DNA of 64,000 bases from Chloroflexota bacterium (GTDB lineage Bacteria; Chloroflexota; Anaerolineae; Anaerolineales; Villigracilaceae). The DNA lies in the NCBI GenBank assembly GCA_016234495.1, contig JACRBI010000054.1, positions 186,001 to 250,000 of the forward strand, read 5' to 3'. This document shows positions 1 to 64,000 of the stretch, piece after piece; position 1 is the stretch's first letter, and every line of letters begins with the position of its first letter. Below the pieces are notes generated by a model. It saw nothing but the letters and a program-made list of their open reading frames with translations. It searched no databases and was not told the origin of the DNA. The position numbers and the translations under genes are program-made.

Positions 1-316
1 CCCAAAACTTTCTGCTCAACATATAGCCGACTTCGGTTTCGTTGGTTTCCGGCAGATATTGAAGTCCGTTCCAGCCAGCCAACTCCGTTTCACCATGCGG
101 GACAACTCCCCATGAGCCCAAACCATATTGTTCCCACTGTTGAATTTGAGTTTCAATCATTCTTTGAGCACGATCTATCGTGGGCGGATTGGGGTTTGGA
201 AAGTACTTCAGCATGCCCTGTTCGCTGAACACGCGGAACATGGCTTCGAGATCGTCCATTGTTAAGGGGCGCAGGGTCAGGTTTTTTGTTGTGATGGTGG
301 GGGTGATAGTTTGCAT
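1..316 (-). CDS. GNAT-family N-acetyltransferase (N-terminal part, cut by window edge)
   Basis: The reverse strand reads an uninterrupted frame of 105 codons from the ATG at 316 down to base 1, so the gene continues outside the window. The N-terminus carries the beta1-alpha1 signature of RimJ/RimL-type acetyltransferases (TKNLTLRPLTMDDLEAMF at residues 10-27), followed by a weakly conserved helix and the strand containing GSWGVV and ELAGWNGL. This family transfers acetyl from acetyl-CoA to an amine, often a protein N-terminus or a small molecule; the substrate cannot be read here. The acetyl-CoA-binding loop lies beyond the edge. The ATG at 316 is the first start in frame. Confidence 0.8.
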   Translation of the reverse strand, partial: MQTITPTITTKNLTLRPLTMDDLEAMFRVFSEQGMLKYFPNPNPPTIDRAQRMIETQIQQWEQYGLGSWGVVPHGETELAGWNGLQYLPETNETEVGYMLSRKFW

Positions 317-398
317 GGCTTCTCTTGGTTAAAAAATATCCCGAGGTAAAACGCCTCGGGACTGATTATATTCTCAACTCTGAAAATCTTGCCGGGTT

Positions 399-1262
399 TT
401 ATTGCATCAGGTCGCTCATCAAATCCATCGGCACAATGGATGCGCCGACAATGCCCGGGCCGGTATGCACCCCAAGCACGGGCGAAATCCGCCTCACTTC
501 AAGTTTTGCGATATTTAATTTCTCTTTGAATTCTGCCGCAAGCGCATCCGCTTTTTCGGCGAAGCGGCCATGCAGTACCGTCGCCCAAATCGGTTTATTC
601 CCATATTTCTCGCGGATATTTTCCACGATCATGGTCATGGACTTGTTCAATGTTCGCCCGTTGCCCACGGTGCTGTATTTACCGTCCGTGTCCACGCGGA
701 TGACGGGCTTGAGGTTGAGCAATGCTCCCGCAAGCGCCTTGACCCGTCCAATGCGGCCGCCGCGCGCAAGGTATTCCAAAGTGTCGAGCGTGTAAATCAC
801 CTCGGTATTCTCGCGGATTTTTTTCAGGCGTTCCTGAATGGCGCCCATTGCCCAGCCTGCTTTAATTGCCAATGCCGCCGCCATCACCTGAAAGCGTTCG
901 CCGCCTGAAAGTGTCAATGTGTCCCAGTAATCAACATTTGCCGTGGACGCAACCTGTCCGCCGCCATCATGGGCTGAATTGATCGTGCCGCTCAAACCCG
1001 AGGAAATATGGATCGAAAAAATATTTTTATCGCTCTCCGAGAGTTTGCGATATAGTTCGGCGAAAATCCCGGCGGATGGCTGCGCCGTGGTGGGGATGGC
1101 GGGCCGCATGGCTTCAAGTCGATTGTAAAAATCATCCGCTGAAATATCGGTGGCATTCATCTCGCCTTCAGGGAAGTTAATGAACAGCGGCGCCGCAGTT
1201 ACCTCAAGCTGTTCCAATTCTTCGGCAGACATGTCCGCCGCGCAGTCGGTTACTATTTTCAT
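399..1262 (-). CDS. DegV family fatty-acid-binding protein
   Basis: 287 residues, normal DegV/FakB length. Family members bind a long-chain fatty acid in a two-domain fold; in Firmicutes they present it to the kinase FakA. Visible hallmarks: MKIVTDCAAD at the start (strand 1 with Asp), TTAQPS at 58-63 and SSGLSGT at 88-94 (lipid carboxylate contacts), LEYLARGGRIG at 162-172 and HTGPG at 266-270. The start ATG at 1262 has AAAGGAG six bases upstream. No FakA-like kinase is in the window, so the partner is unknown. It lies 153 bp downstream of an oxidoreductase on the same strand, with a repeat element between, so cotranscription is uncertain. Confidence 0.9.
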   Translation of the reverse strand: MKIVTDCAADMSAEELEQLEVTAAPLFINFPEGEMNATDISADDFYNRLEAMRPAIPTTAQPSAGIFAELYRKLSESDKNIFSIHISSGLSGTINSAHDGGGQVASTANVDYWDTLTLSGGERFQVMAAALAIKAGWAMGAIQERLKKIRENTEVIYTLDTLEYLARGGRIGRVKALAGALLNLKPVIRVDTDGKYSTVGNGRTLNKSMTMIVENIREKYGNKPIWATVLHGRFAEKADALAAEFKEKLNIAKLEVRRISPVLGVHTGPGIVGASIVPMDLMSDLMQ

Positions 1263-1317
1263 ATTTGTCTCCTTTTGGTTTATATGTCACACCTGCACTT
1301 GTGTGCTGGTGCAAGTG

Positions 1318-1405
1318 TTGCGAGGGCCTCTTGTTCCTGCCCGAAGCAATCTCAGACTGTATTGGAGATTGCTTTGTCGGGACGCTTCGCGCGCCCTCCT
1401 CGCAA
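1318..1405. repeat. Dispersed intergenic palindromic repeat (GAAGCAATCTC type)
   Basis: Two imperfectly complementary arms (about 1319-1353 and 1364-1405) share CGAAGCAATCTC / GGAGATTGCTTTG and TGCGAGG / CCTCGCAA, so the segment folds into one long hairpin. Text of this type is a common high-copy intergenic repeat in many bacterial genomes and is often mistranslated as small proteins containing HCEE. It sits between the SDR gene and degV and has no terminator T-run. Confidence 0.75.
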
Positions 1406-1415
1406 TGACGATTAT

Positions 1416-2387
1416 TTATCTCTTTTCCAAAAACCACTTCACTGTATCTTTTATGCTTTCATACAATGAACGCGGCGAATAGCCTAATTCTTTTGCCGCT
1501 TTTGCGTGGCTGATATTCGAATTGCTCTTCAACACCTCCAATGAATACGGAGTAAAACGCGGCGTTGTATTTGCAAGTTGATAGTACATGGGCGTGAACA
1601 ATGCCGCGAACCTTGCGAGGTCAAAAGGGATTTTCATTTGGAAGAAACTTTTGCCTGTAATTTCGCGCACGGTTTCAAGCAGATAACGCACCGTGATTTT
1701 ATGCCCCGATAAAATATAACTTTCACCCCGCTTTCCATTTTCAGCGGCGGAGATCAATCCATCAGCCACATCGCGCACATCCACGAAATCGTACGCGCCG
1801 TCCACGTACAGCGTTGGCTTGGACGCCGCTGCATCATGGATCACTGCGCCCATCATCGATCCGCGAAAATCATAAGGGCCGATCACTCCGGTGGGGCAGA
1901 CCACTACAGCATCCAGTCCAGACTGAGCCGCGTTCAACACCTCCAGCGTTGCCTCCGCTTTCGACCGGTCATACGCGCCGTAGGGATTGTTCATGTCGTA
2001 GGGTACACGCTCGTCGATCACTCCATCTGTTACGCGTTGGATGGCATGAATGGATGACGTATAAATCAGTTTTTTATTTCCGCATTCCATCGCGGCGCGT
2101 AGAATATTTTTTGTGCCGTCTACGTTGACTCTATGCACAAAAGGATTTTCGCCCGGCATGATAGAGATGACACCCGCAAGATGGAAGATGCCTTTCACGC
2201 CGCGCATGGATTGGAATACCGAATCCAGGTTGAGGACGTCGCCCTCGAACGCTTCCACATTTAATCCCGAAATGGATTCACGGCATTCGCCGGGCAGAAT
2301 CAACGCCCGGACTTTTTCGCCGCGTTCCAAAAGTTTTCGCACAAGGACATTTCCAACATGCCCGGTTGCGCCAGTGACCAGCCACAT
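1416..2387 (-). CDS. Extended SDR NAD(P)-dependent epimerase/reductase
   Basis: 323 residues with a Rossmann N-terminus (LVTGATGHVG at 3-12), the GDV acidic turn, the active-site YDRSK tetrad segment near residue 140 and CPTGVIGPYD after it. The overall pattern resembles the dihydroflavonol-4-reductase / 3-beta-HSD branch of extended short-chain dehydrogenases, which act on hydroxyl or keto groups of small metabolites. The substrate is not predictable. It starts three bases after the stop of the TetR-type regulator, with AGAGG overlapping that gene's end, so the two are an operon and the regulator probably controls this enzyme. Confidence 0.85.
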   Translation of the reverse strand: MWLVTGATGHVGNVLVRKLLERGEKVRALILPGECRESISGLNVEAFEGDVLNLDSVFQSMRGVKGIFHLAGVISIMPGENPFVHRVNVDGTKNILRAAMECGNKKLIYTSSIHAIQRVTDGVIDERVPYDMNNPYGAYDRSKAEATLEVLNAAQSGLDAVVVCPTGVIGPYDFRGSMMGAVIHDAAASKPTLYVDGAYDFVDVRDVADGLISAAENGKRGESYILSGHKITVRYLLETVREITGKSFFQMKIPFDLARFAALFTPMYYQLANTTPRFTPYSLEVLKSNSNISHAKAAKELGYSPRSLYESIKDTVKWFLEKR

Positions 2388-2390
2388 AGC

Positions 2391-2981
2391 TTAAGCCTCT
2401 TTACGAAGTAATGTATTCATCATCATGGTTGTGATCTCTCTGGCTGTCTTTTCCCATTTTGCGCCTTCGGGGTCAAGCAGGCTTTGAAGCAGGAGTCCCA
2501 TTGCCATTGAAACGATCATGCGCGCGGTCAATTCGGGGTCAACCTGCACGAAGGAGCCTTCGTCCACACCCTTTTTGATGAGTGATGTGAAGTGTTTGTG
2601 GTAGCGGCGATAGGGGGCAATGCTGGCCTGCCAGATCTTGTCATCGCGGCTGGCTTGCAGCCAGAATTCAAGGAACATTGGCAGGCCTTCCCCGGCGGTT
2701 GCGAAAATATATGGAAAGGCTTCTGTCATTTGAATGAATGTTTCAGGGACAGTTTTGTCTTTTGATAATTCGATGGCGTTGTCAATCGTTTGCAGCCATC
2801 CATCCAACAGGGCAAGGAATAAAGCCTGCTTGCTTTCAAAGTGATGGTAAAACGCGCCCTTGCTGATTTCCGCATCTTTGCAAATATCGTCCACGCTCGC
2901 GGCATTGAATCCACGGGTGGAAAACAACTTGATCGCCGAAGATATTATCTTTGAACGTGTTTCTTCGCTGCGTTGTTGCAT
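2391..2981 (-). CDS. TetR/AcrR family transcriptional regulator
   Basis: 196 residues. The N-terminal helix-turn-helix is clear (TRSKIISSAIKLFSTRGF, then VDDICKDAEISKGAFYHHF at about 28-46). The C-terminal half (residues 60-190) is the variable ligand-binding and dimerisation domain, close to the TetR_C 'YP_006-type' pattern. It is the first gene of a two-gene unit with the downstream SDR enzyme. A perfect 18-bp palindrome sits 22 bp upstream of its start and is its most likely operator, implying autorepression. The ATG at 2981 follows GAGG. Confidence 0.92.
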   Translation of the reverse strand: MQQRSEETRSKIISSAIKLFSTRGFNAASVDDICKDAEISKGAFYHHFESKQALFLALLDGWLQTIDNAIELSKDKTVPETFIQMTEAFPYIFATAGEGLPMFLEFWLQASRDDKIWQASIAPYRRYHKHFTSLIKKGVDEGSFVQVDPELTARMIVSMAMGLLLQSLLDPEGAKWEKTAREITTMMMNTLLRKEA

Positions 2982-3003
2982 GAACCCTCGAGAATAGGAA
3001 TAA

Positions 3004-3021
3004 AAACCGACTAGTCGGTTT
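3004..3021. promoter_or_regulatory. TetR-type operator palindrome
   Basis: Perfect 18-bp inverted repeat, AAACCGACT followed by AGTCGGTTT, 22 bp upstream of the tetR-like start codon. Many TetR-family operators have this ACCGACT...AGTCGGT form. Binding by the adjacent regulator is inferred. Confidence 0.8.
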
Positions 3022-3063
3022 GTTTTTACCTCCTAAAGATTGCACTGTCAAGGGAAAATAAAA

Positions 3064-3087
3064 AGGGTCACGTTTCAAGCGTGACCT
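3064..3087 (-). terminator. Intrinsic terminator of arsM
   Basis: On the minus strand the arms GGTCACG and CGTGACC (3066-3072 and 3080-3086) are followed by CCTTTTTATTTT. It lies about 30 bp after the arsM stop codon. Confidence 0.7.
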
Positions 3088-3116
3088 GCAATGTGTCGCT
3101 GATATTAAACATGAAT

Positions 3117-3911
3117 CTATATAGGTTTATGGGCTGTAATCTTGGCGCTGTAAACAGCCTTGTAAACAGCCTCGCGCGGGTAGTCTTTCACGTCCAGTTT
3201 CATTTCATCCAATGCGCTGTCTACGGTTTGCTTGTCAAAGAAAACCGGGGTGATGGAAATATCTGTGAAGCCAACGGTTTCCATCATGCCGATGTAATCT
3301 TTCGCTTCGACAGCGCCTGCCACGCATCCAGCCCATGCGCTCAGGCTGTTGCGAACAGCCTCGGGGAGCACACCGTCGGTGACAATATCCGACACGGCGA
3401 GTTTACCGCCGGGCGCCAGCACGCGGAAGGCTTCAGTGAATACTTTGGCTTTGTCGGGTGAAAGGTTGATGACACAGTTCGAGATGATGACATCTACGGT
3501 GTTACTGTCAACTGGGAGGTCTTCGAGGTAGCCCTGCCTGAACTCGACATTGGCGGCGTTGACCCGCTTCGCATTGGCTTGTGCGCGTTCGATCATTTCG
3601 GGAGTCATGTCCACGCCGATCACGCGTCCTTCGGGACCGACTTTCTGGGCAGCCAACAAACAGTCGAGTCCTGCGCCTGAGCCGAGGTCAAGTACGGTTT
3701 GCCCAGGTTTCAGCGAGGCGAGTGTGATCGGGTCGCCGCAGCCGTAGCTGGTGCTGGCTACGTCAGTGGGGACGGTGGTGAGGAGGTCTATCGGGTAGAG
3801 TCTGTTGCTTGTGTCGCAGCAGTTGTCAGGTCCGCAGCAAGACGCGCTGCTTTTAATCCGCTCTGCGTAATGTTCGCGGACAGTTTCGTGGATGGGATTT
3901 GAAGTTGACAT
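3117..3911 (-). CDS. arsM: Arsenite S-adenosylmethionine methyltransferase
   Basis: 264 residues. ArsM methylates As(III) with SAM, giving methylarsenicals. The SAM-binding core is plain: VLDLGSGAGLDCLLAAQ at 73-89 (motif I), VIGVDMTPEM at 98-107, and LAPGGKLAVSDIV. The three As(III)-ligating cysteines of the family match C58 (SYGCGDP), C146 (ISNCVINLS) and C196 (WAGCVAGA); an extra N-terminal pair of CC doublets (25-26, 31-32) resembles other ArsM proteins. The ATG follows AAGGAG. A 16-bp inverted repeat just upstream matches the one upstream of arsR, so regulation by the neighbouring ArsR is likely. No efflux pump or arsenate reductase gene is nearby. Confidence 0.95.
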   Translation of the reverse strand: MSTSNPIHETVREHYAERIKSSASCCGPDNCCDTSNRLYPIDLLTTVPTDVASTSYGCGDPITLASLKPGQTVLDLGSGAGLDCLLAAQKVGPEGRVIGVDMTPEMIERAQANAKRVNAANVEFRQGYLEDLPVDSNTVDVIISNCVINLSPDKAKVFTEAFRVLAPGGKLAVSDIVTDGVLPEAVRNSLSAWAGCVAGAVEAKDYIGMMETVGFTDISITPVFFDKQTVDSALDEMKLDVKDYPREAVYKAVYSAKITAHKPI

Positions 3912-3926
3912 TTTACATCTCCTTAT

Positions 3927-3942
3927 ATAGAAGTTTGTCTAT
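3927..3942. promoter_or_regulatory. Predicted ArsR operator upstream of arsM
   Basis: Inverted repeat ATAGA-N6-TCTAT (spacer AGTTTG), 16 bp before the arsM start codon and overlapping its expected promoter region. The same repeat with the same spacing precedes arsR (4331-4346), and both are preceded by TAT. Confidence 0.7.
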
Positions 3943-3952
3943 GTATGTAGCT

Positions 3953-3991
3953 AAAAAAACGGGACACTGTCTCGGCCGATGACGCGTCCCG
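3953..3991 (-). terminator. Intrinsic terminator of arsR
   Basis: Minus strand: CGGGAC pairs with GTCCCG (3986-3991 with 3960-3965) and is followed by seven T residues. It separates arsR from arsM, which agrees with arsM having its own operator. Confidence 0.7.
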
Positions 3992-3992
3992 A

Positions 3993-4304
3993 TTAAGCCT
4001 TGAGGGTTTTGAGAAGATTTTCAGTGGTGATGCTTTCCGGTGCAAACTTGATCATTAACTGACCGCAGCAGATGGCGACGTTTTCTTGATTGAGCGAGTA
4101 AAAAGTTTGTTTGCCTTCCTCGCGGACGGTGACCAGATCGGCCTCGCGCAAGATGGCGAGGTGGTGCGAAACGGTGGGTTGAGAGACATCCAGTTTTTCG
4201 ACGATCTCGCTGACCGAAAGGGAGGAGCAACAACACAGGTTCATAATCTTCTGGCGGGTTTCGTCGGAGATTGCTTTGGCAAAGAGGACAGGGTTGAATT
4301 TCAT
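3993..4304 (-). CDS. arsR: ArsR/SmtB-family metalloregulator
   Basis: 103-residue winged-helix repressor. The recognition helix reads VSQPTVSHHLAILREADLV (40-58) and the wing GKQTFYSL (64-71). A cysteine cluster C24-C25-C26 sits just before the HTH and a second pair, C79-C80, near the C-terminus; thiolates in these regions bind As(III) or other soft metals in ArsR proteins and release DNA. It is transcribed in the same direction as arsM but ends in its own terminator. The paired operators argue for autoregulation and control of arsM. The ribosome-binding site is weak. Confidence 0.92.
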   Translation of the reverse strand: MKFNPVLFAKAISDETRQKIMNLCCCSSLSVSEIVEKLDVSQPTVSHHLAILREADLVTVREEGKQTFYSLNQENVAICCGQLMIKFAPESITTENLLKTLKA

Positions 4305-4330
4305 ATTGATGACTTTCTATTTGATATTAT

Positions 4331-4346
4331 ATAGATAAACGTCTAT
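4331..4346. promoter_or_regulatory. Predicted ArsR operator upstream of arsR
   Basis: ATAGA-N6-TCTAT (spacer TAAACG), 26 bp before the arsR start, identical in arms and spacing to the site upstream of arsM. Confidence 0.7.
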
Positions 4347-4360
4347 TTGTCAAGAGTTTT

Positions 4361-4386
4361 GTAGGCCACGCTTAAGCGTGACCTAC
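4361..4386. repeat. Palindromic hairpin between arsR promoter and pepF end
   Basis: Arms GTAGG-C-CACGC and GCGTG-A-CCTAC around TTAA, one mismatch. It follows the pepF stop but no T-run follows on either strand. The inner CACGCTT/CGTGAC text resembles the arsM terminator hairpin at 3066-3086, so both may derive from one small repeat family. Confidence 0.5.
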
Positions 4387-4390
4387 AATT

Positions 4391-6199
4391 CTATTTGCTC
4401 GTCAAAATTCCAAGGCGATCAATGTAATCGCCCAAAACTTCAAATGCATCTTCGATGGGCTGGGTGCTGGTCATATCCACGCCTGCGGTTTTGAAGACGT
4501 CCATCGGTGATTTGGATGAACCCGCTTTGAGAAATTCGATGTGGTCTTCCGAGGCATTCGGTGTGCCTGAGAGAATCCGTTTGGTAATGGCGTTGGCAGC
4601 AGAGATTCCAATCGCATATTGGAAGGAGTAGTAGTCAATATAAAGATGGGTGGTGAACGTGCCCCAGGTTATGCCGACCCGTTCACGGTCGAGGTTCATG
4701 TTGCCGCCGAAGCCTTCGCTGAATAGGTCAGCCATCAATTCGATCATGGAGTCGGCAGTGAGGGGCTGTCCCTTCTCAATGCGCTGATGTGTTTCGAGTT
4801 CGAAGCGGGCAAGGGTGGGCATGATGAAGAAGTAGCGATGGAAGTTGTCCATGGCTTCTTCGAGAAGCGCAATCTGGAAATATTTATCGGGGTTGGACTT
4901 GAGCAAATGCGCGCGCGTCATAGCCTGATTGAAGTTCGAGGCGGTCTCTGCGATGATGGAGGGATACAAATAGTAGAACATTGGCTGGGCGCGGCTGGCG
5001 TAATAGGCGTGCATGGAATGTCCCAACTCATGCGAGAGCGTGCTCATACTTCCAATGTCATCGGTATAGCTCATCAAAATAAAGGGATGCGTATCCTGCG
5101 GAACGCGGGTCGAGAAGGCGCCCTGGCGTTTGCCTGCGTTGGGCGCCCAATCCACCCATCGGTTTTTCAGGCATCCTTTGCGCATCACGCTGACGTATTC
5201 ATCGCCCATCGGCGCGAGTCCGTCGGAAATATAGTCCACGGCTTTTTTGAATGGGACATGATGTTTTTTGGTTGTGAGCGGCGCCCAGACATCATAAGGG
5301 TGAAGTGTTTTCACTCCCAATGCCTTGCGGCGAATCTTCCAATACTTGTGCCAGAGGGGTAGATTCTTTTGGAAGATGCTCAGCAGGTTATGGAACATTT
5401 CCACGGGGACATCCCCATTGAAGAGTGTAGATTCGAGCGATGAGTTAAATTTCCGCACGCGCATGTTGAATACGTTCTGTTTGATGGATGTCGTGAGATT
5501 GCTCGCAAGCGTGTTCTTGTGTTCGAGATATTGATCGTTGTAATTCTCCCACGCGCTCTGACGCGCCTTGCGGTCTGAGCCGTTGAGGATTGCGTCAAAG
5601 GTACTTTGGGTCAGGTCAACTTTTTTGCCTTTGCTGTTTCGGGCAGGCTTGAACTTGAAATCGGCATTTGCCAGCATGTTGGTTGTGTTGCGGGTATTGC
5701 TGAATGGATCGCGCAGCATCCCCAGTATTTCCTCCACTTCAGCATTGCGGACATGCGCCTGTTTGCGGAAGAGATCGTTGAAATACTGTTCGTACAATTT
5801 CATGCGCAGGTCGTCTTTGAGCCAATTATGTAATTTGACTTCACCGATGGCAAGCAGTTCAGGGTCAACAAAGGAGGTCGCCGCGCCGACCTGTGCCAGT
5901 GCGCTCATGGCTTTGCCGTTCATGGCCGCGCCTTTTTGGTCGGCGGTATTCACCGCACTGGCCATGGTGGCATAAACTTGTATTTTTGCGGCGCGTTTAG
6001 AGATAATCTCGATGGCGTCCATCGCTTCGAGAAATATATTAAGGCTGTCGCCGAGATGACCCTGATATTTTTTAAGCGGAGCAAGGCTATCGAGCAGGGA
6101 ATTTATTTCTGCATCAAATTTCTTTGGCGAGGAAAAAACACTTTCAGCATTCCAGGTTTGATGCTTTTTGACTTTGCTGCGGGGGAGAGGAGTGGGCAT
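4391..6199 (-). CDS. pepF: Oligoendopeptidase F (M3 family)
   Basis: 602 residues, the usual PepF length. This cytoplasmic zinc metallopeptidase cleaves short peptides, typically 6-20 residues. The catalytic HELGH is at residues 390-394 inside LSHELGHSMHAYYAS, with the third zinc ligand supplied by the downstream IIAETASNFNQA segment. The N-terminal helical domain carries the PepF-specific pattern around WNAESVF. No signal peptide. The start ATG at 6199 is preceded by AAGGA. It stands alone between the ars genes and the divergent greA unit. Confidence 0.95.
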   Translation of the reverse strand: MPTPLPRSKVKKHQTWNAESVFSSPKKFDAEINSLLDSLAPLKKYQGHLGDSLNIFLEAMDAIEIISKRAAKIQVYATMASAVNTADQKGAAMNGKAMSALAQVGAATSFVDPELLAIGEVKLHNWLKDDLRMKLYEQYFNDLFRKQAHVRNAEVEEILGMLRDPFSNTRNTTNMLANADFKFKPARNSKGKKVDLTQSTFDAILNGSDRKARQSAWENYNDQYLEHKNTLASNLTTSIKQNVFNMRVRKFNSSLESTLFNGDVPVEMFHNLLSIFQKNLPLWHKYWKIRRKALGVKTLHPYDVWAPLTTKKHHVPFKKAVDYISDGLAPMGDEYVSVMRKGCLKNRWVDWAPNAGKRQGAFSTRVPQDTHPFILMSYTDDIGSMSTLSHELGHSMHAYYASRAQPMFYYLYPSIIAETASNFNQAMTRAHLLKSNPDKYFQIALLEEAMDNFHRYFFIMPTLARFELETHQRIEKGQPLTADSMIELMADLFSEGFGGNMNLDRERVGITWGTFTTHLYIDYYSFQYAIGISAANAITKRILSGTPNASEDHIEFLKAGSSKSPMDVFKTAGVDMTSTQPIEDAFEVLGDYIDRLGILTSK

Positions 6200-6471
6200 G
6201 ATTTGTTTTCCTTTTGACTTTGGTCACGTATCAGGCTTAAGGGGATGGGGCTTGCTTGTTAAATATAACAGGATTTGACCTGATGAACGCACCTTGGCGA
6301 CAGATGGATTTTTCTTCGAGTTGCTGACCAACCCGTCCGCAGCAGCGACCTGCACCGGCTATGGAAACGATCCGTGTAGTTGTCTGGACGACTGCCTTTG
6401 GGAAGAATTCTCTCAAATCTGCCCATGTATGACTGGTGTTTTTGCATCAAATTCGCCGGAACTTTTGGCTC

Positions 6472-6500
6472 TTGTAACCCGTTTTGAAACGTGTTATATT
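6472..6500 (+). promoter_or_regulatory. Sigma-70-type promoter of greA
   Basis: TTGTAA (6472-6477), a 17-bp spacer, then TATATT (6495-6500); expected transcription start near 6507, giving a leader of about 85 nt. Confidence 0.65.
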
Positions 6501-6508
6501 AGCGCCAC

Positions 6509-6537
6509 TTTCCGGGCAACACCACCGGAAAATTTTT
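6509..6537 (+). terminator. Possible attenuator hairpin in greA leader
   Basis: TTTCCGG pairs with CCGGAAA across a nine-base loop and is followed by ATTTTTAAT, the form of an intrinsic terminator, yet it lies between the promoter and greA. A second hairpin (6543-6569, TTGCA..CTCT / AGAG..TGCAA) follows. Confidence 0.45.
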
Positions 6538-6591
6538 AATCACTTGCATCTCTGAACCAGAGGTGCAAAATTCTATTAGCAGGAAAATATC

Positions 6592-7062
6592 ATGACAACC
6601 AATTTCCTTACCAAAGAGGGTTTTCAGAAGCTTCAAGAGGAACTGGATCATTTACGTACCACCAAGCGACAGGAAGTGGCAGCGCGTTTGCACGAGGCCA
6701 TGGAAGGTGGGGAATTGATCGAGAATGCTGAATATGAAGCCGCCAAGAATGAACAGGCTTTCGTTGAGGGGCGCATTCAGGAGCTGGACCTTTTGCTTGC
6801 CACAGCCCATATTATTGAAGAAAATGGCAAACCCAAAAAGCATGATGCGATTCAAATCGGTTCAAAGGTGACCATCAAAGAAGGAAACTTTGAAGCCGAG
6901 TCCTTTGTGATTGTCGGTGCGGCGGAAGCCAACCCGCGCGAGGGCAAGATCTCAAACGAGTCGCCGATCGGCAAGTCAATTTTGGGGCATAAGATGGGTG
7001 AGACCGTAAAAGTGGAAACACCCGGCGGCACCTACAACGTGAAGATCATCAAAGTCGGCTAG
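6592..7062 (+). CDS. greA: Transcription elongation factor GreA
   Basis: 156 residues, canonical length. GreA enters the secondary channel of RNA polymerase and stimulates cleavage of backtracked RNA. The N-terminal coiled coil (about 1-75) starts FLTKEGFQKLQEELDHL and carries the acidic tip in GELIENAEYEAAK; the C-terminal FKBP-like domain holds VTIKEG, SPIGKSILGHK and the terminal GGTYNVKIIKV. A terminator follows and lysS starts 78 bp downstream on the same strand. Confidence 0.98.
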   Translation: MTTNFLTKEGFQKLQEELDHLRTTKRQEVAARLHEAMEGGELIENAEYEAAKNEQAFVEGRIQELDLLLATAHIIEENGKPKKHDAIQIGSKVTIKEGNFEAESFVIVGAAEANPREGKISNESPIGKSILGHKMGETVKVETPGGTYNVKIIKVG

Positions 7063-7083
7063 ATTTTCAGGCGCGACCATTTT

Positions 7084-7114
7084 GCCCCGCGTCCATAAAA
7101 CGCGGGGCTTTTTT
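7084..7114 (+). terminator. Intrinsic terminator after greA
   Basis: GCCCCGCGT pairs with ACGCGGGGC (7084-7092, 7100-7108) and is followed by six T residues. Confidence 0.85.
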
Positions 7115-7140
7115 AAATTATCACAGGAAGAGTTCCCGCC

Positions 7141-8682
7141 ATGTCTGAATACACCACGCTCGAAAAAATCCGTTTGCAGAAAATCGAAGAACTCCGCGCC
7201 GAGGGGATTGACCCATATCCCACGCGCGCCGAGCGAACTCACACCAGCGCGCAAATCCTCGCGGAATTTGAATCCGTTGCGGCGGGCGCATCCCCCGAAT
7301 CAACGCCCGAAGTGAAGGCCACACTTGCGGGACGCATCCGCGCCAGCCGCGCCATGGGCAAGGTCTCCTTTGCCCACATCGAAGACCGCGACGGCAAGAT
7401 TCAGTTGTTCTTTCGCGCCAATGAATTGGGTAAAGAGCGGCTGGATTTCTTCAACAAGATGTTCGATCTTGGCGATTTTATCCAGGCGACCGGAGTCATG
7501 TTCCGCACGAAGACCGGCGAGGTCACGCTTCATGTTCTCGACTTCAAGCTGCTCGCCAAATCTGTGACACCTCTGCCCGCTGACAAGGATGTGACCCAGG
7601 AAGACGGCACAGTCGTCCGTTACGCCGCGCTCGAGTCACCTGAAATTCGCGCGCGCCAGCGTTATGCCGACCTGGCGGTCAACCCGGATGTGCGCGAAAC
7701 ATTCCGCAAACGCGCTGCATTAATTAAGTCCCTGCGGAATTTCCTCGACGAGCACGATTTCCTCGAAGTGGAAACGCCGATTCTGCAACCGTTATACGGC
7801 GGCGCGGCGGCCCGTCCATTTGTGACCCATCACAACGAACTTGAACAGGACATGTATTTGCGCATCTCGTTCGAGTTGTACCTCAAGCGCTTGCTGGTTG
7901 GAAACCTGGAACGAGTCTATGAGATCGGGCGCGACTTTCGCAATGAAGGCGTCTCATTCAAGCACAACCCTGAATTTACCCAATTGGAGTTTTACTGGGC
8001 TTATGCCGATTACCTGCAGGTAATGGAATTGACCGAGCAAATGGTCGCCTACGCCGCTGAAAAAGTGACCGGGTCTACAAAAATAAAATTTGGCGAACAC
8101 GAATTGGAATTCAAGCCCCCGTGGAATCGCGTGGAAATGCGGCAGGGTATCCTTGAAGCCAGCGGCATTGATATTGCCGAGCACAAGACCGCCGAAGACC
8201 TGCTCAAAGCCATTCGCGCCAAACATGGCAACAAGTCGCCGGACCCCAAATCCACGCGCGGCAAGATGATCGACTTCCTGCTGGGCGAATTTCTCGAGCC
8301 AACACTCATCCAGCCGACCTTCCTCTACAACTATCCGCGTGATATTTCGCCGCTGGCAAAATCCATGCCGGGTGATCCGCTCACAGTTGAACGGTTCGAG
8401 GGTTATGTGGCAGGTTTTGAATTGTGTAACGCCTTTACCGAATTGAATGACCCGCTGGATCAGGAGCAGCGCTTCATTGAGATGGGCCGTGATTACGCTG
8501 ACGATGAAGAAGAAAAGCACCCGATGGATGAAGATTATCTGCGCGCCATGCGCTACGGAATGCCGCCCAACGGCGGCTTCGGCATGGGCGTCGATCGCCT
8601 CGCGATGCTGCTGACGAATAAACATTCCATCCGTGAAGTGCTGCTCTTCCCAGCCTTGCGCAAGGAAGAGTTTGGGACTTAA
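7141..8682 (+). CDS. lysS: Lysyl-tRNA synthetase, class II
   Basis: 513 residues. It charges tRNA-Lys with lysine using ATP in the cytoplasm. The OB-fold anticodon-binding domain occupies about residues 60-165 (AGRIRASRAMGKVSFAHI). The catalytic core shows motif 1 (FLEVETPILQPLYGGAAARP), motif 2 (YEIGRDFRNEG ... HNPEFTQLEFY) and motif 3 (GFGMGVDRLAMLLT). The ATG follows AGGAAGAG. The end, HSIREVLLFPALR, is typical. A strong bidirectional terminator closes the gene. Confidence 0.98.
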   Translation: MSEYTTLEKIRLQKIEELRAEGIDPYPTRAERTHTSAQILAEFESVAAGASPESTPEVKATLAGRIRASRAMGKVSFAHIEDRDGKIQLFFRANELGKERLDFFNKMFDLGDFIQATGVMFRTKTGEVTLHVLDFKLLAKSVTPLPADKDVTQEDGTVVRYAALESPEIRARQRYADLAVNPDVRETFRKRAALIKSLRNFLDEHDFLEVETPILQPLYGGAAARPFVTHHNELEQDMYLRISFELYLKRLLVGNLERVYEIGRDFRNEGVSFKHNPEFTQLEFYWAYADYLQVMELTEQMVAYAAEKVTGSTKIKFGEHELEFKPPWNRVEMRQGILEASGIDIAEHKTAEDLLKAIRAKHGNKSPDPKSTRGKMIDFLLGEFLEPTLIQPTFLYNYPRDISPLAKSMPGDPLTVERFEGYVAGFELCNAFTELNDPLDQEQRFIEMGRDYADDEEEKHPMDEDYLRAMRYGMPPNGGFGMGVDRLAMLLTNKHSIREVLLFPALRKEEFGT

Positions 8683-8710
8683 ATTTTAGAAAAAGATTTC
8701 GGGGAACAAA

Positions 8711-8743
8711 AAACTGGCACAGCCAACGCTGTGCCAGTTTTTT
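8711..8743. terminator. Bidirectional terminator lysS / META lipoprotein gene
   Basis: ACTGGCACAGC (8713-8723) and GCTGTGCCAGT (8728-8738) around a CAAC loop, with T-runs on both strands. It lies between convergent genes. Confidence 0.9.
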
Positions 8744-8758
8744 GTTGTATTTGACCTG

Positions 8759-9181
8759 TTACTTGCGTGCCAAAACTACGGCATTCGCTCCATCTGAGGA
8801 GGTGATGGTCAGCAAGTTGCCTTCAATTTTAAAGGCCGCTGAATTGGTGAACAATTGGAATACGGTGCTTTCCTGCTGCATGAGAGGTTCCTCGCAAGCC
8901 ATCTCGGTCGAGGCGAGCATCCCAAAAGAGATCGTGTCATTGCCGGCAGTGTAGTCACCGCTAAAGCTGTTGCAGCCCACGCTGCCGCCAACGGTTCCGT
9001 CTTTGCCAAAGGTCAGAGATGTCTCAACGGCTGGAGCGGCAGGCGTCGGGTTGGAAGTTGACCCGTATGAAACGAGTCTCCAATCTCCGGTCAAGGCATC
9101 CGCTGAATTGTCAGAGCAGGCAGTCAGCATGAGTCCGGCAACGATGAAGAGGGCGGCACATAGCAAAAAGGTTTTTTTCAT
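8759..9181 (-). CDS. META-domain (HslJ-like) lipoprotein
   Basis: 140 residues from the ATG at 9181, chosen because GGAGA lies six bases upstream; a longer frame reaches 9208 without such a site. Residues 1-22 form a lipoprotein signal peptide ending LMLTAC, so the mature protein is lipid-anchored outside the membrane. The rest is one META domain: LTGDWRLVSY, LTFGKDGTVGGSVGCNSFSG, TEMACEEP and the final strand VVLARK. In E. coli HslJ this domain is linked to novobiocin tolerance; its molecular role is unsettled. Confidence 0.85.
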   Translation of the reverse strand: MKKTFLLCAALFIVAGLMLTACSDNSADALTGDWRLVSYGSTSNPTPAAPAVETSLTFGKDGTVGGSVGCNSFSGDYTAGNDTISFGMLASTEMACEEPLMQQESTVFQLFTNSAAFKIEGNLLTITSSDGANAVVLARK

Positions 9182-9460
9182 GGTCATCTCCAGAATTTTT
9201 GATTTCAAAGTACCTGACGCCGGTTGTCATGAAAAGTTCCATCGGCGCAGCTTGAAACTGGCCGCCCAAATAATTCACATGATTTTTATTTTTTATTAAC
9301 CATGCCTTTACTCATTTTGCCGCCCTGCTTTGATAACATCCCTCTCAAATAGGATGAGTTTTGATCAAGTCAGGCTGTAGAGGCTGCGCAAGGTGCGTCG
9401 TTTTGCCTCGACTTGAAATTAAGGTCTTATTTTTCATCCGTCAAGAGGTTGAAACCATTA

Positions 9461-12400
9461 ATGCAATCTAGCCAGACTACGAAACGTAGCTCAGTGAAGG
9501 CAAACGTGCGGAAATTGATTATTAATCATTTCTGGCTGGCTTTGGCTGGATTGGCGGTGATCGGTACGACAGGGTGGTATTTTGCCAGGTCAAATGTTGA
9601 TAAGGTTCACGCCTCTGAAATCAATGAGTATATTGAAATGGCTGAAACTGCATCCACGATAGCAACTGCCGAAGAGCTGAAAACATTAACTGGGTCAGAG
9701 GCAGACCTCGAAAATCCCGCGTATCTGTCCATAAAAGATCATCTCATTGAGCTGGATAAGGCAAGTAATTATTCCAATTATTTCTATATATTGGGCATGT
9801 CGGGGAGCCAGGTCATTTATCTTTTAGATTCAACTTCAATGGAATCGAGCTTGCACAACCAGTTTGGGCAGGTTTATCACGAAGTTGGAAGTGACGCGGC
9901 GCGGCAAATATTTGCGGATGGGAAATCAACTTCAACAAATCACTACAATAATGGTTTGGACGAAAGAATTTCCGTGTTGGTGCCGATAAAGGATTTGGAA
10001 AGCGGGCGCGTGCTCGCTGTTTTTGGCTTCGATGTTTCGCAGGAACAATGGCTCGCAAGAATATCTGTCCCTCAACGCGAACCCACTCTGGTTACATTCT
10101 TCACATCGTTGATATATCTGGGCTTTATTGCATATAGCGCCTGGTCACAGAAAGCGCAGATAGAACTGAAACAGGAAATAGAAGCGCGGGTCGAAAGCGA
10201 TGATGCGCGGCAGAGGCAGTTCGCTGAAAACCCCGGGGTGATGCTGTTGATCGACCCGGCCAGCGGGACCGTTGTTGACGCCAACCAAGCTGCGCTGAAT
10301 TTTTATCAATATCCGCCCGAGACATTACTAAACATGACGTTCTTTGAATTGAATACCCCGCCCAGGGAACGCATCCAGCAGGAAATGTCCTCGGTTGAAA
10401 AGAATGTGGGGACAATTTTTTCCGGCAGCCATATTCTTGCGGATGGATCACTACGAGATGTGGAAATCAAATTGAGTCTCATTCACATTGACGGACGCAA
10501 GGTCATCCATGTCAATATCAATGATATTACCGAGCGAAAGCGGACGGAAGAATCGCTGCGCGAGAGTCAGTCGTCGCTGCAAGCTGTCATGCAGTCCACG
10601 GCTGACGGGCTTCTGGCCGTCAACAACGAGAACAAGGTTATCTTTTCAAATGAACGCTTTGCAGAATTATGGAGGATTCCTCCGGCAGTCATTGCCAGCA
10701 AGGATGACACAGTTCTGGTCGGGCACATCCTAGACCAGTTGATTAATCCGAAGGAATTTGTCGAAAAGATTCAGAAATTATATGGCTCGCTGGATGAAAG
10801 TTTTGATACCTTGATATTCAAGGATGGGCGGGTGTTTGAACGACTGTCCCATCCATTGATGCGGGAAGGAAAAAAAACAGGCAGGGTCTGGTCGTTTCGT
10901 GACGTCACTGCGCGCAAACTTGCGGAGGAATTACTCCGGCAAAGCGAAGATAACTATCGCACCGTGGCAGATTTTACCTATGACTGGGAAAGCTGGCGCG
11001 CCCCGGACGGCTCCTACCGTTATGTATCTCCGGCTTGTGAAAGGATCACCGGTCACAAAGCAAACGAATTTTTAGCTGATTCAAACCTGCTGATGCAGAT
11101 CGCTCACCCGGATGACCGCCCAATCCTTGCCGAGCATCTTCACACCGTCTTTGTTGAAGCCTCTCAGGATGATCTGGAAATCGATTTCCGAATCTTCACT
11201 CCAACCGGCGAAACCCGCTGGGTGAGTCATTCCTGTATTTCGGTGCATGGCGAGGACGGGCAATGGCTGGGGCGCCGCGAAAGCAATCGCGACATTACCG
11301 AACGCAAACAAATGGAGCAGGAACTCCGCTCGCAGCGTGATTTTGCCACCCAGATCGTCAATGTGATGGGGCAGGGATTAACCGTCACAGACGAAGATGG
11401 GCGGTTTGAATTTGTCAACCCGGCTTATGCGCGCATGTTCGGTTACGAGCCATCCGATTTGATCGGCAAATATCCAACTGACATTACTGTGCCTGAAGAT
11501 CAACTTCTTCTCACTGAACAGAAAATGCGGCGGCAGGCGGGGTTGTCATCCACATACGAATCACGCCTGGTGCGGGCAGATGGCAGCCTTGCCCATGCTC
11601 TGATCACCAGCGTACCGCGCAAAAATGGAATCAATGGAGTGTCGGGCGGCTCGATCGCAGTTATTACAGACCTTACCGAGCTAAAAAAAGCGGAAGGGGA
11701 AGTGCGCGAGAGTGAAACGCGCTTCCGTAGTTTGTTTGATGATTCTCCGATCTCCCTCTGGGAAGAGGATTTTTCAGAGGTAAAACAACGCCTCGATGAC
11801 TTGCGCGCAGGCGGGGTGACGGATTTCGATGCCTATCTTGGTGAACATCCCGAAGTGGTGGCAGAGTGTATTTCATTGGTCAGAGTGCTGGATGTCAACA
11901 AGGCAACGTTGAACTTGTATGGCGCCCTCACCAAGGAAGACCTGATCACGAATCTATCTGCCAGCCTCCCAGAAACAGCGAACGAATATTTCCGCAATGA
12001 ATTGGTGCAGATCGCATCGGGGGCTCTGCGTTTTGAAATGGAGATGGTCGCGCAGGCTCTGGATGGGAGAATGCTCACTGTCAACTTGAATTGGGCGGCC
12101 ATTTCCGGATATGAAAGCAGCCTCTCCAAAGTGATCGTCTCGATCATCGACATTACCGAGAAAAAACAGGCAGAAGATGAATTGCTTGACATCAATCGCC
12201 AGCTTGAAGAATTGATCATCCGCGCCAATACTTTTGCGGCAGAAGCCGAAATGGCAAATATCGCCAAAAGTGAATTCCTCGCGAATATGAGCCATGAGAT
12301 TCGCACACCCATGAACGGCGTGATCGGGATGACCGGCTTATTGCTGGATACCGACCTGACGACTGAACAACGCGATTATGCCGGCATCATCCGCTCAAGT

Positions 12401-13930
12401 GGAGAGTCGCTCCTCTCGGTGATTAACGATATTTTGGATTTTTCCAAAGTTGAAGCGCGCAAACTGGAACTTGAATTATTGGATTTCGATTTGAAGGAAG
12501 TACTGAAGGACACGGTCGGGATCTTCTCATTGCAGGTTCAGGAAAAAGGTTTGCGCTTGTCCCTTACCATTGAGCCGGATGTCGCTTGTCTGCTGCGCGG
12601 TGACCCGGGGCGGCTGCGTCAGATCATTGTCAACTTGATCGGAAACGCAGTCAAGTTCACTCCTCAAGGAACTGTTTCAGTCCAGGTCAAAAAGGAAGCC
12701 GAAACTGAAAAGGAAACCACCCTGCGTTTTTCGATCAAAGATAGCGGGATCGGTATTCCTCCCAATCGGATTTCCAGCCTCTTTACTCCCTTCACACAAG
12801 TTGATAGTTCTGCCACGCGTAGATATGGAGGAACCGGACTGGGACTGGCAATATCGAAGCAACTGGCTGAACTGATGAACGGCAGTGTTGGCGTTGAGAG
12901 TATGGTAGGGCAAGGCTCAACCTTCTGGTTCACGGCTGTGTTTGGCCGGCAAACTTCGCCGACATTACCGAATAGCAAGGATGGATTAAAACTTGTTTTG
13001 CCGAAATTTGGGATTGATGAAGTAACGCTTCCGCCAGAAAACGAATACCGCAACCTGACTCAGCCAGATCTGCCGGCTAAAAATATGCATCTTCTGCTCG
13101 TTGAAGATAATCAAACAAACCAGAAAGTCGCGCTTTCGATTTTGAAAAAACTTGGATACAGCGCCGACGCCGTCGCCAATGGAATCGAGGCGCTGGAAAT
13201 TTTACAGAAGATACCCTATGACCTGGTCTTGATGGATTGCCAGATGCCGGAAATGGACGGCTTCACAGCCACAGCCAAAATCAGAGCCTCCGACTCCGCC
13301 GTGCTAAATCCCCGCGTGCCGGTCATCGCCATGACTGCCCATGCAATGAAGGGCGACCGCGAACGCTGTCTGGCTGCCGGCATGGATGATTACCTCACCA
13401 AGCCGATCGCGCCGGCTGCCCTGGCGGAAAAAATCGCTCACTGGCTTCATGGGTTGCCAGAAGCTTCCAGGGTTGAAATTTCTCCCGACCATCAAGTCTT
13501 CACGGAAAAATCCTCCCCACCCGAGACACAGGTCATTAATGAAGACGAAAGCAAAACTGAAAGAGTTGAAATTTTTAACGAAGCCGATCTGTTGAAGAGA
13601 TTGATGGGTGACAGGGAGCTGGCAAAGACCATAGTCGGCGCTTTTCTTGAAGAAATCCCCCATCAAATTGCCGAGCTCAAGCGCGAGGCCGCGCATGGAA
13701 GCTCAGCCAATGCCCGAATACAGGCGCACACCATACGGGGGGCATCTGCCAACCTCGCGGCAGAAGCCTTGCGTCAGATAGCGCACGAAGTTGAAATCAT
13801 GGCTGTCAGGGGAGACCTGGATGGATTAACCAACATGATCCCAATGATCGAAGCGCAATTTGATTTGTTCGAAGAAACGATCAAAAAAACAACACTGCTT
13901 GCCAATTCACCTGAAGGAGTTAACTTATGA
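9461..13930 (+). CDS. Multi-PAS hybrid histidine kinase with receiver and HPt domains
   Basis: 1489 residues from the ATG at 9461 (AAGAGG 12 bp upstream); the frame also opens at a TTG at 9413 with no good ribosome-binding site. Order: TM about 19-41, extracytoplasmic Cache-like sensor to about 205, TM 208-228, five PAS/PAC units (about 250-905; each ends ITERK/ITEKK-like), HisKA with H945 in ANMSHEIRTPMNGVIG, HATPase (GNAVKFTP, DSGIGIPP, GGTGLGLAIS), receiver with D1259 (LMDCQMPEMDG) and HPt with H1423 (AHTIRGASANL). It is an ArcB/BarA-type phosphorelay protein. The fifth PAS has a long insert before its core. It heads the signalling cluster and overlaps the next gene by four bases, so its likely partners are the receivers just downstream. 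Confidence 0.93.
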   Translation: MQSSQTTKRSSVKANVRKLIINHFWLALAGLAVIGTTGWYFARSNVDKVHASEINEYIEMAETASTIATAEELKTLTGSEADLENPAYLSIKDHLIELDKASNYSNYFYILGMSGSQVIYLLDSTSMESSLHNQFGQVYHEVGSDAARQIFADGKSTSTNHYNNGLDERISVLVPIKDLESGRVLAVFGFDVSQEQWLARISVPQREPTLVTFFTSLIYLGFIAYSAWSQKAQIELKQEIEARVESDDARQRQFAENPGVMLLIDPASGTVVDANQAALNFYQYPPETLLNMTFFELNTPPRERIQQEMSSVEKNVGTIFSGSHILADGSLRDVEIKLSLIHIDGRKVIHVNINDITERKRTEESLRESQSSLQAVMQSTADGLLAVNNENKVIFSNERFAELWRIPPAVIASKDDTVLVGHILDQLINPKEFVEKIQKLYGSLDESFDTLIFKDGRVFERLSHPLMREGKKTGRVWSFRDVTARKLAEELLRQSEDNYRTVADFTYDWESWRAPDGSYRYVSPACERITGHKANEFLADSNLLMQIAHPDDRPILAEHLHTVFVEASQDDLEIDFRIFTPTGETRWVSHSCISVHGEDGQWLGRRESNRDITERKQMEQELRSQRDFATQIVNVMGQGLTVTDEDGRFEFVNPAYARMFGYEPSDLIGKYPTDITVPEDQLLLTEQKMRRQAGLSSTYESRLVRADGSLAHALITSVPRKNGINGVSGGSIAVITDLTELKKAEGEVRESETRFRSLFDDSPISLWEEDFSEVKQRLDDLRAGGVTDFDAYLGEHPEVVAECISLVRVLDVNKATLNLYGALTKEDLITNLSASLPETANEYFRNELVQIASGALRFEMEMVAQALDGRMLTVNLNWAAISGYESSLSKVIVSIIDITEKKQAEDELLDINRQLEELIIRANTFAAEAEMANIAKSEFLANMSHEIRTPMNGVIGMTGLLLDTDLTTEQRDYAGIIRSSGESLLSVINDILDFSKVEARKLELELLDFDLKEVLKDTVGIFSLQVQEKGLRLSLTIEPDVACLLRGDPGRLRQIIVNLIGNAVKFTPQGTVSVQVKKEAETEKETTLRFSIKDSGIGIPPNRISSLFTPFTQVDSSATRRYGGTGLGLAISKQLAELMNGSVGVESMVGQGSTFWFTAVFGRQTSPTLPNSKDGLKLVLPKFGIDEVTLPPENEYRNLTQPDLPAKNMHLLLVEDNQTNQKVALSILKKLGYSADAVANGIEALEILQKIPYDLVLMDCQMPEMDGFTATAKIRASDSAVLNPRVPVIAMTAHAMKGDRERCLAAGMDDYLTKPIAPAALAEKIAHWLHGLPEASRVEISPDHQVFTEKSSPPETQVINEDESKTERVEIFNEADLLKRLMGDRELAKTIVGAFLEEIPHQIAELKREAAHGSSANARIQAHTIRGASANLAAEALRQIAHEVEIMAVRGDLDGLTNMIPMIEAQFDLFEETIKKTTLLANSPEGVNL

Positions 13931-14325
13931 AGAGCTTGATTGTAGAAGATGATTTCACCACAAGATTATTAATGCAAAAGTTTCTAGCGCCTTATGGCGA
14001 AAGCCATGTGGCAATTAATGGCGAGGAGGCAATCGCAGTTTTTACGAATGCAATTAATTCAGACGAACCCTATCAATTGGTCTGCCTCGATATCATGATG
14101 CCCGAGATGAACGGGCACGCAGTCCTTCAGGAGATCAGAGCCATTGAAGAAAGAAAGGAAATCATGCTCGGGGATGGCGCCAAGGTCATCATGACGACAG
14201 CGCTAGGCGACATGGATAATAAACTTGCGGCTGTCAATGAATTTTGTGACGCCTATCTGGTCAAGCCGATTGACCGGAAAAAACTTCTTGATCTCATTCA
14301 ATCCTTCGGTTTGATCAGCATCTAA
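13927..14325 (+). CDS. Stand-alone receiver-domain response regulator
   Basis: 132 residues, a single REC domain without output. The acidic pocket (VEDD near residue 6-9) and phospho-acceptor Asp in CLDIMMPEMNG are present, with the switch Thr in VIMTTA and the conserved Lys in LVKPID. Start overlaps the hybrid kinase stop (ATGA), so it is translationally coupled and probably takes phosphate from that kinase's HPt domain. It could also serve as the CheY of the cluster. Confidence 0.93.
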   Translation: MKSLIVEDDFTTRLLMQKFLAPYGESHVAINGEEAIAVFTNAINSDEPYQLVCLDIMMPEMNGHAVLQEIRAIEERKEIMLGDGAKVIMTTALGDMDNKLAAVNEFCDAYLVKPIDRKKLLDLIQSFGLISI

Positions 14326-14334
14326 GGTTCATGC

Positions 14335-15456
14335 ATGGATAGAAATACGCATCAAGTTTTGGTGATTGACGACTCGCCGATAGACCGGCTGATGTTGTCT
14401 TCTATCCTGCAGAAAGACGGCTACCACCCGCTCATGGCTTCGAACGGTTTGGAAGGCATTCAAAAAGCAAGGGATTGCCACCCGGATATCATCCTTTTGG
14501 ATGTGCTTATGCCGGGCGAAAACGGATTCGAAACCTGCTCGAAATTAAAACTGGATCCGCTCACCAACCCGATCCCGGTAATTTTCCTTTCCAGCGAGAA
14601 TGACAAGAACAGCCGCATTTCTGGTTTGACCGGCGGCGGCGTGGATTACATCACCAAGCCATTTGAAACCGAGGAAGTGCTGGCGCGCCTGCGGATTCAT
14701 TTGCGTATTCGGCAGGCATTCAAAGCGCTGATCGAACAGCAGAAGCACCAGTTATCTCAATTGACGAATGCGCAGCAGGCGATCCTCATCCGCCCGGAGG
14801 AAATGCCCGAAGCAAAATTTGCAGTCCATTATCGACCCTTACATGCCGCGGGCGGAGATTTTTACGATGTCCTCCCGCTCGGGGACGGCATTGACGGGTT
14901 CTTCAGCGCAGACATCAGCGGGCACGACCTTGGCGCGGCGTTTGTCACCTCTGCTTTGAAGGTGTTGCTCCGCCAAAACTTTAACTCCCTCTATACCCCG
15001 CTGGAAATCATGGTTTTGCTCAACAGTGTGCTTCTGCCGGTCTTGAATGAAGGTGTCTTATTAAGCGCCTGCTGTGTGCGATTAAACCGCCGCTCAGAGC
15101 GCCTGACCGTGGTTGATGCCGGGCATCCGCCCATTTTGCTTCTGGATTCAAAAGGTGCGGGAAGTTTTATCCCTGCCAAAGGTGATTTGCTCGGAGCATT
15201 CGAAACCCCTTATTTCGAAAGCGTGGAAGTTAAAGTTTCAAAAGGCGACCGGTTTTTCCTCTATAGCGACGGATTGATCGAAAACCATCATGGAAAAAAC
15301 GTTTCGCGCAGGGAAGGATCGAAGCATCTGGAAGAAGCGTTGGTAACGCGGCGCGGCCTGCCTCTGTCAGTTATGGTGGAAGAGGCAGTCCAATCCATCT
15401 GTAGTTCAGATGAGAACCCCGGGGATGATCTTCTGCTTTTGGGGGTGGAGGTATAG
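14335..15456 (+). CDS. Response regulator with PP2C-type (RsbU/SpoIIE) phosphatase output
   Basis: 373 residues. Receiver at 1-125 with D56 (LLDVLMPGENGFE) and TKPFE; a short coiled linker; then a SpoIIE/PP2C phosphatase from about 165 to the end. Metal-binding aspartates are visible in HAAGGDFYDVLPL, FFSADISGHDLGAAFVTS, VVDAGHPP, YSDGLIE and NPGDDLLLLGV. Proteins of this design dephosphorylate a STAS antagonist when the receiver is phosphorylated. The STAS and anti-sigma-type kinase genes follow two genes downstream, forming a complete RsbU-RsbW-RsbV set. Confidence 0.93.
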   Translation: MDRNTHQVLVIDDSPIDRLMLSSILQKDGYHPLMASNGLEGIQKARDCHPDIILLDVLMPGENGFETCSKLKLDPLTNPIPVIFLSSENDKNSRISGLTGGGVDYITKPFETEEVLARLRIHLRIRQAFKALIEQQKHQLSQLTNAQQAILIRPEEMPEAKFAVHYRPLHAAGGDFYDVLPLGDGIDGFFSADISGHDLGAAFVTSALKVLLRQNFNSLYTPLEIMVLLNSVLLPVLNEGVLLSACCVRLNRRSERLTVVDAGHPPILLLDSKGAGSFIPAKGDLLGAFETPYFESVEVKVSKGDRFFLYSDGLIENHHGKNVSRREGSKHLEEALVTRRGLPLSVMVEEAVQSICSSDENPGDDLLLLGVEV

Positions 15457-15458
15457 GC

Positions 15459-15884
15459 ATGAATCATATTCAAATCAAAACCTGGAGCGTCTTTGCCAGC
15501 CTGGAAAATGTGGACCTTATTTGCGCGGATATCTCCGCGTGGATGATGGAACTGAATTTGCCCGGGCATATTTTTGCGCTGGAACTGCTGGTGCGTGAAG
15601 CGCTGAACAACGCCATTATCCACGGTAGTTTAATGAATCCTGATAGAAAGGTATTTGCCGAATTGCAGTGCGACATGGATGCTCTGCGTTTTAAAGTAAG
15701 AGACGCTGGAGCCGGTTTCGATTGGCAGGCTACTCTAGAAAGAATCATTGACGACAAAAGGGAGAACGGCCGTGGTCTAAAACTCTACCAGCTTTACGCC
15801 GATCAGGTCGAATTCAATGAGCGCGGCAATCAGGTCACCCTGACCCGATTGTTTAAAAACGGAATCTCATCCGACGAAAATTAA
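15459..15884 (+). CDS. RsbW/SpoIIAB-like ATP-binding anti-sigma/serine kinase
   Basis: 141 residues with a GHKL (HATPase_c_2) fold: N-box EALNNAIIHGS, G1 box VRDAGAGFDW and G2 box ENGRGLKLYQLYAD. Such proteins phosphorylate a partner STAS protein on serine and bind a target, often a sigma factor. It starts two bases after the phosphatase stop and 15 bp before the STAS gene. No sigma-factor gene lies nearby, so the target is unknown and may be a signalling protein. Confidence 0.88.
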   Translation: MNHIQIKTWSVFASLENVDLICADISAWMMELNLPGHIFALELLVREALNNAIIHGSLMNPDRKVFAELQCDMDALRFKVRDAGAGFDWQATLERIIDDKRENGRGLKLYQLYADQVEFNERGNQVTLTRLFKNGISSDEN

Positions 15885-15899
15885 GAGAGGAAGGTACAC

Positions 15900-16232
15900 A
15901 TGCAAACAGAATCAAATAACCAAAATGAACAAGACCCAATCATCCGATTCTATAAGCCTGAGGGGGATATCACCGCTTCCAGCGCCCCCTTGATCCGCGT
16001 CGACTTGAAGAATTTGATCGCGGAGGGAGTTCGTGATCTCGTCATAGACATGGTCAATACGCGGGTGATCGATTCAAGCGGGATTGGCCTGCTGGTGGCG
16101 ACTCATAATTCACTCCAACGCTTGAACGGAAAACTTACGGTCAAGAATGTGTCACAGGAACTGCTGGAACTGTTGAAGGCATTCAGACTGGATAAACATT
16201 TTACGGTGACCGGCGACCCCAGGCTGGGGTAG
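15900..16232 (+). CDS. STAS-domain anti-sigma-factor antagonist (RsbV/SpoIIAA-like)
   Basis: 110 residues. Core STAS pattern: FYKPEGDITASSAP, LVIDMVNTRVIDSSGIGLLV, with D58-S59-S60 as the conserved phosphorylation site (S60 by analogy with SpoIIAA). It should be the substrate of the neighbouring RsbW-like kinase and of the receiver-PP2C phosphatase. The ATG follows GAGAGGAAGG. The next gene is CheA. Confidence 0.92.
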   Translation: MQTESNNQNEQDPIIRFYKPEGDITASSAPLIRVDLKNLIAEGVRDLVIDMVNTRVIDSSGIGLLVATHNSLQRLNGKLTVKNVSQELLELLKAFRLDKHFTVTGDPRLG

Positions 16233-16254
16233 ACGGCAAGGAGATGTGAGCCCC

Positions 16255-19200
16255 ATGCTTGATATGGATGATGCATTTATTAAAGAGTACCTCGCTGAAT
16301 CGCGCGAGCACCTTGCAGATATTGAGAATGACCTGCTTGAGATCGAATCTGCCGGAGCGAACATTGATGACAACCTCGTCAACAAGGTTTTTCGCGCGGC
16401 GCATTCGATCAAGGGCGGCGCAGGATTCTTTAACCTGCACAAGATACAGGAACTGGCTCATCGCACAGAAAATGCGCTGGACATGATCCGTTCCGGCGAG
16501 ATGACGCCCGCGCCGGATGTGGTCAACGTTTTGTTGATGGCTTTTGACCGCCTGCGTGAACTGCTCAACAATTACCAGGCCAGCCATCTGGCAGATACGA
16601 CCGAGATTCTGGTTGCATTGTCCGGGATGGTTTCTGCGAATCTGGCGCCAGCCAAAAAAGAATCGCTGCTGCGGACGGTGAAGGTTACCGCGCCCGGTGT
16701 GAAAACCGTGCTTAATATCCCGGAGTTTGACCTGGATCACGCAAAAGACGGCAGGCATTATTTGTACCTGATCGAATATGACATGATCGACGATGTTCAG
16801 CGGAAGGGCAAGCGCCCGCTGGATGTGTTGTTCCTGTTGAGTAATTCCGGTACGATCATTGACGCGATGTTTGAGTTGGATGGGGCTGGCACGCTTGACG
16901 ATGAACCTTCGGACCGCCTGCCTTTCGTTGTGCTGTTTTCCACCGAACTTGCCCCGCAGATGGCGGATGTGATTTTTGACCTGCCAGCCAGCCAGGTGCA
17001 TGTGCTCTACTCTCCGCCGGCAGAGGAATCTCCACGGATGCCCGAACCAATTGCCGGCTATGAAAGACCGCCTGAGGTTGTCGAATCTGTTGCGCTGGAA
17101 GAGGTCAATCAGGCGCAATCCTATTCTTTGCCTTCGTTGACTGCGGCTGTTTCAGAGACTGCCCCGGCGCAAGTTGGAATGGAATCCACTTTGCGTGTGG
17201 ATGTGAGCGTGCTGGAGTCTTTGATGAATCTGGCGGGTGAGCTTGTGCTTAGCCGCAATCAATTGCTGGATGCGATGGCGAGCGGCGATGAGCACATCAT
17301 GCAGATCGGAGCGCAGCGCATCAACCTGGTGACTTCCGAGCTTCAGGAAAATATCATGCTGACGAGGATGCAGCCTGTCAGTAATATTTTCAATAAATTC
17401 CCGCGCGTCGTGCGTGACCTTTCGAAGGAGCTCGGCAAGGAGATTCGTCTCGATATTTCAGGACGCGAAGTTGAGATGGACAAGACCATCATTGAGGGGT
17501 TGAACGAGCCGATGACTCACATGGTTCGCAACGCTGTCGATCATGGAATTGAAAGCGCGGATGTGCGGACGCGCGCAGGCAAGCCTCCGTTCGGAACGAT
17601 CAGCTTGAAAGCTTTTCACGAGGCGGGTCAGGTGGTGGTGGAGATTCACGATGACGGCAAGGGGATTGATCCCGCAAAAGTTGCCGCGTCGGCGCTTGCG
17701 AAAGGATTGATCACGCAGGAACAACTTAAGGGGATGTCTGCCAAGGAAATGACCGCGTTGATCTTCCTGCCGGGTTTGTCTACGGCTGAGAAGGTCAGCG
17801 ATGTTTCAGGCCGCGGGGTTGGCATGGATGTGGTCAAGACCAATCTCGATAAACTGGGCGGAAAGGTCGAGATCGACTCAGTCCCCGGCAAGGGCACGAA
17901 TATCATCATCCGCCTGCCGTTGACGCTGGCGATCATTCCTTCATTGCTGCTTTCTGTGAATGGAGAGCGCTTTGCCATACCGCAGGTGCATGTCAGTGAA
18001 TTGATTCACATCTCCGCCGACCAGATTCAGAAGCGGATCGAAGTGGTTGGAAATTCGGAAGTGCTGATGCTGAGAGGCGCGCTGATTCCCCTTGTGCGGT
18101 TGAGCGATGTGCTGGGTATCGAAAAACAACTCGAAGACCCGCAGGCCGGCGAACTTACCCCCGACCAGCGTGCCAGAATCGCAGACCGCCGCTCTCCGCA
18201 CTATGACTTTGACAGCGCAGAACCCATTGCGGCGAAATCTGAGGATGCAAATGGCAAACGCAAGCGTTCAGCCATTGAGCGCCGCTACCATGCATCAAGC
18301 AACCTCAACATTGTGGTCATCACCACCGGCGCGCTGCAATATGGGCTGGTCGTTGATGAACTTCACGATACCGTTGAAATTGTGGTCAAGCCGCTTGGAC
18401 GTCACTTCAAAGGGCTGCGCGAGTATGCCGGCGCAACCATTTTGGGGGATGGGAATGTGGCGTTGATTCTGGACGCTTCCGGCATTGCTGCCAAGACTGG
18501 TCTGGTCTCGATGGCTGGCAGCCGCCGCGCCCAGGTCTTGAGCGCAGAAACCGTGCGCGAGGGAACCAGCGACAGGCATTCCCTGCTCACGTTCCGCAAT
18601 GCGCCGGATGAGTTTTGCGCAATTCCAATGGATCTGGTTGTGCGGGTATTGCAGGTGGAGGACGGGCAGATCGAATGGGCCGGCGGACGGCGGACGATGC
18701 AATACCGCAATGTTTCGCTGCCTTTGGTAACGCTCAAAGATACGGCGCAAGTCGCCGAGCTCCACACTGCGCAGGAAAAAGGAGTTGTGATCTTTAATGT
18801 CTACGGCCATGAAGTCGGCTTGCTGGCTGGTATGCCCGTCGATGTTTTGGAGACAACAGCTTTGATAGACCGCGAAACCCTGCGCCAGAAAGGCGTGTAT
18901 GGGTCAGCCATATTGGATGGTAATACCACTCTTATCCTTGATGTATTTGAAATGGTTGCGGCGTCTCACCCGGACTGGGTGGCGGAAGCGGAACAGGCTA
19001 CCGAGAAGTCGATCGCTGGCGGAGATGTAATTCTCCTGGCTGAGGATTCAGATTTCTTCCGCGGGCAGGTTCGGCGCTACCTGGAAGGTGACGGCTATTT
19101 TGTCATCTCTGCTGTAGATGGTCAGGAAGCCTGGGAATTGCTTGAAGTAAATGCCAGCAAGATAAAGCTGGTGTTGACAGATATTGAAATGCCGCGTCTG

Positions 19201-19404
19201 GATGGCCTCGGGCTGACTCGCGCGATCCGCGCCGACCAGCGCTACAACAAACTCCCGATCATTGCGCTGACCTCATTAGCCGGCGAGGAAGATACCGCGC
19301 GTGGCTTGGCGGCTGGCGTAACGGAATATCAAGTGAAACTTGACCGTGACAAATTATTGGCAGGCGTAAAAAACCTGCTTCGCTCAGATGAAGGCCGGGA
19401 CTGA
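16255..19404 (+). CDS. cheA: CheA-type hybrid histidine kinase with C-terminal receiver
   Basis: 1049 residues from the ATG at 16255 (AAGGAG 11 bp upstream; a GTG at 16246 is also possible). P1/HPt at 1-105 with H50 (AAHSIKGGAGF), P3 dimerisation at about 305-370 (LMNLAGELVLSRNQ), P4 kinase (VRNAVDHGIE, DDGKGIDP, SGRGVGMDVVK), a CheW-like P5 (TLAIIPSLLLSVNGERFAIP), a second CheW-like domain at about 755-905, and a receiver with D976 (LVLTDIEMPRLDG). No P2 domain for CheY binding is obvious. Such CheA-REC hybrids occur in chemosensory systems that do not drive flagella. It stands between the partner switch and the chemoreceptors, linking both. Confidence 0.95.
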   Translation: MLDMDDAFIKEYLAESREHLADIENDLLEIESAGANIDDNLVNKVFRAAHSIKGGAGFFNLHKIQELAHRTENALDMIRSGEMTPAPDVVNVLLMAFDRLRELLNNYQASHLADTTEILVALSGMVSANLAPAKKESLLRTVKVTAPGVKTVLNIPEFDLDHAKDGRHYLYLIEYDMIDDVQRKGKRPLDVLFLLSNSGTIIDAMFELDGAGTLDDEPSDRLPFVVLFSTELAPQMADVIFDLPASQVHVLYSPPAEESPRMPEPIAGYERPPEVVESVALEEVNQAQSYSLPSLTAAVSETAPAQVGMESTLRVDVSVLESLMNLAGELVLSRNQLLDAMASGDEHIMQIGAQRINLVTSELQENIMLTRMQPVSNIFNKFPRVVRDLSKELGKEIRLDISGREVEMDKTIIEGLNEPMTHMVRNAVDHGIESADVRTRAGKPPFGTISLKAFHEAGQVVVEIHDDGKGIDPAKVAASALAKGLITQEQLKGMSAKEMTALIFLPGLSTAEKVSDVSGRGVGMDVVKTNLDKLGGKVEIDSVPGKGTNIIIRLPLTLAIIPSLLLSVNGERFAIPQVHVSELIHISADQIQKRIEVVGNSEVLMLRGALIPLVRLSDVLGIEKQLEDPQAGELTPDQRARIADRRSPHYDFDSAEPIAAKSEDANGKRKRSAIERRYHASSNLNIVVITTGALQYGLVVDELHDTVEIVVKPLGRHFKGLREYAGATILGDGNVALILDASGIAAKTGLVSMAGSRRAQVLSAETVREGTSDRHSLLTFRNAPDEFCAIPMDLVVRVLQVEDGQIEWAGGRRTMQYRNVSLPLVTLKDTAQVAELHTAQEKGVVIFNVYGHEVGLLAGMPVDVLETTALIDRETLRQKGVYGSAILDGNTTLILDVFEMVAASHPDWVAEAEQATEKSIAGGDVILLAEDSDFFRGQVRRYLEGDGYFVISAVDGQEAWELLEVNASKIKLVLTDIEMPRLDGLGLTRAIRADQRYNKLPIIALTSLAGEEDTARGLAAGVTEYQVKLDRDKLLAGVKNLLRSDEGRD

Positions 19405-19437
19405 TCCCGCCAGACTTCAATTCGAGGAGAATACCCC

Positions 19438-21276
19438 ATGCAAAAACTTGCCAAAGAATACCGTATCAATGACACCAATCTAAACCTGAGGAAGGATTTC
19501 ATACGCTTTGGGCCTGCAGATATCCGCATTTTGGGGCAGCTTGCAGGCTGGGCTGAGCGTGTGGCCGATACGATCGCCAAAGAGTTTTACGATCATCAAT
19601 TTACGTTTGCGCCCACTGTGGCTTTCTTTGAGGGATATGCCCGGAAAAAGAACATTCCACTGGCGCAGCTGCGCCAGCAGTTGGAAAAATCACAGGCAGG
19701 GTACTTCCGTCAGATTTTTCAGGAAGCTGCCACAGGTCAGTATGGAACCGATTACTTTGAAAAACGCCTTTATGTGGGGAAACTTCATAACGTCATAAAT
19801 CTGCCGCTCAAATGGTATATCGGCAGTTACAGCCTCTACCAGGACCTGACGCGCAAGTATCTAATGAAATCCTATTTCTTCCGTCCGGGTTTTCGCGCCA
19901 GCGCTGAACGGGCAATTTTCACTGTATTCAATTATGACATGCAGGCGGTGGCGGATTCTTTCTTCTACGACTACCTGCAATCGATCAGCATGGATCTGGG
20001 TTCGATCCCAATCAGCAATACGAGTCATGATCTGTCGGAATACTACGAGCCGCTGAAAGAAACCCTGCGCGGAGTCCTTGTTTTGGTGACGGATAGCGCG
20101 AAGTCGATCAGCGCGTTTTCGGAGCAGCTTTCATCAAAGACAAATATCGTTGCCACTGCGGCGGAGGAACTCAGCGCAAATACGGCTTCTGTGGCAGATG
20201 GGATGGAGCAGACGAACTCCAACCTGCACGCGGTTGCGGTGGCTGTGGAGGAAATGACTGCCACGGCCGGCGAAATTGCCAAGAATTCAGAGAAGGCACA
20301 CGCCACGACCGAACGGGCTGCAAGGCAGGTGGACCAATTCTCCATGGTCATGAACGGGCTTGGGCAGTCGGCGCAGGAGATCGGCAAGGTGACGGAAACG
20401 ATCACGCGCATCTCGGCCCAGACCAATCTGCTGGCGCTCAACGCCACCATTGAAGCGGCGCGGGCGGGAGCGGCAGGCAAGGGCTTTGCGGTGGTCGCAA
20501 GTGAAATCAAGGAACTCGCCAAGCAGACCGCCGAAGCGACCCAGGTCATCAAGGAAAAGATCAATACCATTCAGGGCTCAACAGCCGAAGCAGTGGCTGA
20601 TATCGACAAGATCGTACAGGTGATTCGCGATGTCAATGATATTGTCATGAGCATTGCCGCCGCCATTCAGGAACAATCCACGGTTAATCAGGATATTGCC
20701 GGCAACATCGCGCATACTTCCAATGGAGTCCGGGATGCGAGCACGCGGGTGGCCGAGACTGCGATCGTGACGGGCAGCATCGCCAAGGAGATGTCTGAAC
20801 TAAGCGGAACCGCTTCAAACGGCGCTGACGGTGGGAAGGGTTCCATCTCGGTTGCTTCCCTGACGGAGATGGCGCAGGCTCTGCAAGAGGTTTGTACTCA
20901 ATTCAAACTGCATGAAAACACAAGGAATGACCTGCTGGCTGAAATTGACACCTTCAAGCAGGCGCATCTGAACTGGGTGAAGAAAGTGGAAACCATGCAG
21001 CAGGGCGGCGCGGCGATCAACCTGAATGACATCCCAGCTCATACAGGCTGTTCCTTTGGGCGCTGGTATTACGGCGCAGGCATGGGAAGGTTTGGCCAGC
21101 ACCGGGAATTCATCATGGTCGAAGCCCCGCACAAAAAATTCCATGAGTTGTTGAAGGAATATGTCGAGGCATACACAAGCCAGGGCGCGGGACGGGCGCA
21201 GGCGGTTTTTGACCAACTGAAATCCATTTCCCTGAATATTGTCACAGACCTTGATCAGTTGAAAAAGATAGTCTGA
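19438..21276 (+). CDS. Globin-coupled chemoreceptor with C-terminal CZB zinc-binding domain
   Basis: 612 residues, no transmembrane segment. N-terminal protoglobin domain (about 1-175) as in HemAT, with the proximal haem ligand expected at H117 in [19 protein letters not shown]; this should bind O2 or another gas. An MCP signalling hairpin spans about 215-470 (tip: [20 protein letters not shown]). The C-terminus is a chemoreceptor zinc-binding domain: H510 (AHLNW), C538 ([10 protein letters not shown]), H565 and H569 (PHKKFH) are the expected ligands. Start follows GAGGAG. From 20230 onward the DNA is almost identical to the next gene. Confidence 0.93.
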
Positions 21277-21282
21277 CCCGCT
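20230..21282 (+). repeat. Recent direct duplication between chemoreceptor genes, copy A
   Basis: The second half of this gene (signalling hairpin and CZB domain) matches 22775-23830 over long identical stretches at DNA level, including third codon positions and about six bases past the stop codon. A variable gap of about 120 bp near 20803-20922 differs. Confidence 0.85.
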
Positions 21283-21316
21283 TGATATCAGACAATACTT
21301 TGGAGGTACATCATCC

Positions 21317-23824
21317 ATGAAAAAAATGATTTTTAGTGTTGCCGTAACATTTATGAATCGGCTAAATTACTCGAGAAAGTTCCTGCTGGTGACGGGGGTC
21401 TTCCTGGTTCCGATCGCGATTCTGACCTATCAGCTTGCTGCACAGCTTGGCGCAGACATCAACTTTGCCCGTCAGGAACGAAAGGGCGTTGAGTACCTGA
21501 GACCCACCCTGAGCCTGCTTCAGCATGTGCAGCAACATCGCGGCGCAACCAATACTTTTCTTTCCGGCGACGCAACATTCAAAGAGGTTATGCTTCAGAA
21601 GCAGGCTGCCATTGCGGAAGATATCACCGCCATAGACGCGGCGGAGCAGTTGCATGGCGCCGAGTTTGAAAGCAGCGAGCGCTGGCAGGAGATTAAGGAT
21701 GAATGGCTGGCGCTGCAAGGCGAGGTGGAAGATATTCCAGCCGCTGAAAGTGTTGAGCGCCACACAGCTTTGATCGCCAAGATCCTCGCCTTCCGCGTTT
21801 ACATTGCAGAGTTGTCCAATATGGCCCGCGATTCGAACATTGACGTTTACTATATTATGACCGCAACGACAAAATCCTCCCCGCTGACTACTGAATATAT
21901 GGGTCAACTGCGGGCGATCGGGTCCGGTAGTCTGGTTGACGGGAACGTGACCGATAAAGAGCGCGGCAAAATCGAGTCGCTGAATGCGCTTGCCAATTCA
22001 AGCGCAGGCGCGGCGGAAGAAAACCTGCAGCAGGCCTATAAATACAACCCCGACTTGCGCAGCCGCCTTGAGGCATTTTCCGAAGAAGCGCAGGCTCAGC
22101 AGAGCTTGTTTCAGACTGTGGTGAGCGAGCAGGTTTTGAATGCGGCTGATATCACGATCACAGCGAAGGAATATTTCGACATCGCCACCAAGGCCATTGA
22201 CGCAGAGTTTGCGCTGGTCGCCGAGTTGAACAATGCCGCCGATGATCTGCTCGCGGCGCGCCTCAAACTTTTGACTGCGCAACGACTCATAGCGTTTGCA
22301 TTGTCAGGTATTCCGGCGCTGCTGGCGCTTTGGTTATTTGCTGGTTTTTACCTCTCGGTAATCGAAGCTATGAAAGGCGTGCAGGATATTGCCGGGCAGA
22401 TTTCACAGGGCGATGTGAGTAAAAACCTGGAATATCATTCCAACGATGAAATGGGGCAGCTTGCTGAAGCATTCCGAAGCATGATCGCCTACCTGCAAAA
22501 CATGGCGCGTGTGTTCGAGAATATTTCCCATAATGATTTGAGGGAGGATGTGACGCCCAAGTCTGAAAAGGATGTGCTGGGCAGTTACTTCTCCAAGATG
22601 ATTCTCAGCCTGCGCGATTCCTTCCAGGAAGTGGCTGATAATGCCAATTCCCTGAGCAATGTTTCCGGGCAGCTTGGTTCAAAAACCAACATCGTTGCCG
22701 CCGCCGCCGAAGAACTCAGCTCGAATACAGCCTCGGTGGCAGCCGGAATGGAACAAGCTGATTCCAGCTTACATGCGGTTGCGGTGGCTGTGGAGGAAAT
22801 GACTGCCACGGCCGGCGAAATTGCCAAGAATTCAGAGAAGGCACACGCCACGACAGATCAAGCTGCCCGCCAGGTGGACCAATTTTCCATGGTGATGAAG
22901 GGGCTTGGGCAGTCGGCGCAGGAGATCGGCAAGGTAACAGAAACGATCACGCGCATCTCAGCCCAGACCAATCTGCTCGCGCTCAACGCCACCATCGAAG
23001 CGGCGCGGGCGGGAGCGGCAGGTAAGGGCTTTGCGGTGGTCGCAAGTGAAATCAAGGAACTCGCCAAGCAGACCGCCGAGGCGACCCAGGTCATCAAGGA
23101 AAAGATCAATACCATTCAGGGCTCAACTGCCGGGGCGGTGGCGGATATCGACAAGATCGTGCGTGTGATCCGCGATGTCAATGACATCGTCATGAGCATT
23201 GCCGCCGCCATTCGGGAGCAGACCATGGTTACACAAGACATTGCTGGCAATATTTCACATGCCTCCAATGGAGTCCGGGATGCGAGCACGCGGGTGGCCG
23301 AGACTGCGATCGTCACAGGCAGCATTGCCAAAGAGATCTCTGAACTTAGCGGCGTTGCTGAAGATAAGACAACTTCCGCCGGTGAAATTACCGCTTCGGT
23401 CACTTCCTTGGTGAACATGGCGCAGGCTCTCCAGGAAGTTTGCAATCAGTTTAGACTGCACGATACCAACAGGAATGACTTGCTGGCTGAAATTGACACC
23501 TTCAAGCAGGCGCATCTGAACTGGGTGAAGAAAGTGGAAACCATGCAGCAGGGCGGCGCGGCGATCAGCGTGAATGACATCCCATCCCATACGGGCTGCT
23601 CGCTTGGGCGCTGGTATTACGGGGTTGGTATAGGACGATTCGGTCAACTGCGGGAATTTATTTCGGTCGAAGCCCCGCACAAAAAATTCCATGAGTTGTT
23701 GAAGGAATATGTCGAGGCATACACAAGCCAGGGCGCGGGACGGGCGCAGGCAGTTTTTGACCAACTGAAATCCATTTCCCTGAATATTGTCACAGACCTT
23801 GATCAATTGAAAAAGATAGTCTGA
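21317..23824 (+). CDS. Membrane chemoreceptor with large helical sensor and CZB domain
   Basis: 835 residues. TM1 about 22-42, a long extracytoplasmic helical domain (about 43-320) with [13 protein letters not shown], a pattern found in nitrate-sensor-like (NIT) and related helical sensors, TM2 about 322-345, HAMP ([19 protein letters not shown]), MCP hairpin about 440-700 and a C-terminal CZB zinc-binding domain with the same Hxx[10 protein letters not shown] and PHKKFH motifs as the previous gene. GGAGG precedes the ATG. The ligand of the sensor domain is not known; the NIT resemblance is weak. Confidence 0.92.
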
Positions 23825-23830
23825 CCCGCC
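22775..23830 (+). repeat. Recent direct duplication between chemoreceptor genes, copy B
   Basis: Counterpart of 20230-21282, offset 2545 bp, shifting to 2548 bp after a short divergent stretch. Identity running past the stop codon points to recombination or gene conversion, not protein-level selection alone. Confidence 0.85.
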
Positions 23831-23868
23831 TGGGTGTCCGTGAGCATTGAGCGACAAGGAGAGTAAAA

Positions 23869-25545
23869 ATGAACATTCTGAATAATTTGAAAATAGGCCG
23901 TAGGCTTTTGGTGGGGTTTGGGGCGGTAATTCTGATGATGATCGCGGCGACCGGCATCGGAATTTGGAGCATTAATTCAATTGATGCCGCCTTGGATGAC
24001 ATACTCTTTCAGACCGAACAAATCAATCATGTTCAAACTGTGGCTGAGAATTTGCAGGGCGTATATCAGCATATGGCTATTATGATGCTGGAAACCGACC
24101 CTGCCAGACAAGCTGTTGCGCTTGAGGATTTGAAGGCCCACCGGGCAGCCTATCTTGAGGCCTTGGACTGGTTCCAAAAAAATACAGACACTGAGGAAGA
24201 AGTTGCGCTATTAAAGACACTGAATGATGTGCTGGCTTCAAACCGCGAGGTCAATAACAAAGTGCTTGACCTGCTGGTGTCGGGGAAAAGCATCGAAGCC
24301 AGGAAACTTTACCTGACCGAGGCTTTGGATGGCGTTCCCCCCATGGAAAAAGCATTTGATGACCTGGTCGTTTCTGTGGAAAATGAAATGGTTGGAGTGC
24401 AAAAGTCTACGCTGGACCTGACAACAAGGATGAACATCATCCTTTCAGCGTTTGCTGTGGCGGCGCTTTTAGTAGCCATTTTTATGATAACCGCCATCAC
24501 GAACAGCATAACCAACCCAATTAAAAATTCCTTGTCCTACCTGACAGAAATGTCCAGAGGCGATTTCTCCATTATTCCAGCGAAGGAATTTGTCGCGCGC
24601 AAGGACGAAATGGGAGACATCGGCAGGGCATTATCAGTTCTTCTTGGTAGTTTGAAAAACTCGATTGGACAGGTGCGTGACGGGGTTGGGACGATCGCAT
24701 CCGCTTCCACCGAATTATCTGCCATTTCATCTCAGATGACCTCCTCCGCCTCCGAAGCCTCTGCCCGATCGAACGGGGTCGCCTCCGCCGCTGAAGAATT
24801 GAGCGCGAACACCTTGTCGGTTGCGGCTGGGATCGAGCAGGCCGTCACCAATCTGCGCAGCGTTGCGACAGCCACGGAAGAAATGACTTCCACGATCGGC
24901 GAGATTGCGGGTAACTCTGAAAAAGCCCGCCATATTACCAGCGAAGCCGTATCTCAGGCAGATCAAATTTCAGCGGCAGTGCGCGCGCTCGGCGAATCAG
25001 CGCAGGATATCGGCAAGGTGACCGAGACGATCACATCCATTTCGAACCAGACCAATCTGCTGGCTTTGAATGCGACGATCGAAGCCGCCCGGGCTGGCGC
25101 GGCAGGCAAGGGCTTTGCAGTGGTCGCGACAGAGATCAAGGAACTGGCAAAACAGACTGCGACGGCAACCGAGGATATTAAGGCAAAAATCTCCGGCATT
25201 CAAAATTCAACCGCCAACACGGTGGACGATATTGAAAAAATCATGAAGGTCATCCATGACATCAGCGACATAGTCACCACCATCGCCTCAGCCATCGAGG
25301 AGCAATCCGTTGTCACCCGCGACATTGCCGCGAACATATCACAGGCCACAAGGGGAGTGGATGATGCCAATGAGCGCGTATCTCAAACCTCAACTGTCAC
25401 CCAGTCTGTGGCGCAGGATATATCCGCCGTCAACAAGGCAGGAAATGAAATCGCACATGGCAGCCAGCAGGTGCAGGCAAGCGCCTCTGAATTATCGCAA
25501 CTGGCTGAACAACTGCGCAGCATGGTTCAGGCCTTCAAGGTTTAA
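23869..25545 (+). CDS. Membrane methyl-accepting chemotaxis protein
   Basis: 558 residues. TM1 about 12-34, a four-helix-bundle (4HB_MCP-like) extracytoplasmic sensor about 35-187, TM2 about 188-210, HAMP, then an MCP signalling domain to about 545 with the hairpin tip [20 protein letters not shown]. Unlike the two preceding receptors it lacks a CZB domain and its DNA is clearly more diverged. Lies 44 bp after the previous gene; start preceded by AAGGAGAG. Ligand unknown. Confidence 0.93.
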
Positions 25546-25596
25546 TCCCGTGAAGATTTGGATCGTGTTCCCATTTATCGTGGAAGGAGGCTGACA

Positions 25597-26034
25597 ATGC
25601 CGCAACAAGAAGAAACCACTCTGGTATCAACTTTTTTTATCGGAGGTACTTTAATGGGCGTCAATGCAATGAATGTTCAGGAAGTCGTTCAACTGAACAG
25701 CCTGACACCCGTGCATCACGCCAGTGATTATATTGCCGGCATCATCAACCTGCGCGGGCAGATCGTCACTGTGGTAGACCTGAAGCGCAGGCTGGAGATC
25801 GATCAACTGGACGATCAAACCGCCCGTGAGATTTTTATCGTTTCATCTCAGGGAGAAAATATCGGCCTGCTGGTGGATGAAGCCGCAGATGTCATCCCAG
25901 CCGACATGGATAATCTGGCCCCGCTGCCGGCGAACATGAGCCTGACCCAGCAAAAATTTCTCAAGGGAATCTGTCAGGAAGAATCCCGCCCGATCGCCAT
26001 CCTCGATATCGGTTCAGTTCTGAGCGCGGAGTAG
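25597..26034 (+). CDS. cheW: Chemotaxis coupling protein CheW
   Basis: 145 residues from the ATG at 25597, which has AAGGAGG seven bases upstream; the frame extends left to a TTG without support. CheW bridges chemoreceptors to CheA. Hallmarks: FFIGGTLMGVNAMNVQEVVQL, IAGIINLRGQIVTVVDLKRRL and GLLVDEAADVI. One base separates its stop from cheB. Confidence 0.93.
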   Translation: MPQQEETTLVSTFFIGGTLMGVNAMNVQEVVQLNSLTPVHHASDYIAGIINLRGQIVTVVDLKRRLEIDQLDDQTAREIFIVSSQGENIGLLVDEAADVIPADMDNLAPLPANMSLTQQKFLKGICQEESRPIAILDIGSVLSAE

Positions 26035-26035
26035 G

Positions 26036-27130
26036 ATGAAACTTCGAGTCCTGGTCGTGGATGACACTTCCCTGTTTCGGCGCATCATTTCAGACGCCCT
26101 CGCGCTTCTACCTGACGTGGAAGTGGTTGGCACTGCCCCGAATGGGAAAATTGCCCTGGAGCGCGTCGCTTCGCTCTCCCCGGACCTGATCACGCTTGAT
26201 ATTGAAATGCCCGAAATGAGCGGTCTTGAAGTGCTTGATGCTCTGAAGAGCCGCGGCCTGAAATGCGGCGTGGTGGTTGTCAGCGCCCTGACATTAAAGG
26301 GCGGCGACTTAACCATTCGCGCATTGGAACTCGGCGCATTTGACTTCATCACAAAACCAAGCGGCGGCGACCCGCAAACCAACCTGACCGCCATCAGCAA
26401 TTCGCTTGCTCCGATCGTCAGCGCCTTTCGCCGCCGCTGGGAAATCCAATCAATTCTCAGGTCAACATCTGCGCCTGCGGCAGCGGTTGTCAGGCCTTCG
26501 ATTCCTTCATCCCCCGCGGCACACGCGCCTGTGCCTGTCTCAAAGAAAGCTGACCTTGTCCTAATCGGAATTTCAACCGGCGGTCCGAACGCTCTTGCAA
26601 AAATGCTGCCCGCCCTGCCTGCGAATTTTCCTGTGCCCATTTTGGTCGTCCAGCACATGCCGCCATTATTTACCAAATCGATGGCGACGAGTTTGGCGGC
26701 AAAATGCAGGGTGGCAGTGAAGGAAGCCGAAGATAATGAGACCATTCGCCCGGCGACCGTTTATATCGCGCCCGGCGGGAGGCACATGAAAATTGCGCCG
26801 GCTCCAAAAGGAGAAATTAACTTAAGCATCACGGATGATCCCCTCGAGAACAACTGCCGCCCATCCGTGGACTATTTATTCCGTTCTGTTGCAAATGGCT
26901 TTACTGGCAGCACAACCGCCGTCATCATGACCGGCATGGGCAGTGACGGCGTGCTTGGGCTGCGATTGCTAAAGCGTAAAAACTGCCATATCATCGCCCA
27001 GGACGAATCCTCCTGCGTTGTTTACGGTATGCCCGGTGAAGCAGTCAAGGCGGGGGTTGTTGATATAATCACACCGCTCGACCATATCGCCGAAGAGATC
27101 AGCCGTTCAGTAAAGAGCGCACCATTGTGA
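26036..27130 (+). CDS. cheB: Chemotaxis protein-glutamate methylesterase/deamidase CheB
   Basis: 364 residues. Receiver at 1-120 with D55 (TLDIEMPEMSG), an Ala/Pro linker, and the methylesterase domain from about 170. The catalytic triad is visible: S180 (IGISTGGPNAL), H207 (VVQHMP) and D304 (GMGSDGVLG). It removes methyl groups from receptor glutamates to reset adaptation. It overlaps cheR by four bases. Confidence 0.96.
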   Translation: MKLRVLVVDDTSLFRRIISDALALLPDVEVVGTAPNGKIALERVASLSPDLITLDIEMPEMSGLEVLDALKSRGLKCGVVVVSALTLKGGDLTIRALELGAFDFITKPSGGDPQTNLTAISNSLAPIVSAFRRRWEIQSILRSTSAPAAAVVRPSIPSSPAAHAPVPVSKKADLVLIGISTGGPNALAKMLPALPANFPVPILVVQHMPPLFTKSMATSLAAKCRVAVKEAEDNETIRPATVYIAPGGRHMKIAPAPKGEINLSITDDPLENNCRPSVDYLFRSVANGFTGSTTAVIMTGMGSDGVLGLRLLKRKNCHIIAQDESSCVVYGMPGEAVKAGVVDIITPLDHIAEEISRSVKSAPL

Positions 27131-27966
27131 TCAAAATTCAACCGGAAGAAGCGCGCGCACTATCGCAGTATATCTATTCGCTGTGCGGAGTGCATCTCGA
27201 TGAAACCAAAGGGTATCTTTTGGAGAACCGTTTGGCGCCCCTGCTGCAGGAAAATTCGTGCGCCAGTTTTTCAGAGTTCTATTTGAAGGCGCGGTCCGAC
27301 CCGACAAAAAACATCCCGCGCAAGATCGTGGATGCTGTCACCACCGGAGAAACCTCATTCTTCCGCGACAGCGCGCCCTTCGACCTGCTCCAATTTAAAC
27401 TTCTGCCCGAATTAATAGACCGCCGGAAAAAAACAGCCCCTGCCGGTTCGCCGCTCACGCTTCGTATTTGGAGCGCAGCCTGCTCGTCTGGTCAGGAGGT
27501 CTACACCACAGCCATTATTTTGCAGGAAACACTTGGCAACTCCGCCAAATACAATATCCAACTTTTGGGCACGGATATTTCCGACCAGGCGGTTGCCCGG
27601 GCGTCCTATGGGGTTTTTTCGCGGATGGAAGTTGAGCGCGGACTCGCCCCCGAAAGGCTTCAACGACATTTTGTCGCAGTGGATAAAGGCTGGAAGATCA
27701 GAGACGAACTCAGAGGGGTCGCCTCCTTCAAAAAATTAAACTTGATGGATGACTTTTCCGCCTTGGGCCGCTTTGATATCATCTTCTGCCGCAACGTGGC
27801 AATCTACTTTACCGAAGCCGACAAAATAAAATTATTCGCAAAACTTGGGAATTCCCTGGCTTCCGACGGAGCGCTCATCATTGGCAGCACCGAGTCGCTG
27901 ACCGGGCTTTGCCCGCAATTTGAGCCCATGCGCTATCAGCGAAGTGTTTATTATCGTTTGAAATAA
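27127..27966 (+). CDS. cheR: Chemotaxis protein methyltransferase CheR
   Basis: 279 residues, start GTG within the cheB stop (GTGA). CheR methylates receptor glutamates using SAM. Visible: N-terminal helical domain, GETSFFRD at about 75-82, SAM-binding WSAACSSGQEVYT, LGTDISD and the FCRNVAIYF motif (usually CRNVLIYF), ending GSTESLTG. It is the last gene of the cluster, followed by a terminator. Confidence 0.96.
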   Translation: MIKIQPEEARALSQYIYSLCGVHLDETKGYLLENRLAPLLQENSCASFSEFYLKARSDPTKNIPRKIVDAVTTGETSFFRDSAPFDLLQFKLLPELIDRRKKTAPAGSPLTLRIWSAACSSGQEVYTTAIILQETLGNSAKYNIQLLGTDISDQAVARASYGVFSRMEVERGLAPERLQRHFVAVDKGWKIRDELRGVASFKKLNLMDDFSALGRFDIIFCRNVAIYFTEADKIKLFAKLGNSLASDGALIIGSTESLTGLCPQFEPMRYQRSVYYRLK

Positions 27967-27989
27967 GAACATGCTTTATCAGAAGCAAA

Positions 27990-28024
27990 AGCCAGCGATT
28001 TTCATCACTGGCTTTTTCATTTTA
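27990..28024. terminator. Terminator between cheR and the merR-type gene
   Basis: AGCCAG-C-GAT and ATC-A-CTGGCT (27990-28013, one mismatch) followed by TTTTCATTTT on the plus strand; the two genes converge and the minus strand also shows T residues. Confidence 0.7.
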
Positions 28025-28768
28025 CTTTTCCTTGTTTTTTACATACACCTTTACCGCTTCGAGCATGAACTCCGCCAGTTGCGGATGCATCTTGTCGAAG
28101 TTTTCCCTAAAGCGCGGATCGCCATTGTAGCCGTTTGCGATGCCGAGCAGCTGCTCAAGGTTCGGCGTCCAAAAGTAATCCATGTGCCTGCGCCAATGCT
28201 CCACCGCTGCCTGAGCTTCAACGCTCGCCGCGCCTTTTGGCATGACTGCGATCATATCTTCATACACCTGCCTGCCTTCAGCCATGATGGCTTCCTTCTT
28301 TGTCGCGGAATATGATTTCCATTTGCGATTTGATTCGCGCACAGTTTCAGGATCATAAATTTTCTCCGCTTCCTGCGCGTACTTCTCCTGCTCTTCTTCG
28401 CTAAAGCCTTCGAATAAACCTTTCTGGCTCATAAGTTTTTCTCCTTTGACATGTTGAATGGTATGCTCCACTGTGACGAGTAAACGCTTCACCCTTTCCA
28501 TTTGCCTGCCCAGCGATTCTTTGTGGGATTCCAACGCTGTGAGCAGGTCGAAGTCACGGCGTCCCATGAGCTTCTTGATCTCCTCAAGTGGAAAATCCAA
28601 CTCGCGGTAAAACAATATTTGCTGCAACTTCAACAGCGACTCCTCCCCGTAGTAGCGATAGCCATTATCGCCAATGCGGGATGGCTTGAGGAGACCGATG
28701 TCGTCATAATGATGCAGAGTCCGCGGTGTGACGCCTGCCATTTTGGAAAGCTGTTTGACAGTGAACAT
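28022..28768 (-). CDS. TipA-like MerR-family regulator
   Basis: 248 residues from the ATG at 28768; the frame extends to a GTG that would overlap the promoter. MerR DNA-binding domain at 1-70 (FTVKQLSKMAGVTPRTLHHY), a dimerisation coiled coil to about 110, and a C-terminal TipAS ligand domain (EEEQEKYAQEAEKIY ... GDPRFRENFDKMHPQLAEFM). TipA proteins sense thiopeptides and other hydrophobic compounds and activate promoters with over-long spacers. Its own promoter (28775-28805) has the expected 19-bp spacer, so it is probably autoactivated. No drug pump lies beside it. Confidence 0.93.
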   Translation of the reverse strand: MFTVKQLSKMAGVTPRTLHHYDDIGLLKPSRIGDNGYRYYGEESLLKLQQILFYRELDFPLEEIKKLMGRRDFDLLTALESHKESLGRQMERVKRLLVTVEHTIQHVKGEKLMSQKGLFEGFSEEEQEKYAQEAEKIYDPETVRESNRKWKSYSATKKEAIMAEGRQVYEDMIAVMPKGAASVEAQAAVEHWRRHMDYFWTPNLEQLLGIANGYNGDPRFRENFDKMHPQLAEFMLEAVKVYVKNKEK

Positions 28769-28774
28769 GGCGAT

Positions 28775-28805
28775 AATATAAACCCTCACGCCACGTTAAT
28801 GTCAA
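28775..28805 (-). promoter_or_regulatory. MerR-type promoter with 19-bp spacer
   Basis: Minus strand TTGACA (28800-28805), 19-bp spacer, TATATT (28775-28780). The spacer contains AACGTGGCGT and lies within AACCCT...AGGGTT dyad ends (28781-28810), as expected for a MerR-family operator. Confidence 0.75.
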
Positions 28806-28820
28806 GGGTTCTGGGGGTTT

Positions 28821-28858
28821 CAAACAAAAAATGCGCTGTCAGGCGCATTTTTTGTTTG
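28821..28858. terminator. Perfect bidirectional terminator hairpin
   Basis: 16-bp perfect arms (28821-28836 and 28843-28858) with a six-base loop; A/T tracts inside the arms give T-runs on either strand. It follows the stop of the minus-strand methyltransferase. Confidence 0.8.
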
Positions 28859-28865
28859 AGCTTTG

Positions 28866-29669
28866 TTATGCTTTTTGCAGGACAAAGTACCAGTATTTCC
28901 TGTTATCCAAATGAGGCGTATCCTGCGGCGAATCTGTTTTGATGCCGGCAAAGTGATAAAAGGCCTTGCGTAAAACAACCGGTACATATTTGTCGACAAG
29001 CTGGATTCTGCGCTCGCGATCAAGTTCGACAGCTTTTAAAACATTGTCCGTGATATCCTCCTCCTTGATAAGTTTTAATCCCATTGCCTTTAACTGCGCG
29101 TGCCAGATCTCAACTTTTTCTTCATAGCGCAGGTCTGTGTAAAGGAAATAGCCATCCTGCCTGAGCACACGCCTGACATGCTCAAAGAACTTTGTGATGT
29201 TTGGATAGTAAAGCGACGCCTCGACATTCATGACCACGTCGAAGGAGTTGTCCGGGAAAGTCAAAGCCTCAGCATTGCCGTGATGGAATTTGAGTCCATC
29301 CAGTTTGTAGTGGCTGCGGCAGAATTCAATGGCGCGGGTGGAGAAGTCTACACCGGTGTAGGATTTAGGCTTGAAGTGGCGCATGATGAAGTTTGCGCCG
29401 CCGCCGCGCCCCGAACTGACCTCAAGCGCATCACGCCCTGACCAGTCGATGGACTTTGCGACATGGTGGTAGAGCTGCAGGGGATAGCGGTGGATTTCAT
29501 CCTCGACAGAAAGGGGGAGAGGGTCATGTCCCTTGTGGTGGGACGTGTAGCCAAAGTTCATGAAGATGGCGTTCCTGTCCTTATCCAGCGTTGATATCAT
29601 TTCATATTGCAGGCGGGTGAGCCAGCTTTTGACATTTGGGAAATGGTGAAATAACAGCTTATTAAGCAT
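28866..29669 (-). CDS. Class I SAM methyltransferase, phthiotriol-methyltransferase-like
   Basis: 267 residues from the ATG at 29669, which has GGAGG seven bases upstream; the frame reaches 29708 without a site. SAM-binding motif I is LEVSSGRGGGANF, followed by YTGVDFSTRAIEFCR, FHHGNAEALTFPDNSFDVV and VLRQDGYFLYTDLR. The HRYPLQLYHHVA segment and the GRGGGA loop match the family that includes mycobacterial phthiotriol dimycocerosate methyltransferase and related lipid or polyketide O-methyltransferases. The substrate here is unknown. It is a single-gene unit with a hairpin-containing leader. Confidence 0.82.
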   Translation of the reverse strand: MLNKLLFHHFPNVKSWLTRLQYEMISTLDKDRNAIFMNFGYTSHHKGHDPLPLSVEDEIHRYPLQLYHHVAKSIDWSGRDALEVSSGRGGGANFIMRHFKPKSYTGVDFSTRAIEFCRSHYKLDGLKFHHGNAEALTFPDNSFDVVMNVEASLYYPNITKFFEHVRRVLRQDGYFLYTDLRYEEKVEIWHAQLKAMGLKLIKEEDITDNVLKAVELDRERRIQLVDKYVPVVLRKAFYHFAGIKTDSPQDTPHLDNRKYWYFVLQKA

Positions 29670-29692
29670 CTCTCTCCTCCGATTTGGTTTGT

Positions 29693-29723
29693 AAAGAGCA
29701 TCCAGCATGGCTGGATGCTCTTT
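29693..29723 (-). promoter_or_regulatory. Leader hairpin of the methyltransferase gene
   Basis: Perfect 14-bp arms around ATG. A TATAAT box (29737-29742, minus strand) lies just upstream, so the hairpin would form at the 5' end of the mRNA, about 24 nt before the start codon. No convincing -35 box. Confidence 0.5.
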
Positions 29724-29778
29724 ATGAGTGGTTTTTATTATAACCCTGCGATGAGCATGAAGTTAGCAAAGATTCAAA

Positions 29779-29812
29779 AAGCCCCGGAGGGATCGTCTTC
29801 TCCGGGGCTTTA
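29779..29812 (-). terminator. Strong terminator behind the gcvPB remnant
   Basis: AAAGCCCCGGAG and CTCCGGGGCTTT with a ten-base loop; minus strand continues TTTTTGAATC. It directly follows the remnant reading frame at 29824 and is probably its original terminator. Confidence 0.75.
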
Positions 29813-29823
29813 TTTCTTACTAT

Positions 29824-29970
29824 TTACTTCTCACTATCGAACCCTTCTGGCAGCCAACAGAAGAGGAACAACTCTCTTGCAGCTTTGACCTCAACCATCC
29901 TGCCGAAGGGCGTGCTGTGCGGCGGGTTGTGGAGTAGTTCAGGCTGGGTCTTGGTTTCCTTGATCGGCAT
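29824..29970 (-). pseudogene. gcvPB C-terminal remnant
   Basis: One minus-strand frame ending TAA at 29824 encodes about 43 residues aligning without gaps to the end of the intact GcvPB encoded at 35799-37286: TQPELLHNPPHSTPFGRM versus TNPELLHNAPHTTPFGRM, then EVKAARELFLFCWLPEGF versus EVKAARELVLCCWLPENY. Similarity stops at about 29960; upstream there is no GcvPB sequence, no start with a ribosome-binding site and no catalytic part. DNA identity to the intact gene is only moderate (about 70% by eye), so it is an old or foreign remnant, not a fresh copy. Confidence 0.8.
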
Positions 29971-30096
29971 GGCGAGATAATAGGAAACATGCTCTGGATC
30001 ACACGAAAATAAATTTGAAAGAATTAGTATGGTAGACGGCCTCTAAATAAATACGCAAGAATTGCCATACATCTGATGTGTTAAAATGCAATACAT

Positions 30097-31494
30097 ATGA
30101 TTACGATTACTGAAATATACAAGGTAAACAACGAGATTGTTTTTTTCATTTATGGATTGGCATTCTTTACTCTGGGGTTTGCCATCATCCTGCAAACACG
30201 GCAAACATCACGCCTGGAACTCGCATATAGTTTGCGATGGTTGGCTGCGTTTGGAATTATCCATGGGTTGTATGAATGGGGAGATTTGTTCATACCGATT
30301 CAGGCAAGTTATTTAAGCGAGAAGCTAATCATGCTTCTGTACTGGCTGCATCTGGTGTTTCTGGCGATTTCCTTCGTTTGCCTGCTGGAGTTTGGGTTGC
30401 AACAGATTTCACCCCTCCCACGCTCTCAATTTATGCATTGGCAGCCGCTTGCAATTCTTGGATTGTGGTCTGCCGTCGTATTTTTTATCTTGCCAGCGAA
30501 TTTTTCAGATTCGCATCAAGTACGCCTTACTGGGAATGCGCTCGCACGTTACTTTATTCTGATTCCCGGCGGGCTGGCTTCTGCCTACGGTTTGCGCGTT
30601 CATGCCATGCAACATATTGCCCCTTTAAATGCGCCAAAAATTCTTCAGAATTTTCAGATTGCCGGAGTCTCTTTATTTCTATATACAATAGTTGGTGGAA
30701 CTATCCCCCCGCCCACACCTTTTTTTCCGGGTAATTTTCTTAATACCAGAACGTTTATTGAAATTACAGGAACGCCAGTGATGGTTTTCCGTTCTATATT
30801 CGCCATGCTCATCACAATAACAGTGGTGCGCGGGATGGAAATCTTTGGACTGGAAGCAGAGCGACGCATTGAGGAACTCGAACAACAGCAAATTATTAAC
30901 GCGGAACGGGAACGCCTGGCGCGTGACTTGCATGATGGCGCGATCCAAAAAGTGTACACTGCGGGTTTACTGGTTGAATCGGCTGCCCGATTGGCGAAAC
31001 CAGATACGGAATTAGACAAACGGTTGACGCGCGCTGTAACGGTTGTTAGCGACGCAATTCTTGATTTACGGCGGAACCTGGCTGAGTTACATGAGCATTC
31101 ACAAATTGAGTATGCGTCTCTATCGCAGTTGCTACGCCATATTCCGCAAAACCCAAATTACAGCACAATTGTAAATATTTTAATTACCGACGAACTGCCT
31201 AAAGAAAAAAACGTATCCACCCGCCGCGCGAATCATATTGTTGCCATTATCAATGAGGCATTGGCAAATACAATCCGTCATTCCGGCGCGCGCAATGCGC
31301 AAGTTATAGCAAAAAATGACGGGGAATTAATACATATCACAATCAAAGACGATGGCGCAGGATTGCCGCCCGAATTCAAAAATGGTTACGGGCTGAGAAA
31401 CATGAACGACCGCGCGCGCCTGCTAGGTGGAAAAATTGAATTTAAAAACGATCACGGATTGGTTATTCTGCTTGAAATCCCCTGGAGCGACTAA
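30097..31494 (+). CDS. Membrane sensor histidine kinase, NarL-partner (HisKA_3) type
   Basis: 465 residues. About seven hydrophobic segments occupy residues 10-245, a 7TM-like sensor without a large soluble loop. The HisKA_3 phospho-acceptor is H279 in RERLARDLHDGAIQK; the GHKL ATPase shows EALANTIRHSGA, DDGAGLPP and GYGLRNMNDRARLLGG. It phosphorylates a LuxR-type regulator, encoded next with no spacer. The DNA is noticeably more AT-rich than the chemosensory cluster. It faces the cytochrome genes, which are its likely regulon. Confidence 0.92.
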   Translation: MITITEIYKVNNEIVFFIYGLAFFTLGFAIILQTRQTSRLELAYSLRWLAAFGIIHGLYEWGDLFIPIQASYLSEKLIMLLYWLHLVFLAISFVCLLEFGLQQISPLPRSQFMHWQPLAILGLWSAVVFFILPANFSDSHQVRLTGNALARYFILIPGGLASAYGLRVHAMQHIAPLNAPKILQNFQIAGVSLFLYTIVGGTIPPPTPFFPGNFLNTRTFIEITGTPVMVFRSIFAMLITITVVRGMEIFGLEAERRIEELEQQQIINAERERLARDLHDGAIQKVYTAGLLVESAARLAKPDTELDKRLTRAVTVVSDAILDLRRNLAELHEHSQIEYASLSQLLRHIPQNPNYSTIVNILITDELPKEKNVSTRRANHIVAIINEALANTIRHSGARNAQVIAKNDGELIHITIKDDGAGLPPEFKNGYGLRNMNDRARLLGGKIEFKNDHGLVILLEIPWSD

Positions 31495-32157
31495 ATGAAA
31501 AAAATACGGGTTCTGCTTGTAGATGACCACGACATTGTGCGACTTGGTTTGATGACTTTGTTAAATGACCAACCGGATATGGAAGTGGTCGGCGAAGCCA
31601 GCGCCTCGATGCCGGCAATACAAGCATCTGAAAGGTTCCAGCCGGATGTGGTGCTGATGGATATCCGCCTGCCGGGCGAAGGCGGCATTGAAGCTACGCG
31701 CCAAATAACATCTCGCTTTGCCCATATAAAAGTTGTGATGTTGACATCGTTTGCGGATGACGATCTGGTCATTCGCGCCATCAACGCCGGGGCAACAGGA
31801 TACGTCCTTAAACAAGTTGGAAATGAGGAGTTGATTCGCGCAATTCGTGCAACAGCGCGCGGCGAGTCGCTACTTGATTCCTCTACCACTGCGCGGCTTC
31901 TGGCACATGTTCGCAAAACGGATCGCCTGGCGCAAGAAGATGCTTTTCGAGATTTCACTGACCGCGAAATGGATGTCTTGCTGTATCTGGCAAAGGGGAA
32001 GACCAATTCTGAAATTGCATCCCTGTTACATTTGAGCGAAAAAACTGTAGGGAATTATGTAGCCAACATGTTCATGAAATTGCAGGTAAACAACCGGGTC
32101 GAACTTGCCGCATACGCATACGAACATCATTTGTTTGAAAAGATCGGCAAGGAATAA
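31495..32157 (+). CDS. NarL/FixJ-family response regulator
   Basis: 220 residues. Receiver at 1-125 with D56 (VLMDIRLPGEGG) and switch residues LTSF and LKQVG; LuxR-type helix-turn-helix at about 150-215 (FTDREMDVLLYLAKGKTNSEIASLLHLSEKTVGNYV). Start ATG directly follows the kinase stop. A terminator follows. Inverted TAGGGG/CCCCTA sites upstream of the facing electron-transfer genes are candidate targets. Confidence 0.95.
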   Translation: MKKIRVLLVDDHDIVRLGLMTLLNDQPDMEVVGEASASMPAIQASERFQPDVVLMDIRLPGEGGIEATRQITSRFAHIKVVMLTSFADDDLVIRAINAGATGYVLKQVGNEELIRAIRATARGESLLDSSTTARLLAHVRKTDRLAQEDAFRDFTDREMDVLLYLAKGKTNSEIASLLHLSEKTVGNYVANMFMKLQVNNRVELAAYAYEHHLFEKIGKE

Positions 32158-32163
32158 AAATCG

Positions 32164-32198
32164 AACCCCTCAAGGCGATTAGACCTTGAGGGGTTTTT
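32164..32198. terminator. Bidirectional terminator after the NarL-type regulator
   Basis: AACCCCTCAAGG and CCTTGAGGGGTT with an eight-base loop, then TTTTT; lies between convergent genes. Confidence 0.88.
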
Positions 32199-32219
32199 CA
32201 AAGGGGGAGAAGAAATAAT

Positions 32220-33383
32220 TTATTTCGGCATGAAGACTAGGCTGTTCACTCCAAGCGGGTAAGCATGGCGAACTTGAGCGTTCTCGAAGATTGCCAACCC
32301 GAAGAAATACTGGGCGGCAAGGTCGCTGAACTGCACGTCGGTTTCCGAACCGGTTACGAGCGCGCGGCTGAATTCAATTGTCCATTTGCCGTCAACCCAT
32401 TTCCATCCGGCGGAGATTTGACCGCGGTCGCCTACGATCTCAGACTTGATGATACCGGGCAGGTAAGAGCCTACGGGCATGGCGTCGAGCGCGGCTTGAT
32501 CGAGCGCGACCTTTTCGCTGTCGAGGATGTAACCGGGAGCGCCAGTCGTCAGGTCAACATTGGGGGATGTAAAGCCGGGCTTGGATTTGTCGGCAACGGT
32601 CTTGGTCGCGTCAGCAGGATCGGGCATGGAGGCGAAGTTGTCAGCATAACCGCCAGAGTCTTTCGCGTCGCTCTTGCGTCCGGCTTCCTTCGCTTTTTCG
32701 GCGTCGAAGCGGGTTGAGTCAAGATATTGGTCGTCAATCTGGTTCAAATTGCGAACGGACTTCCAGTGCCAAATGTCGCCCAGTTCGCCTTCGTTCGCTG
32801 TGTATTTGTTGCCGTAAGGTTTCAAATCAGGATTTTCGCCATCATGGCAAGCTACCTGACAGCCGAATTCGTTGAAGTCTGCAATGCTGTTGTTGATGTT
32901 CCAAATCATGGCAAACTTATCTTCATAGACAGAGTTATTGTCGCCGCCTTTATCGTTCGGGTCCTTAATTTGTTTCCATGTGCCGTCTTCCTGTTTCTGC
33001 CAGGGGGAGCGAAACCAAGATTCGGTGGGGTCGGCATAGGTCAACATAAAATACACGGTGTCAGCGGTGTAAACGGCTTTAAGTTCCGCTTCGGTTGTGA
33101 ATTCATTAAAGCCTTTTTGGACTTTAACGGTGACCGACTGCGCGTTTGCCCAAGCTGCGTCATCGGCTACGCCATCGAGCGTAGGAGCGGCGTCAACGGG
33201 AGCGGCAATCAACGCGCCTTCGGGCGCTTCCCAAGCAGGGGCGGGGGCTTCGGTCGCGGGGGCTTCTGTAGCAGGCGCTTCCGTTGCGGGCGCTTCGGTG
33301 GGTTCCGGGGCAGGTGCGCCGCATGCTGAAAGCAGCATGGAAGCCAGAACGATCAGGGAAAGAACAAAAGTGACTTTTTTCAT
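32220..33383 (-). CDS. Ethylbenzene-dehydrogenase-related haem-binding lipoprotein
   Basis: 387 residues. Signal peptide with lipobox ending LLSAC (C21), then a tandem 5-residue TEAPA linker (about 28-47; 15-bp DNA repeats near 33240-33300). The main domain matches the EB_dh family (haem-b-binding gamma subunit of ethylbenzene and DMSO-reductase-family dehydrogenases): TLDGVADDAAWANAQ, VYFMLTYADPTESWFRSPW, YEDKFAMIWNIN and the C-terminal FSRALVTG. A C-x3-C-H motif (CQVACHDGE) could attach haem c. It should be an extracytoplasmic electron carrier. AAGGAG precedes the start. A TAGGGG inverted repeat lies 118-137 bp upstream of the start codon. Confidence 0.87.
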   Translation of the reverse strand: MKKVTFVLSLIVLASMLLSACGAPAPEPTEAPATEAPATEAPATEAPAPAWEAPEGALIAAPVDAAPTLDGVADDAAWANAQSVTVKVQKGFNEFTTEAELKAVYTADTVYFMLTYADPTESWFRSPWQKQEDGTWKQIKDPNDKGGDNNSVYEDKFAMIWNINNSIADFNEFGCQVACHDGENPDLKPYGNKYTANEGELGDIWHWKSVRNLNQIDDQYLDSTRFDAEKAKEAGRKSDAKDSGGYADNFASMPDPADATKTVADKSKPGFTSPNVDLTTGAPGYILDSEKVALDQAALDAMPVGSYLPGIIKSEIVGDRGQISAGWKWVDGKWTIEFSRALVTGSETDVQFSDLAAQYFFGLAIFENAQVRHAYPLGVNSLVFMPK

Positions 33384-33500
33384 ATCGATTCTCCTTAAAT
33401 TATTTCTTGAATTCAGGCAAATATTCCTGGAGATTCAAGTGCATGTTAATATTTTAGGTGGAATATTTTTTTACAGTTAGAGGGATTTCTCCGTATGGAA

Positions 33501-33520
33501 TTAGGGGAAATCTCCCCTAA
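33501..33520. promoter_or_regulatory. Candidate operator upstream of the haem lipoprotein
   Basis: Perfect inverted repeat TTAGGGGA-AATC-TCCCCTAA, followed by AAAAATT. The same two elements (CCCTAAAAAT and TAGGGGAAAT) recur upstream of the cytochrome c gene at 35717-35736, at a similar distance from the start codon. Confidence 0.55.
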
Positions 33521-33541
33521 AAATTCTTACGGGTAACGCAT

Positions 33542-33585
33542 AAAAACCAGCACCCCAATCCTTCAGGAGAGATGCTGGCTTTTTA
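33542..33585 (-). terminator. Terminator of the cytochrome c/b unit
   Basis: Minus-strand arms AGCCAGCA and TGCTGGTT with an inner CTCTCC/GG stem, then TTTTTA. It is about 25 bp after the cytochrome b stop. Confidence 0.75.
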
Positions 33586-33608
33586 CGCAAGTTCGCTTTT
33601 TTTATGGG

Positions 33609-34463
33609 CTAAGGGGTGGGCGTCGTATAAATTTGAGTTTCTGTCAGCGGTTGGACAGTCTCCAGCGCGGTTGCTTCTGAATTTACAAACCCGTATATTC
33701 CCGCAAGCATCATGATCGCCAGCACGCCCGCGATGGGGTAGTAGATCATTTGGCGTTTGCGAATTGTTTGCGCGTTTGGAGCCTGATGTGTGTTCCCAGA
33801 TTTGATCTCTTCCAGTTCGAGAGGATGTTCGTGCAGCATTGCTTCTTCAGATATTTGCCCATTAAACATGGCTTTATTGAAACGCTTGATATGCACTCCA
33901 TACATGTGCCATATCATGATCGCAAGCACCGCGAGAACAGCTTCGCCGCCGTGCGCAGCTTTTGCCGCTGGGACAAATTCACCAGGCAGGAAGTTAGTGG
34001 CTGTGATTGGGTTCCACATCATGAAACCTGTAACGCCCATGACGATCGCCCCCCAAACAAAAGCCCAATATTCCATTTTTTCTTCAAATGTATACCGACC
34101 CATCTTAGGGTATGTTTTTGCGACTCTAATATTGTAGAGAAACGCTTGAATACCGTCTTTGGCATCTTGGAGCTTTGGCTGCATGGAGAGCGGCTCATTC
34201 AATACAAAAAAGTTATAGCCCATGACAAGCAGATGCCAAGCGGCGCAGAACATCATCACAATCGCCGCAGAGTGATGAATTTCTCGCAGGGTTTCAATGC
34301 TATTTGGTACTCTTAGCAGCGTTCGCGCAATTGTGTTGTCTGGAAACCTTTGGAGCAACCCGGTTACGCCTAGTAAGGTGAAACAGAGCATCATGACCCA
34401 GTGTTCAATACGGCGGGCGAGTGGAAATCTCAAATAGGTTTGGTTGGGTTTATTCATAGTCAT
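33609..34463 (-). CDS. Membrane cytochrome b (FdnI/HydC-like)
   Basis: 284 residues from the ATG at 34463 (AAGGA five bases upstream), overlapping the cytochrome c gene by 14 bp. Four transmembrane helices carry the histidines expected for two b haems: RRIEHWVMM, REIHHSAAIVMM, AAWHLLVMG and IMIWHMYGVHIKRF. This is the formate-dehydrogenase-gamma / hydrogenase cytochrome b pattern, which exchanges electrons with menaquinone. A fifth hydrophobic segment near 250 anchors a short C-terminal tail. Coupled to the multihaem cytochrome c, it should form a quinone:cytochrome c oxidoreductase. Confidence 0.88.
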   Translation of the reverse strand: MTMNKPNQTYLRFPLARRIEHWVMMLCFTLLGVTGLLQRFPDNTIARTLLRVPNSIETLREIHHSAAIVMMFCAAWHLLVMGYNFFVLNEPLSMQPKLQDAKDGIQAFLYNIRVAKTYPKMGRYTFEEKMEYWAFVWGAIVMGVTGFMMWNPITATNFLPGEFVPAAKAAHGGEAVLAVLAIMIWHMYGVHIKRFNKAMFNGQISEEAMLHEHPLELEEIKSGNTHQAPNAQTIRKRQMIYYPIAGVLAIMMLAGIYGFVNSEATALETVQPLTETQIYTTPTP

Positions 34464-35619
34464 TTTCTTCCTTGGGAACAATGGATGGGACGCGTTTGGT
34501 TACAGGAACGACGGATCTGTAAACATCGCTCAGAACAAACAATATCATGCCGCCAAGTACCGTGGGAATAAAGTACTTATAGAACAGGTTGACATAGTAC
34601 ACAATGGGGTAGTGTTCTGGGCTTGGTTCGTAATGACTCATCCACGCCGCAGAAAAATTAGGACCGGCATCGGGGTGGCAACGCTGGCATTTGCCCAGCA
34701 GATTTGCCTGGATTGCAACGCCAGTTTTTGGGTCATCCGTTTTTGTAATGTCATGCACGCCATGGCAGTCAGTACAAACCGCTTTGTTTGTGGGTTGATC
34801 GGGAAACTGTTCTTCAAATATCTTAACTGTAGCGCCATGAAAATCTGCTACATAAGTATCTATAACATGGGTTGAAATATCGTACTTGTCCATGATCTCT
34901 GCGTTTGAGTGGCATTTTCCACATAAGGCTGGGGTGCTGTTGTGAAAAGATGTAGTGCCTCCTTGAACGTTATGAACGCCGTGACAGTTGATGCAGGTTG
35001 GCACGTCATCGTTACCCCCTTCGCTTAATGCCTTGCCGTGAACGCTTTCTTGATACTTTCCATATATTTCGGCGTGGCATTGAGAACAGGTTTCCTGAAT
35101 TAAACGTTGGATAGCCACAAACGTGATCTCGCCTTTCGTATCCCTCTCAAACCGGGTTGACGTGTGGGGATTATGGCAATCTGAGCAGATCGCTGCCGAT
35201 TCCTCCCCGTTTTGAAAAGCGGCTTGATGCGCACTGTCTTGTGCTTTCTCAAATTGTTCTTCGTGACATTCTTTGCACGCGGTATTTAATGACTGGGAAT
35301 GCGCGCGAAGACTTTTTTCTTCGATTTTGGGATGTGGGTAGCTCTTGATATTAGCATGACAGTCTGCGCATTCTACTTTTTCTACCGCATGAACTGATTT
35401 TTCAAATTTGGCTGGGTCAATCGTGGCAGAAACCGACTCGCCGTCTACCACCACTTCCAAGCCCTCATCTTTATGACAATTGATACAAACGTTGCTGGCA
35501 GATTTTATTTTTAATTCTGGTGCCGCCTGAGCCGAAGGTATTAAAGAAAAAAATAAAAGCACAACCCCTAGAAATAAAACGAATACCGACCGGAATAAGA
35601 ACCAATTTTTTTGTTGCAT
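34450..35619 (-). CDS. Membrane-anchored nine-haem cytochrome c
   Basis: 389 residues from the ATG at 35619 (GGAG six bases upstream); a longer frame lacks support. N-terminal signal/anchor (FLGVVLLFFSLIPSAQA), then nine CxxCH motifs in order: CINCH, CADCH, CKECH, CSDCH, CSQCH, CINCH, CGKCH, CTDCH, CQRCH. A C-terminal helix (IPTVLGGMILFVLSDVY) anchors it to the membrane. The arrangement resembles the c-type part of Geobacter inner-membrane quinone oxidoreductases such as CbcL, but here the b-type part is a separate gene. It probably carries electrons outward from the quinone pool; the acceptor is unknown. Confidence 0.9.
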   Translation of the reverse strand: MQQKNWFLFRSVFVLFLGVVLLFFSLIPSAQAAPELKIKSASNVCINCHKDEGLEVVVDGESVSATIDPAKFEKSVHAVEKVECADCHANIKSYPHPKIEEKSLRAHSQSLNTACKECHEEQFEKAQDSAHQAAFQNGEESAAICSDCHNPHTSTRFERDTKGEITFVAIQRLIQETCSQCHAEIYGKYQESVHGKALSEGGNDDVPTCINCHGVHNVQGGTTSFHNSTPALCGKCHSNAEIMDKYDISTHVIDTYVADFHGATVKIFEEQFPDQPTNKAVCTDCHGVHDITKTDDPKTGVAIQANLLGKCQRCHPDAGPNFSAAWMSHYEPSPEHYPIVYYVNLFYKYFIPTVLGGMILFVLSDVYRSVVPVTKRVPSIVPKEENDYE

Positions 35620-35716
35620 CGCATACTCCTTGCAAGAATTGCGCTTTCTGAGATTAAAGTCCATTAATCTTTCCAAATTTTATAAAAATTTTCGAAATAA
35701 CAATAGAGGATGTTTA

Positions 35717-35736
35717 CCCTAAAAATGTAGGGGAAA
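35717..35736. promoter_or_regulatory. Candidate operator upstream of the cytochrome c gene
   Basis: CCCTA-N6-TAGGG (35717-35732) extended to TAGGGGAAAT, about 98-117 bp upstream of the cytochrome c start. It shares both sequence blocks with 33501-33520, in swapped order. Confidence 0.5.
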
Positions 35737-35751
35737 TTTGTATTTTAAACA

Positions 35752-35790
35752 ATAAAAACAGGGCTACTGCAACAGTAGCCCTGTTTTTAT
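35752..35790 (-). terminator. Terminator of the gcv operon
   Basis: Perfect 18-bp arms around CAA (35752-35769, 35773-35790), with TTTTTATTG on the minus strand, nine bases beyond the gcvPB stop. Confidence 0.9.
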
Positions 35791-35798
35791 TAAATGAA

Positions 35799-37286
35799 TT
35801 ACTTCATTGACTCGTAATTCTCAGGCAACCAGCAGCACAGAACTAACTCTCTCGCCGCTTTGACCTCATCCATTCTTCCAAAGGGAGTGGTGTGTGGCGC
35901 GTTGTGGAGCAATTCGGGGTTTGTCTTCGCTTCTTCCGCGATCTTGATCAAGGCGTCGGCGAAACGATCCAGCGTATCCTTGTTCTCGGTCTCGGTCGGT
36001 TCGATCATCAGCGCTTCGTGGACGATGAGCGGGAAGTAATTCGTGGGCGGGTGGAATTTGTAGTCCATCAGGCGCTTGGCAATATCCAGCGCGCGGACGT
36101 CACTGCCTGCGAACTGACCTTCCGCAACAAATTCGTGCATACAGATTCGGTCAAACGGGATGGTATATGTTCCGCGCAATTTTGCCTGCAAATAGTTGGC
36201 GTTCAACACTGCATATTGCGAAACGTCCTTCAAACCGTCCGGGCCGTGCATGGAAATATACGTGTAAGCGCGGACAAGTCCGCCGCCGAAATGACCGTGG
36301 AAGGCTTTCATGCGTCCGATACTTTGCTTGGGTGTGACGAAGCCATACAGCGGGGCAGTTTCATCATCCGCTTCTTCAACGATGCCGACCAGCGGCGAGG
36401 GCAGGAAATCGTGCAGGCGTTCGCTCACGCCAACGGGACCTGAACCCGGCCCGCCGCCTCCGTGCGGGACGGAGAAGGTCTTGTGCAGGTTGAAGTGCAT
36501 CACGTCAAAGCCGAGGTCGCCCGGGCGGACAATGCCAAGCAGGGCATTCAGGTTCGCGCCGTCACCGTACATCAAGCCGCCGCAGTCTTTGACGAGCTTG
36601 ATGACGTCTTCGATATGTTCATCGAACATGCCGAGAGTGTTCGGGTTGGTGACCATCATGCCGACGACGGTATCGTCACAGGCGGCGGCGAGGGCTTTGA
36701 GGTCAACATTGCCGCGTTCATCCGATGGGATGGTGACCACGCTCATGCCCAACATGCCCGCGGATGCGGGGTTCGTGCCATGCGCGGCATCGGGGATGAG
36801 CATCTTGGTGCGTTTGCTGTCGCCGCGTGATTTGTGATAGGCGGCCATCATCAGCACCCCGGTGAATTCTCCGTGTGCGCCGGCGGCAGGTTGAAGTGTC
36901 ACACCTGCGAATCCGCTGATCTCTTTCAGCCATTCCTGCAATTCGTACATCAAAACGAGGTTGCCTTGCACGGTTTCAATCGGCTGTAATGGATGTGTGT
37001 AAAGGAAGCCCGGCAGGCGGCAGGTATCTTCGTTGATCTTCGGGTTGTACTTCATGGTGCATGAACCCAAAGGATAGAAGCCATCGTCCACGCTGTAGTT
37101 GAATTTGCTGAGCCGCGTGTAGTGGCGGACAACATCCACTTCGGCGAGTTCGGGCAGGGGAAGGTCAGAGCGCAGCAAATGATTGGGAGGCAGGACAGTT
37201 TCGGGGACGTCTGATGCGGGCATGGTCACGCCGAGTCGCCCGGGGGAGGAAAGTTCAAAGATGGTGGGTTCAACAATCGCAGCCAT
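35799..37286 (-). CDS. gcvPB: Glycine dehydrogenase (decarboxylating) subunit 2
   Basis: 495 residues, PLP-binding subunit of split P-protein. It decarboxylates glycine and transfers aminomethyl to the lipoyl arm of GcvH. The PLP lysine lies in HFNLHKTFSVPHGGGGPG, with SCTMKYNPK near the N-terminus and ACDDTVVGMMVTNPNTLG before it. The C-terminus ELVLCCWLPENYESMK is matched by the remnant at 29824. Start overlaps the gcvPA stop by one base (TAATG), so both subunits are translated together. Riboswitch control lies upstream of gcvH. Confidence 0.97.
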   Translation of the reverse strand: MAAIVEPTIFELSSPGRLGVTMPASDVPETVLPPNHLLRSDLPLPELAEVDVVRHYTRLSKFNYSVDDGFYPLGSCTMKYNPKINEDTCRLPGFLYTHPLQPIETVQGNLVLMYELQEWLKEISGFAGVTLQPAAGAHGEFTGVLMMAAYHKSRGDSKRTKMLIPDAAHGTNPASAGMLGMSVVTIPSDERGNVDLKALAAACDDTVVGMMVTNPNTLGMFDEHIEDVIKLVKDCGGLMYGDGANLNALLGIVRPGDLGFDVMHFNLHKTFSVPHGGGGPGSGPVGVSERLHDFLPSPLVGIVEEADDETAPLYGFVTPKQSIGRMKAFHGHFGGGLVRAYTYISMHGPDGLKDVSQYAVLNANYLQAKLRGTYTIPFDRICMHEFVAEGQFAGSDVRALDIAKRLMDYKFHPPTNYFPLIVHEALMIEPTETENKDTLDRFADALIKIAEEAKTNPELLHNAPHTTPFGRMDEVKAARELVLCCWLPENYESMK

Positions 37287-38635
37287 TATTCCATCTCCTT
37301 TAAAACTTCCACGAGTGTGTCAATTTCCTGTTTGCTGTTCATTTCGGTGAAGGCCATGAGGATGTGATTTTCGAGCGAGGGATAATCTTTGCCGAGGGCG
37401 TACCCGCCGAGGATGCCGTGTTCAAGCAAATATTCGTTGACCTCATCCGCAGGTTTGGGACAGCACAAAACAAATTCATGGAAGAAGGGCTCGCTGAAGC
37501 AAAGACCAAAGCCGTCGATCTTGCTGAGTTCGCTGGCGGCGTAATGCGCTTTTTGATAACAAAGATTTGCGACCTGGCTCAAGCCAGTCTTGCCAAGCGT
37601 TGACATATAAACAGCGGATGCGAGCGCGAGCAAACCTTGATTGGAACAGATGTTGGAGGTGGCGCGTTCGCGTTTGATGTGTTGTTCGCGCGCGGTGAGA
37701 GTTAACACATACGAGCGCTGTCCGCGATTGTCAACGGTTTCGCCGATGAGACGCCCGGCCATTTTGTGAACGTAGGATTTTTTCGTGGTGAAGAATCCGA
37801 GATACGGTCCGCCGTACCAAAGCGGGATGCCGAAAGGCTGAGCTTCGCCGACGACAATATCCGCGCCCATTTCGGCGGGAGTCTTGAGCATGATCAGCGC
37901 GGTTGGATTGGCAACGATGCAAACGAGCGAGCCTTTTGCGTGCGCGTCTTCGATGAGTTTTGTGTAATCGTGGATGCGTCCGAAGAAATCGGGATATTGG
38001 ACGACGACGAGCATTGTGTTTTCATCGACGAGCGACATCATTGCTTCGGGTCCGACTTCGGGGTCGATGGATACGTCATCCCCGACCTCTTCCACGCCCA
38101 TACCTTGAGTGTAGGTACGGATGACTTCGCGGTACTGCGGATGCAAACTGGGGGACAAAACAACCTTCTTGCGTTTGCCGCGGAATTGTGCAAAGGCGAG
38201 GTTGACCGCTTCGGCTGTGGCAGTCGCACCGTCATAATGCGATGCGTTGGAAACTTCCATGCCGGTCAGGTTGGTCATCAGCGATTGATATTCAAAGATG
38301 GCTTGCAATGTACCTTGTGAAATTTCTGGCTGATACGGTGTGTAGGCTGTGTAGAATTCACCGCGGCGCAGGATATGGTCAACGACTGATGGGATGTAGT
38401 GATTGTACGCGCCTGCGCCGAGGAAGGAGATCATGTGTTCGCGTACATTTTCGTTGGTATTTGCCATTTCACTTAATAGTGAAGCGGCTTCCATTTCGGT
38501 TAATGCGGGGGGCAGGTCAAGTTTGGGAAAGCGATGTTTTTGCGGTACAGCCTCGAAGAGATCGTCAAGCGTTTTTACGCCGACTGTCTCGAGCATCGCA
38601 TCCCGTTCAGTGGGACTGATGGGAATGTAGGTCAT
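37286..38635 (-). CDS. gcvPA: Glycine dehydrogenase (decarboxylating) subunit 1
   Basis: 449 residues, the non-PLP-lysine half of split P-protein. Typical stretches: FLGAGAYNHYIPSVVDHIL, FYTAYTPYQPEISQGTLQ, NLTGMEVSNASHYDGATA and QPFGIPLWYGGPYLGFF. Split P-proteins occur in Firmicutes, archaea, Thermus and Chloroflexota. It follows gcvH after 46 bp that contain a palindromic repeat, and precedes gcvPB with overlap. No gcvT or lpd gene is in the window. Confidence 0.97.
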   Translation of the reverse strand: MTYIPISPTERDAMLETVGVKTLDDLFEAVPQKHRFPKLDLPPALTEMEAASLLSEMANTNENVREHMISFLGAGAYNHYIPSVVDHILRRGEFYTAYTPYQPEISQGTLQAIFEYQSLMTNLTGMEVSNASHYDGATATAEAVNLAFAQFRGKRKKVVLSPSLHPQYREVIRTYTQGMGVEEVGDDVSIDPEVGPEAMMSLVDENTMLVVVQYPDFFGRIHDYTKLIEDAHAKGSLVCIVANPTALIMLKTPAEMGADIVVGEAQPFGIPLWYGGPYLGFFTTKKSYVHKMAGRLIGETVDNRGQRSYVLTLTAREQHIKRERATSNICSNQGLLALASAVYMSTLGKTGLSQVANLCYQKAHYAASELSKIDGFGLCFSEPFFHEFVLCCPKPADEVNEYLLEHGILGGYALGKDYPSLENHILMAFTEMNSKQEIDTLVEVLKEME

Positions 38636-38648
38636 GTTGCCTCTAATT

Positions 38649-38675
38649 GTAGGGGCGGGATTACCCCGCCCCTAC
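38649..38675. repeat. GC-rich palindromic unit between gcvH and gcvPA
   Basis: Perfect arms GTAGGGGCGGG and CCCGCCCCTAC around five bases. This is a widespread intergenic palindrome form in bacteria; with no T-run it is not an ordinary terminator, but could lower gcvPA/PB expression relative to gcvH. Confidence 0.6.
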
Positions 38676-38681
38676 TTATGA

Positions 38682-39059
38682 TTAATGAGCGCGTCCTGCG
38701 CAATCCGCTTCGTAAGCGGCAGCATCCATCACATCGCCAGTTGCGCCGCCTTCGACCTTGATCATCCAGCCTTCGCCGAATGGGTCGGAGTTGAGGGTTT
38801 CGGGTTTGTCGGAAAGTCCCTTGTTCACGGCGCTGACTTTCCCTGCGGCGGAGGCGTAAATTTCCGCGGAGGCTTTTACCGATTCAACAGATGCGATTGC
38901 TCTACCTACTGCAACTTCTTCGCCTTCTTCGACGAGCAGTTCAACGAAGACGATGTCCGATAGCTGGCTTTGGGCAAAGTCGGTGATGCCCATGGCTCCA
39001 GTGGCTGGGTCAAACCATTCATCGGATTTGGTGTACTTGAGGTTGGACGGAACGTTCAT
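38682..39059 (-). CDS. gcvH: Glycine cleavage system H protein
   Basis: 125 residues, the lipoylated carrier that shuttles the aminomethyl group between P, T and L proteins. The lipoyl-lysine is K62 in SVESVKASAEIY; KYTKSDEWF opens the domain and SDPFGEGWMIKV closes it. It is the first gene after the tandem glycine riboswitch. Start has AGGAG ten bases upstream. The C-terminal CAGRAH tail is slightly unusual. Confidence 0.97.
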   Translation of the reverse strand: MNVPSNLKYTKSDEWFDPATGAMGITDFAQSQLSDIVFVELLVEEGEEVAVGRAIASVESVKASAEIYASAAGKVSAVNKGLSDKPETLNSDPFGEGWMIKVEGGATGDVMDAAAYEADCAGRAH

Positions 39060-39096
39060 TGTTTTATGGCTCCTGTTTTTGGATTTTGGCGAATCA

Positions 39097-39132
39097 AAAG
39101 AGGACGTGCAATTATAGAATTGCGCGTCCTCT
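39097..39132 (-). terminator. Riboswitch expression-platform terminator
   Basis: Minus-strand arms AGAGGACG-C-GCAATT and AATTGC-A-CGTCCTCT (one mismatch) followed by TTTG. Its 5' arm shares CAGAGG with the 3' strand of aptamer-2 P1, so ligand binding should block it and turn gcvH on. Confidence 0.75.
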
Positions 39133-39391
39133 GTAATGGAACCTGAGAGATTGGTTTAGTCGATTTGCCGCCTAGTCTGCTGGCCGCCCAGTCGTTTGGT
39201 TTTTGACCACGCGACTATCTGCCTGCTTGACTATTTGACGATCAACTAACGTTACACCGTCGGTATCCCTTTTGGGATTTTCCAGAGTCTATGCGGATGA
39301 AGGGTCCTTTTGCCTGAGAGATTCGTCTGGTTTCGCCTGTTCCAGATTTGCACCTTCGGCGTCCCGCCCTTGCGGGATCTCTTCCCTGCAT
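39122..39391 (-). promoter_or_regulatory. Tandem glycine riboswitch
   Basis: On the minus strand, aptamer 1 (about 39391-39290) has GGGAAGAGA, a P2 hairpin (TCCCGC/GCGGGA), GCCGAAGGTGCAA, a P3 hairpin and AATCTCTCAGGCAAAAGGAC. Aptamer 2 (about 39290-39122) has CTCTGGA, a small ATCCC/GGGAT hairpin, ACCGACGGTGTAA, an enlarged P3 and AATCTCTCAGGTTCC, then ACAGAGGAC closing P1. These are the conserved glycine aptamer cores. It sits directly upstream of gcvH-gcvPA-gcvPB and should activate them when glycine is abundant. Aptamer 2 deviates in the usual CAGGxAAAAGGAC segment and carries a repeat in P3. Confidence 0.93.
39170..39236. repeat. AGTC palindromic repeat inside riboswitch aptamer 2
   Basis: Nested arms TAGTC (39173-39177)/GACTA (39229-39233), AGTCG (39190-39194)/CGACT (39212-39216) and TGGT (39197-39200)/ACCA (39206-39209). 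It caps the P3 stem of aptamer 2 and resembles the repeat at 49611-49683. Confidence 0.7.
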
Positions 39392-39409
39392 ACCGTTCAA
39401 TTGATTTTG

Positions 39410-39438
39410 ATTTTACGGTTGAGGAGTGTGAGAGTCAA
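39410..39438 (-). promoter_or_regulatory. Promoter of the riboswitch-gcv operon
   Basis: Minus strand TTGACT (39433-39438), 17-bp spacer, TAAAAT (39410-39415); transcription would begin near 39403, about 12 nt before aptamer 1. Confidence 0.75.
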
Positions 39439-39470
39439 GGGTCGAATATAAGCAAATCGACATTACATGC

Positions 39471-40808
39471 TTATTTGTTTTTTTCCTTTTCAAGCAGGCT
39501 TTTGAGGTGTGCCACCAACTCCTGGCACTCTGGTTCGTAGGCTATGCTGTTCATTTGATAAGGATCTTTTTCGAGATCATATAATTCCAATTCAGGGTCG
39601 GATGTCGGCGCAAACGAATCCATGACCGTTTCAGCGTACACATACCGTTCCGTGTGAATCGCGGCATATTCTCCGCGCGGCGGCCAGCCTTCGAGCAGTA
39701 CGCCTTCACGCCACTCCCCCTGACCGGTCAGCAGGTTCACCAGGGACAACCCATCCATATCGGCTGGAATTGGAATTTCAGCAAGCTGAAGCAGGGTGGG
39801 CGCAATGTCGATGTTGGCGACCACTTTATTTTCCACAAACGGCTTTGCGATCAATGGGGGATATCGGATCGCAAACGGGACGCGAACACTTTCATCGTAC
39901 AAAGTGTTCTTGGTGGTCAGTCGGTGTTCGCCCCATTGCAGACCATTATCTGAGAGAAAAATGATCATGGTATTGTCCATTTCGCCGGTCTCATCGAGTT
40001 TGGTTAGAACTTTTTCCAGGGTTCTATCAAGCGAGATGAGGGTAAGGATCTGTCCGCGGCGGATTTCATCAAGGCTTTCTATCGCGCTTTCATCCAATGC
40101 GGGGTCTTTTAATCCTATCCAGGCGGGTTTGTCCGATACATCCTCTTCATTGAAATTTGGCAGACGGGCAGGGAGATCAATATTCAAAGACATATCTTCA
40201 GGCGCAGGGGTAAATGGATTATGCGGCGCGTTTACGGCAAGCAGCAGTACAAATGGCTTTCTCTTCCCTGCTGATTGCTCCAAAAATTCAATTGCATAAT
40301 TCCCGAGTGTGTATGTAACATATTCGCCTTCATGCCGTATCCATTCGCCGTTGACATTAAGCAGGGGATTTTCGTAGCGTGTTTCGCCGTTTTTGTAGGA
40401 TGCCCAAAAATCAAATTCTGGCCTCATCTTTCCATTCCACGTGTTTAGGTATTTTCCGACCAATCCGGTGGTGTAGCCGTTTTCGTGCATGTATTCAATA
40501 AATGTTTTTTGGTCAATAAGGGAATCATCGTTTGCCCAGACACCGTGGTTGTGGGCATACTTGCCTGTCAGAATGCTGGATCGACTTGGACAGCATAGTG
40601 GTGTTGTGACGTACGCATGTGGGAAAGCGGCTCCCTGGTCGAATATCAAACTTTGTGTTTTTGGCATATATTGCATGGTGTCATAACGCTGGTCGTCGGT
40701 AAGGATGATAAGAAAATTGGGACGCTTATCGTTAAAGCGCGGCAACGCATCACAAGCCTGCAAGACCAGGATTGACAATAGAAAAAGAACGGTTATTTTT
40801 TTTTGCAT
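39471..40808 (-). CDS. Sulfatase lipoprotein (formylglycine-dependent family)
   Basis: 445 residues from the ATG at 40808; the frame runs on to 41078 but that part is low-quality sequence overlapping another gene. Lipoprotein signal ends LVLQAC (C19). The alkaline-phosphatase-fold sulfatase core shows metal ligands NFLIILTDDQR (31-41), the modification site C72-C73-P-S-R (LCCPSRSSILTGKYAHNHG) where C72 should become formylglycine, APHNPF, and FLSDNGLQWGEH. It hydrolyses sulfate esters on the cell surface; closest in style to N-sulfoglucosamine/arylsulfatases, substrate unknown. No formylglycine-generating enzyme gene lies in the window. Confidence 0.9.
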   Translation of the reverse strand: MQKKITVLFLLSILVLQACDALPRFNDKRPNFLIILTDDQRYDTMQYMPKTQSLIFDQGAAFPHAYVTTPLCCPSRSSILTGKYAHNHGVWANDDSLIDQKTFIEYMHENGYTTGLVGKYLNTWNGKMRPEFDFWASYKNGETRYENPLLNVNGEWIRHEGEYVTYTLGNYAIEFLEQSAGKRKPFVLLLAVNAPHNPFTPAPEDMSLNIDLPARLPNFNEEDVSDKPAWIGLKDPALDESAIESLDEIRRGQILTLISLDRTLEKVLTKLDETGEMDNTMIIFLSDNGLQWGEHRLTTKNTLYDESVRVPFAIRYPPLIAKPFVENKVVANIDIAPTLLQLAEIPIPADMDGLSLVNLLTGQGEWREGVLLEGWPPRGEYAAIHTERYVYAETVMDSFAPTSDPELELYDLEKDPYQMNSIAYEPECQELVAHLKSLLEKEKNK

Positions 40809-40897
40809 GTGTCTAGGGATTCTCGCTTTATGGAATGGTTGGGATTTCGCTGGAATTATATATGCAATTTCCCTCATTGTGCCGCTTGCAAGCCAGG

Positions 40898-40939
40898 GTA
40901 ACAAAAGAGCCGCCTGATGGAAGGCGGCTCTTTTGTTAC
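40898..40939 (-). terminator. Terminator overlapping the stop of the membrane protein gene
   Basis: Perfect 17-bp arms (40898-40914 and 40923-40939) with an eight-base loop; TTTTG within the 3' arm on both strands. The gene's TAA (40936-40938) lies inside the arm. Confidence 0.8.
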
Positions 40940-41439
40940 TTACCTGCAATCTTGCGGATACGCTTCGGCTTCGCTGGCTCTTCGGCAGGTTCCAGATTTG
41001 CTGGTTCCAGCGGAGCAGGCAGCGCCTCAGGTTGATCCACTGGCGTGGGAGGTGTTGATGCGGTCGGGGTGACTCCATTAATTTGGTTGAAATATTCCCT
41101 CACACTTACGTCGTTGTAGAAGATGAGCGTCAGAATTCCAACGACCATTGAAAAGATATTGCCCATTAAAAAGGTGAGGATCTGAAACACCGCAAGCGAT
41201 TGGGAAGGTTTGACAGGCTCAGGCTGCGCGCTTAAAAGTTTTGCCGCGAAGATGATCTCATAGATGCCGAGGATTGTCGGCAGAATTGTGACCGGCAGGC
41301 AGACGATTCCGACGATTGTCCCTAGCGCCGTGGCAGACGCGATAAATCCCCAGAAGAGATTGACAATACCGCTGGTAAGGGTCATTACGGCTATGGCTGT
41401 GAACAAGCCGGGTTTTTGAACTGAATAATTTGTGCTCAT
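40936..41439 (-). CDS. Small multi-spanning membrane protein, unknown function
   Basis: 167 residues from the ATG at 41439, which has AAGGAG six bases upstream; a longer frame to 41709 is antisense-type sequence. Three to four hydrophobic segments lie between residues 12 and 112 (LFTAIAVMTLTSGIVNLFWG, IVGIVCLPVTILPTILGIYE, FLMGNIFSMVVGILTLIFY). A Pro/Glu-rich cytoplasmic-looking tail (about 125-157) ends in KPKRIRKIAGK. No family is recognised. It follows the lipid-anchored-type gene pair on the same strand. Confidence 0.7.
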   Translation of the reverse strand: MSTNYSVQKPGLFTAIAVMTLTSGIVNLFWGFIASATALGTIVGIVCLPVTILPTILGIYEIIFAAKLLSAQPEPVKPSQSLAVFQILTFLMGNIFSMVVGILTLIFYNDVSVREYFNQINGVTPTASTPPTPVDQPEALPAPLEPANLEPAEEPAKPKRIRKIAGK

Positions 41440-41509
41440 TAGCTGCTCCTTGTTTTGTATGCCAGATATAACGATTGGGGCAGGGTTTGGTTGCGAACAA
41501 ACACAGCTG

Positions 41510-42430
41510 CTATTTTTGTTGAAAGACCAGCAAAACTCCACCCGTATATTTCCCATTGTTGGGGTCAGTGCAAATCGGCGCGATGATATCAGGGATGAGG
41601 ATTCCGCCGTCAACCACTCGGACACTGTAAACGGTTTCTGCCTGCATGACAAAGTCAGCGTATCCGTTTCCAAGCTCGGGCTTGAATCCGGTAAAGGAGT
41701 GATCCTCACCCTGATTCGACGTGATGACGATCTCGATTCCAGCCAATTGAATGCGTCGTTGATCCATGAGGATGAATTGCATCAGCCCCGCTTGTGACCC
41801 AGGCTCGCATATTGATTCCTGACTTGCCAATGTGAACGGCGCGCTGGGCGGTGGAATGGGCGTGAAAGTTGGGCGCGGTGCAAAAGTAGAACTTGCCAGC
41901 GGGATAAGCGCGGTTTGCGCAAATGAAGTTGTTGGCGTGACAGTGGAAGTGGTTGCAGTTGCAAGCGTGGGCACAACAGTCTCAGCTGTTGACTGCGTTT
42001 CAGTCACATCAGGCGCTGCGGTGGGTGATGCAACGATTGGAGTATCAGCCGCAAATGGAGTTGATATGACGGCGAACTCTGTGCTCGTGGCTGGGCTGCT
42101 TACAAATCCTTGTTGTAGATCAGCAGCGAGTCGTGCAAGCGGCTGAATTCTCTCGAAGGATTCGCCGGCCGCGACCATGCGCTGGGCTTGCGCGCTTAAT
42201 TCAGCAATGACATCCGCATCGCCGAGCAAACTCAGGCGGGCGCGGGCGCGGGCAAGGTCATGAGTGGATACATAAGACGCGGCAATTACATCTCGAAATT
42301 GATCCTTGAAATCGGAGCGCAGGATTGCGGGGCTTGCGTCCACGTATGTTACGGGGGAGATATACCAGGAGTACGCCAGACCAAGCCCAAGTCCGATGAG
42401 AAGCGCCAGCAGGAGATGCAGAATCTTCAT
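41510..42430 (-). CDS. Membrane-anchored hypothetical protein, paralogue of its upstream neighbour
   Basis: 306 residues. One N-terminal anchor (LLLALLIGLGLGLAYSWY), then a helical domain (about 28-110) clearly homologous to the protein encoded just upstream: YVDASPAILRSDFKDQFRDV versus YTDITPNILREDYRADYVLM. Next is a long Thr/Ser/Pro-rich linker (about 115-200) and a C-terminal beta-rich domain with two cysteines (SICEPGS, APICTDP), probably extracytoplasmic. Overlaps the upstream gene by four bases (ATGA). Function not recognised. Confidence 0.75.
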   Translation of the reverse strand: MKILHLLLALLIGLGLGLAYSWYISPVTYVDASPAILRSDFKDQFRDVIAASYVSTHDLARARARLSLLGDADVIAELSAQAQRMVAAGESFERIQPLARLAADLQQGFVSSPATSTEFAVISTPFAADTPIVASPTAAPDVTETQSTAETVVPTLATATTSTVTPTTSFAQTALIPLASSTFAPRPTFTPIPPPSAPFTLASQESICEPGSQAGLMQFILMDQRRIQLAGIEIVITSNQGEDHSFTGFKPELGNGYADFVMQAETVYSVRVVDGGILIPDIIAPICTDPNNGKYTGGVLLVFQQK

Positions 42431-42786
42431 GGCGCAGCCACTCCCTGCGGTTGATAGGTCTGCATTGCGGTCAGCAATCCCTTTAAGAGAATGATCTCGC
42501 TTTCAGTGAATTTGTTTTTTTCTGCGTAAGCCAAAGTGGATGTGACGATTTGCGCGGGCGCTTCGCTGCCAAGGATGGCGAGACGGCGCGCGGCTGTTTC
42601 GGGATCTTGTTCGCTTTGATATGCCTCTGCTGCCATAAGCACATAATCGGCGCGGTAATCTTCGCGCAAAATATTTGGGGTGATGTCGGTGTATTCGATG
42701 GGATCGATGACCCAGCCATAGACCAAACCGAGGACGGTGCCGATGGCAGCCGCGATGATGATTTTGATCCAGGTTGATGTGGTCAT
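42427..42786 (-). CDS. Small membrane-anchored hypothetical protein
   Basis: 119 residues from the ATG at 42786. One N-terminal anchor (IIIAAAIGTVLGLVYGWV) and a helical domain homologous to the first third of the next protein. Conserved features of the pair: a Y-x-D-x-x-P-x-I-L-R start, an AxRRLAILG or ARLSLLG turn and a final helix. A TATAAT box (42793-42798, minus strand) ends only six bases before the ATG, so the mRNA may be leaderless; no ribosome-binding site is seen. Confidence 0.7.
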   Translation of the reverse strand: MTTSTWIKIIIAAAIGTVLGLVYGWVIDPIEYTDITPNILREDYRADYVLMAAEAYQSEQDPETAARRLAILGSEAPAQIVTSTLAYAEKNKFTESEIILLKGLLTAMQTYQPQGVAAP

Positions 42787-42815
42787 GGGGGAGATTATAA
42801 ACACAAAGTGGAGTA

Positions 42816-42926
42816 AAAATATCCGGGCAGGCTACCGGCGGCACCCGCAGACACTTCCTTACCGTTGCTATCTTTCGATCCTGGCGGGGTTCGAAAGGCT
42901 GCGCCGCGCCGGGCCTGCCCGGACGC
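42816..42926 (-). ncRNA. ffs: Signal recognition particle RNA (small bacterial type, 4.5S-like)
   Basis: The minus strand encodes about 105-110 nt. The ends pair (TCCGGGCAGGC at 42923-42913 with GCCTGCCCGGA at 42832-42822), followed by CCGGCG/CGCCGG and GCAG/CTGC helices. The domain IV core reads CCCCGCCAGG-AUC-GAAA-GAU-AGCAACGGTAAGG, matching the Ffh-binding CAGG/AGCA symmetric loop. The tetraloop is GAAA with an AUC/GAU stem in place of the commoner UCC-GGAA-GGA. A TATTTTT tract ends it. It guides membrane protein targeting together with Ffh. Confidence 0.93.
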
Positions 42927-42931
42927 GTGCA

Positions 42932-42960
42932 AGGATACCCGATGTGTGGGGGGGTGTCAA
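42932..42960 (-). promoter_or_regulatory. Promoter of SRP RNA
   Basis: Minus strand TTGACA (42955-42960), 17-bp spacer, TATCCT (42932-42937), start expected at about 42925. The -35 box overlaps the stop of the receiver gene. Confidence 0.8.
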
Positions 42961-43415
42961 CTTTGGCTTTTATTATCGGGCGGCAGTGTGTTCCAACCCA
43001 GCCAGAAATTGCCGAGGTCGTTCATGAGCTTGCTGAATTCTTCCAACCCCGCGGGTTTTACGAGAAAGCTGTTGGCATGGTTTTCGTAGGCGCTTTTAAC
43101 ATCCTTTTTTGTTTCTGATGTGGAAAGGATGATGACGGGAATGTTTTTTAGCTCGGGATGTTCTTTAATTTGGAAAAGGACATCGAGTCCATCCACTCGC
43201 GGCAGGCGAAGATCAAGCAGGATCAACTGCGGGCGCGGGCTGGTTTCTGGTTTTTCATATTCTCCACGCCTGAAGAGATAATCCAGGACGTGAATACCAT
43301 CGGAGAAGTGCTTGATTTGATTGGGGATGGGATGGCTTTCCAATGTTCTGATTACAAGTTCAGCATGGTCAGGGTTATCTTCGACCAGCATAACCAGGAA
43401 TGGCGCGCCTTTCAT
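42957..43415 (-). CDS. Stand-alone receiver protein (Rcp1-like)
   Basis: 152 residues from the ATG at 43415 (AGGA seven bases upstream). A single receiver domain of the long-loop type found in cyanobacterial phytochrome partners: VMLVEDNPDHAELV with the acidic pair, LILLDLRLPRVDGLDV with the phospho-acceptor, VIILSTSETKKDV and FLVKPAGLEEFSKL. No output domain. It is divergent from the STAS gene of the second partner switch and upstream of the SRP RNA; its kinase is not nearby. Confidence 0.9.
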   Translation of the reverse strand: MKGAPFLVMLVEDNPDHAELVIRTLESHPIPNQIKHFSDGIHVLDYLFRRGEYEKPETSPRPQLILLDLRLPRVDGLDVLFQIKEHPELKNIPVIILSTSETKKDVKSAYENHANSFLVKPAGLEEFSKLMNDLGNFWLGWNTLPPDNKSQS

Positions 43416-43537
43416 GTTTTTTCCTGTCATAAACCACATTGTAAGCGATTTGGTTTACCCAAATGTTGCAAGTTCTATTCAGAGTCCTCCGCTAATGCGG
43501 ACGGCGTGCAGGAGATGAAATTTCCACATAAGAGAGG

Positions 43538-43546
43538 TGATATAAT
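43538..43546 (+). promoter_or_regulatory. Extended -10 promoter of the second partner-switch operon
   Basis: TGaTATAAT, 41 bp before the STAS start codon, without a recognisable -35 box. Confidence 0.55.
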
Positions 43547-43586
43547 TTGCCCAATTAATAAAAAGTCATCTTAACGGAGGAGCAAC

Positions 43587-43922
43587 ATGGAAATTACAAC
43601 TCAGGAATTTAAACATTGCGATCTGTTCAAAGTAAAAGGCCGCGTAGATAGTTCCACTGCCCCCGACTTTGCCAAATCGCTTGAGAAGGCCAATAATGAC
43701 AGCCGCTTCAAGATCGTAATTGACATGAGTGAGTTGGAATATATGTCCAGCGCGGGTTTTCGCGCCCTGCTTGCCACCCAGAGAAATTGCAAAAAATATA
43801 ATCGCGGTGAATTGGTGCTTGTCAGTGTCCCCGAACGGATTCGGGAGGCGCTTGAACTGGCAGGCTTCACTGAACTCTTCAAGACCTTCGATGACACCGT
43901 CGCCGCAGTCGGCAGTTTCTAA
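43587..43922 (+). CDS. STAS-domain anti-sigma-factor antagonist
   Basis: 111 residues. STAS core: FKVKGRVDSSTAPDFAKSLE and IVIDMSELEYMSSAGFRALL, where S54-S55 are the conserved serines and S55 the likely phosphorylation site. GGAGGAG precedes the start. The next two plus-strand genes encode its probable kinase and phosphatase. It is only distantly similar to the STAS protein at 15900. Confidence 0.92.
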   Translation: MEITTQEFKHCDLFKVKGRVDSSTAPDFAKSLEKANNDSRFKIVIDMSELEYMSSAGFRALLATQRNCKKYNRGELVLVSVPERIREALELAGFTELFKTFDDTVAAVGSF

Positions 43923-43994
43923 CCAGCCGCGCGGCGTTCTTACCAGAAAAAGATAGAAATTACGCCTCGTCAAACCAATTGAAATAATACCCAC

Positions 43995-44041
43995 GGTCAA
44001 AAATTGCGCTTTCCACCTTCTAAAAAGCGCAGTTTTTGACC
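43995..44041 (+). terminator. Hairpin between STAS and RsbW-like genes
   Basis: GGTCAAAAA-T-TGCGCTTT and AAAAAGCGCA-G-TTTTTGACC enclose about nine bases. It has terminator form and may reduce read-through, letting the STAS protein be made in excess over its kinase. Confidence 0.6.
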
Positions 44042-44069
44042 AAGTGCGGTATAGAGGCGGCGTTTATTT

Positions 44070-44480
44070 ATGCCGAAAATAACTTTCCCAGCCAGGTTTG
44101 ACTTTTTGGATGAGATTCGTGATCTCGTCGCAAAGACTGCCCGTGAGGGCGGCTTCACCGATAAGGCTATCTACTCCCTGCAGCTTGCCGCAGACGAAGC
44201 CGCCTCCAATATTATTGAACATGCCTACGAAGGCGTGACTGACGCCTCTCTTGATATTTCCTGTGACATGCAAGGTGACACGATCGTGATCACCATGCAC
44301 GATACGGGAAAATCGTTTGACCCCGCCAAAGTGAAGAAACCGAATTTAAAGGCAGACCTATCCGACCGCCAGATCGGGGGACTTGGCGTTTATCTCATGC
44401 GGAAACTGATGGATGATGTTTTCTATGAATCCAATTCAACGACAGGGAATTTGCTCACAATGACCAAGCGGAGGGGATAG
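44070..44480 (+). CDS. RsbW/SpoIIAB-like ATP-binding serine kinase
   Basis: 136 residues with the GHKL fold: AADEAASNIIEHAYEG (N-box), MHDTGKSFDP (G1) and IGGLGVYLMRKLMD (G2). It should phosphorylate the adjacent STAS protein and hold an unknown target. It ends five bases before the GAF-phosphatase gene, so these two are one unit. No sigma gene is adjacent. Confidence 0.9.
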   Translation: MPKITFPARFDFLDEIRDLVAKTAREGGFTDKAIYSLQLAADEAASNIIEHAYEGVTDASLDISCDMQGDTIVITMHDTGKSFDPAKVKKPNLKADLSDRQIGGLGVYLMRKLMDDVFYESNSTTGNLLTMTKRRG

Positions 44481-44485
44481 ACCGC

Positions 44486-47400
44486 ATGACTGTCAAAACA
44501 CGCTCAGAACATCCAGAATCATGGGACTGGAATCAACTTGCCAGCCTCGGCGAACAACTCCGCAACGAGGATTCTCTTGGCGCGCAGCGTGACCGCATAA
44601 TCGCCGTGACCAGCCGCCTCATCAACGGCACAGCGGATGTTTGGCTAAACGAGAATTTTTTCCGCCTGCCAGATTGGGAAGATGGAAGAGTTTTTCCACC
44701 CCAGCCGGCTTTGGATGGGATGAAGCGCGCCATTAAAGAAGGCAGACTTTATACAAAAGCAAACGCATCAGGCCTGACTTTGGCAGGCATCCCGCTCGAA
44801 GATCATGGGATTACGCTGGGAGCGCTCCAGATCACCCGCCCCAACGGGCCTGTTTTTTCCATCGAAGAATTGACCCTGCTCCAGGGCATCGAACAGATCG
44901 TGGCGATGAGCCTGTTCGCCTCACACCGTGCCGAAGTGGAGCAGTTCCGACTCAGACAATTGAATCTCGTCCGCGAAGTGAGCACCCAGATCGCGAATGT
45001 GCTGGATGTGGATGAACTCGCGGCGCGTGTTACCAAACTAATCCAACAGACTTTTAATTATTATTATGTCGCCATCTTTACGCTGGAGCCAATTTCCAAC
45101 GCGCTTCGATTCCGTTCGAGTGCAAGCGCTCCGCGCAAGGGAAAAAAGAAAGCCTCCATTGCGCTGGAAGTGGAAACAGGTCAGGGCTTGATCGGCGAAG
45201 CGGCATTGCACGGACAGCAGATCGTCTGTGACGACGTCCACGCCGATGTCCGCTATCGCTTCATTGACAGCCTGCCCGAGACAAAATCCGAAGTTGTGAT
45301 TCCGCTGAAAATAGAAGACCGCGTGCTGGGCGTGCTGGACGTGCAAAGCAATGCCTTGCACGCCTTTCATCCAAATGATTTGTTGATCCTTCACGCGCTG
45401 GCGGATAATATCTCGCGCGCGGTGCATGGCGCTCGTTTGTACAGCCGCCTGCGCCGCCGCGCCGACCAGTTGACTTTGGTTTCTGAAGTCAGCAAGAGCG
45501 TGACTTCCACACTGAATCTTTCCACGATCATGCGTGAAGCGGCTAATCTCATCCACGATAAATTTGGGTATCCACACGTGTCGTTGTTTACGGTTCACCC
45601 AAATAGAAGAATCATCGCCTACGAAGCAGGCAGCGGCAGGCGCAGTAAAAAACTGGAAGGCTTTACCATCACTCTGGACAACCCAAAGGGAATTATGGTC
45701 TGGACCGCGCGCCTTGGGAAAACGATTCTGGTTAACGACGTAACCACAGACGACCGTTATGTTCCTTCGCCATTGCCGCCGAAGAATACCCGCTCTGAAT
45801 TATGCGTGCCGCTCTTGTTTGACGATAAAGTGGTCGGCTTGCTTGATATTCAATCGGACAAAATAAACGCGTTCACCGAAGACGACCAGTTGATGTTTGA
45901 AGCGGTGGCAGACACAATGGCGGCTGCCATCCGCAACGCAGATTTGTACCGCTCCGAGCAGTGGCGGCGGCAGGTCTCGGACAGTCTGCGCGAAGTGGCG
46001 GGTCTGGTCTCTGACAATGTGGGCGTGGATGAAGTGCTCGAAACAATCCTCTCTGAGTTGGATCGCAACCTACCGATTGATATTTCAGCTGTCTGGCTTT
46101 TGCAGGACGGCGACCTGTGCCTTTCTGCGGTGCATGGCGCGGACGCGAGTCAACTTGAGAGCGTGTGCATCTCAAACCCAGATTCGATCTATTCAATGGC
46201 TGATGCCCTGCTGGCTGACGCACCGGTCATTCGCCGCCCCAACGATCCGATCTGGCCTTCGGGGTTGACTGCCGGGTACGAAAGCAATTATTCATCCATT
46301 GCGGCGCCGCTGCGCGTGGGTGACCGTCCGCTGGGTGTGTTGACTCTCGCGCATCACACCTCGGGGCGGTATGGTCACGAAGCGCAGGCCATCACAACCA
46401 CGTTCGCAAGTTATGCCGCGGTCGCGATCGAGAATGCGCGTTTATATGATTCGGCGCAGGAGCAGGCGTATGCATCCGCGGCGTTGTTGCAGGTCGCGCA
46501 GGCAGTTGTCAGCTTGAATGATGTGGAGGAAATCCTCGGCTCGATCACGCGCATCATGCCGATCCTTGTCGGCGTGCATCGGGTTGCGTTGTATCGCTTT
46601 GATGCAGAACGCAATGTCTTTACCGCTTCACATGAGTATGGCTTTTCCGATGAAGAAGAATTTGCCATGACCGAAACGGAATTCAGGCTGGGTGAGTTCC
46701 CGTTGCTGAGCGCCGTCTGCGAACAAAACCGAATGCTGATTCATCCGCTCAAACCAAAGGCTGCGCCAAAGTCATGGTTGAAGATTCAGCCCACAGTTAA
46801 GAACGATGCGGATGTCGTCAATGCCAGTCGTCTGCTGATGGCTGTCCCGCTCTCGATCAAGAATGATATGTTCGGCGTCATGCTCATCGAAGAAGCAGAG
46901 AATGGACGCCGCTTCCGCTCGCGCCGCATCGAGATCATCAACGGCATCGCCCAGCAGGCCGCGCTTGCAATCCAGAACGATTTGTTGCAGCAGGAAATGG
47001 TGGTGCGCGAGAGACTTGAAACTGAAGTGCAGCTTGCGCGCTCGATCCAGCAGACGTTCATTCCGCAGTCTTTGCCGGTTCACGATGCGTGGCAGTTTGC
47101 GGCGCGCTGGCGGACAGCTCGTCAAGTGGGCGGCGACTTTTACGATGTGATCGAATTACCGAACGGGAAGTATGGACTCTTCATTGCGGATGTGGCCGAT
47201 AAAGGGATGCCTGCCGCTTTGTTTATGGCGCTCACACGGACCCTTGTGCGGGCGGCTGTGATCGAGATGGATTCTCCCGCTGACGTTTTGCGGCGCGTGA
47301 ACGACCAGCTTCTGCCAGATACGCAGCAGGGCATGTTCGTGACGGCGGTCTATGGCGTGCTGGATACAAAACTTGGGACTTTTACTTACGTCAACGCGGG

Positions 47401-47734
47401 GCATAACCCACCGTTCTGGGTGAAGGATTCAGGCATCGAAAAACTGACTCGCACCGCTGTTGCGCTGGGCGTGGTGGAACAACCGTCCATGCTGGAACGC
47501 ACGATCTCGCTTGCAGCGGGGGACAACCTCCTGCTTTACACTGACGGTCTGACCGAAGCCTTCTCGCCCGATGGAAATCTGTTCGGCGATTCGCGTTTGA
47601 TGGATGCGCTCGCGTCCATTCAAGAGCACACCGCTGATGACGTGCTGATGGTGGTGGAGGAACGCTTGAATGAGTTTATTGAATCAGTTCCGCTGGGGGA
47701 TGATTTGACGATGCTTTCGGTGAAGAGGTTGTAG
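44486..47734 (+). CDS. Multi-GAF sensor PP2C phosphatase (RsbU/SpoIIE type)
   Basis: 1082 residues, cytoplasmic. About five GAF-like sensor units in series (roughly 20-150, 165-325, 345-500, 515-665, 680-845), joined by helices, then a PP2C/SpoIIE phosphatase from about 865: QQTFIPQSLPVHDAW, VGGDFYDVIELPNGKYGL, FIADVADKGMPAALFMA, YVNAGHNPPFWV, YTDGLTEAF and PLGDDLTMLSVKRL carry the metal-binding aspartates. It should dephosphorylate the STAS protein at 43587 when its GAF domains sense a small ligand or light. Such long GAF chains are typical of Chloroflexota signalling proteins. Confidence 0.93.
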   Translation: MTVKTRSEHPESWDWNQLASLGEQLRNEDSLGAQRDRIIAVTSRLINGTADVWLNENFFRLPDWEDGRVFPPQPALDGMKRAIKEGRLYTKANASGLTLAGIPLEDHGITLGALQITRPNGPVFSIEELTLLQGIEQIVAMSLFASHRAEVEQFRLRQLNLVREVSTQIANVLDVDELAARVTKLIQQTFNYYYVAIFTLEPISNALRFRSSASAPRKGKKKASIALEVETGQGLIGEAALHGQQIVCDDVHADVRYRFIDSLPETKSEVVIPLKIEDRVLGVLDVQSNALHAFHPNDLLILHALADNISRAVHGARLYSRLRRRADQLTLVSEVSKSVTSTLNLSTIMREAANLIHDKFGYPHVSLFTVHPNRRIIAYEAGSGRRSKKLEGFTITLDNPKGIMVWTARLGKTILVNDVTTDDRYVPSPLPPKNTRSELCVPLLFDDKVVGLLDIQSDKINAFTEDDQLMFEAVADTMAAAIRNADLYRSEQWRRQVSDSLREVAGLVSDNVGVDEVLETILSELDRNLPIDISAVWLLQDGDLCLSAVHGADASQLESVCISNPDSIYSMADALLADAPVIRRPNDPIWPSGLTAGYESNYSSIAAPLRVGDRPLGVLTLAHHTSGRYGHEAQAITTTFASYAAVAIENARLYDSAQEQAYASAALLQVAQAVVSLNDVEEILGSITRIMPILVGVHRVALYRFDAERNVFTASHEYGFSDEEEFAMTETEFRLGEFPLLSAVCEQNRMLIHPLKPKAAPKSWLKIQPTVKNDADVVNASRLLMAVPLSIKNDMFGVMLIEEAENGRRFRSRRIEIINGIAQQAALAIQNDLLQQEMVVRERLETEVQLARSIQQTFIPQSLPVHDAWQFAARWRTARQVGGDFYDVIELPNGKYGLFIADVADKGMPAALFMALTRTLVRAAVIEMDSPADVLRRVNDQLLPDTQQGMFVTAVYGVLDTKLGTFTYVNAGHNPPFWVKDSGIEKLTRTAVALGVVEQPSMLERTISLAAGDNLLLYTDGLTEAFSPDGNLFGDSRLMDALASIQEHTADDVLMVVEERLNEFIESVPLGDDLTMLSVKRL

Positions 47735-47826
47735 TTTAGTTTTTACAACCATTTTACATCCCCACCATACCCCCATAACTCTCCACATCTAAAATCACAT
47801 CGTAACCAATCAAAAAGGAGCTTACG

Positions 47827-48342
47827 ATGAAAAATATGTTCAAGAAAATGATTTTGGCGGTGATGACCGCCGCCCTCGTCTTCGCGGCATTCCCTGCGAC
47901 CAGTGCCTTTGCCGCGGACGATCCCACTCCCGCCCCAACAGGGGAGTTGTCCAATGCCAAACTGGAGAAAGCCTGGGCGCGCCAGTTGAAAATCTACAAT
48001 CGCCTCGGCAAAGGCTTTGACGACATTGACGGTCAGATCGCTAAAATTCAGGAACGCCTTGACGAGGCGAAATCCAATGGCAGGGATGTGGCTGCCGCTC
48101 AAGCTGCGCTGGATGCCTTCGAAGCCGCACTGAAAAGCACCAAGCCGATCTATGACGGCATGGAAGAAATTGTCAACTCGCACGAAGGGTTTGACTCCAA
48201 GGGCAAAGTGACCGACGCCGAGCAAGCCAAGTCTACGTTGCAGGAGATGGGCGAAAAGTTGAAGGAAGTCAAATCTTCGATGGGCGGAACAGGCAAGGCG
48301 CTGCGGGATGCGCTGAAAGCTCTCCGCAAACCGAAGAATTAA
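47827..48342 (+). CDS. Exported helical protein of unknown function
   Basis: 171 residues. Signal peptide 1-29 (FKKMILAVMTAALVFAAF ... SAFA|ADD), then an Ala/Lys/Glu-rich, almost entirely helical protein with likely coiled-coil stretches (KIQERLDEAKSNGRDVAAAQ). No cysteines and no enzyme motif. AAAAGGAGC precedes the ATG. Proteins like this recur in Anaerolineae as secreted or wall-attached helical bundles; no function can be stated. Confidence 0.8.
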   Translation: MKNMFKKMILAVMTAALVFAAFPATSAFAADDPTPAPTGELSNAKLEKAWARQLKIYNRLGKGFDDIDGQIAKIQERLDEAKSNGRDVAAAQAALDAFEAALKSTKPIYDGMEEIVNSHEGFDSKGKVTDAEQAKSTLQEMGEKLKEVKSSMGGTGKALRDALKALRKPKN

Positions 48343-48369
48343 TTCGAACGGCCATATATCCAAAAATTT

Positions 48370-48393
48370 AGCGCGGGTCAATTGACCCGCGCT
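48370..48393. repeat. Perfect GC-rich palindrome
   Basis: Twelve-base arms AGCGCGGGTCAA / TTGACCCGCGCT without a loop gap, after the exported-protein gene. No T-run on the plus strand; it may still act as a weak terminator or a dispersed repeat. Confidence 0.5.
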
Positions 48394-48502
48394 GTTCTGT
48401 CCAACAGTTTAGCATTTTCGGCAACAAGCGGTAAAATGGATGGGTCTTATCGTGTGCTGTCAAATTTTTGATCCACGAACCAACCCGCCAAAAGAGGTAA
48501 TC

Positions 48503-48886
48503 ATGAAAAAGAAAGTCATCCAAACAGACAAGGCTCCCAAAGCCATTGGTCCATATTCGCAAGCCATCCGCACCGACTCGCTGATCTACACCGCAGGTCA
48601 GATCGGTCTCGACCCCGCCACGGGTGAGTTGGTTGCAGGTTCTGTCGAAGAGCAGACCCGTCAGGTGCTGACCAATTTGCGGAACGTGCTCGAAGCCGCT
48701 GGCTCCAGCCTTGAGAACGTGGTCAAAACCACAGTCTTTCTCAAGGACATGAATGACTTTCCAAAGATGAATTCCATCTATGCCGAATCCTTTGGCGAGA
48801 ATCCGCCCGCGCGCAGTACGGTCGCTGTGGCGGGGCTGCCCAAAGGCGGCCTCGTTGAAATCGAAGCTGTCGCGTTGATTGCGTAA
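48503..48886 (+). CDS. ridA: RidA family reactive intermediate/imine deaminase
   Basis: 127 residues from the ATG at 48503 (AGAGG upstream); the frame opens earlier at 48440 but the family starts here. RidA hydrolyses reactive enamine/imine intermediates such as 2-aminoacrylate made by PLP enzymes. Key parts: [33 protein letters not shown] and the carboxylate-binding R104 in PPARSTVAV, followed by E in LVEIEAVA. A terminator follows. Confidence 0.96.
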
Positions 48887-48892
48887 ATATCA

Positions 48893-48926
48893 GAGTCAAA
48901 CGTCGGGAGATGTTTGACTCCTTTTT
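48893..48926 (+). terminator. Terminator of ridA
   Basis: GAGTCAAAC and GTTTGACTC with a ten-base loop, then CTTTTT; it ends only seven bases before the next start codon. Confidence 0.8.
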
Positions 48927-48932
48927 AATCTC

Positions 48933-49613
48933 ATGTCCTCCGAACTGATTCTGCTCGTTGACGACGAACCATCCATTCTTCAACTGGCGCGCATGTATTT
49001 TGAGCGCGACGGTTTTCGGATTCAGGAAGCTGTGGATGGTGAAGCCGCATTGGAAGCGGTCGCAAAATATCACCCAGCCCTGATCGTGCTGGATGTGATG
49101 CTTCCCAAACTTGCCGGCTTTGAAGTTTGCCGAAAACTCCGCGCAGGCGGCGACTTGACGCCCATCATCATGCTCACCGCGCGCGATGAAGATATCGACA
49201 AAATTCTCGGTCTCGAGTTGGGCGCAGATGACTACCTGACCAAACCGTTTAATCCGCGTGAATTGATCGCGCGAACAAAGGCTATTTTGCGGCGAAGCGA
49301 TAACAAAAAACAAGCGGATTCGTCTCCCATTCATCGCGGCGACCTGACAATCATTCCCTCCTCTCGTGAAGTGCGCATCGCAGACCGGACCCTTGAGCTG
49401 CGCGCCCAGGAATTTGATCTGCTTCTCACTTTGGCAGAGCAGCCCGGCCGAGTCTTCTCGCGTGAACAATTACTGCAACTCGCCTGGGGCTTTGACTTTT
49501 ATGGTCAGACCCGCACAGTGGATGTCCACATCGCGCACCTGCGTAAAAAGATCGATGGCTCAACCGTGAAAATCGAAACTGTGACAGGTGTTGGGTATAA
49601 GTTAGTCTTTTAG
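48933..49613 (+). CDS. OmpR/PhoB-family response regulator
   Basis: 226 residues. Receiver at 1-120 with D54 (VLDVMLPKLAGFEV), switch residues LTAR and TKPFNPREL; winged-helix DNA-binding domain at about 130-226 (LELRAQEFDLLLTLAEQPGR, TVDVHIAHLRKKI, TVTGVGYKLV). It pairs with the kinase 82 bp downstream. No ribosome-binding site is visible between the ridA terminator and the ATG, so a leaderless mRNA or different start is possible. Confidence 0.95.
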   Translation: MSSELILLVDDEPSILQLARMYFERDGFRIQEAVDGEAALEAVAKYHPALIVLDVMLPKLAGFEVCRKLRAGGDLTPIIMLTARDEDIDKILGLELGADDYLTKPFNPRELIARTKAILRRSDNKKQADSSPIHRGDLTIIPSSREVRIADRTLELRAQEFDLLLTLAEQPGRVFSREQLLQLAWGFDFYGQTRTVDVHIAHLRKKIDGSTVKIETVTGVGYKLVF

Positions 49614-49683
49614 TCAAATAGTCGAATAGTCAGTCAGTCTATTGGTTACTCGACCACCAGACTAACTGACTAGCAGACTACCC
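49611..49683. repeat. AGTC palindromic repeat between response regulator and kinase
   Basis: TAGTCAGT (49627-49634) pairs with ACTGACTA (49665-49672), AGTC with GACT and TGGT with ACCA inside; the left part reads TAGTCAAATAGTCGAATAG. The regulator's TAG stop is the first three bases. It is related to the riboswitch insert at 39170-39236. Confidence 0.7.
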
Positions 49684-49695
49684 AACCAATTCCCC

Positions 49696-51060
49696 ATGTT
49701 CTCCTCTCTTCGCTCCCGCCTTTGGTTAAGCTATGCCCTGCTGGTCGTCACAGCGTTGAGCGTTGTGGCGATCATTCTGTTTGTGTATTTGATCCGCAAC
49801 CCGTTTTTATACCGTCAAACATTGGAACGCTTGCAGGCGGTTCAGGCCGTTGTCATGGAACGTGACGGGCAGCCCATTTCTTTTGTGGCAGAGCGCGCCT
49901 CGAAAACATTCAACGTTCGCATTCTTTTGTTCTCGGCAGACCGCCAGATTCTATTGGACACTTATGCAAAAAGAGAACCCGCGCTTTCATTCCCAAAGGA
50001 GAAGTTGCTTCCCCGCAGCGTGCCGATCATCCGTGACGATAAAAAGGCCGCGTGGCTGTATTTGATTGAACAGCTCGCGGACAATTCCTACATCATGGTT
50101 GCCGCGCCGCGTCCGCGCATTTCACTGACCAACGTGTTCACCGATGATTTCCTACCGCTGATCATTCAAAGCGGAGTCTTCGCCTTGCTGCTCTCGCTGG
50201 TGGTCGCGTTCTTTTTTGCGCGCTGGATCGCCGACCCCTTGCAAAAGGTTGTGACCACTGCGCACCAAATGCCCTCAGCGGAGATAACGCCGGTAGAACC
50301 GCAAGGCCCGCACGAAGTCCAGGAGTTGACACGCGCATTCAATGACATGATTCAGCGCACACAAGCGAGTCAAAAATCCCAGCGCGATTTCGTCGCCAAT
50401 GTCTCGCATGAATTGAAGACGCCGCTCACCTCTGTGCAGGGATTTGCGCAGGCGATACTGGATGGCACGGCCAATACGGACGAATCTCAAAAGCAGGCGG
50501 CGCAGGTGATCTACGACGAGTCGGCGCGGATGCACCGCATGGTCTTGGATTTGCTCGATCTGGCGCGGCTGGATGCTGGCACGGCGGATATTACAATGTC
50601 GCCTGTAAATATGTCCGCGTTGTTGAACGCCATTGCTGAAAAATTTACGCCGCAGTTGCAGCGTGCTGGCGTGAATATAAAAGTGGATGCATCCGGGCAG
50701 TTGCCAGCCATCAGCGCCGATGGCGACCGACTCGCGCAAGTCTTTACCAATTTAGTGGATAATGCTTTGAAGTTCACTCCGCGTGATGGCTTGATCACGC
50801 TCCATGCTTCGGCGGCAACTAATGAAATATTGATTTCAGTTTTAGATACGGGCGCAGGCATCCCCGCTGAATCATTGCCACATATCTTCGACCGTTTTTA
50901 TCAGGCCGACCCTGCCCGAAAAGGCGGCGAGAAACACGGCGCGGGGCTTGGGCTGGCAATCGCGCATGAAATTGTGCAGGCGCATGGTGGTAGAATAAGC
51001 GTCCGCAGTCGGCTGGGAGAGGGAACTTCGTTCGATGTCTTCCTGCCGCTGAAAAAATAA
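49696..51060 (+). CDS. Membrane sensor histidine kinase (HAMP, HisKA)
   Basis: 454 residues. TM1 about 10-33, an extracytoplasmic domain of about 120 residues, TM2 about 155-175, HAMP (ARWIADPLQKVVTTAHQM), HisKA with H238 (NVSHELKTPLTSVQGF), HATPase boxes DNALKFTP, DTGAGIPAE and GAGLGLAIAHEIV. It partners the OmpR-type regulator upstream. Stimulus unknown. The ATG has no clear ribosome-binding site, and a palindromic repeat lies between the two genes. Confidence 0.94.
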   Translation: MFSSLRSRLWLSYALLVVTALSVVAIILFVYLIRNPFLYRQTLERLQAVQAVVMERDGQPISFVAERASKTFNVRILLFSADRQILLDTYAKREPALSFPKEKLLPRSVPIIRDDKKAAWLYLIEQLADNSYIMVAAPRPRISLTNVFTDDFLPLIIQSGVFALLLSLVVAFFFARWIADPLQKVVTTAHQMPSAEITPVEPQGPHEVQELTRAFNDMIQRTQASQKSQRDFVANVSHELKTPLTSVQGFAQAILDGTANTDESQKQAAQVIYDESARMHRMVLDLLDLARLDAGTADITMSPVNMSALLNAIAEKFTPQLQRAGVNIKVDASGQLPAISADGDRLAQVFTNLVDNALKFTPRDGLITLHASAATNEILISVLDTGAGIPAESLPHIFDRFYQADPARKGGEKHGAGLGLAIAHEIVQAHGGRISVRSRLGEGTSFDVFLPLKK

Positions 51061-51063
51061 CTT

Positions 51064-51100
51064 AAGCGACAGCCGCCTTTTTATAGTGGGTGGCTGTCAC
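51064..51100. terminator. Hairpin after the kinase gene
   Basis: GACAGCCGCC and GGTGGCTGTC (with G-T type mismatch) enclose TTTTTATAG; lies between the kinase stop and the glycosyltransferase start. Confidence 0.5.
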
Positions 51101-51112
51101 TTTGTAGAACCC

Positions 51113-52123
51113 ATGCCGCCATTTGTTTCGATCATTGTCCCTTGTTATAACGAAGAGACGACCATTCGTCATTTGCTCGATTCTGTTTTCGCGCAGACCT
51201 ATCCGCGCGCGCAGATGGAGTTGATCATTTCCGACGGCATGTCCACAGACCGCACGCGCGATGTCATTGCCGATTTTCAAAAGGAACACACTGACTTGAA
51301 TGTGCGTGTGGTTAATAATTCAGCGCGGACAATTCCCTCGGGACTGAATCAGGCTATTCGGGAGTCCAGAGGCGAGATCATCGTGCGGCTCGATGCGCAC
51401 TCCATGCCAATTCCAGAATATGTGGAGCGCTGCGTTTCCGCGCATGAATCCAACCGAGGCGATAACGTGGGCGGTGTGTGGGAGATTCGCGCGGGGGCAG
51501 AGACGTGGGCCGCAGAGTCGATCTCGTTTGCGGCGGCGCATCCGCTGGGCGTAGGCGACGCGATGTACCGACTCAATGCAAAAGCTGGCGCGGTGGATAC
51601 TGTGCCGTTTGGTTCGTTCCGTCGAACATTGATTGAAAGAATCGGCGCGTTCGATGAATCGCTTTTGGTCAACGAAGATTATGAATTCAATACGCGCGTG
51701 CGCGAATCAGGCGGGACGGTCTGGCTTGATCCTGCCATTCGGTCGGTTTATTTTTCGCGCAGCACATTCGGCAAACTCGCGGTTCAATACTGGCGTTATG
51801 GATATTGGAAGTTGAAAATGCTCAAGCGTTATCCGCATACTTTGCGCTGGCGCCAGGCCTTGCCGCCGTTGTTTGTTTTAAGCCTGATGGTTCTTATTGT
51901 GTTATCCTTGTTCGTTGTGCTTGCGCGTTATATACTTGCCGCGCAATTATTGATGTATCTTTCTGCGCTCGGGCTGGCTGGCTTGAAGGTGGCGGCTGAA
52001 AAAGGAAAAGGATATCTTTTTATCGGTTTGCCGTTTTCGATCCTGACCATGCATTTTTCCTGGGGCGCAGGTTTTTTATGGAGTTTCCTTTCAAATCTCT
52101 TTTCGGTTCGTAAACATGGCTGA
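51113..52123 (+). CDS. Family 2 glycosyltransferase, membrane-associated
   Basis: 336 residues from the ATG at 51113 (an earlier GTG at 51086 falls in a hairpin). GT-A fold: FVSIIVPCYNEETTIRHLL, LIISDGMSTDRTRDVI, IVRLDAHSMPIPEYV (metal-binding DxH variant), then NEDYEFNTRVRESGG. Two or three C-terminal transmembrane helices (about 250-330). It likely adds sugars to an undecaprenyl-linked repeat unit. It overlaps the next gene by eight bases and opens the polysaccharide operon. Confidence 0.92.
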   Translation: MPPFVSIIVPCYNEETTIRHLLDSVFAQTYPRAQMELIISDGMSTDRTRDVIADFQKEHTDLNVRVVNNSARTIPSGLNQAIRESRGEIIVRLDAHSMPIPEYVERCVSAHESNRGDNVGGVWEIRAGAETWAAESISFAAAHPLGVGDAMYRLNAKAGAVDTVPFGSFRRTLIERIGAFDESLLVNEDYEFNTRVRESGGTVWLDPAIRSVYFSRSTFGKLAVQYWRYGYWKLKMLKRYPHTLRWRQALPPLFVLSLMVLIVLSLFVVLARYILAAQLLMYLSALGLAGLKVAAEKGKGYLFIGLPFSILTMHFSWGAGFLWSFLSNLFSVRKHG

Positions 52124-53561
52124 TGTTATTACAAGACCCAGACTAAGATTAAGACCCAGCGAGCAGCGCGGGGTTCTGTTGATAGGCGACCTGATTGCTT
52201 CGGCAGGCGCGATGCTTTTGTCGTTGTACACCTGGTATGAGTACTCTTTGTTTTTGCTGATCAAGAGCGGGTTGTCCGTTGCCAAGGCGGAGCGCCTGAT
52301 CGATGTGAAGGTTCCCTATTGGTTTTATCTGCTCCCTCTGGCGTGGCTTTTACTAATGGTGGATTCTTACGAGCCGCATATTGCCGCATCCTGGAAGAAG
52401 ACATTGCGCAGCATTGCAGTCGCTCCGATCACAGGCCTGCTCGGATACTCCCTCCTGTTTACGATCAATCAAGACCCAGATTCTTTGCCGCGTATCGGGA
52501 TCGGCGCCTTCCTTATCCTCGCTTCGCTCCTGAACCTGGCCTGGCGCGGCATCTATATCCGACTCTACACCTCATCAGGTTTGATGCGCCGCGTATTGAT
52601 CGTCGGCGCAGGCAAGGCTGGTCACTCGTTACTGGAAATATATCGGAAGTTAAATCCGCCGCCATTTCATTTGATCGGCTTCGTCGATGATGACATGCGG
52701 AAACAAGCCAAACCCTATCATGGGTTTAAAGTTTTGGGGACAAGCGAGAAACTACTTGAATTTATTGAAAGCTACCGCGTATCGGATATAGTCGTCGCAA
52801 TAAATGGCGTGATCAAAGGTGAGACCTTTCAGACAATTCTCGATGCCCAGGAACAGGGCGTTGACGTAATCCGTATGCCCATCATGTATGAAGAATTGAC
52901 CCAGCGTGTGCCGGTCGAGCACCTTGAATCGGACTGGGTCATCCGCTCGTTTGTAGATCAGGTGCGCGTGAGCGGAGTCTATGACCTGCTGAAACGCCTG
53001 ATGGATATTTTGGGAGGTCTGGTCGGGTCGACATTTTACGCGATCACCTTTCCCTTTATTGCAATTGCCATCGTGCTGGAAACCGGCTTTCCGATTTTTT
53101 ATACCCAGGAGAGATCAGGCAAGGGCGGACGCGTATTTCGTATTTATAAATATCGCTCCATGTACACAAATGCAGAAGCAGACGGTGAAATTAAAGCAAC
53201 TGAGGTAAACGACCCAAGAGTGACGCGCGTAGGAAATTTCCTGAGGCGCACACGCCTCGACGAAATGCCGCAATTTTGGAGCGTTGTCACCGGCGAGATC
53301 AGTCTGGTCGGTCCGCGAGCGGAGCGGCCTGAGCTTGTAGCCGAATTCCAGAAACAAATCCCGTTTTACCGCGCACGCCTGCTGGTGAAGCCCGGTCTGA
53401 CAGGCTGGGCGCAGATCAACTATGGCTATGTTGCGAGCGTGAAAGAAACAATAGTCAAGCTTGAATACGACCTGTATTACATCAAACACCGCACGCTTGG
53501 CATGGACATGAATATCGTCCTGCGCACGATCGGAACTGTTTTGCGAAGGACGGGCAGATAA
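52116..53561 (+). CDS. Polyprenyl-phosphate sugar-1-phosphate transferase (exopolysaccharide initiator)
   Basis: 481 residues. Four to five N-terminal transmembrane helices, a CoA-binding-like Rossmann middle domain (RVLIVGAGKAGHSLLEIYRK), another helix, then the catalytic bacterial sugar transferase domain: YTQERSGKGGRVFRIYKYRS, LRRTRLDEMPQFWSVV, ISLVGPRAERPE and KPGLTGWAQINYGY. This WbaP/WcaJ-type enzyme moves a sugar-1-phosphate to undecaprenyl phosphate, the first step of exopolysaccharide assembly. The next gene starts immediately after its stop. Confidence 0.95.
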   Translation: MADVITRPRLRLRPSEQRGVLLIGDLIASAGAMLLSLYTWYEYSLFLLIKSGLSVAKAERLIDVKVPYWFYLLPLAWLLLMVDSYEPHIAASWKKTLRSIAVAPITGLLGYSLLFTINQDPDSLPRIGIGAFLILASLLNLAWRGIYIRLYTSSGLMRRVLIVGAGKAGHSLLEIYRKLNPPPFHLIGFVDDDMRKQAKPYHGFKVLGTSEKLLEFIESYRVSDIVVAINGVIKGETFQTILDAQEQGVDVIRMPIMYEELTQRVPVEHLESDWVIRSFVDQVRVSGVYDLLKRLMDILGGLVGSTFYAITFPFIAIAIVLETGFPIFYTQERSGKGGRVFRIYKYRSMYTNAEADGEIKATEVNDPRVTRVGNFLRRTRLDEMPQFWSVVTGEISLVGPRAERPELVAEFQKQIPFYRARLLVKPGLTGWAQINYGYVASVKETIVKLEYDLYYIKHRTLGMDMNIVLRTIGTVLRRTGR

Positions 53562-54485
53562 ATGAAATATCTTATTACCGGCGGCGCGGGCTTCATCGGT
53601 TCACACATTGCGCGCGCTTTGCTTGAACAAGGCGCTGACGTCCGCATCCTGGACAATTTTTCCTCGGGGAAGCGCGAAAACCTGAAAGGACTTGACGTTG
53701 ACCTGATTGAAGGCGACCTGCGAAACGCATCACACGTGACCGAGGCTGTGCGCGGCGTTAATGTCATCTTCCACGAAGCGGCATTCGTCTCCGTCCCCGA
53801 ATCGATGGAGAAGCCGCAGGAATGTTTTGACGTCAATATCACAGGCACATCCGCCTTGTTTGAAGCGGCGCGCAAGGCTGGCGTGCAGCGGGTCGTGATC
53901 GCTTCCAGCGCAGCCGTCTATGGGGACTCGGAAGCCTACCCGCTTTCAGAAGAGACTCCGCTTCGGCAGTTGTCGCCTTACGCAGTCTCCAAACGCGTGG
54001 ACGAAATGTATGCCGAACTATTTACCAATCAATTTGGCTTGGAAGTTGCCGCGCTGCGCTACTTTAATGTCTACGGTCCGCGCCAGCGGCCCGACTCGAT
54101 GTATGCTGCCGCCGTGCCGATCTTCATCCGCCGCATGTTGGACGGCAAGCCGATCACAATCTTCGGTGATGGCGGTCAGACCCGCGATCTGATCAACGTG
54201 CGCGATGTGGTGCAGGCTAACCTGCTAGCTTCTGAGCATCCCGCTGCGCCGGGACAGATCTTCAATGTCTGCACCGGTGTCGAAACACGGCTGCTTGATC
54301 TGCTTGACATCCTTTACGAAATTTTCCCGAATGCTCCCAAACATGTCCACGCTGAGCCGCGCGCCGGTGACATTTACCGCTCCATTGGCACACCAAAAAA
54401 GATCATGGACATTCTCGGGTTCAAGCCTAAAATCACCCTGGCTGATGGTCTCTTTGAAGCCGTGGAAGAAATGCGTAATACGTAG
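53562..54485 (+). CDS. NAD-dependent nucleotide-sugar epimerase (GalE-like)
   Basis: 307 residues, extended SDR. GGAGFIGSHIA at the N-terminus binds NAD; SSAAVYGDSE, the catalytic YAVSKRVDE, ALRYFNVYGPRQRPDS and VNVRDVVQANL are typical of UDP-glucose/UDP-GlcNAc 4-epimerases of the WbpP/Gne group. It should make a UDP-hexose for the polysaccharide built by this cluster. Exact sugar unknown. Confidence 0.93.
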   Translation: MKYLITGGAGFIGSHIARALLEQGADVRILDNFSSGKRENLKGLDVDLIEGDLRNASHVTEAVRGVNVIFHEAAFVSVPESMEKPQECFDVNITGTSALFEAARKAGVQRVVIASSAAVYGDSEAYPLSEETPLRQLSPYAVSKRVDEMYAELFTNQFGLEVAALRYFNVYGPRQRPDSMYAAAVPIFIRRMLDGKPITIFGDGGQTRDLINVRDVVQANLLASEHPAAPGQIFNVCTGVETRLLDLLDILYEIFPNAPKHVHAEPRAGDIYRSIGTPKKIMDILGFKPKITLADGLFEAVEEMRNT

Positions 54486-54499
54486 TTTGCCAATTACCA

Positions 54500-54536
54500 A
54501 TTCTGCCTTCCGCCTTCCGCCTTCAGCATTCTGAAT
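54500..54536. repeat. Low-complexity CGCCTTC repeat before the CapD-like gene
   Basis: Tandem CCTTCCG-type heptamers (CTGCCTTCCGCCTTCCG and on) fill the 55-bp gap. Closely related text occurs inside the FemAB gene at 56750-56788. Confidence 0.6.
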
Positions 54537-54540
54537 TTCT

Positions 54541-56433
54541 ATGTCCTCCCGCCCCAACGTCCGCAACCGCTTCGTTTTAATTGGCGACATCGCCCTCATC
54601 ATCATTTCGGTGCTGGGCAGTTTTGCGCTGCGACTCGATGCGAGCGAACTTCCGTTTTATTTCCCTGCCGCGCTGGCCATGTGCGCCGTGTCATTGATCG
54701 TCAAGATCCCCGTTTATTTTTATTTTGGTTTATATCGCCGCCTGTGGATTTATGCCAGCACAAGCGAACTGCGCCTGATCACGGTGGCAGTGACGACCGC
54801 TTCGGTGCTGACCTCAGGCGTGATGTCCTTGATCCTGTATTTTGAATGGCTGCCGGGCTTTGCGCGCTCCGCGCTGGGCATAGACTGGCTGCTCTCGATC
54901 GTTCTCATCGGCGGCTCGCGTTTCGCCTTGCGTATCCTCGCCGAACAATCCAATGTACCGCGTGATGCAAAGCGCGAATCCAAGCGCGTGATCATCATCG
55001 GCGCGGGAGATGCGGGCGCTCTGGTTGTGCGTGAATTGCAAAAAACTTCGCAGTTGAATCTAGTCCCCGTCGGCTTTCTGGATGATGACCCCGCCAAGCA
55101 GAACCATCAAATTTACGGCGTGTCCGTCATCGGGAAAATTAGCAGGCTTTCCAATATCCTTGACAGCCAGCAGGTGGACGAAGTCATCATTGCCATTCCC
55201 TCAGCGCCCGGGAATATCATCCGCCTTGTCAACGATGCCTGCCGCCAAAAGGGAATCCCTTCGCGCACCATGCCCGGCATCTACGAATTGATCGGCGGCA
55301 AGGTCAGTGTCAACCGTTTGCGCGAAGTGGATATCACCGACCTGCTGCGCCGCGAGCCCGTGCGGGTAAACGATGAAAAAGTGGGACTCGCCATCGAGGG
55401 CAGGCGCGTACTCGTCACAGGGGCGGGCGGCTCCATCGGAAGCGAGCTCAGCCGTCAGATTGCGCGTCGCGATCCGGCCGAATTGGTCTTGTTGGGTCAC
55501 GGCGAGAACAGCATCTTTCAAATCCTGCTTGAACTTCAAAGCAATTATCCATCGTTAAAAGTCACCCCGGTCATTGCGGATATTCGCAATGCTCAGCGGC
55601 TCGATTCAGTTTTCAAAAATCAACGACCGCAAATGGTCTTTCATGCCGCCGCGCACAAACATGTTTCATTGATGGAGGCCAATCCTTATGAGGCTGTTTC
55701 CAATAATGTGCTCGGCACGCGCAACCTTGTAAAAGCCGCGCTTGACCATAACATCGAACGCTTTGTCCTGATCTCCACCGACAAAGCCGTGCGCCCTTCG
55801 AGCATTTATGGCGCAACCAAACGCCTTGCTGAAGCAATTGTCCTCGACGCCGCCAAAAAGAACAAGCGCGCGTTTACCGTTGTACGCTTTGGCAACGTGC
55901 TTGGCTCGCGCGGCTCGATCATTCCGATCTTCAAGAATCAAATTGCAAACGGCGGCCCCGTCACCATCACGCACCCCGACATGGAACGCTTCTTCATGAC
56001 CATCCCCGAGGCTGTCTATCTTGTATTGCAGGCATCGTCCATGCAAAATGGCGGCGAGGTATTTGTGCTCAACATGGGCAAGCCGGTCCGCATCCTCGAC
56101 CTCGCCGAAGACCTCATAAAACTTTCGGGGCTTGAACCCAGCAAAGATATCGAGATCACATTCACCGGCATTAAGCCCGGTGAAAAACTTGCCGAGGAAC
56201 TTTGGGATGAAGGCACGCCGCTCGCGCAGACATCCCACCCCGACATCTTCCGCCTTGAGCAGGACGCATCTTCCTTCATCCGAAACCTGCCTCAAGCCAT
56301 TGAGCAGTTATCAACCCTCAGCCTCTCCGCAGACCGCAGCTCCCTCAACAAACTCATCGACGAATTGATTCCCGGTTCTCACATCAGCGACGCGCAGCCT
56401 TCAGATCTTCAACCTTTATCCTTCGACTTATAA
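54541..56433 (+). CDS. CapD/FlaA1-type membrane nucleotide-sugar 4,6-dehydratase
   Basis: 630 residues. Four N-terminal transmembrane helices (about 12-120), a first Rossmann domain (VIIIGAGDAGALVVRELQK) and a second, catalytic SDR domain from about 285 (VLVTGAGGSIGSELSRQIAR, ISTDKAVRPSSIYGATKRLA, FGNVLGSRGSIIPIF, TIPEAVYLVLQA). It should convert UDP-GlcNAc to a 4-keto-6-deoxy sugar. The catalytic segment reads YGATK, whereas WbpM and PglF have MGATK, so the chemistry may differ in detail. It overlaps the next gene by one base. Confidence 0.95.
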   Translation: MSSRPNVRNRFVLIGDIALIIISVLGSFALRLDASELPFYFPAALAMCAVSLIVKIPVYFYFGLYRRLWIYASTSELRLITVAVTTASVLTSGVMSLILYFEWLPGFARSALGIDWLLSIVLIGGSRFALRILAEQSNVPRDAKRESKRVIIIGAGDAGALVVRELQKTSQLNLVPVGFLDDDPAKQNHQIYGVSVIGKISRLSNILDSQQVDEVIIAIPSAPGNIIRLVNDACRQKGIPSRTMPGIYELIGGKVSVNRLREVDITDLLRREPVRVNDEKVGLAIEGRRVLVTGAGGSIGSELSRQIARRDPAELVLLGHGENSIFQILLELQSNYPSLKVTPVIADIRNAQRLDSVFKNQRPQMVFHAAAHKHVSLMEANPYEAVSNNVLGTRNLVKAALDHNIERFVLISTDKAVRPSSIYGATKRLAEAIVLDAAKKNKRAFTVVRFGNVLGSRGSIIPIFKNQIANGGPVTITHPDMERFFMTIPEAVYLVLQASSMQNGGEVFVLNMGKPVRILDLAEDLIKLSGLEPSKDIEITFTGIKPGEKLAEELWDEGTPLAQTSHPDIFRLEQDASSFIRNLPQAIEQLSTLSLSADRSSLNKLIDELIPGSHISDAQPSDLQPLSFDL

Positions 56434-57422
56434 TGCCTGAAGTTAATCTCACTGATTGGAATCATTTTCTGGAATTTCATCCCGACGCGCATTTACTTCA
56501 AATGGGTGAGTGGGGCGAGCTTAAAAAGGATTTTGGCTGGAAACCAGTGCGCTTCATTTTTGACCGTGAGGCTGGTGCGCAAATCCTCTTCCGCCGCCTG
56601 CCTTTGGGTTTGACTCTCGGCTACATGCCGAAGCCCGTAGGCAGCGGACAGTGGACAGTGGACAGTGATCAATTCTGGAAGGAGGTTGATTCCATTTGCA
56701 AAAAGAATCACGCTGTCTTCCTGAAAATCGAACCTGATGCTTTGGACGATGCCTTCCGCTTTCCGCCTTCTGCTTTCCGTGTTTCCCCTCACAACATTCA
56801 ACCTCCCCGCACCATTGTTGTTGACATTAAAGACAGCGAAGAAATCATCCTCGCTCGCATGAAACCCAAGTGCCGCTACAACATTCGCCTCGCCGAGAAA
56901 AAAGGCGTGACCGTCCGCGCATGGGATGACATCTCTGCCTTCCACGAAATGATGACCGTCACAGGCGGACGTGATAACTTCGGCGTGCATTCGAGGAAAT
57001 ATTATCAACGCGCGTATGAGTTATTCCACCCCAAAGGAACATGTGAATTATTGGTCGCTGAATATGAAGGTAAACCTCTCGCCTCGCTGATGGTCTTCGC
57101 CAATGGGAAACGCGCATGGTATGTCTACGGCGCGTCCAATGACCAGGAACGCAACCGAATGCCGACTTATCTTTTACAGTGGGAGGCTATCCGCTGGGCA
57201 AAGGCGCGCGGCTGCGAGGAATACGACCTGTGGGGCGTCCCTGATGAAAACGAAGAAACCCTCGAAGCCCAATTTGAATCCCGCCACGATGGGTTATGGG
57301 GAGTCTACCGCTTCAAGCGTGGATTCGGCGGTGAGGTCAAACGCGCCGCGCAAGCGTTGGACAGAGTGTACAATCCTCTGTTGTATTGGCTTTACACAAA
57401 GTACATTGGGAATAGGGAATAG
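56433..57422 (+). CDS. FemAB/FemX-type aminoacyltransferase (first copy)
   Basis: 329 residues, GNAT-like double fold. FemABX proteins add amino acids from aminoacyl-tRNA to lipid II interpeptide bridges. Visible: FHPDAHLLQMGEWGELKKDF, MKPKCRYNIRLAEKKGV, GRDNFGVHSRKYYQRAYELF, KRAWYVYGASNDQERN, PTYLLQWEAIRWAKARGCEE YDLWG and VYRFKRGFGGEV. Two inserts (about 71-78 and 110-119) are translations of low-complexity DNA repeats. It is linked by one-base overlaps to both neighbours. In this locus the target could also be a polysaccharide, not peptidoglycan. Confidence 0.9.
   Translation: MPEVNLTDWNHFLEFHPDAHLLQMGEWGELKKDFGWKPVRFIFDREAGAQILFRRLPLGLTLGYMPKPVGSGQWTVDSDQFWKEVDSICKKNHAVFLKIEPDALDDAFRFPPSAFRVSPHNIQPPRTIVVDIKDSEEIILARMKPKCRYNIRLAEKKGVTVRAWDDISAFHEMMTVTGGRDNFGVHSRKYYQRAYELFHPKGTCELLVAEYEGKPLASLMVFANGKRAWYVYGASNDQERNRMPTYLLQWEAIRWAKARGCEEYDLWGVPDENEETLEAQFESRHDGLWGVYRFKRGFGGEVKRAAQALDRVYNPLLYWLYTKYIGNRE
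56640..56672. repeat. GGACAGT tandem repeat inside the first FemAB gene
   Basis: GCGGACAGTGGACAGTGG and on, a 7-bp unit repeated three times and kept in frame (protein GSGQWTVDSDQ). The homologous position in the second FemAB gene lacks it. Confidence 0.6.
56750..56788. repeat. CCGCTTTCCGCCTTCTG repeat inside the first FemAB gene
   Basis: In-frame low-complexity insert translated as FRFPPSAFRV, related to the intergenic repeat at 54500-54536. Confidence 0.6.
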
Positions 57423-58570
57423 TGACGAACAATATTTGGAATGAAATAATCTCAAAACTTCCAAACCCGCACTTTCTCCAAACCTATGAATGGGGACAGG
57501 TGAAGGCGAAGTATGGCTGGCAGCCAATTTACCTGGTGTGGGATAAAGATGGAAAGATGAAAGAAGAAAAAACGAATCTTGCTTCTTTCACCTTTCCTGT
57601 TCAAGCCGCTTGTCTTGTCCTCAAAAAACAAATCCTCTCCCGTGGATTCGCCGCACGTCTGTCCATTCTTTACGCACCGAAAGGTCCGCTGATGGATTGG
57701 AACAACGAACCGCTGCGGACTCGTGTGCTTAATGACTTGCAATCTTTTGCGCGGAAGCAGGGCGCGGTCTTCCTGAAAATTGACCCAGACGTCATGCTCG
57801 GGCGCGGAGTCCCTGACAGCGAAGGGGATGTACCAGAAAACAGCGGGCAGGCTCTCAAGTCAGAGTTGACGCGCAGGGGCTGGGGCTATTCATCGGATCA
57901 GATCCAATTCCAAAATACAGTCCTCGTTGATTTATCCGCCACCGAAGAGGAAATGCTTGCGCGCATGAAGCCGAAGACGCGCTACAACGTGCGCCTTGCA
58001 GAGAAAAAAGGCGTGACCGTCCGCACTGGCACGGTGGATGATCTGCCGATGCTCTACAAAATGTACGCTGAAACATCCGTCCGGGATGGCTTCGTGATCC
58101 GCGACGAAAATTATTACATGACCGTTTGGAAATTGTTCATGCACTCCACGGTCAATGGTCAACCGTCAACCGTCCCGCTAATCGCCGAAGTAAATAACGA
58201 ACCCGTCGCTGCAATTTTCCTTTTCACGTTTGCTGACCGCGCCTATTATGTCTATGGCATGTCGCGCAATTTGCATCGCGAAAAAATGCCGACCTATCTT
58301 TTGCAATGGGATGCCATGAAGCGCGCGAAGTCGAATGGATGTACTGCTTATGATCTGTGGGGTGCGCCTGAAACCTTTGATGAAAGCGACACGATGTGGG
58401 GTGTTTATCGCTTCAAGGAAGGCCTGGGCGGAGAAGTCCTCCGCACGCTGGGAGCGTATGATTACGCGCCTAATAAATTTTGGTACAAGATGTATGCCGA
58501 GGTCATGCCGCGTATTTTAGATGTGATGCGCTCGAGGGGGAAAGAGAAAACGAGACAGACTTTGGAGTAA
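57422..58570 (+). CDS. FemAB/FemX-type aminoacyltransferase (second copy)
   Basis: 382 residues, start GTG overlapping the previous TAG by one base. Tandem paralogue of the preceding gene: LPNPHFLQTYEWGQVKAKYG, MKPKTRYNVRLAEKKGV, VRDGFVIRDENYYMTVWKLF, RAYYVYGMSRNLHREK, MPTYLLQWDAMKRAKSNGC and MWGVYRFKEGLGGEV. Longer than the first copy because of a segment around 120-160. An in-frame GGTCAACCGTCAACCGTC repeat (58146-58176) yields STVNGQPSTVPL. The two may act in sequence, as FemA and FemB do, or as a pair. Confidence 0.9.
   Translation: MTNNIWNEIISKLPNPHFLQTYEWGQVKAKYGWQPIYLVWDKDGKMKEEKTNLASFTFPVQAACLVLKKQILSRGFAARLSILYAPKGPLMDWNNEPLRTRVLNDLQSFARKQGAVFLKIDPDVMLGRGVPDSEGDVPENSGQALKSELTRRGWGYSSDQIQFQNTVLVDLSATEEEMLARMKPKTRYNVRLAEKKGVTVRTGTVDDLPMLYKMYAETSVRDGFVIRDENYYMTVWKLFMHSTVNGQPSTVPLIAEVNNEPVAAIFLFTFADRAYYVYGMSRNLHREKMPTYLLQWDAMKRAKSNGCTAYDLWGAPETFDESDTMWGVYRFKEGLGGEVLRTLGAYDYAPNKFWYKMYAEVMPRILDVMRSRGKEKTRQTLE
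58146..58176. repeat. GGTCAACCGTC repeat inside the second FemAB gene
   Basis: Short direct and inverted GTCAA/GGTCAACCGTCAACCGTC text kept in frame; similar words recur at 61133-61196 and 62618-62682. Confidence 0.55.
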
Positions 58571-58572
58571 TA

Positions 58573-58592
58573 TCCACGAAGAGCACGAAGAT
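58573..58592. repeat. Left inverted repeat flanking the GxxExxY gene
   Basis: ATCCACGAAGAGCACGAAG here is the reverse complement, with about two mismatches, of CGTGCCCTTCGTGGAT and flanks at 59010-59026. Confidence 0.6.
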
Positions 58593-58617
58593 GCACTAAT
58601 CTTTTTTTGGAGGATTG

Positions 58618-58995
58618 ATGGCTGAGTTGATTTACAAAGACGAGGTGTTTGCGATTGTAGGCGCGGCTATTGAAGTACATCGTGTTTTGGGTTCTGGTTT
58701 TTTGGAAGCGGTTTATCAGGAGGCTATGGAAATTGAATCTGCTTCGAAGAATATTCCTTTTGTAGCGCAACAGGTTCTTCAAATTCAATACAAACAATAT
58801 ACTTTGAAAAAGGATTATATTGCAGATATGATTTGCTTTGAGAAAATTATCGTTGAGTTCAAGGCGCTGGACAAATTGACAGGTCGGGAGGAATCTCAAA
58901 TTATCAATTACTTGAAAGCCACTGGTTACAAAGTCGGAGTGTTAATTAATTTTGGTAGTCAACCCAAACTAGAATGGAAACGATTTGTGTATTAA
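58618..58995 (+). CDS. GxxExxY family protein (PDDEXK_3-like)
   Basis: 125 residues from the ATG at 58618 (GGAGG upstream; a TTG one codon earlier is possible). The naming motif G27-x-x-E30-x-x-Y33 lies in GSGFLEAVYQEAM after IVGAAIEVHRVLG. A PD-(D/E)XK nuclease-like signature follows: D70 in YIADMICF and E80-x-K82 in IIVEFKALD, ending INYLKATGYKVGVLINFG. The family is small, multi-copy and uncharacterised. Its DNA is more AT-rich than its neighbours, and it is framed by inverted repeats, which suggests arrival as a unit. Confidence 0.88.
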   Translation: MAELIYKDEVFAIVGAAIEVHRVLGSGFLEAVYQEAMEIESASKNIPFVAQQVLQIQYKQYTLKKDYIADMICFEKIIVEFKALDKLTGREESQIINYLKATGYKVGVLINFGSQPKLEWKRFVY

Positions 58996-59004
58996 CTTTC
59001 GTGT

Positions 59005-59029
59005 TTATTCGTGCCCTTCGTGGATAAAT
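59005..59029. repeat. Right inverted repeat flanking the GxxExxY gene
   Basis: TTCGTGCCCTTCGTGGATA faces the left copy at 58573-58592; a second TTCGTG lies just before it. Confidence 0.6.
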
Positions 59030-59040
59030 CTAGGAGTTAC

Positions 59041-60024
59041 ATGAAAAAAATTTCCCGAATAAATTTCGCACATCTGCCAACCCCAATCGAAGAACTTCCG
59101 CGGCTGACCAAAGCCCTTGGCGGGCCGCGCATTTTCGTCAAGCGCGACGACCAGACGGGACTCGCATTCGGCGGAAATAAAACCCGCAAGTTGGAATTCC
59201 TTGTTGCGGAGGCGCAGGAACAGGGCGCGGATATGCTGATCTCAGCCGGCGCGATTCAGTCGAATCACTGCCGGCAGACAGTTGCCGCCGCCGCCCGCTT
59301 CGGCTTTGACTGTAAACTGGTTCTGACCGGCGACAGGCCGAGTCGGCCCTCTGCGAATTTTCTGCTTGACCAGCTCTTCGGCGCGGAGATTATCACCGTG
59401 GCAGACCGCGCAGACCGCGACCAGATTTTGCAGGAGACCTTTGACAATGCCCTCGCTGCGGGGAAGAAACCTTATCTCGTCCCTTACGGCGGGTCGAGTC
59501 CCACAGGGGCAATGGGTTATACGTTTGCGATGGAAGAATTAATGAGTCAACTAAAAAAACTCCGAGGTTTGGAGATTGACTGGATCGTCTTCGGCACATC
59601 TTCGGGTGGCACGCACGCGGGGCTTGTCCTCGGACAGCGGTTGTTTGGCTTCAAAGGCAAAATTTTAGGAATCAGCATTGACGAGCCAGAGATGGAACTC
59701 AAAGCACATGTTTCCGCGCTTGCTTCACAAGCCAGCGAAAAACTCGGCGAGCGGATTCAGTTCACGGGTGATGATGTTCTTGCCAATGAAAATTATTGCC
59801 AGGCTGGTTATGGAGTCTTCGGGGCAGGGGAGCGCGAAGCGATTAAATTATTTGCCAGCAACGAAGGACTTCTGCTTGACCCCGTCTACACAGGCCGCGC
59901 TGCTGCCGGGTTGATTGACCTTATCCGCAAGGGATTCTTCAAGAAGGAAGAGACAGTCTTATTCTGGCACACAGGCGGTCAACCCGCGTTGTTTGCGGAT
60001 AAGTATTCGCAAGAGATTGTTTAG
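59041..60024 (+). CDS. dcyD: D-cysteine desulfhydrase / ACC-deaminase-family PLP enzyme
   Basis: 327 residues from the ATG at 59041 (AGGAG four bases upstream); a longer frame runs through the repeat. Fold-type II PLP enzyme: LPTPIEELPRLTKALGG, FVKRDDQTGLAFGGNKTRK with PLP-lysine K47, SAGAIQSNHCRQTVAAAARF, LVPYGGSSPTGAMGY, FGTSSGGTHAGL and LDPVYTGRAAAGL. It likely cleaves D-cysteine to pyruvate, ammonia and H2S, or acts on 1-aminocyclopropane-1-carboxylate; the two activities are hard to tell apart by eye. Confidence 0.88.
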   Translation: MKKISRINFAHLPTPIEELPRLTKALGGPRIFVKRDDQTGLAFGGNKTRKLEFLVAEAQEQGADMLISAGAIQSNHCRQTVAAAARFGFDCKLVLTGDRPSRPSANFLLDQLFGAEIITVADRADRDQILQETFDNALAAGKKPYLVPYGGSSPTGAMGYTFAMEELMSQLKKLRGLEIDWIVFGTSSGGTHAGLVLGQRLFGFKGKILGISIDEPEMELKAHVSALASQASEKLGERIQFTGDDVLANENYCQAGYGVFGAGEREAIKLFASNEGLLLDPVYTGRAAAGLIDLIRKGFFKKEETVLFWHTGGQPALFADKYSQEIV

Positions 60025-60038
60025 CGCCCCGCCTGTTT

Positions 60039-60284
60039 TTACTTCGTCCAAACTTTACGACCCAAAGTTAGAACTGCGATTCCAACCCAGGCGATATTCA
60101 ACCCCGCAGACGGATATGCCCGCAAATAAAAAGTATTGACGATCAGGAACGTCCCTGCGATGATGTTCAGGCCTTGATACCACCACGAGTCGCCTTCCAC
60201 TTTTTTTGCAGAGATCAAGCCGTATGCGACAAGATATAAAATCGTGCCAGCCCAGCCGAGAATATCAATGATTGTTCGCTCCAT
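60039..60284 (-). CDS. Small CBU_0592-like membrane protein
   Basis: 81 residues, three hydrophobic segments (IIDILGWAGTILYLVAYGLI, WYQGLNIIAGTFLIVNTFYL, ALNIAW-like AGLNIAWVGIAVLTLG). The pattern, a single three-helix unit with a WWYQGLN-type loop, matches the CBU_0592-like membrane domain, whose function is unknown. Convergent with the desulfhydrase gene and downstream of the MOSC gene, from which a long hairpin separates it. Confidence 0.75.
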   Translation of the reverse strand: MERTIIDILGWAGTILYLVAYGLISAKKVEGDSWWYQGLNIIAGTFLIVNTFYLRAYPSAGLNIAWVGIAVLTLGRKVWTK

Positions 60285-60295
60285 GTGTTTATCCT

Positions 60296-60328
60296 AGTTG
60301 ACAGTCACTTTTAAAGTGACTGTCAACT
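60296..60328. terminator. Perfect hairpin at the end of the MOSC gene
   Basis: 16-bp perfect arms (60296-60311, 60313-60328) that include the MOSC stop codon. There is no T-run after the hairpin, so termination is uncertain. Confidence 0.55.
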
Positions 60329-61120
60329 TATTACTTCTACCTTCATGCCGACTTTGATCTGACCTTCGTTCAGTGGAATGACATTCATGCCGAACATCGC
60401 CCCGCCTTTCTGATTGCGATAAGTGGCCAATGTCTTGAGCGGCTCTTTGCTTTTCTCAAGCGTTTCCTTGTCAATCGTTGTCACCACACAGCGCGGACAT
60501 GGTTTGACGAGCGCCATTTCCACATCACCGATGCGGATGCGCTTCCAGGTGTCTTCTGCGAACGGAGCGCAGTTTTGCACGACAATGTTCGGGCGGAATC
60601 GATTCATCGGGAGAGCTGAATCCAGCCGCGAGTTTAAGTCCTGAAGCGATTCTTCAGCGATGATCAGAATCGGGTAGCCATCTGCAAACCCAGTCTGGTC
60701 ATCTGCGCTGACAGCGTAATTGGGATTCAACCTGCGTTTGTATCCATTGGCAAAATGAACGAGGCGCACGGCTGCCCCGAGCCAATCGGAAAACCATTGC
60801 GCAACTTCATCGCCCTGATCAATGGCTTGCACATCTTTGCTCGACCAGATACTGACGGGAATTGACGCGCCGCTTTTTTGGATGCCGAAATGGATCGAAT
60901 CAAAATTCGGAGCAGAGAGTGTGACCGCATCTTTTTTTAACTGCGGCGTGACCAGCGCAAGTCGCGGATGTTCACGCTGAGTCAGAAAGCTGCCATCGGG
61001 CGTGACGAGCATCATGCGGCGGTCATTTGCAAGCCCCATGCGTTCAACGCGTGATTCTAAAACATCAAACCCGCGGCAGGCTTTGATCGGGTAGTTGGTG
61101 AGGTTGGATAATGTGATCAT
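60323..61120 (-). CDS. MOSC domain protein (YcbX-like)
   Basis: 265 residues. N-terminal MOSC_N beta-barrel (LSNLTNYPIKACRGFDV, GLANDRRMMLVTPDGSFLTQ), then the MOSC domain of molybdenum-cofactor sulfurase C-termini: RFRPNIVVQNCAPFAEDTWK and the cysteine-containing VKPCPRCVVTTIDKET, where the cysteine (CxRC) is the presumed sulfur/Mo ligand. Such proteins reduce N-hydroxylated compounds with molybdenum cofactor. No ferredoxin domain follows, so a separate electron donor is needed. Start follows AAGGA. Confidence 0.93.
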   Translation of the reverse strand: MITLSNLTNYPIKACRGFDVLESRVERMGLANDRRMMLVTPDGSFLTQREHPRLALVTPQLKKDAVTLSAPNFDSIHFGIQKSGASIPVSIWSSKDVQAIDQGDEVAQWFSDWLGAAVRLVHFANGYKRRLNPNYAVSADDQTGFADGYPILIIAEESLQDLNSRLDSALPMNRFRPNIVVQNCAPFAEDTWKRIRIGDVEMALVKPCPRCVVTTIDKETLEKSKEPLKTLATYRNQKGGAMFGMNVIPLNEGQIKVGMKVEVIS

Positions 61121-61132
61121 AAAATTCCTTCG

Positions 61133-61196
61133 TAATAAGACGATAGACCGTGGACGATTGACGATATGGTCTACAGTCCATTGTCCACGGTCTCCA
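61133..61196. repeat. GGTCTAC/GTGGAC low-complexity palindrome
   Basis: TAGACCGTGGACGATTG facing CATTGTCCACGGTCT; the right half encodes the last residues of the hydrolase (VETVDNGL), so the repeat supplies its C-terminus. Confidence 0.6.
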
Positions 61197-62007
61197 CATG
61201 CATTTCCTCATAAATAATTCTTGAAACCTGCGCCATGAACGAATGCGCTTCTTTTTCATTATCTTCAGGAAAGCCGTGCGTAAAAATCGAAATGACATAC
61301 GGTTTGCGTTCGGGCGGAAAGACGATGCCAATGTCGTGAAAGAAATTACCCGTCCAGCCGGTTTTGTGCGCGACCTTGACCTCTGCGGGCAATAACGCAG
61401 GGATACTCTCGTTGAACTCCTGCCCAAGCAATACTTGGATCATTTCATTACAGGCTTCTTTTGAAACGGCTTTCCCCTCCGCGATCAGGCGCATCATCGT
61501 TGTCGAACTCCGTGCGCTGGCCGAGTTGTTGATGTTCAGTTGATATGCTTTTTTGTCTTCCAGTCCGCGAATGACTGTCATATCTTTGATGCCAAGCTCT
61601 TTGATGCATGCATTCACGCGCGCTGTGCCAACCCTTTCCATTAATAGATTGGATGCAAGATTGCTGCTGCGGACGATCATCAGGCGCGTCAACTCACGGA
61701 TGCTTGCTGTTTCACCAATGCATTTAAATAAAGTTGGCTCAGAATCGTCGGCAACATCGAGGGCGAATTCGCTTTCGTCCACGATGCTTTTGAAGGTATT
61801 GACGACCTTCAAATGTTCATCCATCGAAAGCAGCCCCGCATGTGCCTGACGGAACACCTCCATCATCACAGACACTTTCATGGTGCTGGCAGGGTGCATG
61901 ACCTCATCGGCATTGATGAGAATCTCATTTTGCGTTTGCAGATCATAAACTGCAACACTGATTGACTTGTTTTTGAATTGGGAGATGAAGCGTTCGAGTT
62001 GAGTCAT
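61171..62007 (-). CDS. Class A beta-lactamase-like serine hydrolase
   Basis: 278 residues. Penicillin-recognising fold: S41-T-M-K44 in MHPASTMKVSVMM, the SxN-type motif in VRSSNLASN (114-116) and K215-T-G in AHKTGWTGNF. The region after 146 (RGLEDKKAYQLN) does not show a clean class-A E-x-x-x-N, and no signal peptide is present, so this is probably not an exported beta-lactamase; a cytoplasmic or peptidase-like esterase role is possible. It overlaps the acyl-CoA synthetase stop by four bases (ATGA), forming an operon with it. Confidence 0.82.
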   Translation of the reverse strand: MTQLERFISQFKNKSISVAVYDLQTQNEILINADEVMHPASTMKVSVMMEVFRQAHAGLLSMDEHLKVVNTFKSIVDESEFALDVADDSEPTLFKCIGETASIRELTRLMIVRSSNLASNLLMERVGTARVNACIKELGIKDMTVIRGLEDKKAYQLNINNSASARSSTTMMRLIAEGKAVSKEACNEMIQVLLGQEFNESIPALLPAEVKVAHKTGWTGNFFHDIGIVFPPERKPYVISIFTHGFPEDNEKEAHSFMAQVSRIIYEEMHVETVDNGL

Positions 62008-64000
62008 GCGCGCAATTTTACTCGAACGTCCACAGCCACCGCGCCTTTTTCTAAAACGCGCAAAGGATTGATCTCGATCTCCTCCACTTCGGGGTGTTCA
62101 AACGCAAGATATGATAATTTGACCAAAACATCGATGACAGACTCTTCGTCAACGGGATTGATACTTCGGAAGCCTTTGAGCTTTCTCCCAGCCCACGTAT
62201 TGCGGATCATTTCCCGCGCCCCGGCCTGATTCAGCGGTGCCAAGGCAAATGCCACATCCTTGAGTCCTTCCACCTCGATGCCGCCCGAACCAAACATCAT
62301 CAGCGGCCCAAACAGAGGGTCGCGCACCGCGCCGATGATCACTTCCTGCCCATCCGGGATTTGCCTCTGCACATGCACACCTTCGATTCGTGCGTGGGGC
62401 ACAGCCTTCTGCGCGCGTTGAATCAGGAGCGCGTAGGCACTTCGGGCTTCTTCCGCAGATTTGACGTTCAATATCACGCCGCCAATATCGGACTTGTGCA
62501 AAATATCCGGTGACGCGATCTTCATCACCACAGGAAATCCGAGTTCGGTTGCAAGCATGACTGCTTCGTTTTCGTCCCGCGCAAGTTTGATGGGAATGGT
62601 TTGGATACCATATTCTTCGACGGTGGACAGCGGACGGTGGACGATATGGCCTGCGGTCTGCGGTCTACGGTTAAGAATCTCTGCTTGTCTTGCAAGCGCA
62701 CCCAATGCCGATGCCGCTCTTTCAGGGAACGGATAGGTTGGAACATTTGTAAGTTGAAATACCTGGCGTGCTTCTTCAACGAGCGTTGAGCCCATCAATG
62801 CAATCACAACAGGCTTGTCAAATTTACCAATCACATCGATTAATTTTTTCGCCACTTCTTCTGTTTTGAACATCGGCGGCGGCGGGAGGATGACCATCAC
62901 GCCGTCCACGTTTTCATCTTCAAGCAAAATTTTCAGGCAGGCCGCGTATGTTTCAGGCGATGCAGAGGCGAGCATGTCCACTGGGTTGTGGACGCTGGCA
63001 GAGGGGGGCAGGTTGGCAGATAAATTCTTCAGCGTGGACTCTGCCAATTGAGACAGAAGCAGACCGTTCGTTTCGAGTGAATCGGCGGCGATCACGCCGG
63101 GTCCGCCGGCGTTGGTTAATATCGCCATGCCGCGTCCGCGTGGTAACGGACAATTCTCCAAAGCCCGCGCCCAGTCGAGCATCTGCTCGGCGGTGTCGGC
63201 GCGCAGGATGCCAGCCTTTATAAAAGCCGCGTCGAATGCCGCTTCGGAGCCAGCCAGCGCCCCCGTGTGAGAGGCGGCGGCTTTTTGTCCCGCTTCAAAG
63301 CGACCGACCTTCAGTGCAATGACAGGTTTGTGTTTTGTGACTTCGCTTGCGGCCTGAACGAATTTTGCGCCGTCTGAAACGCTTTCCATGTACAGCACGA
63401 TGACCTTTGTGTGCGGGTCGTTTGCAACTTCGGGCAGCACATCCGTCTCGTTGACGTCCGCCTGATTGCCGAGGCTGACGATTTGCGAAAAGCCGAAGCC
63501 CTGCCCGCGCGCCCAATCTACGATGGCGGCGGCGAATGCGCCAGAATGGGAAATAAAACCGATACCGCCTTGCGCGGGCATGGGCGGCTGGAGAAAGGTT
63601 GTGTCAAGCGGGAGGTGTGTGTCGAGTTTGCCGATGCAGTTCGGGCCAAGCAAACGGACGCCATGTTTGCGCGCGATGTTTGCGCATTGCTGTTCGAGCG
63701 AAGCGCCATCTGCGCCTACTTCACGAAACCCAGCCGAGACAATGATCGCGGCTTTGATTCCGCGTTTTCCGCAGTCTTCAATCGTCTGTGGCGTGACTTG
63801 CGTCGGCACAATGAGAATCGCAAGGTCAACGGGATCGGGCACATCGGTGAGATTCGTATAAAGCGGGCGGTCGAACAACTCGCCGCTTTTTTGGCTGACG
63901 AAATGAATCGCGCCACGGTATCCGCTTTGAATTAAATTCCGCGCCACGCCGTAGCCGAGTTTTTCCGGCGATGTGGATGCGCCGATAACGACGACACCTT
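62004..64000 (-). CDS. ADP-forming acetate/acyl-CoA synthetase family protein (N-terminus beyond window)
   Basis: The minus-strand frame is open to base 64000: upstream of the internal GTG at 63947 it reads GVVVIGASTSPEKLGYGVAR, the CoA-binding N-terminus, so the true start is outside. Order: CoA-binding Rossmann, succinyl-CoA-ligase-like domain (GFISHSGAFAAAIVDWARGQ, GNQADVNETDV, catalytic His in ASHTGALAGSEAAF), then ATP-grasp (LGFPVVMKIASPDILHKSDI, GVHVQRQIPDGQEVIIG, INPVDEES, VEEIEINPLRV). It interconverts acyl-CoA and acid with ADP/ATP. A low-complexity DNA insert (62618-62682) adds RRPQTAGHIVHRPLSTVEE between the domains. Confidence 0.93.
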   Translation of the reverse strand, partial: GVVVIGASTSPEKLGYGVARNLIQSGYRGAIHFVSQKSGELFDRPLYTNLTDVPDPVDLAILIVPTQVTPQTIEDCGKRGIKAAIIVSAGFREVGADGASLEQQCANIARKHGVRLLGPNCIGKLDTHLPLDTTFLQPPMPAQGGIGFISHSGAFAAAIVDWARGQGFGFSQIVSLGNQADVNETDVLPEVANDPHTKVIVLYMESVSDGAKFVQAASEVTKHKPVIALKVGRFEAGQKAAASHTGALAGSEAAFDAAFIKAGILRADTAEQMLDWARALENCPLPRGRGMAILTNAGGPGVIAADSLETNGLLLSQLAESTLKNLSANLPPSASVHNPVDMLASASPETYAACLKILLEDENVDGVMVILPPPPMFKTEEVAKKLIDVIGKFDKPVVIALMGSTLVEEARQVFQLTNVPTYPFPERAASALGALARQAEILNRRPQTAGHIVHRPLSTVEEYGIQTIPIKLARDENEAVMLATELGFPVVMKIASPDILHKSDIGGVILNVKSAEEARSAYALLIQRAQKAVPHARIEGVHVQRQIPDGQEVIIGAVRDPLFGPLMMFGSGGIEVEGLKDVAFALAPLNQAGAREMIRNTWAGRKLKGFRSINPVDEESVIDVLVKLSYLAFEHPEVEEIEINPLRVLEKGAVAVDVRVKLRA
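62618..62682. repeat. GGACGGTGGAC / GGTCTGCGGTCT repeat inside the synthetase gene
   Basis: GTGGACAGCGGACGGTGGAC followed by GCGGTCTGCGGTCTACGG, kept in frame at the linker before the ATP-grasp domain. Same word family as 56640-56672 and 61133-61196. Confidence 0.6.

Follow-up and report, generated by a model that had tools for sequence, protein, structure and literature searches.

A nonaheme cytochrome c–cytochrome b gene pair beside an EB_dh heme lipoprotein and its two-component system in a Chloroflexota bacterium: a candidate path carrying quinone-pool electrons to the outer side of the membrane

Genes and transcription signals of the locus

We analyzed a 64,000-nt stretch of a Chloroflexota bacterium genome (contig JACRBI010000054.1), hereafter the window, together with the organism's own genome, of which 4.1 Mb were searched. 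Five window proteins were scanned against Pfam and neighbouring ORFs were judged by eye. The locus contained the following features:

30097..31494, plus strand: sensor histidine kinase (HisKA_3 and HATPase_c by Pfam scan) with a hydrophobic N-terminal half, as in a multi-helix membrane sensor; its orthologues adjoin the EB_dh lipoprotein gene in relatives
31495..32157, plus strand: NarL/FixJ-type response regulator (Response_reg and GerE by Pfam), predicted to bind the common operator
32164..32195, minus strand: terminator-like hairpin located where the convergent regulator and lipoprotein genes meet; the simple scan found 1 where 8.1 were expected in shuffles, which is weak alone
32220..33383, minus strand: EB_dh heme lipoprotein (PF09459) with an invariant CX3CH motif (Cys175, Cys179, His180)
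33478..33507, minus strand: predicted operator preceding the lipoprotein gene, matching CCCCTRNNNNNNYAGGGNNNNNNNCCTCTA with one mismatch
33501-33520: palindrome TTAGGGGAGATTTCCCCTAA, overlapping the lipoprotein-side predicted operator
33536..33588, minus strand: terminator-like hairpin downstream of cytochrome b (-28.6 kcal/mol, z -5.8, T tract)
33609..34463, minus strand: cytochrome b of the FdnI/HydC type (PF01292) with five hydrophobic helices
34450..35619, minus strand: nonaheme membrane cytochrome c (MHC) with nine CxxCH motifs, an N-terminal signal or anchor and a C-terminal helix
35704..35733, minus strand: predicted operator preceding the MHC-cytochrome b unit, matching CCCCTRNNNNNNYAGGGNNNNNNNCCTCTA without mismatch

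The MHC and cytochrome b genes overlapped by 14 bp (34450-34463), exactly as the initial annotation had described this pair. Its description of a NarL-type kinase/regulator pair facing the cytochrome genes likewise held, as the plus-strand kinase and regulator genes converge on the minus-strand lipoprotein gene. The lipoprotein gene had been placed next on the same strand; the strand was correct, but 225 bp, with the T-tract hairpin inside them, separate the gene from cytochrome b; this hairpin is missing from the list of the simpler terminator scan. Because this hairpin intervenes, the lipoprotein gene is most likely on a separate transcript from cytochrome b, and a single transcript for all three minus-strand genes was rejected in view of the hairpin together with the second predicted operator before the lipoprotein gene.

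The nonaheme cytochrome and its cytochrome b partner

The MHC frame is open from 34450 to 35676; translation probably begins at the ATG at 35619, preceded by an AAGGAG, which gives a protein of 389 aa whose start Met is kept in 36 of 38 alignment rows. Nine CxxCH motifs are the rule in the family (64/71 members), with ten in the remaining 7/71. For the nine hemes of the window MHC there are nine non-motif, distal His, each conserved in 37-38 of 38 rows. Since every heme has a conserved second His, electron transfer is favoured over a substrate-reductase function. Hydroxylamine oxidoreductase and NrfA have one catalytic heme without a distal protein ligand, a trait that the MHC sequence did not display. 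Profile matches to NrfA and octaheme reductases were only short, and a substrate-reductase best match, which the initial annotation had named as counting against its reading, was not found; the candidate role of MHC as such a reductase was rejected on these grounds. The MHC model matched hydroxylamine oxidoreductases with a best Z of 8.1 at an rmsd of 15.6 over 252 aligned residues, and a Z near 8 with so high an rmsd may reflect common heme packing.

The window MHC is divergent, with a long branch in the tree (0.87 versus a median end branch of 0.16) and a mean identity of 56% versus 74% among 12 relatives. Identity was also lower in the window for NrfD and c7 (by about 6 points) and for the regulator, kinase and cytochrome b (by about 12 points), while that of the lipoprotein was not lowered. 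Thus, with the other compared proteins also diverged, the lipoprotein excepted, the acceleration of MHC is only partly specific. Decay was rejected as an explanation, as the ligands are intact.

Cytochrome b matched PF01292 with 67 bits (cut-off 30.1) and also FdnI, and its His 21, 63, 77, 171, 186 and 213 were invariant in 35/35 rows; the protein would carry two b hemes. By hydropathy, one helix after the hemes in MHC and five in cytochrome b give six in all. In loci L031-L090, all 71 of 71 MHC genes, among them two own-genome paralogues, were followed by a cytochrome b gene, as was MHC in 95/95 genome-contig loci with at least 600 bp of downstream sequence; the two sets overlap. Among cultured bacteria, Anaerolinea thermolimosa and Bellilinea caldifistulae carry the pair. 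The pairing of MHC with cytochrome b exceeds chance. A plasmid search returned 32 records; among the 10 listed, seven matches bear the annotation formate dehydrogenase b subunit and the other three have none. The two-gene membrane module probably carries quinone-pool electrons to the outer side of the membrane.

In relatives, multiheme lipoproteins and a NapC-like cytochrome were frequent neighbours of the pair. A decaheme lipoprotein gene preceded MHC in 27/71 loci; no full-length match to this protein was present here. Close to a third paralogous pair, the own genome encodes a multiheme protein of large size, so that the initial statement that no outer cytochrome is present may hold for the coordinates it covered but not for the genome. 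The absence of a porin, also pointed out initially, means little because Chloroflexota are presumably a single-membrane phylum, as indicated in PMC5808234 and PMC7399161.

The lipoprotein, its regulators and the predicted operator

The EB_dh lipoprotein matched PF09459 with 114.3 bits (cut-off 33.3), has its lipobox Cys at position 21 and is the sole PF09459 match in the own genome. Its CX3CH motif was invariant in 25/25 rows and His373 was present in 24/25, making these residues candidate ligands of a heme that is probably held covalently; the model itself is heme-free. It resembled EbdC (2ivf_C; Z 19.7, rmsd 2.4, 192 aligned) and NXR-C (7b04_C; Z 19.0, rmsd 2.9, 203 aligned). Among neighbouring window ORFs, read by eye, there were no genes for molybdenum or Fe-S subunits.

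In relatives, kinase, regulator and lipoprotein form a module of their own, apart from MHC-cytochrome b, and in most genomes having both, the lipoprotein and the MHC-cytochrome b genes lie at separate places. The lipoprotein gene was beside the pair or one gene from it in four other genomes (G054, G089, G119 and G131). A conserved five-gene operon was rejected, as the two modules lie together in few genomes only; of the synteny that the initial annotation had looked to in relatives, each module is kept, but not the five-gene order. The modules co-occur, MHC being present in 29/31 lipoprotein genomes versus 48/120 others (Fisher 3e-8, uncorrected for phylogeny).

In the own 4.1-Mb genome, the predicted operator occurred at two sites only at up to two mismatches, before the MHC-cytochrome b unit and before the lipoprotein gene, with a pattern drawn up after the window sites were known. 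Across 57 genomes of the genus, up to one mismatch gave 13 sites in 11 genomes: 11 before the lipoprotein gene, one before the window MHC and one before an octaheme lipoprotein gene (G031). The reversed control pattern gave 10 matches in the 57 genus genomes; in the own genome, where up to two mismatches were allowed, it gave one. The lipoprotein-side operator scored 15.8 bits, under both the MHC-side site (25.0) and the best of 20 shuffles (19.8); a plus-strand site overlapping it scored 25.5 bits.

The operator varied together with the kinase. All 18 lipoprotein promoters with the operator had the window kinase type (46-61%) close by. Of 11 lipoprotein genes for which the operator was missing, ten had either no kinase or a distant one (30% or less), while the promoter of the remaining gene (G013) lies off the contig. 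Counted by kinase, the operator was near 18/18 lipoprotein promoters with the window kinase type and near 0/10 testable ones lacking it. Furthermore, 5/14 scanned octaheme-lipoprotein loci had a site of at least 17.8 bits, and the five octaheme lipoprotein genes preceded by the operator, in five genomes, adjoin the same kinase type. Upstream of MHC, in contrast, the operator search expression matched in 1/72 regions, namely the window's own, so that the idea of an operator common to relatives' MHC promoters was rejected; a different dyad, TGGGG-N6-CCCCA, was present in 22/72. These patterns suggest that the regulator binds the common operator before both units, and that the sensor-regulator pair probably switches on the membrane module and the heme lipoprotein through this DNA signal. 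The idea that the adjacent two-component system controls the locus was thereby strengthened by the common operator and its co-variation with the kinase.

A candidate exit for quinol electrons and its relation to known systems

In the best reading of these data, MHC and cytochrome b together would act as a quinone:cytochrome oxidoreductase of the membrane: a b-c core that oxidises menaquinol, can be combined with different heme lipoproteins and here stands under the lipoprotein's regulator. Electrons taken from menaquinol by the b subunit would run through nine bis-His hemes at the outer membrane face to the lipid-anchored EB_dh heme lipoprotein, and from there to an acceptor beyond the membrane. 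The adjacent kinase would sense some redox or membrane signal, and the regulator, acting on the common operator, would cause core and exit protein to be made together. We infer the donor, the direction of flow, the contact between MHC and lipoprotein, and the acceptor. The initial view of a quinone-type b-c module with a heme-lipoprotein partner is supported, and we consider the full scheme, a quinol-oxidising core with an EB_dh exit lipoprotein co-regulated by the adjacent kinase and regulator, reasonably probable.

Multiheme-rich Anaerolineales genomes are suspected of extracellular electron transfer (PMC7399161). We tentatively propose, at slightly under even odds, that Anaerolineae have a modular single-membrane exit, in which one conserved quinol-linked b-c core serves lineage-varying heme lipoproteins (of decaheme type, of octaheme type with a collagen-like linker, or of EB_dh type with a CX3CH heme), the two-component system and operator follow the lipoproteins, and the core has here moved beside that module and under its operator. 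For the path from the quinol pool to the outside in Anaerolineales, the locus supplies candidates: a widespread core, exit lipoproteins, and a regulator whose predicted operator is defined.

The same complex might instead act within the envelope as an alternative to complex III, supplying soluble carriers and an oxidase with electrons from quinol. We regard this as unlikely, if the strongest of the alternatives: three matches to COX1 in the own genome exceed the cut-off, one of them on the same contig, and near the pair in three relatives there are genes that by eye are petD-like (G054, G089 and G119), cytochrome b6-like (G054 and G119) and Rieske-like (G119), but no oxidase gene was seen beside the pair among window ORFs, and the neighbours in relatives are often of the multiheme and NapC-like kinds described above. 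Reverse operation, with an outside donor or partner cell reducing menaquinone through the lipoprotein, appears improbable. Relatives of CbcL/MtoC/MtrH have been implicated in both directions, and a reversed CbcBA has been proposed for Seep-SRB2 (PMC10553843, PMC6295460); direction is not readable from sequence, and nothing seen in the window indicated an outside donor. It is more improbable still that lipoprotein and regulator are an unrelated system merely adjoining the cytochrome pair, as the separation of the modules in most relatives having both and the terminator-like hairpin between them here would allow, given an operator that the genome has before these two units only, adjacency in four others and the 29/31 co-occurrence. 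That MHC is a terminal reductase of the nitrite, hydroxylamine or tetrathionate type is very improbable, its weak fold likeness to hydroxylamine oxidoreductases and partial NrfA and octaheme nitrite reductase matches being outweighed by nine CxxCH motifs and nine distal His that leave no obvious open heme.

Titles and abstract beginnings of the papers listed in searches of open-licence full texts contained no description of an MHC-cytochrome b pair with an EB_dh lipoprotein, nor of the operator. Membership of MHC among MtrA or S-layer undecaheme cytochromes was rejected, as Z scores of 5.8 and 5.0 are too weak. The MtrA match (6r2q_A) had an rmsd of 5.0 over 193 aligned residues with 26% identity, and the DmsE model was matched below cut-off (57.2 of 192.2 bits); unlike these decaheme proteins, MHC has nine hemes, a C-terminal hydrophobic helix and a cytochrome b partner. 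The lipoprotein shares the EB_dh fold with EbdC and NXR-C, by Pfam score and model match, but is a lipoprotein with CX3CH and, by eye, no adjoining molybdoenzyme gene, whereas NXR-C is described as binding a b heme through Met155/Lys305 (PMC8387239). A precedent for CX3CH is ImcH, a quinone-linked cytochrome with this atypical motif (PMC6295460); ImcH is a NapC/NirT-like single protein (PMC12307469) and its fold is not EB_dh.

In layout, the b-c pair resembles two systems of Geobacter sulfurreducens. CbcBA (GSU0593/0594), a proposed menaquinone:cytochrome c link, is described with separate b (PF01292) and c (PF09699) subunits (PMC7726332, PMC10553843); here too b and c genes are separate and both families were matched, but CbcA, compared by description only, is annotated as heptaheme, while MHC has nine hemes. 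In CbcL, an FdnI/HydC-type b part is joined to a c part whose nine hemes lie outside the membrane, with bis-His hemes and six membrane helices in all (PMC9129911, PMC6295460), and MHC-cytochrome b, with nine CxxCH and a b subunit with conserved His, is likened to it by layout, CbcL being known from descriptions. A 2018 survey counted 0 CbcL/MtoC/MtrH homologues in Chloroflexi (PMC6295460), and a scan of genome contigs gave no Geobacter-titled locus among the best 80 of 581 matches. CbcL is one chain with PpcA as its partner; here there are two overlapping genes, and the partners would be heme lipoproteins. The initial label of a split CbcL fits the layout of nine c hemes, an FdnI-type b part and six hydrophobic helices, but CbcBA is already a two-gene version.

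Gene layout and the cytochrome pair

The genes under study fall into the following features of the window:

34450-35676, minus strand: open frame of the nonaheme membrane cytochrome c (MHC), probable start at 35619
33609-34463, minus strand: FdnI/HydC-type cytochrome b, overlapping the MHC gene by 14 bp
32220-33383, minus strand: EB_dh (PF09459) heme lipoprotein
30097-31494 and 31495-32157, plus strand: sensor kinase and NarL-type regulator, convergent on the lipoprotein gene

The cytochrome b gene is followed by a hairpin with a T tract (-28.6 kcal/mol, z -5.8; unlisted by a simpler hairpin scan), and thus the lipoprotein gene most likely forms a second transcript, apart from the MHC-cytochrome b pair.

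We found MHC matches in 79 of 151 genomes, the window's own included (E 1e-3). In loci L031-L090, cytochrome b follows every one of the 71 MHC genes (own-genome paralogues account for two), and it follows MHC in 95/95 loci of the scanned database genome_contigs with at least 600 bp downstream, a set that overlaps the first. The best 80 of 581 genome_contigs loci bear Chloroflexota titles with one exception (L253, Actinomycetes), and include the cultured carriers Anaerolinea thermolimosa and Bellilinea caldifistulae. MHC homologues contain nine CxxCH motifs (64/71) or ten (7/71). Conservation reaches 37 or 38 of 38 rows at nine non-motif histidines, one per heme (His 91, 110, 145, 166, 208, 230, 275, 303 and 343). 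In cytochrome b, His 21, 63, 77, 171, 186 and 213 are invariant (35/35 rows), and four of these we take to fit the FdnI ligand pattern. CxxCH is present in 22 of 71 cytochrome b homologues and absent from the window's; the one CxxCH-bearing homologue scanned has a C-terminal PSCyt1 match.

Tandem MHC-cytochrome b duplicates occur in L033-L037, L053, L063, L067, L079, L081 and L086, in several of which another kinase/regulator pair adjoins. A single TGA lies within the matched stretch of a multiheme gene in G011:C288 and G055:C33, and in paralogues in G008:C10 and G042:C53; it may reflect read-through, selenocysteine or a match running beyond the gene. The own genome has a third pair on contig C32 (L287 and L288; G000:C32:66000-93000). 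Its neighbours are a NapC-like protein (eight CxxCH), a sensor kinase (two CxxCH) and a large protein (1973 aa in the stretch examined; 2181-aa frame) in which a subtilisin-like protease part is joined to at least 15 CxxCH.

The lipoprotein is the only PF09459 match in its genome. Its predicted structure (mean pLDDT 79.5) resembles the EB_dh heme subunits EbdC (Z 19.7, rmsd 2.4, 192 aligned) and NXR-C (Z 19.0, rmsd 2.9, 203 aligned). However, a CX3CH motif is invariant in the lipoprotein alignment (25/25 rows; His373 in 24/25), whereas in NXR-C, as in EBDH, Met/Lys ligate a b heme (PMC8387239). The window's lipoprotein thus probably holds its heme covalently; the quinone-linked cytochrome ImcH offers a precedent for CX3CH (PMC6295460).

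A putative operator shared by both units

Upstream regions of the relatives' lipoprotein genes contain an inverted repeat plus a third half site. The pattern CCCCTRNNNNNNYAGGGNNNNNNNCCTCTA, composed after the window sites were seen, has two sites in the 4.1-Mb own genome at up to 2 mismatches, before MHC (35704-35733; 0 mismatches) and before the lipoprotein gene (33478-33507; 1 mismatch), while the reversed control has one match. A weight matrix built from relatives' sites only ranked these two promoter regions top in the window (best elsewhere, 13.8 bits). The MHC site at 35704 scored 25.0 bits, above the best of 20 shuffles (19.8); the lipoprotein site at 33478 scored 15.8 bits alone, below that value, and is overlapped by a 25.5-bit match at 33490 on the plus strand. 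Across 57 genomes of the genus there were 13 sites in 11 genomes at up to 1 mismatch, every one at a lipoprotein, MHC or octaheme-lipoprotein gene: 11 precede the lipoprotein gene, one the window's MHC and one the G031 octaheme lipoprotein gene. The reversed control gave 10 matches. Probable shared control of both units by this putative operator is the best supported new point.

We scored lipoprotein promoters from 29 genomes, leaving one out at a time, and compared the scores with the kinase nearby. The operator was present in 18 (at least 11.7 bits), all near the window's kinase type (46-61%). The other 11 lacked it (at most 3.4 bits); ten had a kinase at 30% or less or none nearby, and in the eleventh, G013, the promoter lies off the contig. 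Some lipoprotein promoters with another kinase type nearby carry other dyads: TTGGGT-N6-ACCCAA-like in L095, L101, L107, L108, L117 and L118, and GTGAC-N4-GTCAC in L095 and L117.

The octaheme lipoprotein of G031 matches in 17/151 genomes (E 1e-30) and has no match in the own genome by the same search. Among 14 of its loci scanned, five (G019, G025, G031, G110, G131) bear the operator with scores of at least 17.8 bits, all adjoined by the window's kinase type; the remaining nine reach at most 5.3 bits. The kinase comparison covered six of these nine (all but G080, G121 and G134): the window's kinase type was not found on that contig in G095, G097, G100 and G108, and the kinases of G122 and G140 are distant ones (26-27%). 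The putative operator thus tracks the kinase type at targets of three kinds, each a heme protein in the presumed route of exit. L050 and L084 have the octaheme gene immediately before MHC, as do six loci from genome_contigs; among these six, L236 is the L084 contig again. In L160:9259-10512 and L175:2160-3377, an octaheme lipoprotein has a collagen-like Gly-Pro-Ala linker behind its lipobox.

Separable modules and history of the core

The window's kinase type lies near the lipoprotein gene in 19/29 neighbourhoods, convergent as in the window except in G131, where kinase, regulator and lipoprotein genes are collinear, and G031, where the octaheme gene intervenes. In relatives, the MHC-cytochrome b pair is often part of a larger redox island. 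Immediately before MHC stands a decaheme lipoprotein gene in 27/71 loci (ten CxxCH in 31/33 ORFs of its cluster), a NapC-like cytochrome follows the pair, and NrfD, ferredoxin-type and multiheme genes are close by. On contig C11 the own genome still has NrfD together with its multiheme neighbour, but the decaheme lipoprotein finds no match over its full length in this genome. Lipoprotein gene and pair stand together in the window, G054, G089, G119 and G131. With kinship ignored, MHC is present in 29/31 genomes with the lipoprotein vs 48/120 others (Fisher 3e-8), and within the genus in 19/20 vs 19/37 (p 9e-4).

In a 72-row tree, the window's MHC falls together with two members of its genus, G025 and G032 (99/91), and its branch is long (0.87); the tree tool marks the placement of long rows as unsure. 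Mean identity to relatives, vs that among relatives, is 56 vs 74 for MHC, 71 vs 83 for cytochrome b, 58 vs 70 for the kinase, 77 vs 88 for the regulator, 76.5 vs 82.6 for NrfD and 75 vs 75 for the lipoprotein. A different dyad, TGGGG-N6-CCCCA (exact), occurs in 22/72 of the MHC upstream regions, from relatives. We infer that the window's MHC is a genus member gone from the ancestral island, and that the core pair relocated and swapped its promoter control. The relatives' conserved MHC promoter (e.g. L061, L064, L065, L072) reads ATTGGGG-N6-CCCCATGACA with a TATAAT-like box.

Comparison with known quinone-linked systems

By hydropathy, MHC is predicted to have a single helix behind its hemes, and cytochrome b five. 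The predicted total of six is the number reported for Geobacter CbcL (PMC9129911 and PMC6295460). Architecture and gene company suggest that the pair serves as a quinol-linked electron exit. By layout it is a candidate variant of the CbcL/CbcBA kind in a phylum that is presumably single-membrane.
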